A DNA stretch of 64,000 nt from assembly GCA_963678705.1 (NCBI GenBank), contig OY783204.1, positions 21,400,759 through 21,464,758 of the forward strand. The letters are read 5' to 3'. The stretch comes from Panorpa germanica. Lineage: Eukaryota > Arthropoda > Insecta > Mecoptera > Panorpidae. Below are positions 1 through 64,000 of the stretch, one piece after another; position 1 is the first letter of the stretch; each line of letters starts with the position of its first letter. The translations under genes were made by a program, and so were the position numbers. A model generated the notes under the pieces. The model did not search any database. It saw only the letters and a list, made by a program, of their open reading frames with translations, and was not told the origin of the DNA.

Positions 1-290
1 AAGAATAAATAACAACGAATAAGAATCCCAAAAAGTTTTATGATAAAGTTAGTGGGCAAAAGAAAAACTTATTTTTCAAAAATACGGAAGAGAGGTCTCA
101 GAAAGTTGTACTTAAGTATTTAAAATTCTTTACACTGTGTCCTTAAGCAGTTTTATGAGTGTCCAAATGCGCAAAAGGTCACAAACATTACAAAATTAGT
201 AAAATTGTTAACATCATTGACAATTTTTTTTTTTGTTAGATATAAACCTATAATAACAAGACTATATTCAGCAGGTTTATATTTCATTTC

Positions 291-316
291 GGAGTCGGAG
301 TCGGAGTCGGAGTCGG
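291..316. repeat. GGAGTC hexamer microsatellite
   Basis: About four tandem copies of GGAGTC. Read on the minus strand it gives an alternating Ser-Asp run inside an open frame with no other recognisable feature. Confidence 0.85.
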
Positions 317-1052
317 ATGAATAAAATTCATCGACGTCGGTTATTTTTTTTACCGAATCCGCAGCCCTACTTGTTAGGCAGCGATGTAGTGACATATATG
401 AGTCAATGACACTATAACAATTGTCAGCATAGAAGAAGCTTATCGGTGATAAGACTCAGCATCGTAAACAGGACGACGATAAAAAGAATAATTAGTTATT
501 TTGCTTTTTGTTTTATATAAACACCAGTTTATTATATTTGCTGGATAAATATTTATTATTTTCTGGCCACACTCTAAAAAGTATTAATTAACTGAAGCTA
601 TCACCACCCTACCCCACCCCTCCCTACATTACGAACTGGCCATATACGAGTATAGGATATCCAATAATTGGAATTTTAGGATTTCATCAATATGCCAAAC
701 CAAGCGGATCGTTTGTATTGGTTTAATCAATGAACGCAATTCTCAACCCGATAATTTATTTATTTTATTTGGTAGCACAATGGCAGCACACACAGCATCA
801 AAACACAATACTAGCATGCAGAGCATCCTGAATTCAACTACCAGTTACGTCACTGATGTTCACTGACTGACCGCTGATGTTTTTGACCAGGTTTTGTTGC
901 AGCATCTAGTGCAGATTGTCTATCATGAAATCTATATTTGTGTAAAGCTTTAACATTCATAATATGGAACCTATTTTAATGTATTATATGTAAAACCACT
1001 GCTACATTTTCTGTGAGCCGTTGGGCTTGTGGTTACGTCAACATTCTGTGTA

Positions 1053-1069
1053 CCCCCCCCCCCCCCCCC
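1053..1069. repeat. Poly-C tract (17 C)
   Basis: An uninterrupted run of 17 C in otherwise AT-rich DNA. Such a run may be length-variable or a sequencing or assembly weak point. Confidence 0.9.
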
Positions 1070-1211
1070 ATATGATATAACTAACACTGAAAACACACCA
1101 GTAAATAATAGTCAGGCGAAGCGTTTCAAAAAGCGTGGATGTTTTGAAAAGTGAAAAACAAATACAGAAGCAGGGGGAATGAGAAACACCACTGTACAGT
1201 GATTAGCTAAC

Positions 1212-1823
1212 AATGGGCTTGTGTCCTCATTTTTTAGTGGTCGATTTTTCACTTGTTGATTGAAATTGATGTTATAAAATGTGTATTGGCGTGTCTATTT
1301 TAATAAATATCTAAATGTTGACGGAGATATAGCAATTAAAAGTTTGAATTGTAGTTTTAGCGCTAGAAATGATCGGTCATCTTTTTATGACGTGAAATGC
1401 ATTTTAACGTCAGTTATTTGTTCTGTAGCTGTTGGTAGTCAAATAATCAAGTCTAGTCAAAGAATAATAAGTTTTCATTTTAGTTAACCCTGCTAAAGCA
1501 GACATAGTATTGAAATTTTATTGTTCCTTGAAATAGCAGTAAATAATATTTGATATTTTGATATATAAATACATATAGCACAGATTTATGAGCCGTAAGG
1601 TTGGTAGCCTTACACAAGGATTGTGATGTCACATGCATTTGGAATGTGTACTACGTTGAATTCCTTTAATACTTAAAGAGACAAAATGACTTTTTTATTT
1701 GTTAATATCTCCAAATATATAATGAGTTATTAAAAAATAATTGAACATTTGAGGTTCTAGTAACCCACTTATCAATATATAGTACACTTTTATAGAAATT
1801 AAGACATAGGACATAAGCTCATT
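1212..1823 (+). mobile_element. Non-autonomous TIR element, family N1, copy 1
   Basis: Begins AATGGGCTTGTGTCCT and ends with its near-inverse AGGACATAAGCTCATT. It shares most of its length with 5378-5984 (inverted), 14294-14743, 46256-46577 and partial copies at 53900-54050 and 63851-63940. It codes for nothing recognisable; the short frame at 1281-1487 lies inside repeat sequence. I could not assign a superfamily, and no target-site duplication is clear. Confidence 0.75.
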
Positions 1824-2207
1824 ATGTTCATCTCAACCAAATGTTTTAGAGTTTATTATAACAACGGCAATTTCAATAGCACTGGGTTCTTTTCTATTCA
1901 AAGAAATACTGTTTTAGAGCGCATTTTTTTCATATAATTTATTTAACGTTGGTATATTTCCGATGCTGAGACCTAACACCGACGACCTTCTATATAATCA
2001 ACTTAACTTATTAACAACCAAACCCAGAAAATATAACTCTGGTCCGGGATCGATTCTACATTTTATTTAATTTGGAATATAAACTTAGAATTATGAATTT
2101 AGAATAAGAATTAAACGGTGAATTCAGAATTATTTCTTTCTCTACAGATGGTAAAAATTTGAATGGTTATCTTTTAAAAATAGAAGGAAGTATGATAAGC
2201 AACTACC

Positions 2208-2480
2208 GACACTGACACTGTTTAACAAGTAAATTTTCAAGTAAATAAAGAAACTTTCAAGTATAAAACCTTCGTTTGTTGAACGATTCGTGCAGCAGTG
2301 TATGACATGTGATTTAAGTGTGTGCTGGGGGTAGAAAAATCCCTTTTGACGCGGGTTAAAAGACCGACAATAGCCCGTACTTCTTCCAACATGAACGTTA
2401 CACACACTTAGTTGCAGCATCGACCACTCGATGCGTCTAACCATCAAGCGTTCAACATTGGAAGGTGTTCGTAGCATCGT
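2208..2480. repeat. Dispersed repeat D1, copy 1
   Basis: Shares long near-identical blocks with 18056-18270 in the same orientation. These include GACACTGACACTGTTTAAC, AGAAACTTTCAAGTATAAAA, the region around GACGCGGGT..AAAAGACCGACAA, and a terminal GTTCGTAGCAT. It is probably a fragment of a transposable element of unknown class. The minus-strand frame here is a by-product of the repeat, since the second copy has its frame disrupted. Confidence 0.7.
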
Positions 2481-3220
2481 TTGGTGTCGGCTTAAAACGA
2501 AGATAAACGCGTAGGACAATCTGGCGCATTCGATGGTGCGTCCGCGTTGGCATAATGAGGCGTTAAATGTATAAACATATAAATAAAATTAATAAATATA
2601 TTGTATTTAGATGGCTACCTTTTCTTTTACCATTTTAATGGTAAATAGTTATATACACTATAGACTGGATAAAAAAGGAATTTATTGAAATCACAATAAA
2701 AAGATATTTATGTAATTTTTGCACTTGCTACTTTCCGATATTTTTCCCAACACTACCCTAACTACTTGTATTTAACCTCTACTCCGAAAGTAGAATTATT
2801 TAACTCATTATGATATATCATGACTTTCAGTAGCAAGCTAAACGAACGGGCTAAGGGGTGGGAGGGGGAAAAGTGGAAATGGTTGTAGTTGTTGTTGTTG
2901 CCTGGTTGTAGACCAGTGGTTCTTAACTATGTTCACCGAGATAGTGATGCACCAGGATATTATAAAAACATGTGATGCCTATGAAAAGGTGCTTCAGCGA
3001 ATTTTGTTCTAAAATTTTTGAGTTGTGTACTTTCTGATTCAATATTATTGAGTTGTGTACTTGGCGAAGAATTGTTTAAGCATTATCGCCAAGCATGTTC
3101 AAGTTTCAACCATTTTTTTATATTTATCTATTGCGAATTTATATATTTATATTCATTATTTTTAAAACTCAATTACGGTAATTCTATTACATAGTCATTA
3201 AATAAATGGAAAATAAATTA

Positions 3221-3338
3221 ACCGTTTTAAAAATAAACCTGTTATAAAATTTATACCAGGTGTAAAGCCCGTACGGACAGGCTTATTATCCGTTTATACT
3301 TGGTATAAATTTTATAACAGGATTATTTCTAAAGCGGT
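3221..3338. repeat. Short foldback with 46-bp arms
   Basis: The left arm at 3221-3266 and right arm at 3293-3338 are inverted copies with few mismatches, around a 26-bp loop. Each arm contains CCTGTTATAAAATTTATACC. This is probably a small MITE; no coding potential. Confidence 0.8.
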
Positions 3339-3395
3339 AAAAGTGTTGACTAATATATTAACTATCTTGCATAAAAAGCATGTTTAATGGCAGAA

Positions 3396-3452
3396 AACAT
3401 AAATTTATATCGAAAGATAACTTTTGTTATGTAATCTTACATTATATTAAAA
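3396..3452. repeat. Dispersed ~55-bp repeat D2, copy 1
   Basis: Contains ATCGAAAGATAACTTTTG followed by ATGTAATCTTACATTATATT. The same block recurs at 46844-46905 in direct orientation and at 14165-14217 inverted. Likely the end of an unrecognised transposable element. Confidence 0.65.
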
Positions 3453-3986
3453 AACTTTTATGAAAAAAGAATTATTTTTACCTTACATATAAAGAAAATT
3501 TACGATTGTATTAATTAGAAAATAGTATGACTTAATTCTCAGAAAGCATTTTCGTCTGATCACTTCTGACGATTTTTCAAAGGCCTATATTTTCTAAATT
3601 AGGCTATGTAAGTTTACACAAAACTATCAGAAGACTTTAAATAAAGAGTAAGATGGGTCCCATATCTTCGAGCGGGCATAAGTACCTTAATTTATAAAAC
3701 ATATGGCTTTGCAAAATCGTCTGAAGCCTGGTAAACAGTTCAAAAATAGGGCATTTGAAAATAAAATTGTATAAAAGATAATTTGTTTAATGTTAAATAA
3801 ACTTTAAAGCAGAATTTTGAATACAATTTTGAAAATGAAGCAAAATTTTTACATGTGACAGAATTGTACCTAATAGAATATTACTGAAATTTACTAAACC
3901 TTTTGATATATCAATATCATATAGAAGTTAATTAAAAGACGTCTAATGAAATGTGTCCGTGATTACGAGAAGGTTAACAACCACTG

Positions 3987-5037
3987 TGCCAAGCCATAGA
4001 GACGTGTAGGTTGATTGGGATTGGAATTGGGATGGCAGATGGTGGTGGAGGCTGATGCCGGTGATGGCGATGGACTAATGCTGCCCTGTGTTATCAGTAA
4101 TTAACATGGAAAACGGATGCACGCAGCTTGTATAAATTTCCACGCTATTAAATGGAAATTACATTTATATTAACTATGGATTTACATTATGCCATTATGT
4201 TTGACTGGATTCAACGACGAAGTAATTATTTTATTTTCTGTTTTATGTTTTACAACGAATACAATTTAACATTAGGGGTTAAACTAAAATAACATGAAAA
4301 ATAAAGATATTAAAACAGTAACTAATGTTAAGGAACACGGATGGATTTTACTAAATTAGTGTATTTTTGCTTGGTTATTATATCAAATAATTATGCTGCT
4401 TATTAACTTTAAAATTAATTTTAAAAGTATAAATAAGGGTTGTGTGTAATTATATATGTACTATAGGACCCGTACTAACAGGGTTACTAAATTGAAAGAT
4501 ACAATTATTTCTTTCAACTTTTTTGTAAATATTTTTAAAGGGTTTTACTACTTACAATAAGTTATAATCTTTCAATATATATACACATATTTTGCGTCCG
4601 CTGAGAAAAGTTTCAGCAAGTTAAACTAATATTTATTAACTTAACTTGGGCCCAATGTGCCTCAGAATCGTCTAGTCTAGTGGATTACCAAATAAGTCTA
4701 TTAAAAAGAAAGAAGCAGACTAAATTGATTTTAATAATGTAATTGGAAAATATACTTCTTCTAAAGTCAGAAAAATCAATTTTCTTTAATAGTAATATCG
4801 TCATTTATTTCAAACCATTTTCACTTGATCTTTGTTTATTGCTAGCAAGTTTGTGAAGAGAAAATACTTAGACAGAGCTAAATCGAGTAAGAAGTGTGAG
4901 ATCGCAATTTGAACCTTAACTTTTTGATTTTGAACTTTATGATCAAACTAGTTTACTCATTAATAAGATCTTTAAAGTTAGTACTTTCTAACATTATTTT
5001 TTTTTTAATACGGCTGCCAATTATGTGGCTAATCAGG
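3987..5037. other. Non-coding; nothing recognised
   Basis: AT-rich sequence with a slightly GC-richer patch at about 4000-4100 that has no sustained frame. No repeat, RNA gene or exon was identified. Confidence 0.5.
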
Positions 5038-5273
5038 TACAAACATTTCGGAGTCACTTTGCCATCATATTAAAGATGCGTATGAGTTTTATGTCATGAA
5101 AAAGTTCAGTTTCTCACATTCGTTCATATGAAATGTCTATTTTATCCGCTACTATAATGGCAAAACCAGTCCACCTGCCGAAATACAAATGAAGAAAAAG
5201 TTGATGCAAACTATAGTTGAAGTGCAATAGTGATAGAAACGTCACAAAATAGGACACTTCACCAAATTGTTTA
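5038..5273 (-). mobile_element. MITE family M1 (CCCAGTAAACA type), copy a
   Basis: One of six related ~240-bp copies (5038, 36386, 40976, 43932, 62097, 63597). Ends are variants of CAGTAAACAATTTGG and its inverse. Internal landmarks are GTCACTTTGCCATCATATT, TTCATATGAAATGTCTATTTT and the terminal ACTTCACCAAATTGTTTA. Both extreme ends of this copy have decayed. Confidence 0.8.
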
Positions 5274-5377
5274 TAGAAGACATAGGAACATATACCTTTC
5301 TCTCTCGCATACATTTTGGACACACTTTCAGGTTCAGTATTCTCTCTCCATATATATATGCTCTAAGATATTATTGC

Positions 5378-5984
5378 AATGGGCTTATGTCCTATGTCAT
5401 AATTTCTATAAAAGTGTTGGACGTTGGAAGTTGGTTACTAGAACCTCAAATGTTCAATTATTTTTTCATAACTCCTTATATATTTTGTCTCTTTAATTAT
5501 TAAAGGGATTCAACGTTGTACACATTCCAAGTGCATGTGACATCACAATCCTTGTGTAAGGTTAGCAATCTTACAGCTCATAAATCTCTGCTATATGTAT
5601 TTATATATCAAAATATCAAATATTATTTACAGCTATTTCAAGGAACAGTAAAATTTCAATATTATGTCTGCCTTAGCAGGGTTAAATATAATAAAAACTT
5701 ATTATTCTTTGACTTGACTTGATTATTTGACTACCAACAGCTACAAAACATTACCACAGCAATGACCTACTCAACAAATAACTGACGTTAAAATGCATTA
5801 CACGTCATACCAATATGGTCGACCATTTCTAGCGGTAAAACTACAATTCAAACTTTTAATTGCTATATCTTCGTAAATATTTAGATATTTAATAAAATAG
5901 ACACGCCAATACACATTTATTAATATCAATTTGAATCTACAATTGAAAAATCGACCACTAAAAAATGAGGACACAAGCCCATTT
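5378..5984 (-). mobile_element. Non-autonomous TIR element, family N1, copy 2
   Basis: Near full-length inverted copy of 1212-1823. It starts AATGGGCTTATGTCCTATG and ends ACACAAGCCCATT. The internal blocks around GATGTCACATGCATTTGG and GCCAATACACATTTATTAAT match copy 1 in reverse order. The short open frames at 5230-5722 lie within repeat sequence. Confidence 0.8.
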
Positions 5985-6769
5985 TAGTATAAAATATATA
6001 TACAATACATTATATATGTAAAATGAAACTTATTATAATAAAATATTTATATTATGTAAGCGTAACTAGAGATATTGCAGAAATGTTGAACAATTCCAAT
6101 CTTTCGTTATATTAGAAATATAGTCATACATAAATAATTCCAAGTTGATTGATACAGAAATAATGAAACCATTTCCAACTAACTTCAGACTTTATCCAAC
6201 CAATATGGTGGAAGATATTTAATTATGCAGCTGCGTTCAGAAGAGCAAAGCTCAAATATCATCAACAATGTGTATCACGAAGTTTGATCTAATTAAATCT
6301 ATTGTCTTACAAGTAATTTTACGTTGAATTTTCATATGAATTACATAGAAACTCTCTCGGGTTACCTATTACCTGTGATCCATTATTTCGAGATGAAGGA
6401 TGCAGTCTGAATATGTAGTAGATCCTTTCAAACACAGCGCTCTTTACAAGGGAAACTGATTTTGTTGTATATGTGTGTGTACATATGGGTTTACTTACTC
6501 TATAGAAGCTGCATAGAGAACTTACTGCGCAGAGTCAGCTTTGCTTTGTACAAAAACGTCCAATTTTCCATATATGCAGGACAAAGTTATGTAATAATTT
6601 GTTCGTAAGATGGAATAATTGGCATAAACATGATTTCCTTGTCCATACAAGCATTAGTAATAAAGGTAATATCCAATATTAGAAGTAGAAATCAAATTCC
6701 AAAAGCAATAGCAGAAGAATAGGAGTCTTATATGAAAGTAACATGTATTTACTAAGGGTCAATTGCGTA
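5985..6769. other. Non-coding; nothing recognised
   Basis: AT-rich sequence with no frame, repeat or RNA signal that I can support. The LINE relic beginning near 6770 may extend a little further left. Confidence 0.45.
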
Positions 6770-6957
6770 AGCTATAAACTGGCTAATGAAAATGAACTCT
6801 TAATTATCCATAGAAAAAAAACTTATACTGCAGAATGTAAATCAATAAACACAAATGGAGGTTTGGACTACGAGACACATCACCAACCTCAAACATTGAG
6901 ATCTTGGAAAGGTTTCAATCAAAATCAATACGCATGATTGCTGATATGCCTTCAGGA
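6770..6957 (+). pseudogene. Jockey-type LINE reverse transcriptase relic
   Basis: In the frame starting at 6853 the translation contains TSNIEILERFQSKSIRM followed by IADMP. This matches the conserved end of Jockey-clade reverse transcriptases (pattern TSNIEILERFQSK..R.I.DAP). Just upstream, in a different frame, LANENELLII resembles the segment that normally precedes it (leucine-rich, then a Trp-Thr-Tyr-Gly block), so the copy is frameshifted. No 5' part, catalytic YADD box or 3' tail is visible nearby. Confidence 0.65.
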
Positions 6958-7297
6958 CAAGTTTAAACTCGCTAGAGGTATTTGGTTATCCATAGCGATT
7001 ATCTTTGTGAACAAGTTTATTCTAGTGCATTCTAGAACTGGTGACATCAATTTCAAGCAACAGTATACTATTAGGTTTTTGTTCAAATATGGGTCATATT
7101 TTCAGAAAAAAAGAAAATCGATAGAAGATGAACTAAGAATTTGTTTCTCAATAGCCAAACTGTCAATACTGTTATCGAGAGATTCTGGAATTTCGAAAAC
7201 TTTGAAAAAGGGTCGTAAGTGTCAGACACTGCGCTTTTCGATAGGAGGAATTTCTATAAACCAGTTTCTGTCCATTTTGTCCTCTTGCCTAACTTAA

Positions 7298-8075
7298 GTC
7301 TTTATGACCCTTTCCCTATTCTAGAGATTAAAAAATCATTTCAAGCAACGTCATTTTAAGACACTCAAACAGAACACGTTCAAACGATTGTAACAGACCA
7401 GCTGCATGTTGTTCCAGTAATTAATTTCACGTTCCAGTAAACTATTTGGATTAGAAGAACCGTCTCTAGCTTTTTAAGAAGGAAAAGAAAGCAGTCTACA
7501 TATTTTTAAGGAGGAAAAAATACAGTCTCATTACTGAATTAATGCGCTTACATCCTACCTACAATGAGAAAGAAAATTAAGACTTGAGCGTGAGAAATAC
7601 GTGTGTACCGAACCATCCAAATACATTAGTGTGCAACCTAATGGAAGATAGGATTGCTTTCTCAAGATTCAATCAAAGTAATGAATTGAAATAGATGCAG
7701 ATGTGTCACTGGATATATACCATAGAAGATGTACTTATTATAAACTTATTGTTAAATGTTTACAGTAGTAGATTGTAGAATAAACAAATTTAGAGAATTA
7801 CATATTTGAAAATTTTGGTATGTGATAAAAACAACTACTAGAATAATTAAATTGTGAAGAATTACACTGAGATGAATTGCTTCTGCGAACCTAAGCCAAT
7901 TCGCCCTAAGCTAATAGTCAATTGTTCCTTGCTCTCCATATTACAGTTCTATTATTTTTTTTGATAATGCTTTAATGATCACGTTCCAAAATATACTATT
8001 GACCATGTACTATTAAAAACAGTTTTTAATTCCACCTACAAAATCCTTGAGCTAGATAGTAATTGCAGGACTTAC
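7298..8075. other. Non-coding; putative intron downstream of the Dpr exon
   Basis: No exon or repeat recognised. It lies immediately 3' (minus-strand sense) of the Dpr exon, so its part nearest 8075 should be intron. Confidence 0.5.
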
Positions 8076-8244
8076 CATTGAGCACGTGGACACGGACACT
8101 AGCGACGTCTGCATTGGACGGTGAACATGAGTACTTTCCGGAATCCGCCAGATCCGCATGTTGAATCAAAAGGTAGGAGGTGGTGATGTCGCCCTTCTCC
8201 GTGATAACACTGACACCGCCTCGGGATGAGTCGTAACTTATCAC
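8076..8244 (-). CDS. Exon of a Dpr-family Ig-domain cell-surface protein
   Basis: Dpr proteins are neuronal cell-surface molecules with two Ig domains; in flies they bind DIP receptors to specify synaptic partners. This exon encodes 56 codons plus one base, starting VISYDSSRGGVSVITEKGD and including TTSYLLI, the Ig signature DSGKYSC (residues 34-40) and ending VRVHVLN plus a split Gly. It is the C-terminal half of the second Ig domain; Cys40 is the second disulphide cysteine, and its partner lies in an upstream exon. On the minus strand the acceptor is TTTTCAG ending at 8245 and the donor is GTAAGT starting at 8075. The exon begins in phase 0 and ends in phase 1. Reading past either splice site quickly leaves the family pattern. 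The paralogue cannot be named from 56 residues. No other Dpr exon was found, implying multi-kilobase introns. Confidence 0.88.
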
Positions 8245-9059
8245 CTGAAAACACCAGAGATTATTAGATATGGAAAATGTTGTGCGAACATGGATTATTT
8301 ATAAATCATTATGACATGCTAGTGGTCAAACTGAAGGTAACGACGGGGCGGGGTGGTTAACAGAGTAGCGGGGTACAGGGTTGTAATTAATGAATCACAT
8401 TAATCGTTAACATTAATTAATGATCCCTTAAAAATATATGATTAAGTTAGTTTACTTCATATTGCAATTAATCATTCGTAAATAGGGATTTACGTTCCTT
8501 ATTCATATATACATACATCAGTTTCCTAAAATTTGTCCTTATAGGAACCAAGACCAAAAATGTCAGTTACCTCGCTTCTCCTTGGAAGACCCGGTTCTTT
8601 AAGGGCCTTTCACTTGATCGAATCAGTTCTTTATTCAGTTTCATTTTCGATTTTAGATTTAGTTTATTTCATATTTCCTAATTCTCAAAAAGAGACATAG
8701 AGTCGATTGAGATCTGGACACTGTAGATATCGAACACATGATATTGGGTTGTCACTGCTTGTGAATCGAATCTCAGGTTTTATGGAACGAGTTGTGCAAA
8801 GTTACAGTATTACCTGTAAACGTGAAACGTTTGATTTTGAACATAAACTGCGTAGTGACGTAAGCTGTAGTGTAATGTATCAACAATAACAATATACATA
8901 ATACGAGCATGCATGTAAAGCGGACACAACATACGCAGACTGAATTTTTATATATAAATATAAGATTTCTATAAGATACTCGTCGCACAGACAAGGCCTG
9001 AAGAATACAGGCAGATATTAGAAAGCAGGGAGAGTCTGAAAAGGCTTATTGACTTTATC
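8245..9059. other. Putative intron upstream of the Dpr exon
   Basis: Directly 5' of the Dpr exon in minus-strand sense, so at least its left part should be intronic. No repeat or further exon recognised. A GC-richer patch at 8340-8380 has no sustained coding frame. Confidence 0.5.
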
Positions 9060-9073
9060 AATAAAACTAATTT

Positions 9074-9512
9074 TTTTTTATTTTAATACTTCACGGGCTT
9101 CTTAGGACCACGGTCCTTTTTTCGCCCTTCTTACTTTATTTTATTTACATTTTAACTATTTACATTTCATTATTATTATTACTACCTAAACTTTTAACCC
9201 CGCTTTATGCCATAACCTGTCTATGACTAGGCACACTGGCCACCTCGGATATTTTAGTAGTTCGTGCATACTCGTAAGCAACTCCACCCCATTTTTCACC
9301 GAAACTCTATACAAATTATTTCTGTAGACCTCCGATACTGTACATTGGAAGATCAAATGTTCTGGATCTGTTACCCCTTCTCCACAATTGCACATATCTT
9401 CTTCTACCAAGTGATTTCTTTTCAGATGTGCCAATGCCCTTGTATGGTCTACCCTCAGTCTCGAGATAAGTGATAACACTCTTCTCGGACCTTGGGCTTT
9501 CCACCACCAACG
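9074..9512 (-). mobile_element. 5'-truncated LINE with 14-bp TSD
   Basis: Flanked by perfect direct repeats AATAAAACTAATTT at 9060-9073 and 9513-9526, with a T-rich run just inside the left copy, i.e. a poly-A tail on the minus strand. Reading the minus strand from 9479, the protein contains LISRLRVDHTRALAHLKRN and a zinc knuckle CNCGEGVTDPEHLIFQC (C-x-C-x8-H-x4-C), typical of the extreme C-terminus of LINE ORF2. A 3' hairpin-like block (GGGCGA..GAAGCCC) follows and is shared with the LINE pieces at 38967 and 42826. The frame is open for about 100 residues but lacks all catalytic regions. Confidence 0.85.
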
Positions 9513-9572
9513 AATAAAACTAATTTAATATCTTTATTTTAAGTACTCATACTCGAATTTACAAATTGAAAA

Positions 9573-9641
9573 TGTATATATTCTTTTAAGTGCTAATAAT
9601 TTTCGAAAGTTGATGCACTCAAATAAATATTTTAAAAAAAT
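9573..9641. repeat. Dispersed ~65-bp repeat D3, copy 1
   Basis: Shares TTTTAAGTGCTAATAA, AAAGTTGATGC and AAATAAATATTT, in the same order, with 12685-12750. Identity unknown. Confidence 0.6.
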
Positions 9642-10163
9642 TCTAGGAACTGATTCAAAACAAAAAATAAATAGGATAGTCTTCCTATCATCTATTGGAA
9701 ACCGCGAAATTGCTCGGTTTAATCCGAGCCCAACATTTTTGTGCGAGTATTTGGGTCTTTTAAATAGAACCCAGGATAGTTAATACCTTTCGGTAAAATA
9801 CAGCTTAAAATAAATGTCAAATAAATATTTATAAATACATTTAAAGCTTTTTCCTTTACAAATAAAAATCTTTGTTAAAGAAGATTATTCTACAACAGAT
9901 TCTAAATATTTTGATGGTAAACTGACCCGCTCTTATATAAACAAATCTCTTAACAATAGAGTGATAAAACTAAGTCGAGCTTTCGAAAGCTTTTATATGA
10001 TGACGTGTTATTAAAGCTCATCACGTGTATTGTTTGTATTTTATTCGGAGTTTATATCAGAAAAAATAATCGTAATAGAACCAGGAAGTATTATAAAACG
10101 ATTACAGGGAATGATCGCTAATGACAGGTCAATTGAGATAATAATGGCTCACCGTATTAAGCT
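9642..10163. other. Non-coding; nothing recognised
   Basis: AT-rich sequence without a supported frame, repeat or RNA gene. Confidence 0.45.
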
Positions 10164-10192
10164 CGAGGGTAGAGGGTAGAGGGTAGAGGGTG
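10164..10192 (+). repeat. GAGGGTA tandem repeat, G-quadruplex candidate
   Basis: Four tandem GAGGGTA heptamers carrying four GGG runs separated by four-base loops, the spacing expected of a G-quadruplex. It sits about 50 bp left of the TTAA-flanked element. Confidence 0.8.
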
Positions 10193-10242
10193 GAAGGTAT
10201 TGATGTATAATAATATTAAATATAAACCAGTGTAATGTTTAA

Positions 10243-11057
10243 GGGGTTAGACCAACACTGGCGCTTGTACAACCTAGCGTAAATATAATTTGTTTTTTGA
10301 CGTAACCTTCAAGTTTATTTTTCTCTTTTGTTATCATTAAATTTATATAAACATCTATGTAAAATCGAAATATTACAATCTGTGTTTGTGAAGAGGATGG
10401 GATAAATGAAATGGATGCTTTATTTAAAAAGCTTTCTAAATTTACAATATTGAGCTTAATAAACGGTGATGCTGCACAAAATTTATTTAAATTTATCCTT
10501 AATACAAAATTGACTTATAGATAATTAAATATTGATAATTGTATGACATAATTTTAACTTTTAAGATGGTAAGAGGCTGTACAATAAAAAGTATGAGGAA
10601 CACGTGGGTCAGGAGGCTATCCATAGCTGCTTCATCAAGCATCGAAAGAAAAAAAAACAAACATTTACTTGTAAACAAATATAATCGTGTTGCATAGAAA
10701 AAAAATTGTGTAAAAAAATCGATTTCTTTTTAAAATGTTAAGCTAAGAAATGAAGTAGGTATGAAAGAGGCATCCATTCGCAAAAATCTTGTGCTATTCC
10801 ATAGATAGTAAACAAAAAAGGGTGTAATTTTTTATTTAAATCAAATGAAGAGTTCTTGAGATATCGCGGCCAAGCTAAGTGTTTCGAGATAAATGCAAGA
10901 TAAGATATTTACTGCCACGTGTACTAAAATTATTATAACTAAGGTAATATTCAGAATATTGGAATGTATAAACTCTTAAAATATATTTAAAAGTATAGTT
11001 AATAAATCAACACAAGAAAATTTCGATTTGTTGAAGCTCTTAGGGTGGTCTAACCCC
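10243..11057. mobile_element. Non-autonomous element with TTAA target duplication
   Basis: Ends are inverted: GGGGTTAGACCA on the left and TGGTCTAACCCC on the right, immediately flanked by TTAA at 10239-10242 and 11058-11061. A TTAA duplication is the hallmark of piggyBac elements, though piggyBac ends more usually start CCC. The 815-bp interior is AT-rich with no transposase frame, so it is a deletion derivative or MITE. Confidence 0.75.
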
Positions 11058-11061
11058 TTAA

Positions 11062-12411
11062 CTTGCTTGTATCATATCGACGACGATCCCACCCCTAACT
11101 GAAACATTAGTCACGTTAGTAAACTACCCTAATGTGAAAGATATATGAGGGTTTATTACTCAAAAAGCAAAACGTTGTTTCAGTTTGGTTCAAAAAGTTC
11201 AAAAATTAAAAATTAATACAAAACTTTTATCTAAAAAAAAACTTGATAATATTTTTGCTAAGAGAACCCATTTATTTTTATTAATGATACTTAGAAAAAG
11301 AAAAAGTATAAGTAACATAAATTTGTCATTTTAATTAATAGATGGTTAATTATTTTCAACATTTTTCAAAATAGAATCATTTTTTATTTTAAAATAAATA
11401 TGATTAATGGAAAAAATATGTTAAATTGTTTTTTGTTTGTTTCTTTGAATGAATGATTCTAAAACTTATTTATAAATTTCTTCTTTTGTGAGTTTAAACT
11501 GTTGTGTTGTTACTTTTATTCAAATTAAATCTAAAGAAGCGAGTTGAATGTACAACATATTAAGGTCTGAACTTACTACACTGTATCTACGTCACCACAC
11601 TATTTTATAATTTGTGTTTTATAATTTATTTTTATATTTTCATGTTTCACTGTGAAGTTGTAATCGTGCAAAATTAACTACAAAATGTTACGCGAAAGCT
11701 AAATACGGATGAATATATTTTTTTTAATTATACTTTGTACGAATATTTTGGCGAATTGAACACTGAACCGAAGAAAAAGTAGGTTCATGCAATCACATAT
11801 ATTCGAGTAATATCAGATGTACGGTTCTCTAAAAGTCCCGACGCACACATCACTGCCGACATTTCGTACCAACCTATTCGAACTTGTCAGAGTCAGTGAC
11901 GTTCAGTGATCTCAGAATTTCTTCTAGTTAAAAACGACACGGTATAGACGTTAATACTATATAACAGATATATATATATATATATATATACGTCTTGGAG
12001 CTCAATACTCGGATTGAGTATGAAGTAGTGTGTCCAGAACTTTAGTTTTAGCGTGTAGCGGGAAGTTTTAGTAAAACGCAAGTCTGTGTAAAGTTTTTAT
12101 TAGCTAAGAAAAGCTAAGAGTTTCGAACTATATATTATCATAATAATAAAATACTTCCATTCAAATATCGAAAACTTTAAACTCATATGCATCTATCTCA
12201 AATATTTTGTGGAAATAATATTTTGATATAAACAAATATGTTTTATAGTAGATTATATTTCAGCTAAACACAGTTACTTATAGGATTATTTAACATAATT
12301 TTCTTCAGGTAAATATAATCTAAGATTACATATTAAAAGAAAGTAGTCTTGGAATTATCTTGTTGTAAGCTAGTGTGAGATTACTTTATAGAACAATGTT
12401 CAATGTTTAAG
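11062..12411. other. Non-coding; AT microsatellite only
   Basis: Contains a short TA repeat near 11970-11991 and otherwise AT-rich sequence with no supported gene. The minus-strand frame over the TA repeat translates as an Ile-Tyr run and is not credible. Confidence 0.5.
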
Positions 12412-12684
12412 CTCTGTATTAGAAGACATATTAGTTAATCTATTTATTGAAATAAATTTTATTTAATTACAAGCATTGTGTACGTCAGATGCATATACCT
12501 GAATATGAGTTGTACATACCATGTACATGACCTCATGTATGTAATGTAATTTCTGTATTGCAGCAGCAAAATTTTGTTATTGTTTAGAAAACATATTAGT
12601 TAATTTATTTGTTGAATAAATGTTTTCGAACATTGTTGCGTTTTACAGTTCGTGTGATCGACTGCGTACTTCACCGACTTCATA
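12412..12684. repeat. Degenerate relative of the 22-kb foldback arm
   Basis: GACATATTAGTTAATCTATT near 12427 and ACATATTAGTTAATTTATTT near 12593 match the arm sequence of 22087-22912. CGACTGCGTACTTCACCGAC at 12659-12678 matches that foldback's outer end. A decayed, rearranged copy of the same family. Confidence 0.6.
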
Positions 12685-12750
12685 TATTGTTTTAAGTGCT
12701 AATAACTTCCAAAAGTTGATGCGCTTAAATAAATATTTAAAAAAAAACAC
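12685..12750. repeat. Dispersed repeat D3, copy 2
   Basis: Matches 9573-9641 in the same orientation. It directly follows the foldback-end sequence. Confidence 0.6.
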
Positions 12751-13532
12751 TGTCTCTGTTTGTCCATTGTATTCATATGGTGTTGTCTCTCTCTGTCTAC
12801 GATAAAGATAAAGTTTTCTTAAGACAGTTAATATTATTGTTAATAGGGCACATTAAGAATGATCTGATAATTTATCACATATAGCTAGAACCATACGTAT
12901 CAGTATTAATGCCGTCTGATATGATTTCATGCAGGACCCAGACTATAAAGAAGATGAAGTTTTATTGGTCCAATAAATAAATAAAATAACAATTTAGTTG
13001 TCATTTCAATAGCTAATCTCGTGAGCTGTTTAAGTTGTTGACAAAAAAGAAAATCCCTTTTCCTCGGATATTGAACATACAAAATAAACTAACATGCATT
13101 CAGAAAATGAAAAAAGAAACGATAAAGCTACTTATGGAGAAGACCTTTTATAAGAGCTTTTATGTGCCACAAAAATATGTCAAAAGAAATGGCGATCATA
13201 GCGCTCTCTCACCCACACGGCTGATGTACAAACTACTTGTCATTAAATATACACTCGTATAAAACGATGCCGTGCTTTTAAAAAATCATATACATATACA
13301 AATAGTCTTTAAATGTAAGACATCAAATTGTAATATAAGCTTCACTATAAAATTTTCTTTGTTGTAATGTATGGTACATTGTTTTGTTAAGTACAGTGAC
13401 GTACAATCTCTTGGGGTCTTATACGAAAAGTGATCTAAACTTAAAAATATGTGTAAGAGGTAAAAAGCATAATCGTATTCTATTTGATTTTTTAATTTAA
13501 AGCATAAACGCTGGAACCCTTTCTTGCTTTTA
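12751..13532. other. Non-coding; nothing recognised
   Basis: AT-rich; two short open frames of 75-84 codons have no family features and atypical composition for exons. Confidence 0.45.
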
Positions 13533-13698
13533 GGGGCCATCTATAAATTACGTAACTCGCGAAGTGTGGGAGGTATCTAAAGCGTTGTGACGTCACATGC
13601 AGTTTAAAAAGTATACATTATTTTGTAAAAAAGAAAGTTAATTTTCTGAAGAAATATAAAATTGCAGGAAATTTGTAACGTAATACATAGATGGCCCC
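13533..13698. mobile_element. 166-bp MITE with ~22-bp TIRs
   Basis: Left end GGGGCCATCTATAAATTACG, right end its inverse with a small change (CGTAATACATAGATGGCCCC). Flanked by TA on both sides (13531-13532 and 13699-13700), compatible with a TA target. No coding capacity. Confidence 0.85.
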
Positions 13699-14293
13699 TA
13701 AGTACTCTATTGATAAAGTATCTAGATAATAGTGTTTCTAAGTTCTAGCGGGCTCTAAATTGAAGCCCATTTCAAATAAACTTATTTCCTTAACGTGAAA
13801 TTAATTGCATCTACTGGTAACCGTTTGTGAAGCGTTGTGGTACGTGTCGATAGGCTGCAGCTGATGTAAGCACCCATATATTGCTGTATTTGTCCGAAAT
13901 ATTTAAATATACCTTTTTGCAATTATTATTTTTATGATTATTTCAATCCAGTTTTTTATGATGTTCTAGTAGTGCTATTTCTGTGATATCATACGTTTGG
14001 GTTTGATGCGACCAATGCGACGTTGACGCCATCTTAAATCGGAATCTCTGACAAATTTACACTAGATGAAATATAATGTGTTTACAAATACATTATATTA
14101 TAAATGTTATGTATATGTGAGGTTTATTTGATATAAATAAGTTACATAGAAGTTATTAGGTTAATATAATGTAAGATTACATAACAAAAGTTATCTATGA
14201 ATATAAATTTATGTATTCTAGAGTTATTGAAGCTTGTCATGCTAAATTATATACTGTTACATATTAAATTAACATAGCAGTAAAAGATTTTGC
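13699..14293. other. Non-coding, with inverted copy of repeat D2
   Basis: At 14165-14217 it holds the reverse complement of the ~55-bp block found at 3396-3452 and 46844-46905. Otherwise nothing recognised. Confidence 0.55.
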
Positions 14294-14743
14294 AATGGAA
14301 TTGTGAACTCATTTCTTAGTGGTAAATTTTCAATTGTTGATTGAAATAGATGTTAATAAATGTGTATTGGCGTGTTTATTTTATTAAATATCTAATTGTT
14401 GACGGAGATATAGTAATTAAAAATTTAAATTATATAATTTTAGCACTATATACGGCTTTATTTATGACGTAACAGGTTGCTCTATTAAGGGATAGACCGT
14501 ATGTATCGTTTGTTAAGTATACTATCTCTTTTATGCTCTGTTGTATAAAGGAGATTGCTTGGAATTTTGCATAACATTGGATCGCTCTAATAATGAAAGG
14601 AAAAAGATACTTCCGAATTGTTAATATCTGGTAAAATATAGCGAGTTATGAAAAAATAATTGAACATATGAGGTTCTGGTAGCCATCCTTAATAATATAT
14701 TGCACAGTTTCATAAAAATTAAGATATGGTTCACAAGCCCATT
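14294..14743 (+). mobile_element. Non-autonomous TIR element, family N1, copy 3
   Basis: Starts AATGGAATTGTGAACTCATT and ends GGTTCACAAGCCCATT, an inverted pair. Interior matches copies 1 and 2 (GTGTATTGGCGTGT, TGTTGACGGAGATATAG, TTGAACATATGAGGTTCTGG) but is about 160 bp shorter through internal deletion. Confidence 0.8.
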
Positions 14744-17643
14744 ATTTAATGATAATGTTACAGAATTTCAAAAAACTTCGATAAGTAAATAACGCAACGT
14801 TATGTAAAAAATATTACGGTAAATAACACATCCGTTTACGTTTTGTGCTGAGCTGGTACTTACAAATAAATCCTGAAAAAACTGATCATATAAATAGACG
14901 TGAAAAACAATATATTAAAGCGGAACTACATTTTATACCCGAATAATTAAAATACGTTTGTTTAAATTATTTAATTGGAAGTATATTTTAATTAGCCTGT
15001 TTTCATTTAAAAACACACACAAATACACCCTGTATATATTTTACGCTTATACATATATGTACTAGCTCTAGTGCATTAATGCATTAAACGTGAAAATGCT
15101 TTTCGAACAGATTTTCCATCATACATTCCGCGCAATCGCTGCATGCTGCACCCTGTACCCTGTACCCTGCTCGTATGCTGATCAGATGACCCAGTTCGGT
15201 TTTCAAAATAAGTGCACATTACCCTTATAAACGAATATTACTTTATTTTTATTATTTATTCATTTTTTTATTATTATTTTTATGAACACGGAAAGTTCGT
15301 TGCCTCTCATTTAATATTTTTTAATTTATTTTTATTTTTGAATCTGTAGCATCCTCTCCTCTCCTTTCTCTTTATTCCTCTCTGAGGATCTTGTGAACTC
15401 GTGTTTTATGAAAGAATAATTATGACACTAATTTAGAAAAAGAAGTGTAAATACTCCGTAGACTTGAGAGTTATTTTTATATTTGTTATTTATGTTAGAC
15501 AATTATGAATTTTTACGTTTTCGTACAAAAAAAAAGGTGAATGAAACCAAGAGAAGAAGAAGAAGACAAGAGCAATTAAGTGTTGTGACTTGAATTAAAA
15601 AAGCTTTCGCAGTTACAATTATTGTATCATTAGTACAACCTACTTTAAAATTCATAAATTCAAACGCAGCTTTGTTAATTGTTTTTTAGGGTTTCATTTA
15701 TTTAATACGGAGTGAAATTTATGTGTATTTGTTTTATATATGTAGTGGTAAAGATAAATGTATCATGTAGCTACAATGTGCAGCTATCTGACTTTTTTCA
15801 ATTGGTTTATTTATTTTATAATTTTAAGTTGTCTGTTGTTCGTTTATAGCACTAACTGGTGACTCAGTTATCTACGTTAGACTCGCTAGCATCGAAACAG
15901 ATACTAACAATAATCGACCGCTCGTTTAACAGTTACCTACAATAATCAGGGAAGAGAACTCTAAAACTCTACCTAACGAAGTCACCTTTGGCGTAGTCGC
16001 AAAAATATTAAAAAGGGAAATATAATAAGAATTAACTAAAGAAGTTCTTCAGTGTTGTCATTTATATCTATCGACCAAGACGCTACTGAATCATGGTCTT
16101 AAATTATGTGCGATTTAGTGAGAAATTAGTATATGTACTATAGCCTTAAAACCAAAATAAGTTTATTCGTTTTTATGTATGTATGAGTTGTAGTTATTTT
16201 TAAACGAGACTGATTCTACTACAGAAGGAATACGCCTGCACCAAAGCTGTTGATAGCTCCCGTCAATATGCAAAAATTTTAACATGTAAAAAGTGTGTGC
16301 AAAAATTTTCACAATCGAAGACATTTCTAATAAAGGGTAACATCCTAGCGTTGGACCGCCTTATTCATCTGACGTGGTTTTATGATCCCCAAGGTCAAAT
16401 CTGCATTAAAAGGAACAAAATTTCAAACTGTTGTAGCTAGTAACTTGTAGCTTGTGACTGGCGGCACGCTTCGTGAAAGAGCTCACAGAAGAATATTTTT
16501 TGTACTGTTTTTAACAATGGAAAATTCGCATGGAGCAGTGTGGGTATCAAGAAGGAAGTAGTAATATAAAATAAAAGTTGTACAGCAGTGTCGTTATTTA
16601 CACTTCGGATATAAAAATACATTTATTGGTTCCACTGTTCAGTTCTCTATTAAATCAGATAGATTTTATTTTCGAGTCCCATAACTAAATACTCGTAAAC
16701 ATACTTTTTCATTATAAAAACAGGTAATATAAAATTATCTACATATTTTTAATAAGCTCTGTAATAAGAAGGTCGGGTTGCAATGATCAAAGACAAATGT
16801 AAAGATTGAAAGCGTGTAAGGTAGTGCTAAAGATGTATGTACTTGAATGAAATACATGATTTCTTTATATGCAAATTGGATTTACTCTAAGACATAAATT
16901 GTATTTCTTGAAATCCATATGTACGTATATGAACGTACTGTTGTTTTTATTTATAGGCGAGCATAAAGTATAAGGTATAACATATCAAATTTTCTATATT
17001 TTTACACAAAGTTTTTGAAAAAGCAATTTAAATATACTGAACCTTTCATCTTTATTCAAGTAAAATAAAATATTCGGCTATGTATTATGAATAAGTAGAA
17101 TTGTGTTCGTAAATACCCCACAAGGAACAGTGAAACATTAAATACAACATAAATATTACTTTAACGTTAAAAAAAAAACCAAATACGTAACAAAAAAAAA
17201 TTATAAAATGGGTAGAAGTAGTAAAATGTGAGAGGAATACGTTATGGGGCACCTGATGTTCCACAAACCTGATGTTGCGAGTGTTACGTAACAGAACCAC
17301 ATTAAAACATAGTTTTTTATTGTCCTAAACCCATATGGCTGAATCTGATGGGCTACGCTCGGTGGACCAGTGGTGGGGTCACAAAAAATATGTACGTGCA
17401 CAGACAATGGGAGAACGGGGGGGTTTGAAGGAGATGGAGACGGAGACGGAGACCCATTATACACAAAGTATGCACAAGAGATTTATATTTATGGTCTGTT
17501 GTTTTAACAGATGAAGTTGTCAGAAAATTTAGAAAAGTTTTATAGTAGTATAATAATTTGTTATAGGTTTCGTAAAGGAGTTATTCTGAATTTATATGTT
17601 GTTAGCATTAGTCCCAATAAATACTGGACTATAGCGGCTCTAA
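14744..17643. other. Long non-coding stretch
   Basis: About 2.9 kb of AT-rich DNA with scattered low-complexity tracts, a small CCCTGTA tandem near 15150 and a purine-rich patch at 17425-17455. No exon, RNA gene or complete mobile element recognised. Confidence 0.45.
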
Positions 17644-17903
17644 TTTCCCGAGTGATGACCGGGTGTGAAAGAATAGTCCCAATGTTGCTCATGCATGTCG
17701 TAAGAGGCGACTAAAATGAGTACCCAGTGCCTGGGGATTATATCAGAGGACTGGTCCTCCAGGTTGGGGGTTGGGAGTGGTGCTAACAACTCCACCCCGT
17801 AAAAAAAACCTTGTTACGAAATCTCAAGTAATTAAATCATTCGTAAAATTCTTGAAAAGGCCAGGACCCCCCCAGGGCTGTCGAGCCACTGAAGAAGAAG
17901 AAG
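17644..17903 (+). mobile_element. 260-bp internally deleted LINE or SINE-like insert with 13-bp TSD
   Basis: Bounded by perfect direct repeats ATAGCGGCTCTAA at 17631-17643 and 17904-17916. The insert is much more GC-rich than its surroundings, contains CATGCATGTCGTAAGAGGCG and ends in a GAAGAAGAAGAAG microsatellite tail. The TGTCGTAAGAGGCGACTAA block and GAA-repeat tail resemble untranslated ends of insect LINEs (my recognition, not searched). With no coding part it looks like a 5'-end plus 3'-end deletion product. The open frame crossing it runs out through the right TSD and is spurious. Confidence 0.8.
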
Positions 17904-18055
17904 ATAGCGGCTCTAAACGATGCGGCGAACGTTTGATTCAGCCTCCAACGTGTGAGTCAAATATTGAAAGATTAACATGGCAAGTTTCCTACTACACGGT
18001 TGAACGAATAATTAATCCGAATGATTTATTTATTTTATTAATTTGTTGATATTAT

Positions 18056-18270
18056 TGACACTGACACTGTTTAACAAAAACTTTCAAGTAAATAAAGAAA
18101 CTTTCAAGTATAAAAGAAGTGCATTCGTACAGTAGTGCATGAAATGTGGATGAAGAAAAAAGTGGTGGTGGTAGAAAAATTGACGCGGGTCAAAAGACCG
18201 ACAACAGCCCGAACTTCTTTCTACATGAATGTTGAACGACGACACGAAGTTGAAGTGTGTTCGTAGCATG
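18056..18270. repeat. Dispersed repeat D1, copy 2
   Basis: Direct-orientation copy of 2208-2480, with several small deletions relative to it. Confidence 0.7.
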
Positions 18271-20099
18271 GATTCAGCACCGAACCGAGCGTGCTCGCGG
18301 ATCTACGACTGAAACACACGTACTGAATATCAGTTAACAAACAAATGGCGCGAGTCTCACAACTTAGTTATAATATTTTTTAAATAGAAATAATAAAATA
18401 ATTTATAATTTGATGTATAACTAATTGTTATTATTAAATTAAGAAAAAAGGAGATTCTAATTTAGTTTTATCGTATTCTTCATCATCGAAAGAATTGTTT
18501 TCTTAAGCTTTACCACAAGGCCATCGTACTGTAACTTTTTAACAACGTATTCTTTGCTTCTTACATTCCAATGTGGCCCTTGTTCTCTATAGAGACTTGG
18601 AAATTTGCTCCAAAAAATGATGAATGATAAGTAAAGCATGAAAAGAAAATGACGACATTTTGCCTAAATTAATGTCAACTAATACATAATAATGAAAACC
18701 TGAGAAATGTTTCATGCGATGTCAAGAGTTGAACTAAACTGTTAATGACCTCTTTCATGTACATATGCTGTGATTCATGTACATATGCAAGTGTTAGCTC
18801 GTGTTGGTAGTGCTAGTTCGAACAGCGAGCTGAGCATGTCAGCCACCTCAATTATTTCATCTTCCGGATCTTTTCCTGCTTCTTTTCTTTTATATCCCTT
18901 CCTTTTATTATCATTTATACGCCTCTCGCTATTCCTTTTCCTTCATAATATTTTCTAATTTCTTTGTCCCACATCTTATTCCTTGTTCCTCCTAATTACC
19001 TTTCTTACCAATCTCAACAGCAACCCCCTGCCTTCCTTAGGTTTTCCCTCTTCTTCTTCATCTACTACCAACTCGGAGCAAGAAACGATCAATGTTGACC
19101 GAGCTTATTACCAACCCAACATATTTGTGTATGTTTTAATCCCTTTCTAATACCCAAGAAAAACTAGAGTATTGTTTAGTAAGATAATTATTTAGAACAA
19201 GCCTAGCGCCCTACGTTGGACTTTAAAATAAACAAAACCAAAAGAATCTTTCAGCTGACATAGACTTCACACGAGTACGTGTATTTATACAGCGGGCTCC
19301 ATCGTGGGTGGTGAAAATCGGGCATTCCTTAGGGCGTACCTTAGAATTAGATACCGAATAAAACAGAAGACGAGTTTTTATTAATAAAATGAAGGCAGCA
19401 CAAAAAATTGAACAGTGTATGCCGCAAAACAAGACTCAGTATTATTTAGAAATAAATGAATTTCGGTGGATGCAAAGTTAAATATTTTCAGAAATTCGAT
19501 GATGGAAATAATCCATCAAATTTTTGAATGTACAGTTTTCAATATAGTACGAACAAATATTTTTAATTTGTTCAAGCAATTTAGAACATTACTTTAAAAC
19601 TAAAATCGGTTTTCACACATCCCTGTGTAACCCTCCAACGGTTCACTAGTTTCAACCCTTTGCTGTATCCTCTCGTTTATTTTGTTCAGGAAAGGGGTGG
19701 TTCTTCTAACCACTGATCATTGACATGCAGTCAGACTTTCCTTCTTTCACTAGTCCCACTCACTCCATCGTTCTAGTTCATGTATTCCTAACATTTGTTG
19801 AACGTCAATTCGACACTTTGTCATATTGACATGTTGGCATTCTTAAACATCCATCCTTATACTCGTACGTATATACAATACAGTATGGCAAGTAAGTCAA
19901 GACATAACCACAAGACACACTGACCTATATTCAGAGTTTGAGGTTTACATGTTGAACCGAGCTGAGCTAATAGTCTGAGAGAAATTACTTAAGTTGTAGT
20001 TCCTGTTAGAGTTATTAATTTCATGACCGGACATAATATACGAAAGTACTTATTAAATCTGTATGGATGGATAGACTACATTTATCTAGAAGGAAGCTA
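18271..20099. other. Non-coding; pyrimidine-rich patch
   Basis: Holds a pyrimidine-rich stretch at about 18850-19075. On the minus strand this is Lys/Glu-rich and might be a decayed LINE segment like those at 30240 and 58850, but no diagnostic motif is visible. Otherwise nothing recognised. Confidence 0.45.
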
Positions 20100-20295
20100 T
20101 TAACTATATAGTAAGTAATATTTCCTTACTATAAATACTTATATAGTAAGTGATATTTCCAGGTAGGGATAAAAGAAATTAAGCAGTAGGTGGAAACACC
20201 AAAGCTTATTGAGGAAGAGGCTAATGCTTAGGATTTGGATTTATGTGGAATCCGGATTAAAGATTAATTTTTAGAGGAATTTCTATAGGGTATTA
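20100..20295. repeat. Dispersed repeat D4, copy 1, with a local duplication
   Basis: TATAGTAAGT.ATATTTCC occurs twice about 40 bp apart. The segment from 20140 on shares spaced blocks (TTCCAGGTAG, GGATTAAAGATTAATTTT) with 59885-60110. Confidence 0.5.
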
Positions 20296-21420
20296 AAGTG
20301 TAACGATTTATACATATTATATATACTCGCATATTTACGTCACAAAGAATTTAGTTACGTAAAATTGATTTCATTGATGATCTCATTAATTTTTTATCAA
20401 AATAATAAAGTAGGAGCCTCTGATTCAAAATAACGGGAAATTTAGGGAGGTTTATAAAGCAAAACACAACAGTGTTAAAGGGTTAATCTTTTGAATGTTT
20501 CATTTCCCTATTCAAACATAAATACAAAGGATTATAAATTCTATTACTTGTTTACAAAAGGACGCTTCTTGAATGCTGTATATTACATTAAAGGAAATAC
20601 AGGACATTTTCTCTGATTTTACATTTTGACTCTTTATTTCATGAAATGTTTTATGATGACGATGAGAAATAAACTGTATAAATGGTTTTATCTCGTCTAT
20701 ATAAAATAAATAAATATAAGAAATATTAGACAAGAATGAAGGGTTGCCTACGAACTCTGCTAGTAAGGCTTGGATAAATGATAAACTTTGGAAATAAGAC
20801 AAAATTGTCATAACTAAAGTACGAGTATTTCACCGGGGTATTTTATTTCAACTCCGAAATAAAGATTTGAGGATAACTCAAAATCGAGAAGTTTTCATTT
20901 TATGAAGATAAGTAATACAATCTTATTACATAGTTTTCAGCTAGTCGTGTTCTCTGATTGAATCTCTCTTGGTTTTGTTAATTTAACTGGATTCAATTAT
21001 ATGTTATGAAAGTGTTATGAAAGATGTTATATATTCCATACAACACGAAACGTAGATGTTACCTTACATTTCTGTAATATATTATTTAAGTGAAAGCTAA
21101 TAATATTTTATCTAAAAGGGTTTTATTTTATTATTTTATAGATTAGAATTTTAAAATCTTAAATAACTATAATTTTATAAGTACACTAATGCGCAAAAAT
21201 TTCAGGTTCCAAAAAGTATTAAAATGGGTCACAAAACGTTGCATATTAGATAAAACCGTTTACACGTAACTTAATACATCTTATATATTGTTCATTTTTA
21301 TATTGATTACTTTAAGGCTCAGTTTTCATTAATAACAAGTTATTGGTTATTATTAAATCTAATAGATTCAAGCAGCTGTGTTTGTAATAATAGTTTGTGT
21401 GTTTTTATACATTGTTACCA

Positions 21421-21856
21421 AGATTTCATTAACAAAAGTCAGTTAAAAAGGAAGAGGTTATTATATGTTACATCCAAATTTAAGTAAGAAGAGATGGTTT
21501 AGAAATGAGTCCCGCAAAATTATATCAACTATAATCAGAATCAAAAGTAATCATTGCAAAACTCCAGCTCACCTGTACAAAATTAATATTAAATCTGACG
21601 ATAGATGTCAATGAGGTAAAGAAGGAACTTTGGATCATATTATATTTGAATGCATAAATTGTAGTTTACAAAGGTCAAAATTCAATAGTTAAATATTAGA
21701 TGTTATTAATACTTTCTCTGTTAATTCTAATTTTTTTTAAAGTGATTCAAAATTAATTAGTGAACTATTTAAATATTTAGATATTACTAAAATAGAATTA
21801 TAAATGTTATGTTAAATATATATAAAAAATGTTTGATGGTGGCTATGACGAATTAG
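21421..21856 (+). mobile_element. LINE family L1 3' end, copy A (decayed)
   Basis: Aligns along its whole length with 45117-45456, 51290-51757 and 62407-62906. The family encodes the end of an ORF2 with RWFRNES, RIKSNHCKTPAHLYKI and a zinc knuckle of type CQCGEEGTLDHIIFEC. This copy has several in-frame stops, for example where the second knuckle cysteine should be followed by Gly, so it is dead. It keeps the 3' block GATGGTGGCTATGACGAA but lacks the rest of the tail. Confidence 0.8.
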
Positions 21857-22086
21857 GTAGTCACAATATTCGTCTAATTAACAACTAACCAGTTTTCAAC
21901 TACTGCAAAGTACACAACTCAAACTACGCATTCTGTTCAACACAGGTACATGCATTTAATACGAGATTTTAGTATTATTCTATATATGTTTAATTTGAAG
22001 TACGACAAAGAAATAAAGAAGTAAATTTTTCTAGTAATTAACATGGGTGTTACTACGAAAGACATTTCTTATATAAGGTTTCTATC
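21857..22086. other. Non-coding spacer
   Basis: Sequence between the LINE tail and the foldback; nothing recognised. Confidence 0.4.
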
Positions 22087-22912
22087 AACGTCGGTGAAGT
22101 ACGCAGTCGATTCGGACTAGTGGGGTGAATCAAAATTAATTCGGTGTTAAATCGAACTTTAAATTACATGGCTAATCGGAACATTTAAGCAAATATTTAA
22201 GTGATAATAGTCTGTAGAAGTATTAAGCAACTTAAATATTATTCTATAATATATAAATTCAACAATTAGTGTCTTATATTGCTGTTTTAATATAGGAAAA
22301 TAAAACGCGAACGAACATCTTAAACCTCATTATTTAAAGAAATTATTGTTTTATAAATAGGTTAACTAATATGTCTCTTAGGTAATTACAAAATTTCAGC
22401 CGTAACTTATTCTTCTTTCCTTCAAAAATTGCAACTTAGTGAAGCCATGTACAATGACAGTTCGGTTCCATATCTGTGCGGCAACTCATAAGAAGCTAAA
22501 AATCTAAAAAACCACATTCTTTAATGAAATTATTTTTTTATAAATAGGTTATAAAAATTGCAATTTTTGAAGAAATTAAGAATGAGTTACGGCTGTAACT
22601 ACCTAAGAGACATATTAGTTAACCTATTTATAAAAAAATAATTTCATTAAATAATGAGGTTTTATATGTTCGTTTGAGTTTTATTTTCCTGTATTAAAAT
22701 AGCAATATAAGACACTAATTGGTGAATTTATATATTATATAATAATATTTAAGTTATTTAATACTTCTACAGTCTATTATCACTTAAATATTTGCTTAAA
22801 TGTTCCGATTAGCCATGTTATTTAAAGTTCGATTTAACACCGAATTAAATTTGATTTACACCACTAGTCCGAATCGACTGCTATCGAATCGGATGCGTAC
22901 TTCACCGACGTT
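22087..22912. mobile_element. Foldback element with ~350-bp arms
   Basis: The left arm 22087-22433 and right arm 22560-22912 are inverted copies, starting AACGTCGGTGAAGTACGC and ending GCGTACTTCACCGACGTT. The ~126-bp centre carries a further partial copy of an arm segment (around TTTTTTATAAATAGGTT). No coding frame. The arms have few differences, so a transcript could form a hairpin of about 350 bp. A decayed relative is at 12412-12684. Confidence 0.85.
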
Positions 22913-25900
22913 TCTAACAAATTAGGATATATAATAAATCTTAGACACATGGAATATCATACTTTAGATTTAGATTAGGCAAGCGTACACTAAAAACAAG
23001 ATCGTCTTTAAACAATATTGTTAGCAAGGTATCTGTTTGTTTAACAAATGATATTCTCTCACTATATCCATGTAAAACAAAGGCGAATCTGTATAAATAG
23101 ACTCTAATGTACATTAATGCTTGAGCTTTTTACATAATAGTAACCGATACCTTGTTTATAAATAATCCTACATTAATTATAAATAAGTTGTTTCCTTGTA
23201 TCCTAGAAGCTCCTTTGAAAATAGCTCAGGGCTTTTCTCTTGTGATCCATTTAGTCCATTGTATCACATGGGTAGTATTGTTTTCCCATTACTTCCTACA
23301 TATTGTGATATTAATAACTTGTACAATTGACTTAGTGTCATCCACCCTTGAGGGCCTAACACAGAGGTACGCTCCTTCACGGTTCTTCAATGTTTGTTTC
23401 TTTTCTTTGCTTAGAAACAATCTTAAACGGATTATAAAAGCATTTTTCTGTTAAACAAACAATGGAGAATTACACAATGTTACGTAATATATACATATAT
23501 CTTTATGACTCGTTAAAATCTTGAATTTAACACTAATTAAATATAACGAAATTATAAAAGAATAAAGAAATGATAAACAAAGCAAAAATATTAGGGAGTG
23601 GAAATAGAAACAAGAAAATATATTTGAAGGTAAAACTCCCGCAAAAAGAAGCAAGAACAAAAGGGGAAATAGGTTGCTAAATAATTATTTTAAGTAATAA
23701 AAAGAAAATTTATATATTTGTATTTTATTTCATTATATTATGTAGAAAATATTTTTTGAAAAATATACAAAAGTGGAAAACTGTCTTTGTTAATATAAAT
23801 TAATTTCGTTTTGAAGACTTAGAACGGGGAAAAATTGCTTTTGTCGTTATAAAAGGTGGCACAGATGTGTAAGAAATTGAGATTTTAAGAAATAATAACA
23901 TTTATGTAATAATCTTATTTTATTATTTCAAAATAAAGAAACCCGTTGAATTATTTTTTATTACAAAAATATAAGGAAACTTTTGTCGTATGTTTTGCAT
24001 TAGGTATAGCATGTCTTTGTATATAAAATCTTATTTATACACATAAAGTTTATTAATAAATGTAAAAAATGTGTGAATTAAGTAATATTTATGTAATAAT
24101 TGTAGTTAAACATTAATTGGACGTAAATGTTACGTCATTATTGGGATTATAAAAAATAATTATAATTGTTCGTATAGTAACATGTTACATAAACAAAATT
24201 CACTATAGAAATTGAATATCTATTCTTCTCTATTATCCCCGCTCCCCGTCTTCTTTAACAATATGTACAAATGGTAAAATGTGAGTTCAGTAAACAATAA
24301 TATTGACAAGATAAAAATTAAAGTAGAGATTTTTCTACCATAAGAATCATAAAATTAAGGAATGTTAAACAAAATTTAAATGATTTTAAATAAAATGTTA
24401 CTAAGTTTATATTAAGTAATATTCCAGACAGAAAATTGTCTTACATTGTGAATTCAAAGCTTGCTATCTTGCTACAAGATATTTCCAATGTTTATTTTAC
24501 TACCTCACATAAAAATTGGAATGTAGGGTGTAAGATACAATTTGCCAGCGTACTATAAGCTAATTTAAACGTTGTATTCTACATAGAATGTTACCAGTGT
24601 ATATAAGGGCTGGAACAGGGCGGAACTAGCCATTTAGGGGCTCCATCTCTTGAGAACACAAGTTAGGCTCCCTGGGTAAATAATGAAACATATTATTTTG
24701 GAACATCCACTCTCATGCTTTATAAATTTGTTATTAATAAAATTGGATTTATGTCTTTAATTCACTATTACCTAAAATTATCATTTATCCAAAGAGAACA
24801 TTTCACATTTTTGACTATACAGTCAAACACATTCTTGTACCTAATTAAGTAAAGAAAATTATCGATCTCATTTTTCATTTCATCGATTTCATTATTTATC
24901 ACCTTTAGTAACACCTTTGTGTTGGAAACAATTGAATCGGCGTATTGGCAAAAAAATAATGCTTCTGACAACAGAACTTTAGAGAAATGCATAAATTCAT
25001 GTGTACAGGAAATAGAAACTGTTGCCCAAAAATTATCTTTCCTGATGACAAAAATCTACTTGCCACTTCTATTCGTCGAGCCGTACCATTAAATCAATAC
25101 ACAAGTACAAACAAAGAAGTAAATGACAACAATATTCCTCTCAAATAAAATTTATATCATTTCCTTTAGTACACATTACTTTTATTTCAAGCTGAACAAA
25201 CCAATTGGTTTTTACTTTCAGCAGAAGCAAGTACCAAATAAAGCAATTTTAGCGAAGAGTATTTGTTGCTGTTCGAGTATTAACCCCCGATCAGTACTCG
25301 TACAATTCAATACACAAACTCTGACGTAGATAAAGCTATCCAATATACGTCCACTAGTTCTTTTTTACTTAAAAAAGGGAAAAAAATCTTATAAAAATAA
25401 TTGAATTACTAACGATTTGTTATTTACTAGCAGTGGCAGTCCAGCAGGAAGAGTCCAGGATCGACATCGACATCCACATTCAGGAAGTAGGAAATGGATT
25501 AGATTATTAGATACAATATACCCATTAGTGTAACGAAATGGAATACAATACACTGTATGTACGATAGACTCTGGGTTACACCGGATACCGGGTACCGGAT
25601 AGAGAAAGGTTCGGATTAATCGGTACATTTCTGTGGCGAACTCCTTCGTATTTGTGCTTCGTACTGGACTCAGGAAATAAATCATGTGATGGGTATAATT
25701 GGGTGAAATTTTGTAAATAATTACAGATCATTTATTCTCTAACTGACAGTGGAACAATCTATCGCATACTCGTATACTTCTCTGATTTTGAAAGCTTACC
25801 AAATTTGTAACTACTACCACCCGGCATATTCAAAGCATCTAATTTGGTACCTTACATTCATGAAATATTTTATTTAAGTAAAATCTAGTAATACTTAAAC

Positions 25901-26143
25901 TATAAGAGGCTCCTACTATAAAAAAATCGTTGCTACTTGTGAAATCTTATAGAGTAAGATCCCAGAGCGATCTGACATAACTTATTTTCAAAAGCATAGA
26001 ACTTTTGGTTCTAAGTAGTCTCTACATGTACTTTTAATACCTGCGTATTTGTGGAGTTCGCTCGGTGACACCTGGGCAGGTACCAGGTGAGAAAGGTAAC
26101 TAAAAATCAGAGTTACTTTACTTAATCTTGGACTATTATAACT
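22913..26143. other. Long non-coding stretch
   Basis: About 3.2 kb of AT-rich DNA. A fragment near 24617-24690 (ACAGGGCGGAACTAGCC) resembles a hAT-type end but no partner end was found. Open frames of 70-100 codons at 23152, 24768 and 25389 show no family features and no splice-site support. Confidence 0.45.
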
Positions 26144-26353
26144 ATAGTCCAAATCACGATAGTTCAGCGGCGACTTATACTTAAAAGAGGTTATAAGAGC
26201 GGTATAAATTTATAATACGATAATTAACTTTATGTTATTCGTTTCTGTATACAATATATAAGTGAGTCAGTGCTTTTTAGTTATATCGGCAGTTTATACT
26301 CCACAACTTGTTTTAAGTATGAGTCGCCGCCGAACTCTCGTAATTTGAACTAT
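26144..26353. mobile_element. Palindromic MITE family M2, copy 1
   Basis: Long imperfect terminal inverted repeats of about 45-50 bp; the right end, read inverted, starts ATAGTTCAAATTACGAGAGT. Same family as 27514-27729 and the degraded 48797-48955. No coding capacity. Confidence 0.85.
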
Positions 26354-26879
26354 ACATAAAAACAATGTACCAGACATGTGTGTAAAACGCGTCCCTACAT
26401 AGATTTAGGCCTATAGTTCACATTGATATAGAAGGGGTTTTGAGTTATAATCAAAAATCTAAGAAAAACCACAAGAAACTCTCATAATTTCTACAGATTT
26501 TATCATATAAAATAAAGCTAAAACGACGTATTTAAGCAAAATAAATCGTTTTACACTATTTAGAACATTCTCCATATAAAATTGACTGGTAATCATAAAA
26601 TATTATTAAAAAAATGGCTGCAATTTGTGAAATCTTATAGCTACGTAAAAACAATGTACTAGTTCTCTTGTAATAAGTAAGATAGCGGGTTTATGAGTCC
26701 ATAACGAAACTGGCATCGCCTAGTCTCTTAGAGTAGAGGAAAAATTGATTTTGATTTGTTGTACCACGTGTAATTAATTAACTCGCACTCGTTCATCAAT
26801 TGTTATATAATAATTATGTGTTTTGTAGATTTGTTTATTTATATAGTTAAAATTATTGTTTATTTTTGATTTGATTATC

Positions 26880-27225
26880 ATTTGGCGAATTATTTCTTTG
26901 CCAGTCATGAAATACATTTATTTCATCTTCGGGAATCGAACCCGGGCCCATATTCCTGAGTCTTGCGAATAATATCCGTGATGGAAGAGATATGATTTAT
27001 ATAAGTGAAACATTTTATGAATCACTTTTAAAGGAGTATTCCTGTACTATAATAATAATTAATAATATCTTTCAGGAATAATACAGGAATATTCTAAGTG
27101 ATTTGTAAAATGTTTCACTCATATAAATCAGATCTGTTCGATCACGGATATTATTCGCAAGACTCAGGAATACGGGCCCCGGACCTAAGCATAGCTGAGT
27201 GCTAGAATCTAACTGTTTCGGCCAC
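26880..27225 (-). mobile_element. tRNA-derived SINE, split by a MITE
   Basis: Read on the minus strand, 27225 down to 27180 gives TGGCCGAAACAGTTAG, an A-box-like sequence. After skipping the MITE at 26944-27179, the sequence resumes with GGGTTCGATTCCCG (around 26930-26944), a perfect B box in a T-arm-like stem. The order and the spacing once the insert is removed (about 50-60 bp) fit an RNA polymerase III promoter of a Ser/Leu-like tRNA. The following tail is AT-rich rather than a tRNA acceptor, so I call a SINE, not a tRNA gene. The 3' boundary is uncertain. Confidence 0.6.
26944..27179. mobile_element. Foldback MITE with ~100-bp arms inserted in a SINE
   Basis: The left part, beginning GGGCCCATATTCCTGAGTCT, and the right part, ending AGACTCAGGAATACGGGCCC, are inverted copies over roughly 100 bp, with the symmetry centre near 27060. 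GGGCCC at both edges may include the target duplication. No coding frame. Confidence 0.85.
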
Positions 27226-27513
27226 AAATTTGTTCATTTATACTATATTTTTTATGTTAATTTTATTTTGTTATTCTTTTATATTATATTTCATAAATTC
27301 TTTAATGTTAATGTGTGGTTTTATGTCAACGCTGATATATTTCCATGAGCAAGGCAACAATTTTTGTTTGGTCGTTCTTCGTAGATAACATCTTTGACGT
27401 TTGTGGTACAAAGGCGTTCATTAATTTTTGTTTCGATTATCGAGCTTGGTAGGACAAGGCAGTCAGTCATTGACAATAGATGCGCTAGTATTGTTTATTA
27501 AGTAATTGGTGCT

Positions 27514-27729
27514 ATAGTTCAAATTACAAGAGTTCGGCGATGACTCATACTTACAACAAGTTGTGTCTATAAACCTACGACATAAATGGAAAGGCGTTGT
27601 TTCACTAATCTTTTTGTAATGTATTTAGGAACGAATAAGGTGAAATTCACCATCGTATCGTAGATTTATACAATTCTTATAACCTCCTTTAAGCATGAGT
27701 CGCCTCCGAACTCTCGTAATTTGAACTAT
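27514..27729. mobile_element. Palindromic MITE family M2, copy 2
   Basis: Starts ATAGTTCAAATTAC and ends GTAATTTGAACTAT, with matching inner TIR sequence (GAGTTCGGCGATGACTCATA against TGAGTCGCCTCCGAACTC). About 215 bp, 1.2 kb from copy 1. Confidence 0.85.
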
Positions 27730-28582
27730 ATCAAAGATGACATTTATAAAGCTCACGAATGTGTCACATTATTTAATTATTTTAGGAAACATATATTACA
27801 AGTATGTACAATACAGCATACAAATAGAAATTTATGATTAGTTTTAAAGCATACTTTACGATGCTACTTTAATATCACACTATACATAATTTAATAGCTG
27901 TTGTTTATAATATATGAGTACAACAAACTGTAGATGTCGTATATTAACGTATGTCGTAAAACGGATGGGAGACACACCACCCTGTACTAGCGTATGTACC
28001 TGTACCTGCCTATAGTATTAAATTATTATACTTCTACTATTGCTATACTGTATGTATGTATATGTATATGTGGGATTGCGTATGTGTGTCATAACTATTC
28101 AGTGACGTCATGAGGAAAATTATTTTATTTTATCGTTGTTGTGATTACGGGGTTGAAAAAGAAGAAGGGGTCTGTTTAATATTACGAAGGCAAGGGTAGT
28201 TTAATAAATTTGAAATATTTATATTAAATAAACAGAGACATCGTAACTTTTATGATGGTTTATTAAAACTATGGGTTTTGTATTTGAAATATTTTAAATT
28301 GGCTTGCCTTGCTTTCAATGATTTTAGAAGCTGTAATTTTGTTTAAATTATTTTGTGATAAAATATATATGTATGTGGAGACATAAAAATAAATCGAGCA
28401 TACAAAGTAATCATAACTATAACACCAGAGCTAGAAAAGTCGTAAAATAATGTGATTAATAAGTGAATATCGTGAACGGAAAACAAGTCAAAGGTTAAAA
28501 CAATTAAAATGTGTGAAACTTTAAACCACTGATTGAATACGTGAAGAAATGTGCTTACCGAAATTAAGTAAACGCATTCTCA
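27730..28582. other. Non-coding; nothing recognised
   Basis: AT-rich sequence with no supported frame or repeat. Confidence 0.45.
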
Positions 28583-28917
28583 TCTTAATATATATAAATT
28601 ACGTGTCACGTTGTTCCTCCGCGATGGACTCCTAAACTACTTAACCGATTTTAATGAAATTTGTACACCGGGTGCAGTTTGATCCAACTTGAAAGATAGG
28701 ATAGCTTACATCTCAATTTATAATTGCAATATTATCTTATTGCAAATTAATTATCTGTATATGACATATGACATCTGGGGACGATGATGGCGACATCTGT
28801 TGACTAGATTGAGTAAATATTCTGTTGACTAGATTAAGTAAATATTCAATAGATGGCGCTATGTAATGTAATATGACAAAAACGTTAGTCACAGCAACGC
28901 GTGACCGGGACAGCTAG
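28583..28917 (+). mobile_element. Non-autonomous Helitron
   Basis: Starts TC (TCTTAATATATATAAATTAC) directly after an A and ends CTAG directly before a T, the A/T insertion pattern of Helitrons. The conserved inner block CTCCGCGATGGACTCC followed by CTAAACTACTTAACCGATTT is one I associate with small arthropod Helitrons. The 3' end holds GTGACCGGGACAGCTAGT, with only a weak hairpin visible. A 25-bp tandem duplication (TGTTGACTAGATT.AGTAAA) lies at about 28797-28850. No Rep/helicase remains. Confidence 0.75.
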
Positions 28918-29189
28918 TAAGTAATAAAAATAAACCTATTAAATCTAGCTGAAAACTAATGTAGGTCTGAGTATTTAATAACTGTACTCTGTACTTGTAA
29001 AGTAAATACCAACGTTTATATTGTAACCTTATTGTATTCTTATCACCGTTATTATTTTAGTAAATAAATGTATTAAACAAATTATGTGATTTTTTATCAT
29101 CCTGACAAGAAGCTTAGATATTACATAGTTGAATTTTAACTGAATTGATATTTGCCCTAAGTTAAATAAGAGTACCTTGATTTCACATC

Positions 29190-29285
29190 AGATTAGCGGG
29201 ATAAGTCTTGTTTTACACATCATAATTGGAATAGTACTTTTGTTTTCCACATCAGAAGTGGGACAGTACTTTTGTTTTCCACATA
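29190..29285. repeat. Short tandem repeat, about 35-bp unit
   Basis: Two to three imperfect units ending in AGTACTTTTGTTTTCCACAT. Confidence 0.7.
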
Positions 29286-30121
29286 TTTATATATATATAA
29301 ATTTATGTGTGTGTACATTTATATACAACTATAGAGTATTTCATCATTTTTGCATATAATAATTAGTATTTAAATTATCAGCATATTCCACTGTTTGCAA
29401 TGACGTCATTGAATATTAAAATAGGTTGCCACGTAGCCAGCCATTGTTTGATATCATATTATTTTAATTACAGCCATATACTATTACTGTGCACTGCATT
29501 CATTTTGTATGCAAATTAAAAACAATCTAATAAAATAATTACTGTAAGGTGAAATAAGAATAACATTGTTACTTTAAAAATACAGAAAATAATATTGTTG
29601 CGAAAGTAGCGTAGCGTTGGCATGGCGTAGCAGGCGTAGAGTTGAACGTAGTGGTGGTAATGGTATCTATACGTAATTAAATCCATTAAAAGTACAACCA
29701 GAGAAATGTTGGGTTATTAATTCTTTGTAGAATGGTTTCGTTATAAAGCTATGCTTTTCTATCTTAAGGGTTCATTTCCACCTACTGTTTTAATTATATG
29801 TTTTAACCTTAAATTCTGTATATTTCCGCAGTACACAGACTGAAAAAGAAGTTACCTCAGGACCTACTAGCAGATCTATAAATCCATAAATAAATAGAAT
29901 CTAGGATCTATTAAAATTGAGGGATAAGTCGATGGGCATATCCCGCGCAAGACATTTTATTTATTCTTTTTGACAATTCTATCACTGAATGTCCTATAGG
30001 CAGGACAGATTGTAATAATATTTAGCAATAAAAAAAAAATCCCTGTTTTGTTTAACTGTTTCACTTTTGACGATCCAGCTCTTATTATGTCGGCCATTTT
30101 TGTAGTGTCGTAGTTTTGTAG
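29286..30121. other. Non-coding; nothing recognised
   Basis: AT-rich sequence with no exon or mobile element that I can support. Confidence 0.45.
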
Positions 30122-30123
30122 TA

Positions 30124-30166
<43 letters not shown>
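30122..30166. repeat. TA microsatellite
   Basis: About 20 TA units with one interruption near the start. Confidence 0.9.
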
Positions 30167-30170
<4 letters not shown>

Positions 30171-30239
30171 GTGTGTGTGAACTACACTTCTGCTTACTAA
30201 GTTTTTGAGTCCATTTGAGTAATCAATTTAAGTTCATAA

Positions 30240-30760
30240 CAAACGCATGAAAAAAGGAAAAAATTGAGAAGAGCAATTATAACAAATGCTATAAAACGAT
30301 TTGGGAGAGTGAAATACCAGAACAATTAAGAAAAAAAGACACACAAAAAATGAGAAGAATTGCCAAAAGGAAACAAATACTGGACAAATAGCGAGGAAAG
30401 GATATGCAGGGTGTGCGAAACGGAGATAGAAACGCTGGGGCACTTTAACTTTTTATGTGAGAAAAGTTAATAAGCGAAAAGAATATTGGGCAGTTATAGA
30501 GGTGATGGTGATAGAGAAAGGAACGAGGAAAGAAAAGGAATGACAGAGTAGAAACAGGAGGGAGAGTAGCAGGAGGAGCGAAGTAGTAGCAGTAGCAGTT
30601 TTGTTTTTATTTTTATAAGGATAATTTTTTTAATTTTCTTTTGGAAGGAGTGAGAATGTTTAGATATAATAAGGATCAAAATTGAATTAAGCACAATGAT
30701 ATGTAATGTAATGAAATAAGGCAGAATGTAGTGCCAAATGGCAAAAACAATAAAAACAAA
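30240..30760 (+). mobile_element. LINE family L3 3' end
   Basis: Around 30380-30465 one frame reads NSEERICRVCETEIETLGHF then NFLCE, a zinc knuckle C-x2-C-x8-H-x4-C as found at the end of LINE ORF2. Upstream is Lys/Arg-rich (frameshifted), downstream strongly purine-rich, and the element ends with TGCCAAATGGCAAAAACAAT and an A-rich tail. The 3' short palindrome TGCC.(A)GGCA is shared with 58850-59165. No TSD could be defined. Confidence 0.65.
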
Positions 30761-31055
30761 AATACACTAACACACTCAGATAATATACGTCTGGTCCAGT
30801 GACCGAATTAAAAGACACAGCTGTCTATCTTCAAGAATCAATGCTCTTATACACAGTGTCGTCAAAAAATACATTACGTTCACAAAAATATACATTTGCT
30901 TTTAACCTTTGAACTATATCTCATTAAAGAAAGTGTATAACATCAAAAATTTAACTCAGCGCTAGGAGAAAGTTATATAGAATTTATTTTTCCAGATAGT
31001 GTCTGAATATTTGTATTTTTTCTTTTTTCCTCTTATTTACATTTCAACATTAATG

Positions 31056-31136
31056 CCATGTTCGCTTGAAGTTATTTTATTTTAGTTAAATTTGATTCAG
31101 TAAGTTATATCAGTTAGGAACTCGAGCACTTTTTTA
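31056..31136 (-). mobile_element. LINE family L4, extreme 3' end
   Basis: About 80 bp matching the left end of 42210-42590 (GAAGTTATTTTATTTTAGTT then AAATTTGATT). It covers only the last codons and 3' end, so it is a heavily 5'-truncated or decayed copy. Confidence 0.65.
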
Positions 31137-32252
31137 ATCGTGTTTTTTTATTTATTATTTCCAACATACGAATGTTGATCAATAAGTTACAGTGTTTGAG
31201 TTTCACGTTTTCCATCCAAAAGTAAAAACCTCGAATAAACTGATTGATATTTTTCTTTTTCTATTTTATCTAAAAACACCAAACACGTTTAATACAAATA
31301 GATGTTAAATTAAAACTAATCTATAAACAAATCTGAAATCGTGTTTGGCGTCGTTTGAAAGATGGTGATTCTCAAACTAAAATTTTCATATTTCTTATTC
31401 CGTATATTCCGTAACATACACTGCTGGGTTTTCCAACTTATATTTTTAATAAGTAATAATTAGGTAAAACATTTTTGCTCGGTTAATTAAGTACATTACA
31501 AAAAGAAAACTCCAAAGCTTACAAAAAGAAAACTATGAGTACATTTATTTACAATTTTTATATTAGCTTTTTTTTAGTAATATATTTTCCATTTTATAAC
31601 ATTCTTTGAAGCTTTGTGTCAACCAAGAAACTTTTAAAAAAGTTTTTTTTATTCAAAGACAGGTACAAAAAAAATTTAATAAGTCACAAGTGCAGCAGCG
31701 GCTGTGATGATTTATTTCCAGGGACTTGTTTAAAAGTTTAAAAATATATCGTTATTCACAAGTCAGGAAGTTTTAGCAACAGAGCGATGGAGAAATAGAG
31801 AAATGTGCCGCCTAATTCAATCAACGAACCGAAACGTTTGAACGACTTTAGAATTGTTTATTTAATTTAACTTTGATAAATTTTGTAATTTGTTTATGTC
31901 ATTTAAATATATAATTATTTCACGTTCGTAAATCCTTTGATGCCCTAAATCCTGAACTACTGGGTTGCATTTAATTATTCGAAGTTTTGAATCTATCCTT
32001 TTCTCAGTTTATATGTGTAGTTTAAATTATGAGAGATCGGAGGTAACACAGGGTTAAAAAAGAGTTAAGTCTAAACTAATAGTAAGATGGTTTAGTTTGT
32101 CAGTGAAAATAGGATAGAAGAAACATGAAGTTAAGAATGGTGAAGTAGTGAAGAAGACGATAGAGAAAATGACACAAGAGAAAAAGGAAAAGATGTCATT
32201 TGTTTTAAATTTAATTAGGATCTGGAATAATTTAAATTCAATTTATTGATAT
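31137..32252. other. Non-coding; nothing recognised
   Basis: AT-rich, with a purine-rich part at 32090-32190. No sustained coding frame. Confidence 0.45.
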
Positions 32253-33451
32253 GTAATAGGGATTGAGAAACATGACTTTGACGCCAACTACCGAGAAAAA
32301 TGTAAAGCAAAGTGGTGGCAAGTGGTATAGAAAACAATAAGGAATTTGTTAAATTAATAATTTTTTTAATCTAATCGAAATAATTTTAAGTAATGTCTTC
32401 TTCAAAAGTATCGTGCTGTATCCGTGGCTGTTTCAATATGCCATATAAAAACAAAAACCAAAATACAAGTGTGAAATTTTATCGTTTCCCTGCGAGTACT
32501 CTGAATTCAGAATGGATAACCTTTAAACGTCAACAATGGATAAATGCAGTGAAAAACTATGTGTAAGTAAATTATTTTAATAAAAAAATTTAATTAATCA
32601 CAATCAAATTTGAAAAGCTAAGTATTATAAAATAGAATATTAAACTATATAATAATTATTTTATGAAATAAATAAAATAGTAATAAGTAAAAGTAAAATT
32701 TAAAAAATTTGTGTTTCAGAAAATATCTAAAGGATTGGGAACTAACTAAAAATACACGCATTTGTAGTGATCATTTTGTGAATAATCAAAAGTCAGAACA
32801 TCCTCGGCATCCTTCATACACACCAACAATTTTTCCTGGTAAAGTAAATACCAAAAAATCCACTCATTCATTTGAACGTTTCGAACGATTACGGCAACGG
32901 AATGTACGAAGTGAAATGAATGTAATTAATAATAATAATAATAATAATAATGAAATTGAAATTCAAGAGTGATAATTATGTAGATATTGAAACACAGAGC
33001 GTTGAAGATCATTATGCTTCTGATGCTACTCCACAAAAAACAACTCGTAGTATAACATGTCAATCTGATGAAATTGTTGATGAAAGTGTTTTAGATGAAC
33101 ATAAGTATTTTTTTTGTAACATAAATTCCCGTGATGGTGTAACTACTGCAGAAGTGCAAGTAAACATTCCAATTAAAAGGACAGCCGAAAAAATGTGTGA
33201 TGTTAATTTGCCGCTTTTACGAAAGAATGTTGAAGATGTTGGGTGTGATCCAATTACTCCAGATCCTATTAAATCTGATTATCAAGGTTCAAGATTATCA
33301 AGAACCCGAATTTAATTATTTTTTGCATTATTTATTTCAATTAATACTATTTCTACGCTATTTACATCACAATCCTTTACATTTATGACACCAGAGCGCT
33401 CCACTTTCGGCAGTAGTGCTGCCTCTACAGTTCTTTCTCAATCCCTATTAC
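32253..33451. mobile_element. Compact TIR element carrying a THAP gene (P-element-like)
   Basis: Perfect 18-bp inverted repeats, GTAATAGGGATTGAGAAA at 32253-32270 and its exact complement at 33434-33451, enclose 1.2 kb containing a THAP-domain gene and nothing else. THAP domains are the DNA-binding head of P-element transposases, so this looks like a P-like element that lost the catalytic region. The flanking octamers (ATTGATAT and TGATTAAA) do not form a clear 8-bp duplication, so superfamily assignment rests on the THAP domain and termini. A host THAP gene caught between chance repeats is less likely given the exact 18-bp match. Confidence 0.65.
32393..33315 (+). pseudogene. THAP-domain protein gene, two exons, frame broken
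   Basis: THAP domains are ~80-90-residue C2CH zinc fingers that bind specific DNA. Exon 1 (32393-32562) starts MSSSKVSCCIRGC, with the first Cys pair (C8, C13), then VKFYRFP and the conserved Trp. The intron 32563-32719 is GTAAGT..TTTCAG and joins in phase 2. Exon 2 continues KYLKDWELTKNTRICSDHF, giving the second C-x2-H pair, and PTIFP, the end-of-domain proline box. After an AAT repeat coding for about eight Asn, the frame stops at 32970-32972. A neighbouring frame continues, acidic and uninterrupted, to 33315 (containing TQSVEDHYASDATPQ), so a 1- or 2-base indel near the stop probably broke one longer protein. No coiled coil or catalytic domain follows before the right TIR. Confidence 0.75.
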
Positions 33452-35393
33452 TGATTAAATGAGGAAGAATGTAAAGCACAGCGGAATGAATTAAAAGTAA
33501 ATATACATACATACGATGGTCTTTATATTATAGGAAAATGACAAGACAGTGCTTTATTTAATTTATTTAATTTATTTTTGCTTGTAACTTTTTTAAGAAA
33601 AAAGTATTAATTAGTGTTAGTATTATACAAAAAGATATTAATAAAATTTGAATATAATATCTGTGACTTTTGTTATATTAATTGTGTACTTATATAATCA
33701 TACATTTATTAGGCAGCGGTATATTTCATATATGTGAAGCACGACATTACAAATACAGTTAACATAGTAGGAGTTTGTCAGTCATAGAACTCAGTTTCTG
33801 AAATAGGCCAAGGTTAAATTAAATTAAAAAAATATATAATATATACACATTTTTGTGGCTGGTGCTGAACGGGACAATGTGAATATTCCAAATTTGGAAC
33901 CGATATGGAAGTTAGAAAGAATCGCATTGAAAGTTCTAAGAAAGAAAATTAGTTTAATTTTAAGTTAACATAACCTAGAAAATCTGTTTCAATTTTGACT
34001 AAAACATACCATGAAATATTTTGAAGAAAAGGAACAACAAAATAAACAAGAAAATTGATTGTACCATTATATTTAACCCTCTAAAACCTAAATTTGAATC
34101 CTGATAACATTGAAAACATATGAAGCCGTCCGTATGCACGTATGAATTGCAATTGGTAAATACTACGAAACTTTCTCATCAAAACATACTTTATGAAAAA
34201 GTTATTAAAGACAAGGATCAGCAAATATGACCGAGCAGTTCAAAATTACCGTAAATCAAAAAAGGAAAAAAAGTGTATAAACCCAGGTTTGCTTCCTACC
34301 CAAAATGCACGTATTATTCAATCGTTTCAATAGTTTTGTGTAACATACCAATATTAAAACACGTATACATCACTATCAATAAAATTTTCCAGTTATTTGA
34401 CAATATAAAAACCATTCAATGGTAAATTTAATGTTTATCAATGATCATAAATATATTTTAATTACTATTTTTATATGAAAAAGTAAAGCCTTTCCCATGG
34501 GCGGTCCGTGTCGTGTCATGACAAGTTAGTACAGGTTTTGAAACCAGTAAATCAAACAAGACTATACTTGCACTCATGCTCATATAACAGAGATGGCAAA
34601 CCTATTCCTGTGTAAGTCACAGAAAAATATAAACAGTATTTATAGATTTCTGACGTGTCCTTCCCTTTTAGTCGTACGTCAATTTTTAAGTCTGTTTTAA
34701 TCTCACTCAATAGTTAGTACACAGGCAAAACTTACATACATGTTAATTGTGTCATATTTACATAAGCACGCGTGTTATAGGTTAGCCATCCTTGTCATAT
34801 AGGAACTATCCTACTCGTATACGAGTAACCGTGTAGTAAAATAAAATATTTTACGTTTATGACTTGCTGTTGCTATTACCGTCGCGACGCTATGCAAATA
34901 CGACTGCATATGTGCACCAGGCGTTTGCATGCAGATCTGTGCCATTCTTGTTTTATTTTTTATTTAATTAATATTAATTCCCTTGTTTTATTTCCATGTC
35001 GCCTTTATGTGACAGTAATATATTTCTGGTAACTATGAAGACTACATTTTAGTTTGTTACTGGGGATATTATCTAACCAACTATCATGTAATGTGAAATT
35101 TAGGTAAAACCTAGTCATATTTAATATAAATGCGTCTTATTTTATAGTTATTGGTACGATATTTATTGTCCTTGTCTCCTGGATTCATTTGTAAAAGCTG
35201 GACTAGTCGTGTGACTAAGCAGGAAAGCATAGTGAAGAACAAAATGATTTCTCAACTATATTAAATATGCATGCGTTGCTGAAATTGAAGTCGATTGATC
35301 ACTTATTTAACTAAAACCGTACGATATTTTTTTTAGAGTCTGAGTCGATTTTAAAATCAAAGTCATGTACGGCTGGAGTTGAAATCGAATATA
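33452..35393. other. Non-coding; nothing recognised
   Basis: About 1.9 kb of AT-rich DNA. Just outside the THAP element at 33464-33484 is a 21-bp near-match to a segment inside its left end (32296-32316, core AATGTAAAGCA), of unknown meaning. Confidence 0.45.
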
Positions 35394-35924
35394 CGAGGCG
35401 TGTTTTTTAAGTAAGTACCGTTTTGGAATTAAAAAAAGACGTGCAAAGATATCGCAATAATTTTATTTTTACATGAAAGCCTGTACCTTAATCTACTTTT
35501 CATTTCCGTGAATATTGAGGCACTTGTCATAACGTCGCACCAGTTTTTGAATAGCCTCCTCATAAAATTCTGCCGCCTGACTTGTTAACCACTGTATCAC
35601 AACTGTTTTGACTTCGTTATCGTCTTGAAGACGCTGCGGCCATCTTTATGATCTCACACATATCTCACAATGAATATCGATCGGTTTTACGCCTTTAGCA
35701 CTAAGAAATCGTATAACAGCCCGTACTTCACAATCGGCGGGACTCACGATTGTCGGAGGCATCTTAAACACTCAGTAAACAACGTATACAATGAAGAATC
35801 AGACTGTAATAGCGTCAGTGCGTAGACAAGAGATGTAGGTAACCAGCGCGCATGCGCGGAACGCCGACCGTAGCGCTGCAAAGGAGGAAACGCAAAACGG
35901 TACTTACTTAAAATACATGCCTCG
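35394..35924 (-). mobile_element. Mariner deletion derivative, family MD, copy 1
   Basis: TIRs begin CGAGGCGTGTTTTTTAAGTA on the left and, inverted, CGAGGCATGTATTTTAAGTA on the right, with TA on each side (35392-35393, 35925-35926). The interior is the reverse complement of 58063-58649: N-terminal HTH codons of a mariner transposase joined to its last ~47 codons, with the catalytic core missing. This copy also lacks about 56 bp of the HTH-coding part. It shares the core-deletion junction with copy 2. Confidence 0.9.
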
Positions 35925-35926
35925 TA

Positions 35927-36385
35927 TGTTTTTACTGTTTTAACATGGACAATTGTTGATAAAACGGAATACTTGAATTTGAAATTAGAATAGTAACAAA
36001 ATGGCTAACAATAATGACAAAAGAATTGCAATATTTAGCTATTCAAAAGTGTTGAATTATGTTGTAATCCTTAAAAAGGGACTTCTTAATATATTATAAT
36101 TGTCCTTGTTCCTTGTGGTGTTCTTCAGTAGTTTTGTAAGTATAAAAGGGTAGATTTATTTTTTAAAACGTAGTAAATAGTTTACAGAACGATATATATT
36201 AGATACTATGATTTAAGTATAAAGTAACTTTTGTTAGTTAATTGTTAGGATATTCAATTTAATTTTTTCCAGTTTTCCAGTTCAAATTTCTTTTTTTTTA
36301 ATATTTTGAATCGCTTTCAAAGATCACAGTCTCTTTTTTATCATAGAAGTTAAATTTACTCACAAAACTAAATTATGCACTACGT
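35927..36385. other. Non-coding; nothing recognised
   Basis: AT-rich, no supported feature. Confidence 0.4.
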
Positions 36386-36570
36386 AGTAAACATTTTGGA
36401 GTCACTTTGACATCATATTGAACATACACATGATTTTTTTGTCATGAAGCAATTCAATTTGATTTCACTCGTTCAAGGACATGTCAGTGATATGAACTAC
36501 AGATGGCAAAATCAATTCACCTAGCCTCACTACCGCACCAGTATTGAATGAAGTTGCAAATGAACCATAA
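36386..36570 (-). mobile_element. MITE family M1, copy b (degenerate)
   Basis: Retains GTAAACATTTTGGAGTCACT, TTTTTTGTCATGAAGC and a distorted interior. The right end is lost. Same orientation as copy a. Confidence 0.65.
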
Positions 36571-37502
36571 AAGTGTAACAGAGACAGATATATCTTGTTT
36601 CTTTCTCGTGAATTAAATATGAAATTCTATCTCTACTAAAATAAATATTTTTAAATGTAAAAGAAGGGAACAACTATATCTCCATTCAATTGTATGATGT
36701 TGGAAAGGGAAAGAATATTCTTATGAAAAATTCTGAAATCATAAGTAACAGTTATCTGAAATCTGAGTGAAAAAGCATTAACTTTATTGGAACTTCACCT
36801 AGCTAAGCCATTACGCCCAAATATTTACTGAGTAATTAGACTAATCATAACACTTTGTAGCCTGCCACATACAAGACCCTAACCAATTCCAAATAACGCT
36901 TTATTGATTTAAAGATGCCCATTTCATTATCCGGCACTGTTCAACTGTTATAAAATGTGACTTTATAAATGTCAGAAATACAAATTGAATAAAATAGAGA
37001 ATATATACTACAGTACAACCATATTTCGTTCTAAAGTCGATATTATTAAATACCTTCTGTGTGGGCTTGTGGGTAACAAAAGGATTTCTCCTAGTGGCTC
37101 TGCAGGTCTACTATAAATCATGGTTATATATCATAAAAAATGTACGTCATAAAAATCCAATGGAATAGAATGTTAAACTGACACGGTGACAGATGATGAC
37201 GACCTAGCGACCTCTAGACAAACTGCTGGATATTAAAGCTTTTTGTGAAGCTTTTTTTGAAGCTTTGTACTCATATGTAGGTTACTAATAATCCGGAATC
37301 GATATAAATTCATGTGTTTAGTTTATCATACATCCGGTGATTGAACCACTATGCTGTTTTAATATTTAATAAAGAACTAACTCAGTTATTTAAATTAAAA
37401 TTGAAAAAACTAGGAGTATTTTATTGAATTCCATTTCCGGAATTCATATGGTTTTCGGACTCGTTGTGTGTTATATTTTACTTAAATACACTTACACACA
37501 CA

Positions 37503-37505
<3 letters not shown>
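36571..37505. other. Non-coding; nothing recognised
   Basis: AT-rich, no supported feature apart from the flanking MITE and the microsatellite to the right. Confidence 0.4.

Positions 37506-37579
<74 letters not shown>
37506..37579. repeat. TA microsatellite
   Basis: About 37 uninterrupted TA units. The open frame through it translates as an Ile-Tyr run and is not a gene. Confidence 0.95.
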
Positions 37580-37582
<3 letters not shown>

Positions 37583-38952
37583 ATTAAATAATAGCAAAGC
37601 TTTTGTTTTCGAGCTTTTTGAGCTTATTTCTGTTACGAGCCATTAGCTGTCTATATATTTTTCCACTTTACTAAACAGTGAATGTTATTTATTATAAATA
37701 ATTTTCTCCCACTTCTGATGTCAAAATTTGACTTGATTATATGGTAGTAACATTTTTTTCAGTGGCGTTTATGACAAATTGGATACCTTTTATTTTAAAG
37801 ATATTATATCTAATGATTTAATACATAAAGTTGTTAAACTAAAACAGGCATATATCTTCGACGCAAATAGTAGACTCTTACATTTTATTATGACATTTCT
37901 GAATTATCAACAGTGTTGTGAGTAAGTTCAGTTATTATTTTATATTATATTATATTAAAATAGAACAATTTAAGATTTATTTTGCTGGCGACGGATATCG
38001 GTATCAATGAAAAATTATTTAACTAGACTAACACTGTTTATGTTTACCTGAAATTTCATGTGTTTCACTTATTATAAGAATAAGTCGTAAACCTTATTAC
38101 AATTGAGCATCCAATTTAGTAATTTTAGGTAAGATACAATTGAGATTCTTTTAAAGACCTGTATTTTCTAAATTAGGCTACTTATGCCCTTTCCAAGATA
38201 TACGATTTATTTTGTTCTTTATTTAAGGTCGACCGATAGTGTTGGATAAACTTACATAGCCTCAGAAATATAATTGCTATAGCAAATGTTGGCAGTGACA
38301 GTCTTATCCCATATTAATTCGATTTTTCTCACATAAAACTGATTTTTCTATTTTTTTAAACAATATATACATTTATCAACATTTACAAAATAATTTATTA
38401 CTTATTAACACAAGTATGTGTATTTAAAATAAAGAGATTAAATTAGTTCCATTGATAAAGTTAATAAGGTTTTTTAAACTTTCTCTGCATTCAAATATAT
38501 GCTTATAATTTTTAGGTATATTACAGTTTTGTCTGTGTGATGAGTACTTGGATCATTGAAGAATAATATGATTTTTTAATATGAGTTTTATTCTTTGGAG
38601 AATCAATGTACTGTACACCAATTCAATTATATTCACCCAATATTTGTATAATATTTAATTTTCTTTATTTTTTGTTGTCTTTAGCTTTATTAATGAGTCT
38701 ACCTTCTTTAATTATTGCCTAACTCTAATTAATACAGTTTATTTTTAAATGACTTACTAACCCTTTAACCCATAGAAAGGGCTGAAGAAGTTTGACAATG
38801 ATTATGTAAATGGGCAATATGTAAATATATATACATATATATATATATGTAAATATATATTTGAAATAATAAAGCAGGTTACAGTATGGTAAGATTATTT
38901 TCGTAATATATCATCTATTAATTACAAGGAGAGGGGAGTGGAAATCTAATCT
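37580..38952. other. Non-coding; small shared block
   Basis: TATTTTCTAAATTAGGCTA at about 38162-38180 is shared with about 3588-3606. A TA-rich stretch lies at 38820-38862. No gene seen. Confidence 0.45.
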
Positions 38953-38966
38953 AAAATTGTACTTTT

Positions 38967-39734
38967 TTTTTTTAATATAGATTTTTGGGCTTCGTAGGCA
39001 TGTAGCCTTTTATCGCCCCTAATACTATTCTGTCTTTTCTTATATATTATACCCAGATAACAAGAATGATCTGTTCATGGCAACTGCAGTTATAAATCTC
39101 GGTTTCTCAATCAAAAAAGCGGTGTTAACAGGAAGCGTCTGCGAAGTCTGTAGTATCGCCCTTTGGAGTCCATTTCTTGCCATTGATGTATTTTTACATT
39201 GCCACAGAATGTGGTCAGGGTCTGCCTCTTCTTCACCACATTCGCATTTAGAGTTTGGAATAATTTTGTTTCTTGCTAGATGTTTCGGAGCTCCAGTATG
39301 ATTCATTCTTAGCCTTGAGGTCATTGTAATTAATCTTCTTGGCCATTTTAGTTTGGCAAACCATGGCTTACGTCTCAGTATTGGTTGTATTGTATAAAAT
39401 TCTCTACCTTTATCAGAATTATCCCACTTGTCTTGCCAATTTTTCATTTCATTTTTTTCTAATTCTGCTTTCATGTCTGACTTTATAAAAAATGAAATAT
39501 ATTTATCACAGGAAGTAGCTACCTTGGCCATTTGATCAGCTTTTTCATTTCCCTTAATTCCCTTATGTGACGGTATCCAAATTAGTTTAATATTTCGGCT
39601 CTTATCTATTTCCCTATTTATTTTTTCTTTGACATAATAAATTTTGTTGTCTAATTTTGTATTGATTCCCTTACTGCTTAAGGACTGTATGACTGATAAC
39701 GAGTCGGATAATATTAAAGTGCTGTCTCTGTCAT
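38967..39734 (-). mobile_element. 5'-truncated LINE family L2 with 14-bp TSD
   Basis: Perfect direct repeats AAAATTGTACTTTT at 38953-38966 and 39735-39748 bracket the insert. Inside the left copy is a T run (poly-A on the minus strand), then a 3' hairpin-forming block (GGGCGATAAAAGGCTAC..GAAGCCC on the minus strand), then the ORF2 end. This is the classic product of target-primed reverse transcription. The frame is still open, so the insertion is fairly young. Confidence 0.92.
39040..39734 (-). pseudogene. LINE ORF2 C-terminus: RNase H and zinc knuckle
   Basis: Open to the truncation point (about 230 residues). It holds the second half of a ribonuclease H domain: ILSDSLSVIQSL with the catalytic Asp, and IWIPSHKGIKGNEKADQMAK with the His and last Asp. 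This is followed by RLRMNHTGAPKHLARNKI and the knuckle CECGEEEADPDHILWQC. RNase H removes the RNA strand during reverse transcription. The first RNase H strands and all of the reverse transcriptase are missing, so the product cannot function. The natural start codon is lost; upstream codons come from the target duplication. Confidence 0.9.
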
Positions 39735-39748
39735 AAAATTGTACTTTT

Positions 39749-40834
39749 AAAAACAAGAATATGCAAAATCAGACAAATGAAAATTGTTCTTTTGAATGTG
39801 TGACGTCACAACAAGGGGAGTTAATAAACCATAAAAATTGATTGAAGTAATTTATGGATGACCTTGACCATTCACACGTAACTATCTTTAGCGGTACAAT
39901 TTAATAGCTTTTAGAGGTAAGGAAACTATCTTATTCGCTGTTAAAGTGTAAATACAAAGTTGTTATAGTGCTTGTAAAATAGTTCAATAAATATAAACAT
40001 CAAAAAGGCTATAAAGCCTAAGTTGTCTACATTATTGTAGTAATATAGGTTAAAAAATAAATAAAAGCTATACCGGAAGCTCGTTCTTAAGTTCAGGACC
40101 TGAGAATGACCGAATATGCAGCTCTACCAACATAACCGTTATTTTTAGTGCTATTATCCAGAATGCTGTAGCTTTATATGATGTCATTTCGGAACAATTT
40201 GACTCGAGAGTGTTCTATACATCGTATTCAGTGATACCACACTAAAAGTGTTCAGTGTTCCCTTGTCAAACTTCATGACACAATTCACAACGTACTATTT
40301 TCCTTCGATGGGGAGGTCAGTGCGGGGAACGGGGGTCAACATCAACTTGTAAACTAGAATTTAATTTTTGTATTTTATCAATAATTTATTTTTGTAGTAT
40401 TTTGTTATTGTGTTTTTATAGGCTCTATAAAAGAGTATGACTTTACTTTAAATTTTATGTTGTCATTTCAAGTAGTACCAGTATTTGACTATGAAAGTGA
40501 AGTAAACATTACTGCAAATTCTAATAAAATATATATTTGTATATAAAATTGAAAATATAAGCTATGTCATCTGTTGATATGTTTTATTGTAGTGTTCAAT
40601 AATGCTAGGTTAGCTAAGCAAGTTGATAGTGTGAGACAGTTTTGAAAACATGTTTTGTTTTTCGAAAACAGACTGTTTAGACTAAAGAGACTGGTTTTCT
40701 TTTTAGTGTTTTTCTGTGTGTCTCATAAAAATTATAAACGTGATAAACAACAACTGACAAACTCAAATGTTCACAAAAAACAAAACTGCGTGTTCAAACA
40801 AAGCAGACTAAAAAAGATCAACAAACGTGTTTTC
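39749..40834. other. Non-coding; nothing recognised
   Basis: AT-rich. The left part of the M3 MITE at 40835 may begin further left (to about 40620) but no left end could be fixed. Confidence 0.45.
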
Positions 40835-40957
40835 GGTGACATTTGGCAGATATTGTTCATTGTTACTAACCACAGAGTTTGTACTTTAGATTAATATAAA
40901 AATATCAATATTTTTTATGGAAATATTAGGTTTTTCTATTAATTTAAAATGATCGCT
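40835..40957 (+). mobile_element. MITE family M3, partial copy
   Basis: Matches the reverse complement of 42893-43041, including GACATTTGGCAGATATTGT, GTTTGTACTTTAGAT and the terminal ATTTAAAATGATCGCTC. The left TIR was not found. Confidence 0.65.
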
Positions 40958-40975
40958 CTGCAGGGCCGGTTTACA

Positions 40976-41215
40976 CCCAGTAAATAACTTGGTGAAGTGC
41001 CCTATTTTATGACGTTTCCATCATTATTTCACTTCAATTATAGTTCGCATCAATTCATTGCATTCCGATAGGTGGCGTGATTTCGCCATTTGTAGCCGAT
41101 AAAATAGACATTTGATATGAACGGACTGTGAGAAACTGAATTGTAAATAAACTCTTTCATGACAAAAAATCATACGCATCTTCAATATGAAAGTGACTCC
41201 TATATGTTTACTGGG
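40976..41215 (+). mobile_element. MITE family M1, copy c
   Basis: Complete 240-bp copy from CCCAGTAAATAACTTGGTG to ATATGTTTACTGGG. Interior blocks as in the other copies. It lies 18 bp after the end of the M3 copy. Confidence 0.85.
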
Positions 41216-41336
41216 ATGGCTACTTATAGACAAAGCAGCCTCAATGCCATGTTTTCCTCAACGATCTTCACCCCGATATCTACTATTTATCTTATTTTTC
41301 ACATTGTTCACATAATTTACTTTAATCTCGTATCAT

Positions 41337-41475
41337 CAGGCCGTAGCTAGTAGTGAATTTGCTATAGGACAAATAGCGCACTAATATCCAGATTGGTTTT
41401 TAAAGTACTTAAGGTCATGGGAGTTTTGAGGTAGGGCATTGACCCGGTATGCAACCCCAGCTAGCTACGCCACTG
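41337..41475. mobile_element. hAT MITE with perfect 8-bp TSD
   Basis: 139 bp between identical octamers CGTATCAT at 41329-41336 and 41476-41483. Ends are CAGGCCGTAGCTAG and CTAGCTACGCCACTG, an inverted pair of the hAT type (CAG..CTG). An 8-bp duplication is diagnostic for the hAT group. Too small to encode anything; the identical TSD suggests a fairly recent insertion. Confidence 0.9.
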
Positions 41476-42209
41476 CGTATCATCCTTAGTTTCGTTATAC
41501 AAACTGCAATCCACGAATTCAAATTGGAAATATATTCAAACTGCATTGTGGGAGAAACGATCACAATTTCCATGTACGTACGACTAAGAGAATATCTCAT
41601 CGAATGTACAGTCCACAAATACATGTACATATTTTGATCACGTGATCATTTGAATCTTATTCTTTCTTACATAACAACGTTATTTGCATAGCTAAGATTC
41701 CTCCCTAGCCCCCCAATGTCTCCTCTTAAATGCATGTATACTTTTACTATTCGATTACTTATTGCAAATGCATTACTACTTTTTTATTTTTACTTCTAGA
41801 AATGATATCAACTATCATTGTGCTGAATAATGTAATATAAAGAGAGGGGAAGGGTGGGGGACAAACGAGGTGGTGGTAAAAACCAAAATCGTTGTCACTG
41901 CATTTACACTTCACTGGATTTATAGTGCATATAGGTAAAATAAATCAAAAAATATATTTAATGGAACAGATTATTTTAAATATTCAAAACTTGATTTTGA
42001 AATTGCGCATTGTACATTGTATAACAATGCACGAGTAGATTTCAAACCAAATTTATTTTTCAATGTAGCACACTTTGTCTTTGTCGTAGAAAAATAGAGA
42101 CAGCACTATATGAACACTTTGAACAAATAGAGACAACGCTAACGATCTTGTAATAGAAGGACCACAATACACACTAATGTTCGAATATGCTAGGCTCAGC
42201 TATGATTCA
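41476..42209. other. Non-coding; nothing recognised
   Basis: AT-rich, with a G-rich patch at 41840-41865. No coding frame or repeat supported. Confidence 0.4.
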
Positions 42210-42590
42210 ACGACAACGTCATGTTTGCCTGAAGTTATTTTATTTTAGTTAAATTTGATTTGTTAGAATTATATCAGTTGGGAATTCAAACACTTTTTGA
42301 ATTTCTTCTGGATTGTCTGAAAGCATGTCCTTTAGTTCACCACTGATGCTTTGTTTTGTTCGTTGAGTTTGATATTATGGGCAGGTTGTTAGGAGATGAT
42401 GGACTGTAATTTGCGTCTGACAGTTGCTGCACTGCGGAGCTGTTGTTTTACTCATTAAATGTTGATGTGTCAATCTCGTATGTCCTGTTTGCAGTCTGAA
42501 GATGGTTTTTCAAATTGTTTGTTGCTCTGATAAGAAGTTTCCCAACTTTTTGTACTTTCCTTAATCAATGTCTAATTTGTTGCTACTTAT
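42210..42590 (-). mobile_element. LINE family L4 3' end
   Basis: On the minus strand the frames give WETSYQSN, then FRLQTGHTRLTHQHLMSK, a knuckle CSNCQTQITVHHLLTTC (C-x2-C-x7-H-x4-C), a stop shortly after, then ISGELKDMLSDNPEEIQKVF and a final stop. At least one frameshift and one stop show it is dead. Its 3' end is repeated at 31056-31136. Confidence 0.75.
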
Positions 42591-42825
42591 TTGTGTCCAT
42601 ATAATAGTTTTTAAATAGAAAAATTATAACTACAATTTTTAATTACAATATTTTGTTTTAATGTAAAATGGGGATTATACTTTTCACCAGCGGAAGAATT
42701 AATTATCTTAATATTTTTAACAAATACATTGCAACTCTCTTTCCCTCTCTCTTTTATGCTTCTCTCAAAGTGGCCTCTATTCACTATACAGATTTGTTCT
42801 TTTGTCAGAAGAAAAAGCAGAACAT

Positions 42826-42872
42826 TATTAGGGGCGATAAAAGGCTACGTTCCTAGGAAGCCCGGGAAATCA
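42826..42872 (+). mobile_element. LINE family L2-like 3' stub
   Basis: About 45 bp matching only the conserved 3' block (GGGGCGATAAAAGGCTACG..AGCCCG) of the LINEs at 38967 and 9074, followed by an A-rich tail. A severely 5'-truncated insertion; TSD not resolved. Confidence 0.7.
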
Positions 42873-42892
42873 TAAATAGAAACAAAGAAACA

Positions 42893-43041
42893 AGAGCGGT
42901 CCATTTAAATCAATAGCAAACGCAATATTTCCGTGAAAAGTGGTGATATTTTTATTTTTATCTAAAGTACAAACTAAGACACACAATATCTGCCAAATAT
43001 CACCAAAATATTTTTTTCTATTGATTTAAAATGATCGCTCA
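42893..43041 (-). mobile_element. MITE family M3, complete copy
   Basis: Inverted ends GAGCGGTCCATTTAAATCAA and, at the right, TTGATTTAAAATGATCGCTC. 149 bp, non-coding. Lies about 20 bp after the LINE stub. Confidence 0.8.
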
Positions 43042-43931
43042 TGTTGAAAAACTCGAAGTAGTTGCACACTAGTTGTCATTTATTCCGAAATTTTCTTAAA
43101 CATAGAAAATATACTCACAAAGAATAATGTAAAGAATAAGATATAAAATATTCCAATCTTAATGCACAAAGTAACTTAACAACTATCTCAATTAAGATGA
43201 TAAAGCACCAATAAGACGAGTGTCTTATTCCACGTCATCTCCGTCGTACAGGACTAAGTTTCTAAACTCGTTCAAACGTACACAGTTGTGTGATATTCAA
43301 TGCTGCACTCGGCTTCTATAAGATCTCACGTTATCTCATCTGATCCCGGATTTTCTACAAGACAATGAAAAGACTTAGACAGCTGTTGGAAGCTGCAGAG
43401 AGTCGTTAGATGATGAAGAGAGGCGGAGGGGGAAGGTTGAAATGTTATCATTAAGACATAAAGATGACAAAACGTAAAGGTACTGAATACTTATGACGTC
43501 ATAAATTTTAGTACATTATAAAATAAAAAAGTTATTTATTGGTGATAGCGAAATTACGATTATTATTACAGTTTCATACGAATCAAACATACACACACAC
43601 ACATACACTCGTCATACGTTGTTTTTATATTGTTACACATTAAAAGTTGTGTAATTTGTAACTTTATTTAACTACTTTTTGGAAAAGTTGTTTATGTTAG
43701 GAAACGAATATCACGTAGCTGTTTAATTCACGGAAGGATGTGATATGTTTTGTGCTTTTGGTATTAATGTTTTGTCTTTAATGGGAATTTTACGAGTCGT
43801 TGTTACTGGCTCTTGTTTGTGATCTATGTGGAATTAAAATATATACATAATCTGTTAAATTTTTTATGTTAAATTTAAGCATTAGCTTGTTTAGTTGTCA
43901 TCTCATAATAATATGTTTGTTTCAGTTACGA
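43042..43931. other. Non-coding; nothing recognised
   Basis: AT-rich, with a short ACAC tract at 43590-43603. No gene supported. Confidence 0.4.
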
Positions 43932-44168
43932 CCCAGTAAACAATTTGGTGAAGTGTTCTGTTTTGTAACGTTTCTTTATTGCACTTCAATTATAGTTTGC
44001 TTTATCTTTATCTTCATTTGTATTCCGATAAGTGGAGTGGTTTCGCCATTTCTAGCTGATTAAATAGCTGTTCCATATGAACAACTATGAGAAACTGGAC
44101 TGTAAATGACAAAAAATCAATGGCATCTTCAATATGTTTGGCAAAGTTACTGCAAAATGTTAACTGGG
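43932..44168 (+). mobile_element. MITE family M1, copy d
   Basis: Runs from CCCAGTAAACAATTTGGTG to AAAATGTTAACTGGG, full length. It lies directly beside the left end of the mariner relic. Confidence 0.85.
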
Positions 44169-44189
44169 GAGGGTAGTTCGATAATTCAG

Positions 44190-45110
44190 TGACAGTGAGT
44201 TTGAAGAAGCGCTTTATTTCTCAATAAAAGATTATTTTAAGTAAAGGCGCTTTATTTATCAACATAGTCTCCTTTAAGCCCGATACATTTAGTCCAGTTT
44301 CTCCAATTTTTTTATTCCTTCCACATATGAATCAGATATAAATGGAAATGACCTTCTTGAGGAATTATTATTAATTATATATTAATTAAGATGTTTTAAA
44401 TTATTTGTTCCGAACAAATTGTACAAATTAAGAAATTATTTAGATAGGAACTGTGTTTTGGTAGGATGATACTTGTTTACATGCTAATCAACTATTAATT
44501 ACCTTAAAACATGAGTTTGTGAATTATAATTGTCTTGTAACGTCACATATCGACGCAAAAATTCCGGTTTGTTACGTTTAAACATGGCCAAACACTGCTC
44601 AGAATCATCAACACGTTCCCGTTTTTGGTCAACAGTCAGCAAACGCGGCACCCACTTTGAACAGAGCTTTCTCATAGTCAAATGCTCATGCAATATAAAG
44701 CCAACACGTTCTTTTGATATCTTTACGATGTCAGCTAACTCACGCAACTTCACTTTTCGATCATTCCAAACGATTTTGTGGATTTTTTTTATGTTTTCTG
44801 GTGTTACCGCCTCATTTGGACGTCCACTGCGCTCTGCATCATCGGTGTCTCTACGACCACGTTTAAAGTCAGCAAACCAACGTTTTATTGTTGTTTCTGA
44901 TGGAGCGGAGTCCCCATAACACTTTTCAAGCCATTGCTTCGTTTGAACGGTATTTTTTCCCATCAAGAAGCAGTGTAAAATTAAAACACAAAATTGTTTT
45001 TGATCCATTGTTTTGAAAATAACAAAAGTAACGTCACTCTTAGCACAATAACTCACAAACTACTGAATAGAATATCATGAAATTTTAATTTAATCTATTT
45101 GCTATATAGA
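44190..45110 (-). mobile_element. Mariner element relic with internal deletion
   Basis: The N-terminal transposase codons (45008 to 44541) and the very end of the transposase (minus-strand WTKCIGLKGDYVDK then stop at 44252-44254, preceded by EGIKKLEK one base out of frame) are both present. About 200 bp of unrelated sequence replaces the catalytic core. Exact TIRs were not resolved. Confidence 0.8.
44541..45008 (-). pseudogene. Mariner transposase, N-terminal part
   Basis: Mariner transposases cut and paste their element via a DD34D active site. The start at 45008 (MDQKQFCVLILHCFLMGKNT) is the usual mariner N-terminus; 16 in-frame codons further upstream lie in the 5' UTR. About 156 residues cover both helix-turn-helix motifs, including TIKRWFADFKRGRRDTDDAE and RSGRP, then the linker with WVPRLLT and FLRRYVT. 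Similarity stops exactly before the block that would carry the first catalytic Asp (MDETW). Likely a mellifera- or irritans-type mariner; the subfamily is not certain. Confidence 0.88.
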
Positions 45111-45116
45111 ATATAT

Positions 45117-45456
45117 ATAATCAGAATCAAAAGTAATCATTGTAAAAGTCCAGCTCACCTGTATAAAATTAATATTAAATCTGACGATAGATGTCAATGT
45201 GGTGAAGAAGGAACTTTGGATCATATTATATTTAAATGCATAAATTATAGTGTACGAAAAACAAAATACAATAGTGATATATTAGATGTTATTAAAACTT
45301 TTCCTGTTAATACTAAATTTTTGTTAAGTGATTCAAAATTAATTAAATATTTAGAAAATTGTAAAATAGAATTATAAATGTTTTGTAAAATATATATAAA
45401 AAATGTTTGATGGTGGCTATGACGAATAAAAGTCAAGGCCAAATAAATAAATAAAA
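45117..45456 (+). mobile_element. LINE family L1 3' end, copy B
   Basis: Starts abruptly inside the ORF2 codons for RIKSNHCKSPAHLYKI next to the 5' side of the mariner relic. It is open through the knuckle CQCGEEGTLDHIIFKC and DVIKTFPVNTKFLLSDSKLI to a stop at 45375-45377, followed by GATGGTGGCTATGACGAA and an AAATAAAT tail. A TSD is not evident in the AT-rich flanks. Confidence 0.85.
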
Positions 45457-46255
45457 ATAATCTGTCTTTCGGTTCAAATTTTTTATCAATTTATAGAATT
45501 TAATATTATAACCGCTTCCAATTCGAATCTCTATAAAAATACTTGAAAATTCTATGAAAATACCACGCTTCCATTTCATAAAATAAAATATATCCCCCTC
45601 GGTTTCCGGCGTGGAATTAAAACAGTCTATTTTAACAGACATAAAAAAATGTTTTAATATTATTGTGTTATTTTTTGTAAATTTAGTTCGTATTCAAACG
45701 CTTTAATACGAATGAATAATATTATATAACACATATTATAATATTAAAACTGGAACTATTCTGGAACTACGTACGTACAGCTTCTGGACAAAACTCCATT
45801 TTAAATTCTTGTACAAATGAAATTATATAAATAGGTTTTTATGTTTTTATGAAAAACTACTATTACAAAAATGCAGTTAAAATGAAAACTTATAAGCGGG
45901 AAAACATTCTTGAAAATATGTGACAGTTGCAGCGGCGGATATTGTTATTTTTAACGTTTTTATACAAACATTTCAAATGAAATAACTAAACATAACCTAG
46001 AAATAACATAACACATGTAGTGCAGTAATTGTTCAAAGCATAAACTTCTAAAAGATTAATTAAATTGTAAAAACACACGTTACATAAAATGCTTCTAGTG
46101 ACATCTATGATTCATTATCGGAAATGTTTTCAGCGAATTAAAGAATAAGGTAATCAATTTTCTTTTAGAGATTTATCATTTTGAAGAGTGGATTGGTACA
46201 GTCGACTTATTATTTTGTTTTGGTCAATTGTTTATATGAACATCACTATTACCTA
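45457..46255. other. Non-coding; nothing recognised
   Basis: AT-rich; no exon or repeat supported. Confidence 0.4.
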
Positions 46256-46577
46256 TGATGGGGTTATGAACTCACTTTTTATGGGTCGTTTTTTAATGTT
46301 TAATTGAAATAAATGTTAATATGTATATTGGCGTTTTTTTTTTTTAAATATCCAAAAGATGGAGTTATAGTCTCGTATGCGTCTCTGTTGTATGAAAGAG
46401 ATGGCATATTTGCTACATCTGACGTACCATGTTAAGGTATGTTCTACTATGTTGGATCCCTTTAATAATTAAAGGGGAAAAAGACTATTGTAATTGTTCA
46501 TTTTTTCTAAAATATAAGAAGTTATTAAAAAATAATTGGACATTTGAAGATCTGTAAACAAAGTTATCAATATACAA
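46256..46577 (+). mobile_element. TIR element family N1, copy 4 (degenerate)
   Basis: Retains the left end GGGGTTATGAACTCA, TATTGGCGT, AGATGGAGTTATAG and a right-half block GGACATTTGAAGATCTG. The right TIR is lost and the interior shortened. Confidence 0.65.
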
Positions 46578-46693
46578 ACCATGTTTAATTTTTTTTTTGT
46601 TTGAAAGTAATATTTTTGCATACAAAACATAAACGCATGTAATATTTTACATTACGTTACTTTTTATTACTTACCGAAGTTCAACATAATATT

Positions 46694-46728
46694 TTTTTTT
46701 TTATATTTATTCACTTATTTGCCTTGAC
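46694..46728 (-). mobile_element. 35-bp LINE family L1 stub between 13-bp TSDs
   Basis: Perfect direct repeats TCAACATAATATT at 46681-46693 and 46729-46741 enclose a T run, then ATTCACTTATTTGCCTTGAC. On the minus strand this is GTCAAGGCAAATAAGTGAAT followed by poly-A, the last bases of the L1 family tail seen at 51725 and 62870. An extremely short target-primed insertion. Confidence 0.85.
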
Positions 46729-46741
46729 TCAACATAATATT

Positions 46742-47445
46742 ATCGTTAAATAAATGTAAGGACATTAAAAATCTTTTACAAATATATTTATTTAATATGT
46801 AACATATCATAATCTTACATAAAAAGTTTTATTGACCGTTAAAAAACATAAATGTATATCGAAAGATAACTTTTGGTATGTAATCTTACATTATATTAAC
46901 TTAAAAAAATTATGGACAAAAGCAAACTTTTTTGTATTTAATAAACCTTACATATACGTAACTTTGTTAAGCGGGTTTTTAAATAGAAAAACAAAGCTGA
47001 GACCTGTCAACACTTGTTCCAATCTGACAAAAGGAGTTACGTAAGTAGCACCATGTGCAGTTATCGGCCTTAACCTACTTTAAGCTATATGCATGCGTTT
47101 ATTTTGGAAGGGGTACACTCATATTAAAATATTGTTATCCATATTTCGCTTTACTTCCAGTACAACTCTGGGCCCCTCCAGAGTGTATCTTATTGTCTGC
47201 ACATGTGGTGTAGTTCTGTGATTCTCAGACCTGGGTAATCCGACACTTTAACTCTTTGGTCCCGACTTGAACCTTCTTTACATAACAGTCAATAAAGTTA
47301 CACCAAGTCCTGCATTGTATACAGTTTTAAATTTGTTAATAAATACCATTGTACCAATATTATAAACGGCTTATGATTTGTAATTAGTAAAGCTTAATTA
47401 TTCATGACATAGTATTTACAATAATATATATTGAAAACTCCTTTA
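46742..47445. other. Non-coding, with repeat D2 copy 3
   Basis: 46844-46905 repeats the ~55-bp block of 3396-3452. A GC-richer patch at 47155-47245 has no frame. Nothing else recognised. Confidence 0.5.
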
Positions 47446-47575
47446 TCAGCAAAAGGAAGGAATGAACTTCAAATGGCGATGCAACAGACTTCGCTAACGC
47501 TTCCTATTAACACCGCCTTATTGGTTGCTAGATTGAAATTTGAAACGGCAGTGGACATGGATAGATCTTTTTTTT
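47446..47575 (+). pseudogene. LINE family L2 ORF2 C-terminal fragment
   Basis: Translation SAKGRNELQMAMQQTSLTLP then INTALL and ETAVDMDRSFF aligns with the last residues encoded at 39040-39734 (ARNGLQRAILQTSQTLPVN, then AVAMNRSFLL). The similarity ends near 47575 and the frame runs on into unrelated sequence. No 3' hairpin block is present. Confidence 0.7.
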
Positions 47576-47773
47576 GTTGGGAAGCTGAAAAAAAAGTATT
47601 ATATAAACAAGTAGGATTTGGCACACGGGCCGTAGTTTGCCATCTGGCTCTAGACCATGGAACACCATTGAGCATACTATTAAAGATTATGAATTAATTA
47701 TTTTAAATTACAAATAAATTCCCCAAACGGTATGTTAAGTGAGAACAATAACATATAGGGGTTTCCAAACATT

Positions 47774-47824
47774 TACGTTAACGCTTACGTTAACGTTAAC
47801 GTTAAAGTTGATGTTAACGTTAAT
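47774..47824. repeat. ACGTTA hexamer repeat
   Basis: About eight imperfect units of (T)AACGTT, locally self-complementary. Confidence 0.85.
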
Positions 47825-48796
47825 GAACTTCTTCAAAACATAATTACAAAAGCTGATGACTATTAATTATCAAATACAATATTGTCATAATTTTAATAGA
47901 ATTTAAACTTTTCATAATGTTAATATGGTTTAACTTTACAGAATTTTCAGAAGGGTTTTCCTCTATTTAGCCAGTTTGCTATTTTAACTGGGTTTTACAT
48001 TGTTTACTTTGTTCTCTGATGACTTCAGCTCCCATATATCCTACAAGATATTTCTGTAATGTTACCCGAGATCATACTACTATTTTATCAAAAACTTGTC
48101 AGAGTATATTTGCGTCTCTTTTATACATATACTCGTATACATAATATATATGTCTTCCTTCTATCTCTATCTCTCTCTTTCTTTAGTTAACAATGACTCT
48201 TATCATTTAGTTTTAATGTTCATCTTGGTACACGTTTCTTGTCTCTCTGCAATAATAATATTACTCTAAGTATGATGGTAAATGTACTCGCGTTGATAAT
48301 TTCTCAGAATAGTTGACGTTACTTTTTCTGGTAAGTTATCTTCACCATGTGTGATTCCCAGGAACTCTTAACCCGTGGTGTAGAACGAAGGAGTCAACAA
48401 AATGAATGTACAAGGTCCATTCAAACATAAACTGAAATTTTGTTCATTTAAATTTCAACATTTGATAAGTAATCAACTGATATTAAATATATAAAAGGTA
48501 TTGTAGTGTTTGCGATGACATCATGCAGAGATTCAAAGATGCCAATTCATCAGAAATGCTGATAAAGAGACTTAAGAAACTACGGATATACACTTGCATG
48601 TGCTTTGAATTTGGACACGGGGAGTTCGACACGTGCGAGTATCACTTGAAGATTCTTCATTGGATCTTTGACACATACAGCGGTTGAGATGCTTGACTAT
48701 TCAAACAACAATCAAATCTAACAACTCAGAAGTGGGATAAAACTTGAACATTTCTATTTTCTAAACCATATGGGTAAAATACCAAAAAAGTGAAAT
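47825..48796. other. Non-coding; nothing recognised
   Basis: AT-rich with a CT-rich patch at 48150-48185. No gene supported. Confidence 0.4.
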
Positions 48797-48955
48797 ATAG
48801 TTCAAATTGGGAGAGTTCGACTGTGACTCAAACGATGATGGTAAAACAAATTATGCTGTATAAATCTACGACACAATGAAAAAGAACTCAAGAACTCAAG
48901 AACTCTCGTTTATTTTTTTATAATGTATATAGAAGCGAATAAATATATATGACGT
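48797..48955. mobile_element. MITE family M2, degenerate copy 3
   Basis: Begins ATAGTTCAAATTGGGAGAGT and retains interior words of 27514-27729 (AATCTACGACA, TATAATGTATATAG, GCGAATAA). The right TIR is displaced or lost. Confidence 0.6.
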
Positions 48956-49139
48956 TATCAAATTTTTATTATATATTTTTAAATTGCAATGCTTTTTACA
49001 ATCCGTTAAAATAATTCGTCCTTAATATAAGATCAATTTTAGAATAACAGGGTGTTATTAACAACCTATCAAACAGTTTATTACTTTCAAAAGTATATAT
49101 TTAAAGGCCTTATTTTGTAATATTTTCTCTGACGTAATA

Positions 49140-49697
49140 GCCCGGGCGCTAGAGGTAAGTGAGTATGCAAAATGTGAGGACCGAATTCCACCAATGAATT
49201 TAAGTTAAGAAAAGGTCAAAAATTAATAATGCGGATCTTGCCGGTCAAATATTTGGTCCATTTTTTTTTTACCTCTCTACTCTTATTTGTAAAGGAAATG
49301 TATTGAGTACAATCTATAAAATCATTTTAATGATTATTTCAGTAATAATTTATACTTTTTTCTAATGTCTAACATGGTCTTGTTTACTGCAGTATTTAAA
49401 ATTTGTTCCGCTGCTGAATTTTCGGAACACAAATACAGCTGCTTGTCTTTGTTCCTCGTTAATTTTCTACAAATTAAGCATTTCAACGATTTATTTGCTT
49501 CTGCAGGTGTCCTTGATGACGAACGAAATTTTCGAGAACGTAACCCCTCGGAGAGGGGATGTGAAGGGAGCGGGAAGGGACCATCACAGCTGGTGGCAAG
49601 ATGTGTTTTGTTATTATTTGGGGTCTCAGGTATAAGAATCCGACCATAGTTGCCGGTCCTCACATTTTGCATACTCAACTACCACTAGCGCCTGCAC
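49140..49697. mobile_element. TIR element N2 (~50-bp TIRs, TA-flanked) with Cys-rich frame
   Basis: The left end (GGGCGCTAGAGGTAAGTGAG, then TATGCAAAATGTGAGGACCG) and right end are inverted copies over about 50 bp. TA lies on each side (49138-49139, 49698-49699). The 558-bp element contains an open frame on the minus strand. I do not recognise the superfamily. Confidence 0.7.
49334..49678 (-). CDS. Hypothetical Cys-containing frame inside TIR element N2
   Basis: 115 codons, beginning within the right TIR (MSMQNVRTGNYGRILI) and ending at 49334. The middle is Ser/Pro/Arg-rich. The C-terminal half reads LKCLICRKLTRNKDKQLYLC, then SENSAAEQILNTAVN and a basic tail; the C-x2-C plus a later C could be part of a zinc-binding module. 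No family is recognised. Because it starts in the terminal repeat and fills most of the element, it may be a remnant of the element's protein, or an incidental frame. Confidence 0.35.
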   Translation of the reverse strand: MSMQNVRTGNYGRILIPETPNNNKTHLATSCDGPFPLPSHPLSEGLRSRKFRSSSRTPAEANKSLKCLICRKLTRNKDKQLYLCSENSAAEQILNTAVNKTMLDIRKKYKLLLK

Positions 49698-49699
49698 TA

Positions 49700-51201
49700 T
49701 AATGGGTCATGGTTTGGACTAGTTTCGTGTTCATTTGTTTCTTAATATTGTTAGCGCTATTTGACCCTATCAATACTTTCAGTGCATCGCTGTGACTTCA
49801 ACCCTGACAATGACATTATGCAAAGGAACAGAGGTGCCTATTCTCAGATACAACACTACGTCATGGGATCTTCGGCACATATAGATCTGTTAAAAGACCT
49901 GACATTATCCATATTCGATTGAAACAAATGAATATCACACTAGTCTAAGTCATGACGTCCGACGTCAAAGAAAAAGTTACACAATAAGAACTTTAATGTG
50001 AAATATTATTTACATTGTACTCTAAGATATTCTAGGTCATATAAAAAGTATAAATAAACAAAAAGAAAACAACAAAACTATAAAACTAACAAATTTAAAA
50101 TCAAGTAATAAAACTATGAATAATGATGATCAATTTTCTGAACATATTTTATTTGCAGTTCCGAGATAAAAATCGCAATAAAAAAACTTTAAATCTTAAA
50201 CAGACGCTAAAAACAAAAACATTTGATTTATACTCGTACCAATGCGATGCGATGCGATGTGAGTTTTGTACAGACTTTAGTTATATCGTATTTCAATTCG
50301 GAGATTATGTAATAAAACAATTTAGAAGGTGACGTATACTGGTAGATACGTTTTTAGCTTTAGCTTTAGTAGACTGTAGACTGTAGACTTCAGACTGAGA
50401 ACGACCAGGGATTGTCGATTGTCGTGGAACGTGTTTATTTGTTATGTTGTTGTGAACTGTTGAAGAAATCGGATCGTTAGTATTAGTACAAGTACTTTCA
50501 GATTATTACAAAAGTTAAAAGGTCAAAAAGTATTAGTAGAAGACGTCTAGAAGCAGACTGCTTTTATGTTTAATGAATTCAATATGAAATTACATTAAAG
50601 TTACACATTATATTTTCAAAGAAAAACTGGATGAAAAAATTAACTTTTCTTTATGTTAATATTTTACTTTGCGCAAACTTATGGTAGTCATAGTCATTAT
50701 TATTTTACTTTTATATCATATAACATTTTTACATATAATGTAAATTATATCAATTTTTAAAAATCTAAATACTTATTAATTTTAAACACACTCAAAATAA
50801 ATTTAGTATTCACTGGCAAGGTTTTTAAAACAACAATTATTTTCTTGTTAAATCTATCTATTTGTAATTTATACGTTCAAAGATGATAAGGTCCAACGCT
50901 TCGCATCTGTCATCCATTTTAATGTTGATTTTTCAAAAGGTGATAAAGGAGTTAGCAGGTAGGCATACGATCATTGTACATACTAACACTACTCAATCTT
51001 ACACATTTTATTCATCAGAAAAAGTGATGTCTGATGGCCCTGAGATCTTCCTCTATAATATTGTTACAGTTTCCATTTAAAGATACCTAACAATATACGA
51101 GTAAATAATAAAAGTATCCAAGTGAAAATTAAAGGTATCTCAAATATATATATATACTTATGCTTATTATATACTATATTAAATTAAATAATATATTAAA
51201 T

Positions 51202-51205
<4 letters not shown>
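49700..51205. other. Non-coding; nothing recognised
   Basis: AT-rich; a short CGATG tandem at about 50241-50260 and a TAGACTG tandem near 50370. No exon or mobile element supported. Confidence 0.45.

Positions 51206-51286
<81 letters not shown>
51206..51286. repeat. TA microsatellite
   Basis: About 40 TA units directly adjoining the 5' end of a LINE copy. Confidence 0.92.
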
Positions 51287-51289
<3 letters not shown>

Positions 51290-51293
<4 letters not shown>

Positions 51294-51757
51294 TTAAACT
51301 TCAATTTGAGAAATACAGATTTCATTAACAAAAGTCAGTTAAAAGGAATAGATTTTTAAGCAAGAAGAGATGGTTTAGAAATAAGTCCCGCAAAATTATA
51401 TCAACTATAATCACAATCAAAAGTAATCATTACAAAACTTCAGTTCACCTATACAAAATTAATATTAAATCTGACGATAGATGTCAATGTGGTGAAGAAG
51501 GAACTTTGGATCATATTATATTTGAATGCATAAATTATAGTTTAGAAAGATCAAAATTGAATATTGATATATTAGATTTGATTAAAACTTTTCCTGTTAA
51601 TACTAAATTTTTGTTAAGTGATTCAAAATTAATTAGTGAATTATTGAAATATTTAGAAATTTGTAAAATTGAATTATAAATTATAAAAGATGTATAAAAA
51701 ATGTTTGATGGTGGCTATGACGAAAGAAAGTCAAGGCATAAGTAAATAAATATAAAA
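51290..51757 (+). mobile_element. LINE family L1 3' end, copy C
   Basis: Starts at TTAAACTTCAATTTGAG, as copy D does, lacks about 26 bp around the codons for YYMLHPNLS, then continues through RIKSNHYKTS, the knuckle CQCGEEGTLDHIIFEC and the stop near 51677. The 3' tail GAAAGAAAGTCAAGGC and an A/TA-rich end follow. It is flanked by TA repeats on both sides, so the insertion site was probably a TA tract and no discrete TSD can be read. Confidence 0.82.
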
Positions 51758-52567
51758 TATATATATATATATATATTATATACTATATAGTAGATGTATA
51801 TATAGTATACGTAGATAAATATTTCTTACGGCTCCATAGCTTTCACTGTATTTGAACAGATATCTAGAAAGTTTGGAAATATATGCAACTCAGCAAAAAC
51901 AAATTATTTAAATTTAAAAATGTTATGTAAAGTTTTGATACAGTTTTAGGTAAATCGAACAGCCACTGTGCGCAGTACGTACAATACTGTGCGGTAAGGC
52001 ACGCCGCGCTGTGCGGAACGGTATTAAGGGATTACTTCCAACACCGAATTGGAAAAGTATAAGGGTAGGGGGTGAAAAACAGCTTTCGTAAAATCATGAG
52101 AATAAAAACAGGCATCAAATAGGAATTCAATTTTAATAAATAGAGTTTTTTCAATCAGTTTTAAATCTTCTTTTAAGTTTACACGAAGTTCGTCTCTGTA
52201 TGAAGCTATAAGGTACGCGTTCACATTTCAGCATGGAAGTCATTGCACGCATCGCATTAAGTGCTCTTTGTGTGAGTACTCATACAAGTGTGTCTCTTGT
52301 TTATAATCGTATGCGTCGAAAACGGGAATGTGTTGACCTATAACTGCCTAATCATTTAAAGCAAGTTAGTGAATAACAATGACGTCAGCAAATTGAAAGG
52401 TGATTATATACATGCGTTCACAGATCAGCATTTGACGGTTTGTGTAAAACAAATCTAATAAAAGAGTAATGCACATTAATGCATGAATAATAGTATGACT
52501 TTGGTACCGAGTAAACGAGCATTGAAATGGGTTGAAGACCGTGTACTGTGTTTAAATATACGATGCA
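51758..52567. other. Non-coding; TA tract and GC-richer patch
   Basis: A short TA tract at 51759-51776, and a GC-richer patch at 51960-52020 with no sustained frame. Nothing else recognised. Confidence 0.4.
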
Positions 52568-52749
52568 CAGGGCCGTATTAAGAGGTGTGGAGGCCCTAGG
52601 GCAACGGAGGAACTGAGGCCCCTAATTAATTTTCGAAAAAAAAGGAACAATTCTTTTCCGTCAAGTTTTTCAAAAATTTATTGCTTTTATCTCTATTGTG
52701 GAGGTCCCGGAGCAGTAATCCCGCCTGCCCTTCCTCAAATCCGGGCCTG
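52568..52749. mobile_element. hAT-type MITE
   Basis: Ends CAGGGCCGTATTAAGAGG and AAATCCGGGCCTG form a hAT-like inverted pair (CAGGGCCG..CGGGCCTG). The flanking octamers ACGATGCA and ACGGGGCA agree at 6 of 8 positions, compatible with an old 8-bp duplication. 182 bp, non-coding. Confidence 0.7.
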
Positions 52750-53899
52750 ACGGGGCATATTCTATGCCCATCATTTCTCACTGAAATACAAATATAAACT
52801 GAAGACAAATCCCTTCTGCACCTTGTATTGCAAGCGATATCGCCCATAGAACCGAATGAAAGCGGATACCCGCGAATACTAGCGATGTTCGCTACCCCTT
52901 CCAGTCTGATGGCTTACAAGGAAACTGATTGGTTTAGATTGTGGTGGTGGTATCGCTTGGTTAAAATTCGTTTAAAAACGCTTCCAATATGAGATGTAGG
53001 TAGCGCCCGTATTCGTACTCGCTTCGTATTCGCTTGCAGTGTGCAAGGTCTCATTACATTTACAGGGCTCGGATAGGTAAAGCGTAGTAGCGCGTATACG
53101 TCCGGTCAAAATTCGTTGGAATACGGTGCCACACTGAGACAGGTCTAAGCAACCTTATCGCTTGTACGACATGGTGCATAGCCATAGTGCGATATCCATA
53201 GATATAATTGACGCGATGAATTCGGTGCTTGCAGTACTGATACATACCACCTCTCATTCTCGTATATTTAAACACCATATAGTCATGTTATAGTATACGT
53301 ATTTATGATGTTAGATACGAATAGAAAAGATTTGACGTACTTAAGCAGAGCCCTTCCCGGTTCGCATCCCGGCATCCGATATTGAAATTTGCCTCAGTTA
53401 TCGTTCATGAAATAATCGTAGTCTGAAGTCGATTAATACAATGCTTCCATACTGATCTGTGGACGTGTACCTATAAACACCAGGCCATTTTCGTTGATTG
53501 TGCACTTTTTATAATTCAATTAAGAACTTGATTTAGTTTCTGTAATATATAGCCTTCATTTTTATTTTATAAAAAAGGGCAAGAAAAGAAAAATCATTTT
53601 TTAAAACGTTTCTTATACTATTAACTTAACGATGGGAACGATTTTTTTAAACTGTTTGTTTTTACGCATGATTTGAAAAGACCCATGAAACCATTTTGAT
53701 ACTCGCTTTGGTTCTCGTAGTATATTCCTACTCAGAGAGGTAATGTGTTCTTTTATATTTTTTTAAGTGAATAAATATGTTGGCGTAATAAAAGAAGTCT
53801 TGTGCTATTCTTTCCTTTAGTACAGTGTGAAGCAACCTGCAGATCGCGAGCTCCATGCGACTCTTTGTCTCTCTGAGTGCGTTCTTCAGGCGTGAAGCT
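52750..53899. other. Non-coding; unusual GC-richer stretch at the left
   Basis: 52850-53280 is less AT-rich and has several GCGAATAC/CGTATTCG-type words but no family similarity. At 53368-53384 CCCGGTTCGCATCCCGG resembles a T-arm/B box without an A box or cloverleaf around it. Confidence 0.4.
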
Positions 53900-54050
53900 A
53901 ATTGGGTTGTGAACCATAACTGAATTTATATAGAACTTACTATATATTGATAAAGTTAACTACCAGAACCTTTGTTTACAATATTATAGAAGTTAATAAC
54001 GATTGAAATAGTCGCATTTGACTCTTTCATATATAAAGAGGTAAAAATTT
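53900..54050 (-). mobile_element. TIR element family N1, partial copy 5
   Basis: Starts ATTGGGTTGTGAACCATAAC and matches the inverted right end of copies 1 and 3 (ACCAGAACCT, TATATTGATAAAG). The other end is missing. Confidence 0.6.
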
Positions 54051-55609
54051 AGAAATTTAGAATGACCTATTTCATGAAGTAATTTTCTTCTTTTATCTCC
54101 TATCAATGCCCTCGCTGCTAAACATGTAAATGTAAAAAGGATGCAAAATCAAACGTCACAGAGCTAACAAGTGTTGCGCAAACTCATAAAATTTTTATAT
54201 AATGATGTGATATATAACGATAAGCAAACTTGATTACTTATTATATTCAGACAGATTTTGTGAAGTCAGAAATATTAAGCGACAAAATGAAAGTCAAACT
54301 TTAAAAAGATGAATATTTTTCAATTTTTTAGCAATTCCGGATAGGCTAATTCCGACTAGGTACAATTGATTTCTTCGTTTCGCGTAAGACCTCATAAAAT
54401 AAGGTAATATCAGATTTAGGTGATATTCAGCTCTTTGACTAATAAGGTTACCGACCACTGTCTTACTGAGTTCTTAGAAAGCTCTATGCATCAAACCTCC
54501 CTTATTTTCATCCCTTACTTTGAACAGCACACTCAATTTAATATTATATGTAATCACATTTTTATTGACTATAATGAAATTTTGTTTTTTTGAATAAATT
54601 ATATTGTCGTCGAACGAGTCAATAAAACTTTTAAGATTTTTTTTTTAACTTCGTATTGAATCAAAGTAAAAAGTTGAAGGGGAGTGAATTTAGCAACCCC
54701 TAAATGTAACCAATATTTATTTATTTACTGGAAAATATGTAAACAATATTTAATTTTGACAAGACATTTGCAAAAATAATAAAATTTTAAAGTTGTCAGT
54801 GTGTTGTAATAATGTTATAGAATAAAAGACGTAGATTTAGGTGTAGTTGTTTTTTTAACAAACCATTTCTTTCACGGTAACCGATTTCAGTAGCATGTAG
54901 CTTCATTAGCACACTTTATCAAAATATTAAATTTCCTTTTTCATGTTCATAAATATACCACTGTACCATATACGAGTACAGTGTACAATTATTAAATACC
55001 AATAATATTTAATTTTTTACCATCGCTAGAACAGATTTACAAAAGTTTTTAAAAAGTCGGTATTTTGTAGAGATGTAGCAAGTGTGAATTATGCATTTTA
55101 AGACACTTTTCTACGTGGAAAGCACATTGTATTTAACTTGTAGAGAGCTAGCAATTGTGAATCTGCATTATAAGACAATTTTCTACCAGGAAAAACTGTT
55201 AATAACAAAAAAGCTAATAATAACAAAATTAGGTAGTATAATTAAGTTAGGAAATAATTTATAACCAAATCAAACATGTCCAAACACATGGGGCGAAGCG
55301 CTAGCATAAAAAAAATGTTATTTGAGGGTATCTATTATTTATATTTGCGTTTATTGTAGAATTATTATGGATTCTTAGGAAAACTGATTTCATTATGTGA
55401 ATCCTAACAACCTCATCTAGCTTATGTTAATAATGTGCTCCTATTTTAATTATATTATATAAAAAAACCTCTCCCTCAAACAAAACAACGGACATAAATA
55501 AATGTTGATTTTTATTGAATTGTGGTGAGAATTCACAGATGCAAGAGTTTGACTATGTTTTTATATAATACTCGTATATAAAAATGAAAACCCGCTGGAA
55601 AAATCGTAA
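54051..55609. other. Non-coding; nothing recognised
   Basis: AT-rich; no supported feature. Confidence 0.4.
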
Positions 55610-55785
55610 AGCACGCGGGGATTCAGACATATTGATGTATTGGTAAAAGCCTGCAGCCCGGAGCCTGCCCGGATATTAAATAAATCTTAGCTGAAATAGG
55701 ACCCTACCCCCAAAACTCGGCAATACCGCGTCGAGGAAAGTACAGGGGCAGGGCGGGGGCCGGAGCCAGACATTGCTAGAACAAA
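55610..55785. other. GC-rich island, probable mobile-element remnant
   Basis: About 175 bp much richer in GC than its flanks, with sharp edges; includes GCCTGCAGCCCGGAGCCTGC and GGGGCAGGGCGGGGGCCGGA. It resembles untranslated LINE sequence in composition, but I could not identify ends, tail or TSD. No coding frame stands out. Confidence 0.5.
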
Positions 55786-57798
55786 ACTTCTTCTCAAATA
55801 TCAGCTTTATTGGTTATTAAATAAGTTTTGAAGAATACAGAGGACAGAGAAATATTTAAAAGTTTTTAAGGTGAAAAAGGTTGCTGATGGTTTCAAGATG
55901 TATATAAGTTATTGGGAAAATATGAATTAAAAGAGTTACTTGCCATTGTTCTTTTATAGCTCTCTCTTTCTAGTATAGGATTCCTTTAATTTTATCCATA
56001 TACTTTTCTATGTTAGCAGTCTATATGGGGTCGTGGCCTTATATATGTGGGTTTATGATTATGTACGTGCATGATCTGAGTAACTAAACCCAGAAAATAT
56101 AGCTCTTGTCCACTAATTGAACACCAAGATACAGCAGTCTAACGACAAGTTTTCATTATGTCATTATATGTAGATTTCTAAGAAGTTTGAAAAAAATAGG
56201 GGTGGATATGCCCCAACTTTCGGTTTAGAGAATCTGGTAAAGCCAAACATTAAACCTTTTTACGCGCTGAATGGAATATCAACGATTGATAATAACAGTT
56301 AAAGAAACATGGACAAGAAATTAAATAAATGTGAATATGGTAGGTACACTTGACTTAATTGTAGAAAACTCTTGTTTTGTTTTAAATATTTTTTTGAGTT
56401 CATCAAGTTTTGATAGTTATGAGCACTTAAATCAATATACAGGGTGTTTGGCAGCAAGGTGCAAAGCCATAAGGGGAGATAGTTGACACCATTTTAAGCC
56501 ATACATGTCTTAGGTAAAATCTGATTTTTTATTTTTAATGAATATTTTTATGTTATTTTTATAAAAACCCAATTTCTGACAGTTAAATGCCAACAGTGCC
56601 CCAAGTTAAGTTGGTATGTTAACTATTTTATTTTTTGGCGTTTGTCAGATGTGTACCTAAACTAATAAACCAAGTCGCAAGCATCAGTGTTATTAAAAAG
56701 AATAATTCAAAAGCGTCTACAATTTTTTTTAAATAACACAGATGTTTGAAACTTGGTTTATTAGATATTAAATAGTAAATTGTAGTACTTTAAACCGCGT
56801 CTCATTATACCAACGCTGAATCACATTACAACTTCCTTAAGTTACCCTGCCAGGTTATCGTCGTTTTAAATGCTAATGGCACCAGTATTCTCTTTATTGT
56901 TTGATATGATATAGATCAAATGCGTTTGATGAGAGCTTTGCGGACATGTGGACGTTTGCCTTAAAAGTTATTGTCACAACAATCAATTTTAGCTCTCTAT
57001 TCTACGTTGCAATAAATACAAAATATTTAAAATTGAAATATGAATTCTTTACACCTGCTTTTTAATATTTCTTATTTCTACTGCGAGTGAGTGTACCTAT
57101 GATATTTGTTCAAATGAGTTTCATATCTGTATTGCTAAATGTGGACGAAACTATAAAACTATGTCCTATATTATTATTAGATCTATACAACCAGGTAATG
57201 TAATAATATATAGATATACCATATACGTATATCTTTGAGCTATTTCTCTATTACTAGTACAGTAGGACGAAAATGGCAATAAGGTTTTATATTTTATTTA
57301 AAACCTCCATAAAATACGAAAGTGCATTGAGCATTGGGAGCCGTCACCGTTCGTGTGTAATACCGCACCCATTGCACCACCTCCGCACCCTCCTCATACT
57401 CAAAACTACCCTGTCCTAAATGAAATACACCTACGCTCCACTAACCCACTTCTAACTCTATCACAGGTGTCGAATAAAAATTCTACAAATTGATACGAGT
57501 TGTGTTCAAAAAGTAACGGGCATTTTGGCCGTTAAATATTTTTCACCAGGTCCCCATACATTTTCTGAGTTTGATTGTTATCACTATTAATTTGATTTTG
57601 TGATTATAATCATAAAACTTATGAGGACACGATACCATATATATTTCTAATAATATTGTAGGAGGTAAAATCAGTATCAAAAATATGCTGAAGAAAATAT
57701 GTTTTTAAAAAAAGTTAAAAATATAATGAAAAGATCTAAGCAAGTTATGTAATGCTTGTTAAGAAAACAAAACTCGGTTCAGGTATGGCGGACATGCT
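55786..57798. other. Long non-coding stretch
   Basis: AT-rich. ACAGGGTGTTTGGCAGCAAG near 56441 looks like the start of a small repeat, but no second end was found. A C-rich patch at 57365-57450 has no sustained frame. Confidence 0.4.
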
Positions 57799-57938
57799 CG
57801 TAACGATTTACCGGACAGGTGATCTTTAGCGGTAAACCTGAGCGTGTATGTAAGAGTAACGTACAGTTTTATTATACACACTCCAGTTTACCTGTAAAGG
57901 AGAACTGTTTCGTCAAATCTGTCCGGTAAATCGTTATG
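57799..57938. mobile_element. 140-bp palindromic MITE
   Basis: Left end CGTAACGATTTACCGGACAG and right end CTGTCCGGTAAATCGTTATG are inverted, as are the inner blocks GGTAAACCTGAGCGTGTATG and TACACACTCCAGTTTACC. Non-coding. Confidence 0.8.
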
Positions 57939-58062
57939 TGTATTGCTCAGTTACATTTATTTTCGACTGTAACTCTTCTTACGTAATTTATTGGTTTCTC
58001 GACCCTCCAATTCTTTTACTCTATTGTAATAATCTGATACAATCGCAAAGCAAGGAAATATA

Positions 58063-58649
58063 CGAGGCATGTTTTTTAAGTAAGTACCGTTTTGCGTTTC
58101 CGCCTTTGCAGCGCTACGGTCGGCGTTCCGCGCATGCGCGCTGGTTACCTACATCTCTTGTCTACGCACTGACGCCATTACAGTCTGATTCTTCATTGTA
58201 TACGTTGTTTACTGAGTGTTTAAGATGCCTCCGACAATCGTAAGTCCCGCCGATTGTGAAGTACGGGCTGTTATACGATTTCTTAGTGCTAAAGGCGTAA
58301 AACCGATCGATATTCATCGTGAGATCTGTGAAGTTTACGGACAAGACATTATGAGTGATGGAATGGTAAGGAAATGGGTGAGAGCATTTAAAGAAGGCCG
58401 CACCGTCTTCAAGACGATAACGAAGTCAAAACAGTTGTGATACAGTGGTTAACAAGTCAGGCGGCAGAATTTTATGAGGAGGGTATTCAAAAACTGGTGC
58501 CACGTTATGACAAGTGCCTCAATATTCACGGAAATTATGTAGAAAAGTAGATTAAGGTACAGGCTTTCATGTAAAAATAAAATTATTGCGATATCTTTGC
58601 ACGTCTTTTTTTAATTCCAAAACGGTACTTACTTAAAAAACACGCCTCG
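58063..58649 (+). mobile_element. Mariner deletion derivative, family MD, copy 2
   Basis: TIRs CGAGGCATGTTTTTTAAGTA and, inverted at the right, CGAGGCGTGTTTTTTAAGTA, with TA at 58061-58062 and 58650-58651. 587 bp. It carries the N-terminal and C-terminal ends of a mariner transposase with the catalytic middle deleted. Inverted relative of 35394-35924. Confidence 0.93.
58225..58550 (+). pseudogene. Internally deleted mariner transposase (family MD)
   Basis: The start at 58225 gives MPPTIVSPADCEVRAVIRFL, then a helix-turn-helix through DGMVRKWVRAFKEGR. At about 58404 the sequence jumps to the last 47 codons of the transposase, in another frame (LQDDNEVKTVVIQWLTSQAA to HGNYVEK, stop at 58548-58550). 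The DD34D catalytic region is gone, so at most a truncated DNA-binding peptide of about 72 residues could be made (stop at 58438-58440). Confidence 0.88.
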
Positions 58650-58849
58650 TACATTAGCGTTAAGTATGTAATCCTTTACACCGGTACTCAGTTCTTGATG
58701 TATTACTTATAGATATTGAGATATCAGTATTTGAAACTCGTAGCGTGAAAATAGATCAACTTTTTAAAATAAAAGCATAGAAGCATTATTTTAAAAAGTT
58801 TAGTATCTGCTTATTTAACAATGAAAAATATTAATTAGGTGTCAGGATA

Positions 58850-59165
58850 AAGTGGAAAGTTAATTAAGCTTGAAGGAGTTATTGCAAAGAAATAGGGGAT
58901 GAAGATAATGGAAGACGAAGGTAAGGAGAAAGAGAATAAAGAAGCATGGAAACTGTGTAAGCAGAGGGAGTCGTAAGCAACGATTGCAAGAGAAGAGAAG
59001 AAAGTAGATAGGTGGTGGAAGTAAGGAGGAGCAAGTGGAGGAAGATAGCAAAGGGGACGAACATTGAAAATGGAAGAAAAGAATTTAAAAAATTTTAAAA
59101 ATTTGTAAAGGAAATAAAAAATGTAAATGTTGTAATGCCGTAAAGGCAGAATCGACAAAATAGAA
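58850..59165 (+). mobile_element. Probable LINE family L3-like 3' end
   Basis: Strongly purine-rich on the plus strand, ending with TAATGCCGTAAAGGCAGAAT and an A-rich stretch. This resembles the 3' end of 30240-30760 in composition and final short hairpin. No zinc knuckle could be read, so the assignment is tentative. The long minus-strand frames here are the complement of this purine tract and not genes. Confidence 0.45.
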
Positions 59166-60733
59166 TCCTCGCACCGAATGTTTATCATCCCTGATTTAAC
59201 ATACCTCTCGCAAATAACATACAGGTATCATACACGGAACTATAACAGTATGTTGTATAGCTATAACTATGTGCTTACAGAGAGGAAATGAAAAAAAAAA
59301 ACGAAGAAAAAAAATAAATAAAAACATAACGAAAATAAAAAAATAAACATCGTTATATGGATTTTGTGCACTGGCAACACCATAAACTCCGTAAGGATTG
59401 TTAGCAGATAGTAAAGTCCAGGGATGAGGAAGGGGAGGGGGTGATACCGGTAGGATGTGGTTGAGGTTCATTTACGGATCTGTTTTGTTTCTGTTTTAAC
59501 GAAATCTTTTGTTACTTACACGTCTATGCAGTTTTATTATGAAATATTTATTTTGAATTGTGAGATTGTGATACTTGTATCTCACACATCTTATGTGTTA
59601 AAGAGAGTTGAACGATTTTTATTATCACAATAGGATATTCTTCATCTTCACAAAGAATGGCAAAGTACTTTTAAAGAAAAAGTATAAAACTGATTTATAA
59701 TTTAGTTTTTTTTTTATGTATGTTAGAAAAATAGTTTTCTGTTTTGAGATGTCATGAGTAGAAAATATGATGCTTTCCTTGTAGGATACAACTTGTATTT
59801 GACAGATAAATATTTGGAAATGATGATTAGTAATCAATCACTTAAAAGTTTTAGTATTATCACTATCCTTGTAAATGTATGCATGTATTATTTAGTAGGT
59901 AATACTTCCAGATAGTATTAAAAGGATATGAGCAAACATTAAACATGAACTAGAAAATCCAAGGTTTAATGTGAGGCAGACTAAAGTTATTACATAGCTT
60001 TTGGATTTATTTGGTTAATTATAATTGTTTAGGATAAGAGTTTTATGTAATCTGGATTAAGCGATTAATTTTAAGTGAAAATAATTTCTAATTTTGTATT
60101 AAGACGAGTTATTGTAGCAATAGAATTGGTAATTTAAAGTTTCTTAACTCTACATATATGTTATGGTTCAACTTATTTATCAAATTAGACCTACCGCACA
60201 ATTATATTTGTTTTACGAAAATTACCATAACAAATTGACTTATCTGTTTCTAGTTTCTGTATCTATTTTCCATTTTCGTTAAGAAAACTAACCTACATAA
60301 CTATAACTTCAGATCGTCTATATGTAAAACTATAAAATTACCTGAAGCAGAAGTACTTATGGGTACTTGTATTTTGTTAATGAAGAGATCTTTAAAAATA
60401 TTAGCCCTAGAAAGAAAATGCAGAAGCTTAACGAACGGTATTAATGGAAAAGAAAGTACAAGAGCTTTATAAACTGCCTTAAGACATGTACTAACTACAT
60501 TTGCAGATTCCTCAGTACTGATGCTTCTTACTTCTAAAATCTGAGAACCGAGATGTTGTATTTTTTTATTTTTTGCATCTTTCTAATTATTATATTAACA
60601 AGAAAAGCTTCATTTAATTAGTGTTGAGAATACAAAACATCTTAAGTAGGTGCTTTCTCCTAATTTAATAATAGTGTTGTGTTTTTATTGTAGTTTTAGT
60701 ACTAATAGTCTAGCTATTATTAATACTAATAAG
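59166..60733. other. Non-coding, with repeat D4 copy 2
   Basis: 59885-60110 shares spaced blocks with 20140-20295. The rest is AT-rich with no supported gene. Confidence 0.45.
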
Positions 60734-61140
60734 CAGGAGCGGATCTTTGCGAGGCCCCGGGCGGCAGATCTTTGCGAAGCACCGGGATGGCACATCTTTG
60801 CAAGGCTCTTGTTCTTTGCTTAATTTATATAAATTGAAAGTAAGTATTTTTGATGATGATAGACGAGAAATGCAAAATTTATATATATTATAATGTAGAG
60901 TTTTAAAATTTTATATTGGAAGATTTATAAAAGTTATCAAGCACAAGGACGACAAATATTAATAATGATAAACTAAGGCACATGAAATTCTTAAAAGATA
61001 TACGCAGTGATTCAAGTGGGGTTTCTAAAGCGCGAGGCGCGAGATTCAAATAGATATTTTTATCTATTAATTATATTTTTCTGCCTGGGTTGTTCCGTAA
61101 GTGCGGTTTCCCTGCTTGCCACCCCCTAAGGGCGCCTCTG
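60734..61140. mobile_element. hAT-type non-autonomous element
   Basis: Ends CAGGAGCGGATC and, inverted at the right, CAGAGGCGCCC. Flanked by CTAATAAG (60726-60733) and TTAATAAG (61141-61148), an 8-bp duplication with one mismatch. A GATCTTTGCGA.GC motif is repeated three times inside the left end. 407 bp, no transposase. Confidence 0.78.
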
Positions 61141-61148
61141 TTAATAAG

Positions 61149-62096
61149 TATTAGAAGATACAGGTAATATATGTGTAAAGAAATTATATTTCTTTAGTTG
61201 GCAAAAAGCTCGTTTGTCGGAAAAACAGTGAACGATTAGTTAAAATATATATTCATGAACGCCACAGATATCGCTGTAGGAATAACGGCCAATACAGATT
61301 ATTATTTGGAGTCGTCAGAACTTACGTAGGAACTTAGGTTATAATAAAATTAGATAAAAAGGAATTAACAAATTATGGTAAATAATGAACTTTAAATGTC
61401 GTTTCTTTAAATTTCAGAAGCAACACATGACTTTGTTTAAAATTTACAATTCCTAATAAAACTACACATTAACTTTAACTAAGCTCTCTAACTTATATTT
61501 AATAATTTCTAATACTTGTAAGATTAGTAATGGACAATATGAACCTTATGACAGATATATATAAGACGTCAACAAATTTTTCAGCTTGAAGCTTAATCTA
61601 ACCTTAGCACTAATTTTCTTATTTACAAGATTAATTTATTAACAATAATTCGATATTCTATTATATTAATCTATCAAACACAGCAGTATTTTTTGCATGT
61701 TATATATTTTCCATTTTATTAATAATTTAATAAAATTTACGACTATGTTAATAATATTATTTAGTTTATTTTGATACAAAGAACGTTTTTAATAAAGATA
61801 GATAAGAAAATCTGTGCTTTCTTAATAAAATGAGCTTTTACGTATACATGTAGTCTTAAGTACATTATTCTCTCAGTTATTTTGCTTTAAGCTTACACAA
61901 CTTTGTTTATTCCTATAAGTAGAAGCAAATAGAATTAATGGAGTAAATTTATGAAATTACTACAGTAGACTGTTCATTACGCTAGGTACCTAGGTAATGT
62001 GTATATTCTCATTATATTAATATTATTATAATCATTAATAAAGTTATTATTTTTTATAATTTAGATATTCTTCATTATAATTCTTTAATAGAACAC
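61149..62096. other. Non-coding; nothing recognised
   Basis: Very AT-rich; no supported feature. Confidence 0.45.
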
Positions 62097-62349
62097 CACA
62101 TTAAGCAATTTGGTAAAGTGTACTCTTTTGTGAAGTTTCCAACACTATTCCACTTTAATTAAAGTTGGCATCAACTTTATATTCATTTGTATTCCGACAG
62201 TTGGAGTGTTTTTGCCATTTGTAGCCGATCAAATAGACATTTCATATGAACGACTGTGAGAAACTGAAGTGTAAATGAATTCTTTTATGATAAGAAAATC
62301 ATACACATATTCAATATGATGGCAAAGTGACTCCAAAATGTTTACTGGG
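62097..62349 (+). mobile_element. MITE family M1, copy e
   Basis: Interior and right end (GTGACTCCAAAATGTTTACT) are well preserved; the left end reads ACATTAAGCAATTTGGTAAA, decayed from CCCAGTAAACAATTTGG. It ends 41 bp left of the L1 copy D left TSD. Confidence 0.8.
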
Positions 62350-62406
62350 AGCTTATCTTAATTTATGTCGGTTTTAAACAGTAAATGCTGAAAAACACTA
62401 TCGCAC

Positions 62407-62906
62407 ATGAAAGTTTTAATATAATCAAAACATTAAACTTCAATTTGAGAAACACAGATTTCATTCACAAAAGTCAGTTAAAAGGAAGAGATTATTATAT
62501 GTTACATCCAAATTTAAGTAAGAAGAGATGGTTTAGAAATGAGTCCCGCAAAATTATATCAACTATACTCAGAATCAAAAGTAATCATTGTAAAACTCCA
62601 GCTCACCTGTACAAAAATTAATATTAAATCAGATGTCAATGTGGTGAAGAAGGAACTTTGGATTATATTATATTTGAATGCATAAATTATAGTTTAGAAA
62701 GATCAAAATTGAATAGTGATATATTAGATGTGATTAAAACTTTTCCTGTTAATACTAAATTTTTGTTAAGTGATTCAAAATTAATTAGTGAATTATTGAA
62801 ATATTTAGAAATGTGTAAAATTGAATTATAAATTATAAAAAATGTTTGATGGTGGCTATGACGAAAGAAAGTCAAGGCAAATAAGTAAATAAAAATTAAA
62901 AAAAAT
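62407..62906 (+). mobile_element. LINE family L1 3' end, copy D, with 16-bp TSD
   Basis: Perfect direct repeats AAAAACACTATCGCAC at 62391-62406 and 62907-62922 delimit the insertion. It encodes LNFNLRNTDFIHKSQLKGRD, RWFRNES, RIKSNHCKTPAHLYK, then an extra A causes a frameshift and stop. A 7-bp deletion follows just before the knuckle codons, after which the original frame resumes. The tail GATGGTGGCTATGACGAA, then AGTCAAGGCAAATAAG, and an A-rich end complete it. Best-preserved copy of its family here. Confidence 0.92.
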
Positions 62907-62922
62907 AAAAACACTATCGCAC

Positions 62923-63435
62923 TACCATAAGTCCACTGTCATATATCTGGCTTAATTAGATAGTGTGGCAGCATTCCCGTGACAGTATATAAGACTGTTC
63001 CGTGCAAACAGAACTCTGACAGTGCGGCTTATATTTTCTAGACAAAACCATCACACTATTCAAAAAAAATATTGAACGTATAAAACTATTACGTCCAATA
63101 TTATTAGGAATCGTAAATTAAAATTTTACCTTTATGTTACTTTACAATTTACATAATTATATACTTTTACTATTTGATTTAAAATATATTTTGAGACTAA
63201 TACTCTGAAATTGAATTCAATTTCATTCACTTTAGTAGCAAAACGTTCCCAGAACAGTAATGCTTGAAACGTGTACGAAATTAAAGATCCATTCTCTACT
63301 GACATTATTTTATTTCGCTTGCAGTAAAAATAACAGTATACTATCATTTTATTATATTACCTTACTCTACTTTTAGTTATATATTGCCTTTAGTTAAAAA
63401 ATACATTTATTTTTTCACTTCATTTTATATTACAG
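62923..63435. other. Non-coding; nothing recognised
   Basis: AT-rich, ending in a pyrimidine-rich tract before 63436. Confidence 0.4.
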
Positions 63436-63582
63436 CAACAACCTAAAGTCGGAGACGAAATTAAAAAGTATAGAGACCGACTGGATGACCATCCAAACAC
63501 CCTTCCGGTAAACCTGATGAAATTAAGAAGAGAGCGTGGACTAAATAAAACTAGTAAGACATTTAGTCGACGACTAAAATAA
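63436..63582 (+). pseudogene. Jockey-type LINE C-terminus, or an exon derived from one
   Basis: The frame QQPKVGDEIKKYRDRLDDHP then NTLPVNLMKLRRERG, ending SRRLK and a stop at 63580-63582, fits the C-terminal pattern of Jockey-clade ORF2 (..EI..Y..RL..HPN.LAVNL). It begins immediately after a good splice acceptor, a pyrimidine-rich tract ending TTACAG at 63430-63435. So it is either a plain LINE remnant or a piece recruited as a terminal exon. No LINE 3' tail or TSD is visible. Confidence 0.5.
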
Positions 63583-63596
63583 TCTAAGAAAATCTA

Positions 63597-63836
63597 GTAA
63601 TCACTTTGCCATCATATTGAAAATGCGATTTTTTGTCATAAAAGAGTTCATTTACGTTTCAGTTTCTCACAGTCGTTCATATGAAATGTCTATTTTATCG
63701 GCTGCAAATGGTAAAACCACTCCATCTGTCGGAATACAAATGAAGATAAAGTTGATGCTAATTGATGATGATTATTGAAGTGCAATAGTGATAGAAACGT
63801 CACAAAACAGGACACTTCACCAAATTGTTTACTGGG
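63597..63836 (-). mobile_element. MITE family M1, copy f
   Basis: Left end decayed (CTAGTAATCACTTTGCCATC), right end intact (CACCAAATTGTTTACTGGG). It begins 14 bp after the stop codon of the LINE-like frame. Confidence 0.82.
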
Positions 63837-63850
63837 TACTATGTAATGCG

Positions 63851-63940
63851 GTTGTGAACCCATTTTTTAATGTTCGTCATTTTAATTTTTCAGTTTAGTT
63901 GCTTCTATTAGCTCTGCGTATGACGTCAGAGAAGATATAC
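63851..63940 (+). mobile_element. TIR element family N1, partial copy 6
   Basis: AATGCGGTTGTGAACCCATTTTT matches the left end of copies 1, 3 and 4 with small changes; the similarity fades by about 63940. The window ends soon after. Confidence 0.5.
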
Positions 63941-64000
63941 TCGTAAGTAATCGAGTTTATTTTTCTCTTTTCACAAGAATCATAATATAAAACTTTATGG

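Follow-up and report, generated by a model that had tools for sequence, protein, structure and literature searches.

The closest described relatives of the element analysed here are the ISL2EU transposons. In the account given in PMC4482050, these occur in animal hosts, duplicate AT on insertion and encode a transposase with THAP, HTH and DDE domains together with a YqaJ protein from a second ORF; their terminal inverted repeats (TIRs) usually begin with GG, the target context is A-AT-T and the average length is about 4.84 kb. P elements, a further group of THAP-bearing transposons, have TIRs and non-autonomous forms (PMC1562414, PMC7776569) and encode a THAP-bearing 66-kDa repressor and a 207-aa KP repressor (PMC7776569).

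The window is a stretch of 64,000 nucleotides from Panorpa germanica (G000:C1:21400759-21464758 of the 464.2-Mb assembly), and it contains a unit that is almost certainly a non-autonomous, internal-deletion derivative of a cut-and-paste transposon of the ISL2EU group (PHIS: PIF/Harbinger-ISL2EU-Spy). The assignment to this group rests on the AT duplication, the transposase domains and the YqaJ frame rather than on a transposase tree. The borders of the window copy were set by comparison with other genomic copies, and its features are as follows.

32256..32257, no strand: left AT of the target-site duplication (AT...AT in fetched copies; empty sites)
32258..33446, plus strand: the element, assigned to the short deletion class of an ISL2EU-type transposon, 1189 bp (copies align from about AT to AT)
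32258..32270, plus strand: left terminal inverted repeat AGGGATTGAGAAA, 13 bp (copy comparison; 27-base left-end pattern)
32393..32562, plus strand: THAP gene exon 1, first 170 coding bases (frame reading; copy comparison)
32414..32834, plus strand: THAP domain coding span, across the intron (Pfam PF05485, residues 8-95, E=8.6e-11)
32563..32719, plus strand: predicted intron GTAAGT...TTTCAG (splice-site letters; copy comparison)
32720..32972, plus strand: exon 2 to a stop private to the window copy, 140-aa product (frame reading; Pfam; copy comparison)
32950..33315, plus strand: tail frame, out of frame in the window copy and in frame in open copies, 254 aa in total (no Pfam match)
33283..33308, plus strand: internal deletion junction with templated filler that repeats GATTATCAAG (exact in 59 genome places)
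33434..33446, minus strand: right terminal inverted repeat, 13 bp (copy comparison; 28-base right-end pattern)
33447..33448, no strand: right AT of the target-site duplication (AT...AT in fetched copies; empty sites)

The earlier note on this DNA had described exact 18-bp terminal inverted repeats flanked, by expectation, by 8-bp duplications. An exact 18-bp inverted repeat is present at 32253-32270 and 33434-33451 and is beyond chance, because 60 simulated first-order Markov windows contained only 0.033 exact inverted repeats of at least 18 bp within 3 kb per window, and none with at least five G/C. However, only 13 bp of it are TIR; the adjoining AT is the target duplication, and the outer GTA/TAC is part of the insertion site of the window copy, outside the element. 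The 18-bp repeat is thus a 13-bp TIR plus AT plus three chance bases. The 8-bp duplication did not hold up: the flanks of the window copy, ATTGATAT at 32245-32252 and TGATTAAA at 33452-33459, differ, and copy flanks and two empty sites show the duplication to be AT.

Among 39 fetched copies, the TIRs are directly bordered by AT on both sides in 38, six of which have one or two mismatches in the final 16 right-end bases. In the remaining copy (L034, on contig C35) the left end is without its first bases or has them altered, and the right end lies beyond the fetched stretch. Two copies, L011 and L019, share a background repeat, into which they are inserted at two sites and with opposing orientations, so that each provides the empty site of the other. 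Both of these reciprocal empty sites have a single AT where the filled sites have two, which identifies AT as the target duplication. An alignment of L045 with the window copy as a further empty-site comparison is strongly diverged and gave 258.5 for one AT and 259.0 for two. Outside the duplication, the base to the left is A in 13 copies, T in 24 and C in one, and that to the right is T in nine, A in 26, C in two and G in one (n=38 for both). A TWA duplication of the PIF/Harbinger type was ruled out, the left TAA and right TTA being different words. A 21-bp word at 32295 that recurs just outside the right end (33464) was also set aside as chance, having E 2.7 in a search of the window.

The scan for inverted repeats also found several further pairs of at least 18 bp in the window, and TIR-like units are therefore common there. 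Inverted copies at 35388-35931 and 58056-58655 (about 0.55-0.6 kb, 88.5% identical) have exact inverted ends of 21-25 bp (TTTTAAGTAAGTACCGTTTTG) and represent a different MITE-like family, and a long inverted repeat at 22087-22912, with arms of about 335 bp that are 91% alike, is a foldback-like or long-TIR unit. A dispersed repeat of about 240 bp is present in at least five copies (62093-62350, 63589-63837, 40971-41216, 43926-44168 and 5041-5273), and a 1.56-kb inverted pair has its outer ends at 62182 and 63744, within two of these. The window also holds, on the minus strand, a mariner-like fragment at 44499-45056 (HTH_48, E=1.1e-8, no DDE match in that frame) and a non-LTR retrotransposon-like tail at 39040-39756 (RNase H, E=5.2e-7, with a zf-RVT match under cut-off).

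The element as a query of the genome gave 131 candidates, of which the best 40 were scored, and the resulting counts are lower bounds. These 40 comprised 26 short matches of nearly full length, the window copy among them (96-100% identical), one short copy split into two pieces, 12 copies that are longer by about 280 bases (95-98% identical) and one match on contig C35 that is a full-length element. The left-end pattern (27 bases, two ambiguous letters) occurs at 104 places in the genome and the right-end pattern (28 bases) at 78, while both reversed controls gave 0. For 68 of 100 left ends (out of the 104), an exact right end lies no more than 8 kb away; for the other 32 none does. The lengths of these 68 pairs fall into classes: 47 measure 1.12-1.21 kb, 15 measure 1.40-1.51 kb (one being a different form, L092), three measure 3.67-4.48 kb and one is 751 bp, with two tandem abutments making up the rest.

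These counts bear out the proposals that the same ends and the THAP exon pair recur across the genome and that the unit is a MITE-like mobile element: the copies are many, lack a transposase and have their ends in common with one another and with coding relatives. They also bear on whether a host THAP gene might simply lie between inverted repeats by chance. The intron is well formed, as expected of such a gene, and the window copy alone could not tell the two apart; however, the same ends and gene are found together across the genome, with empty sites, and the copy number rules this candidate out, so that we regard it as virtually impossible.

Mean pairwise divergence is 1.5% within the short class, 0.6% within the long class and 3.3% between them, from which both classes look young. 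L034 was left out of the divergence comparison, and out of the frame, variant, junction, indel and 11-bp comparisons below, because it is the full-length element on C35, which is represented there by L068. On C5, two pairs of copies in inverted arrangement (24111931-24125164 and 24215584-24228817) lie 103,653 bp apart with identical spacing; these blocks are a segmental duplication or an assembly doubling, and some of the counted copies therefore arose in one of these two ways. A head-to-tail array of element copies is present at G000:C3:23974971-23976184; at two places in it, 1161 bp apart, one AT serves both a right end and the left end of the following copy, through either serial insertion into AT or unequal exchange.

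Four full-length copies of 3.67-4.46 kb share both their ends and the two THAP exons with the short form. A search of the genome with DDE_Tnp_4, in which the best 150 of 381 candidates were scored, gave a match on contig C35 directly behind an element copy. At this locus (L068), THAP exon 2, the HTH and the start of the DDE domain lie in one frame, which shifts inside the DDE domain, and one of the frames on the opposite strand has a YqaJ match of 18.6 bits, under the cut-off of 22. The interior of L068 as a query gave three further full-length copies (L089, L090 and L091), the deletion form L092 and more distant relatives with 68-76% identity.

L089 is the only one of the four full-length copies that is open throughout. 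It is 3671 bp long, with exact TIRs and AT...AT, and its spliced frame of 526 aa has matches to THAP (2.4e-9), HTH_Tnp_4 (1.5e-7) and DDE_Tnp_4 (7.9e-41), the last extending over profile positions 1-158, the whole profile. Its opposite strand has a stop-to-stop frame of 430 aa with a YqaJ match of 1.5e-12 (48.5 bits versus the cut-off of 22). The transposase frames of the other three are broken, stopping at 49 aa in L090 and at 175 aa in L091, the right flank of which is AC, not AT. One of the four full-length copies is without the first ten left-end bases. The left end of L090 adjoins LTR-retrotransposon polymerase-like frames (reverse-complement coordinates 732-1969), and judging from these frames the copy seems to have inserted into an LTR-retrotransposon-like element.

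The genome also contains a sister ISL2EU-like family (L076-L082, L087 and L088), with 73-76% identity over the DDE part and about 70% across 200 bp of the gene on the opposite strand. Thirteen of 14 sister loci had no match to the element TIR within three mismatches, although these loci, at 3.2-3.5 kb, may not reach the ends; the fourteenth had one match with three mismatches.

The full-length copies allow the element to be compared with the known groups. It resembles ISL2EU, as characterised in PMC4482050, in its AT target duplication, in the combination of THAP, HTH and DDE in one transposase (L089) and in the YqaJ second gene. It differs from that description in that its TIR starts with AGGG rather than the usual GG, in its outer context, which is mostly T-AT-A rather than A-AT-T and is a preference for neighbouring bases, not the duplication itself, and in its full-length size of 3.67-4.46 kb compared with an average of about 4.84 kb (PMC4482050). 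The window copy differs further in having lost the HTH, DDE and YqaJ parts.

Derivation from a P element, the assignment made in the earlier note, would account for the N-terminal THAP domain, the TIRs and the non-autonomous form, since P elements have TIRs and non-autonomous forms of their own (PMC1562414, PMC7776569). The prediction of a longer relative with a P-type catalytic domain was right in that longer, catalytic relatives exist, but their domain is DDE_Tnp_4, with HTH_Tnp_4 and a YqaJ frame, and is not of the P type. The Pfam matches of the L089 product are to DDE_Tnp_4, DDE_Tnp_1, HTH_Tnp_4 and THAP only, with no P-type transposase family at E up to 0.1, and Pfam found in this product no P-type RNase H transposase with a GTP-binding insertion. 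Together with the AT duplications, the DDE_Tnp_4, HTH_Tnp_4 and YqaJ matches of the full-length relative rule out a P-element origin, which we consider barely conceivable.

Other systems offer partial parallels. The P-MITEs of Anopheles gambiae also consist of short, non-autonomous copies that bear the ends of a THAP-transposase element, but as reported in PMC1562414 their centres are unrelated to P and they have 8-bp duplications, whereas the centre of our element consists of the 5' portion of the transposase gene. In Caenorhabditis, the CERP2/CELE2 MITEs and HIM-17 likewise bring together MITEs and a transposase-related THAP protein; however, HIM-17 is described as a host THAP factor acting on MITE-derived promoters (PMC9757741), while the THAP gene of our element is internal to it. 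Viral contigs had no match to the exact 18-bp end or to the THAP protein, and a bacterial and archaeal genome collection had none to the protein. A literature search with the TIR letters found no paper, and no THAP-only ISL2EU derivative was among the matches listed by a search of titles and abstract starts, with Repbase lying outside its scope.

The structure of the THAP gene in the window copy agrees with the earlier reading of a correctly phased two-exon gene that has no catalytic domain and whose tail is broken after an AAT repeat. Exon 2 is in phase with exon 1 across the predicted intron, and the PF05485 match is complete across it (profile 1-87 of 87). Among the 38 other copies, the donor GTAAGT is present in 37 (it is ATAAGT in L031) and the acceptor TTTCAG in all 38. 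The frame of the window copy ends at a TGA (32970-32972) that directly follows the AAT repeat, and the tail continues in another frame to 33315; a one-base difference private to this copy has broken the frame. Pfam detected no catalytic domain in either reading piece, HTH and DDE also being absent, and the sole other match was to DUF1972 (E=0.015, under its cut-off).

When the short form is aligned with L089, the sequence after GATTATCAAGGTT is connected, through a filler repeating GATTATCAAG, with CAAGAACCCGAATTT. Interrupted gap repair typically leaves templated filler of this sort. Twenty-three of the 27 short copies examined have the junction exactly, and a genome-wide count gave 59 exact matches (control 0). 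The long class has a junction of its own, exact in 11 of 12 copies, and its frame runs from the tail into HTH_Tnp_4 (E=1.4e-8) and ends before the catalytic domain. These class-specific junctions imply that each class most simply came from one deletion event and then multiplied. A third deletion form, L092 (G000:C5:11597000-11603000), is 1396 bp long with AT...AT and keeps the first ~575 bases and the 3' part.

Most simply, a single internal deletion removed the HTH, the catalytic parts and the YqaJ gene, leaving a short templated filler, and the resulting 1.2-kb form then multiplied by insertions that duplicate AT. The transposase would presumably be supplied in trans by full-length copies and would recognise the TIRs and subterminal DNA, and the THAP frame is most likely a passenger left by the deletion and now decaying. 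That the element is an amplified young member of the ISL2EU group, still carrying the THAP part of its parent transposase and ordinary in kind, is well supported.

The THAP-only frame has nevertheless stayed open in some copies. Besides the window copy, 26 short copies were fetched, and nine of them (L009-L015, L018 and L027) have an open frame of 252-254 aa with the same final residues and intact GTAAGT/TTTCAG splice sites, whereas the frame stops at 208 aa in L017 and at 6 aa in L029, and that of L031 is shifted and has the changed splice donor. These open frames are consistent with two readings in which the protein has a role. In the first, the open short copies would make their 254-aa THAP-only protein, which would bind the element ends and act as a KP-like repressor of the full-length element, much as P elements encode 66-kDa and 207-aa KP repressors (PMC7776569). 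A subterminal word, AAATGTAAAG, is common to both ends, which is borderline against shuffles (p 0.05-0.065), and on its letters it is a possible binding site. In the second, the THAP gene would be domesticated and under selection, with the element ends as relics.

The variants of the coding part do not favour either reading. Singletons in the short class number 86 nonsynonymous (N) to 22 synonymous (S), which is 20% S compared with 23% expected without selection, and variants common to several copies number 8 N to 2 S. When the majority sequence of the short class is compared with each of the four full-length copies, N:S is 6:0, 4:0, 7:1 and 5:1. The density of singletons per 100 bases is 10.5 for the THAP coding sequence and 16.3 for the tail, and 9.6, 11.5 and 3.2 for the non-coding 5' end, 3' end and intron, respectively; on these figures the coding part does not stand out as quiet. 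Nor is there a deficit of frameshift indels in it, as comparison of 26 copies with L009 gave 23 in 765 bp of coding and 5 in 423 bp of non-coding sequence; six of the 23 coding indels can be one common 11-bp deletion.

This deletion in exon 1, which removes the palindrome CTGAATTCAG plus one base and breaks the frame (for example in L024 and L043), is present in 16 of 39 copies (38 fetched and the window copy), namely six short copies and 10 of the 12 long ones, and in none of five full-length or other forms. Its occurrence in both classes may reflect recurrent loss or gene conversion. Because copies with this frame-breaking deletion have multiplied, the element can spread without need for the THAP protein. 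As far as sequence variation can tell, there is no sign of selection keeping the THAP frame, and the substitutions look neutral. The repressor role put forward in the earlier note thus finds no support, and we consider it unlikely; with so many copies and decaying frames, a domesticated gene is highly improbable. Most likely, the THAP gene is a passenger.

The analysis places a previously unnamed repeat in a known group by its ends, duplication, empty sites, coding parent and deletion junction, and it corrects a plausible misreading, as a THAP domain alone does not make a P element. By analogy, and rather doubtfully, the short class could still be the ISL2EU counterpart of the P-element KP form, having multiplied while producing a spliced THAP-only protein of 254 aa that sits on the parent's ends and damps transposition. 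The two systems belong to different transposase superfamilies, with an 8-bp duplication in P and AT here, and KP has repressor activity (PMC7776569), whereas the THAP-only product is only a candidate for that role. Since full-length and open THAP-only copies are present in one genome, this family would be a workable test case for THAP-only repression outside P elements; if such repression were true, it would have evolved independently in a second THAP-transposase superfamily.
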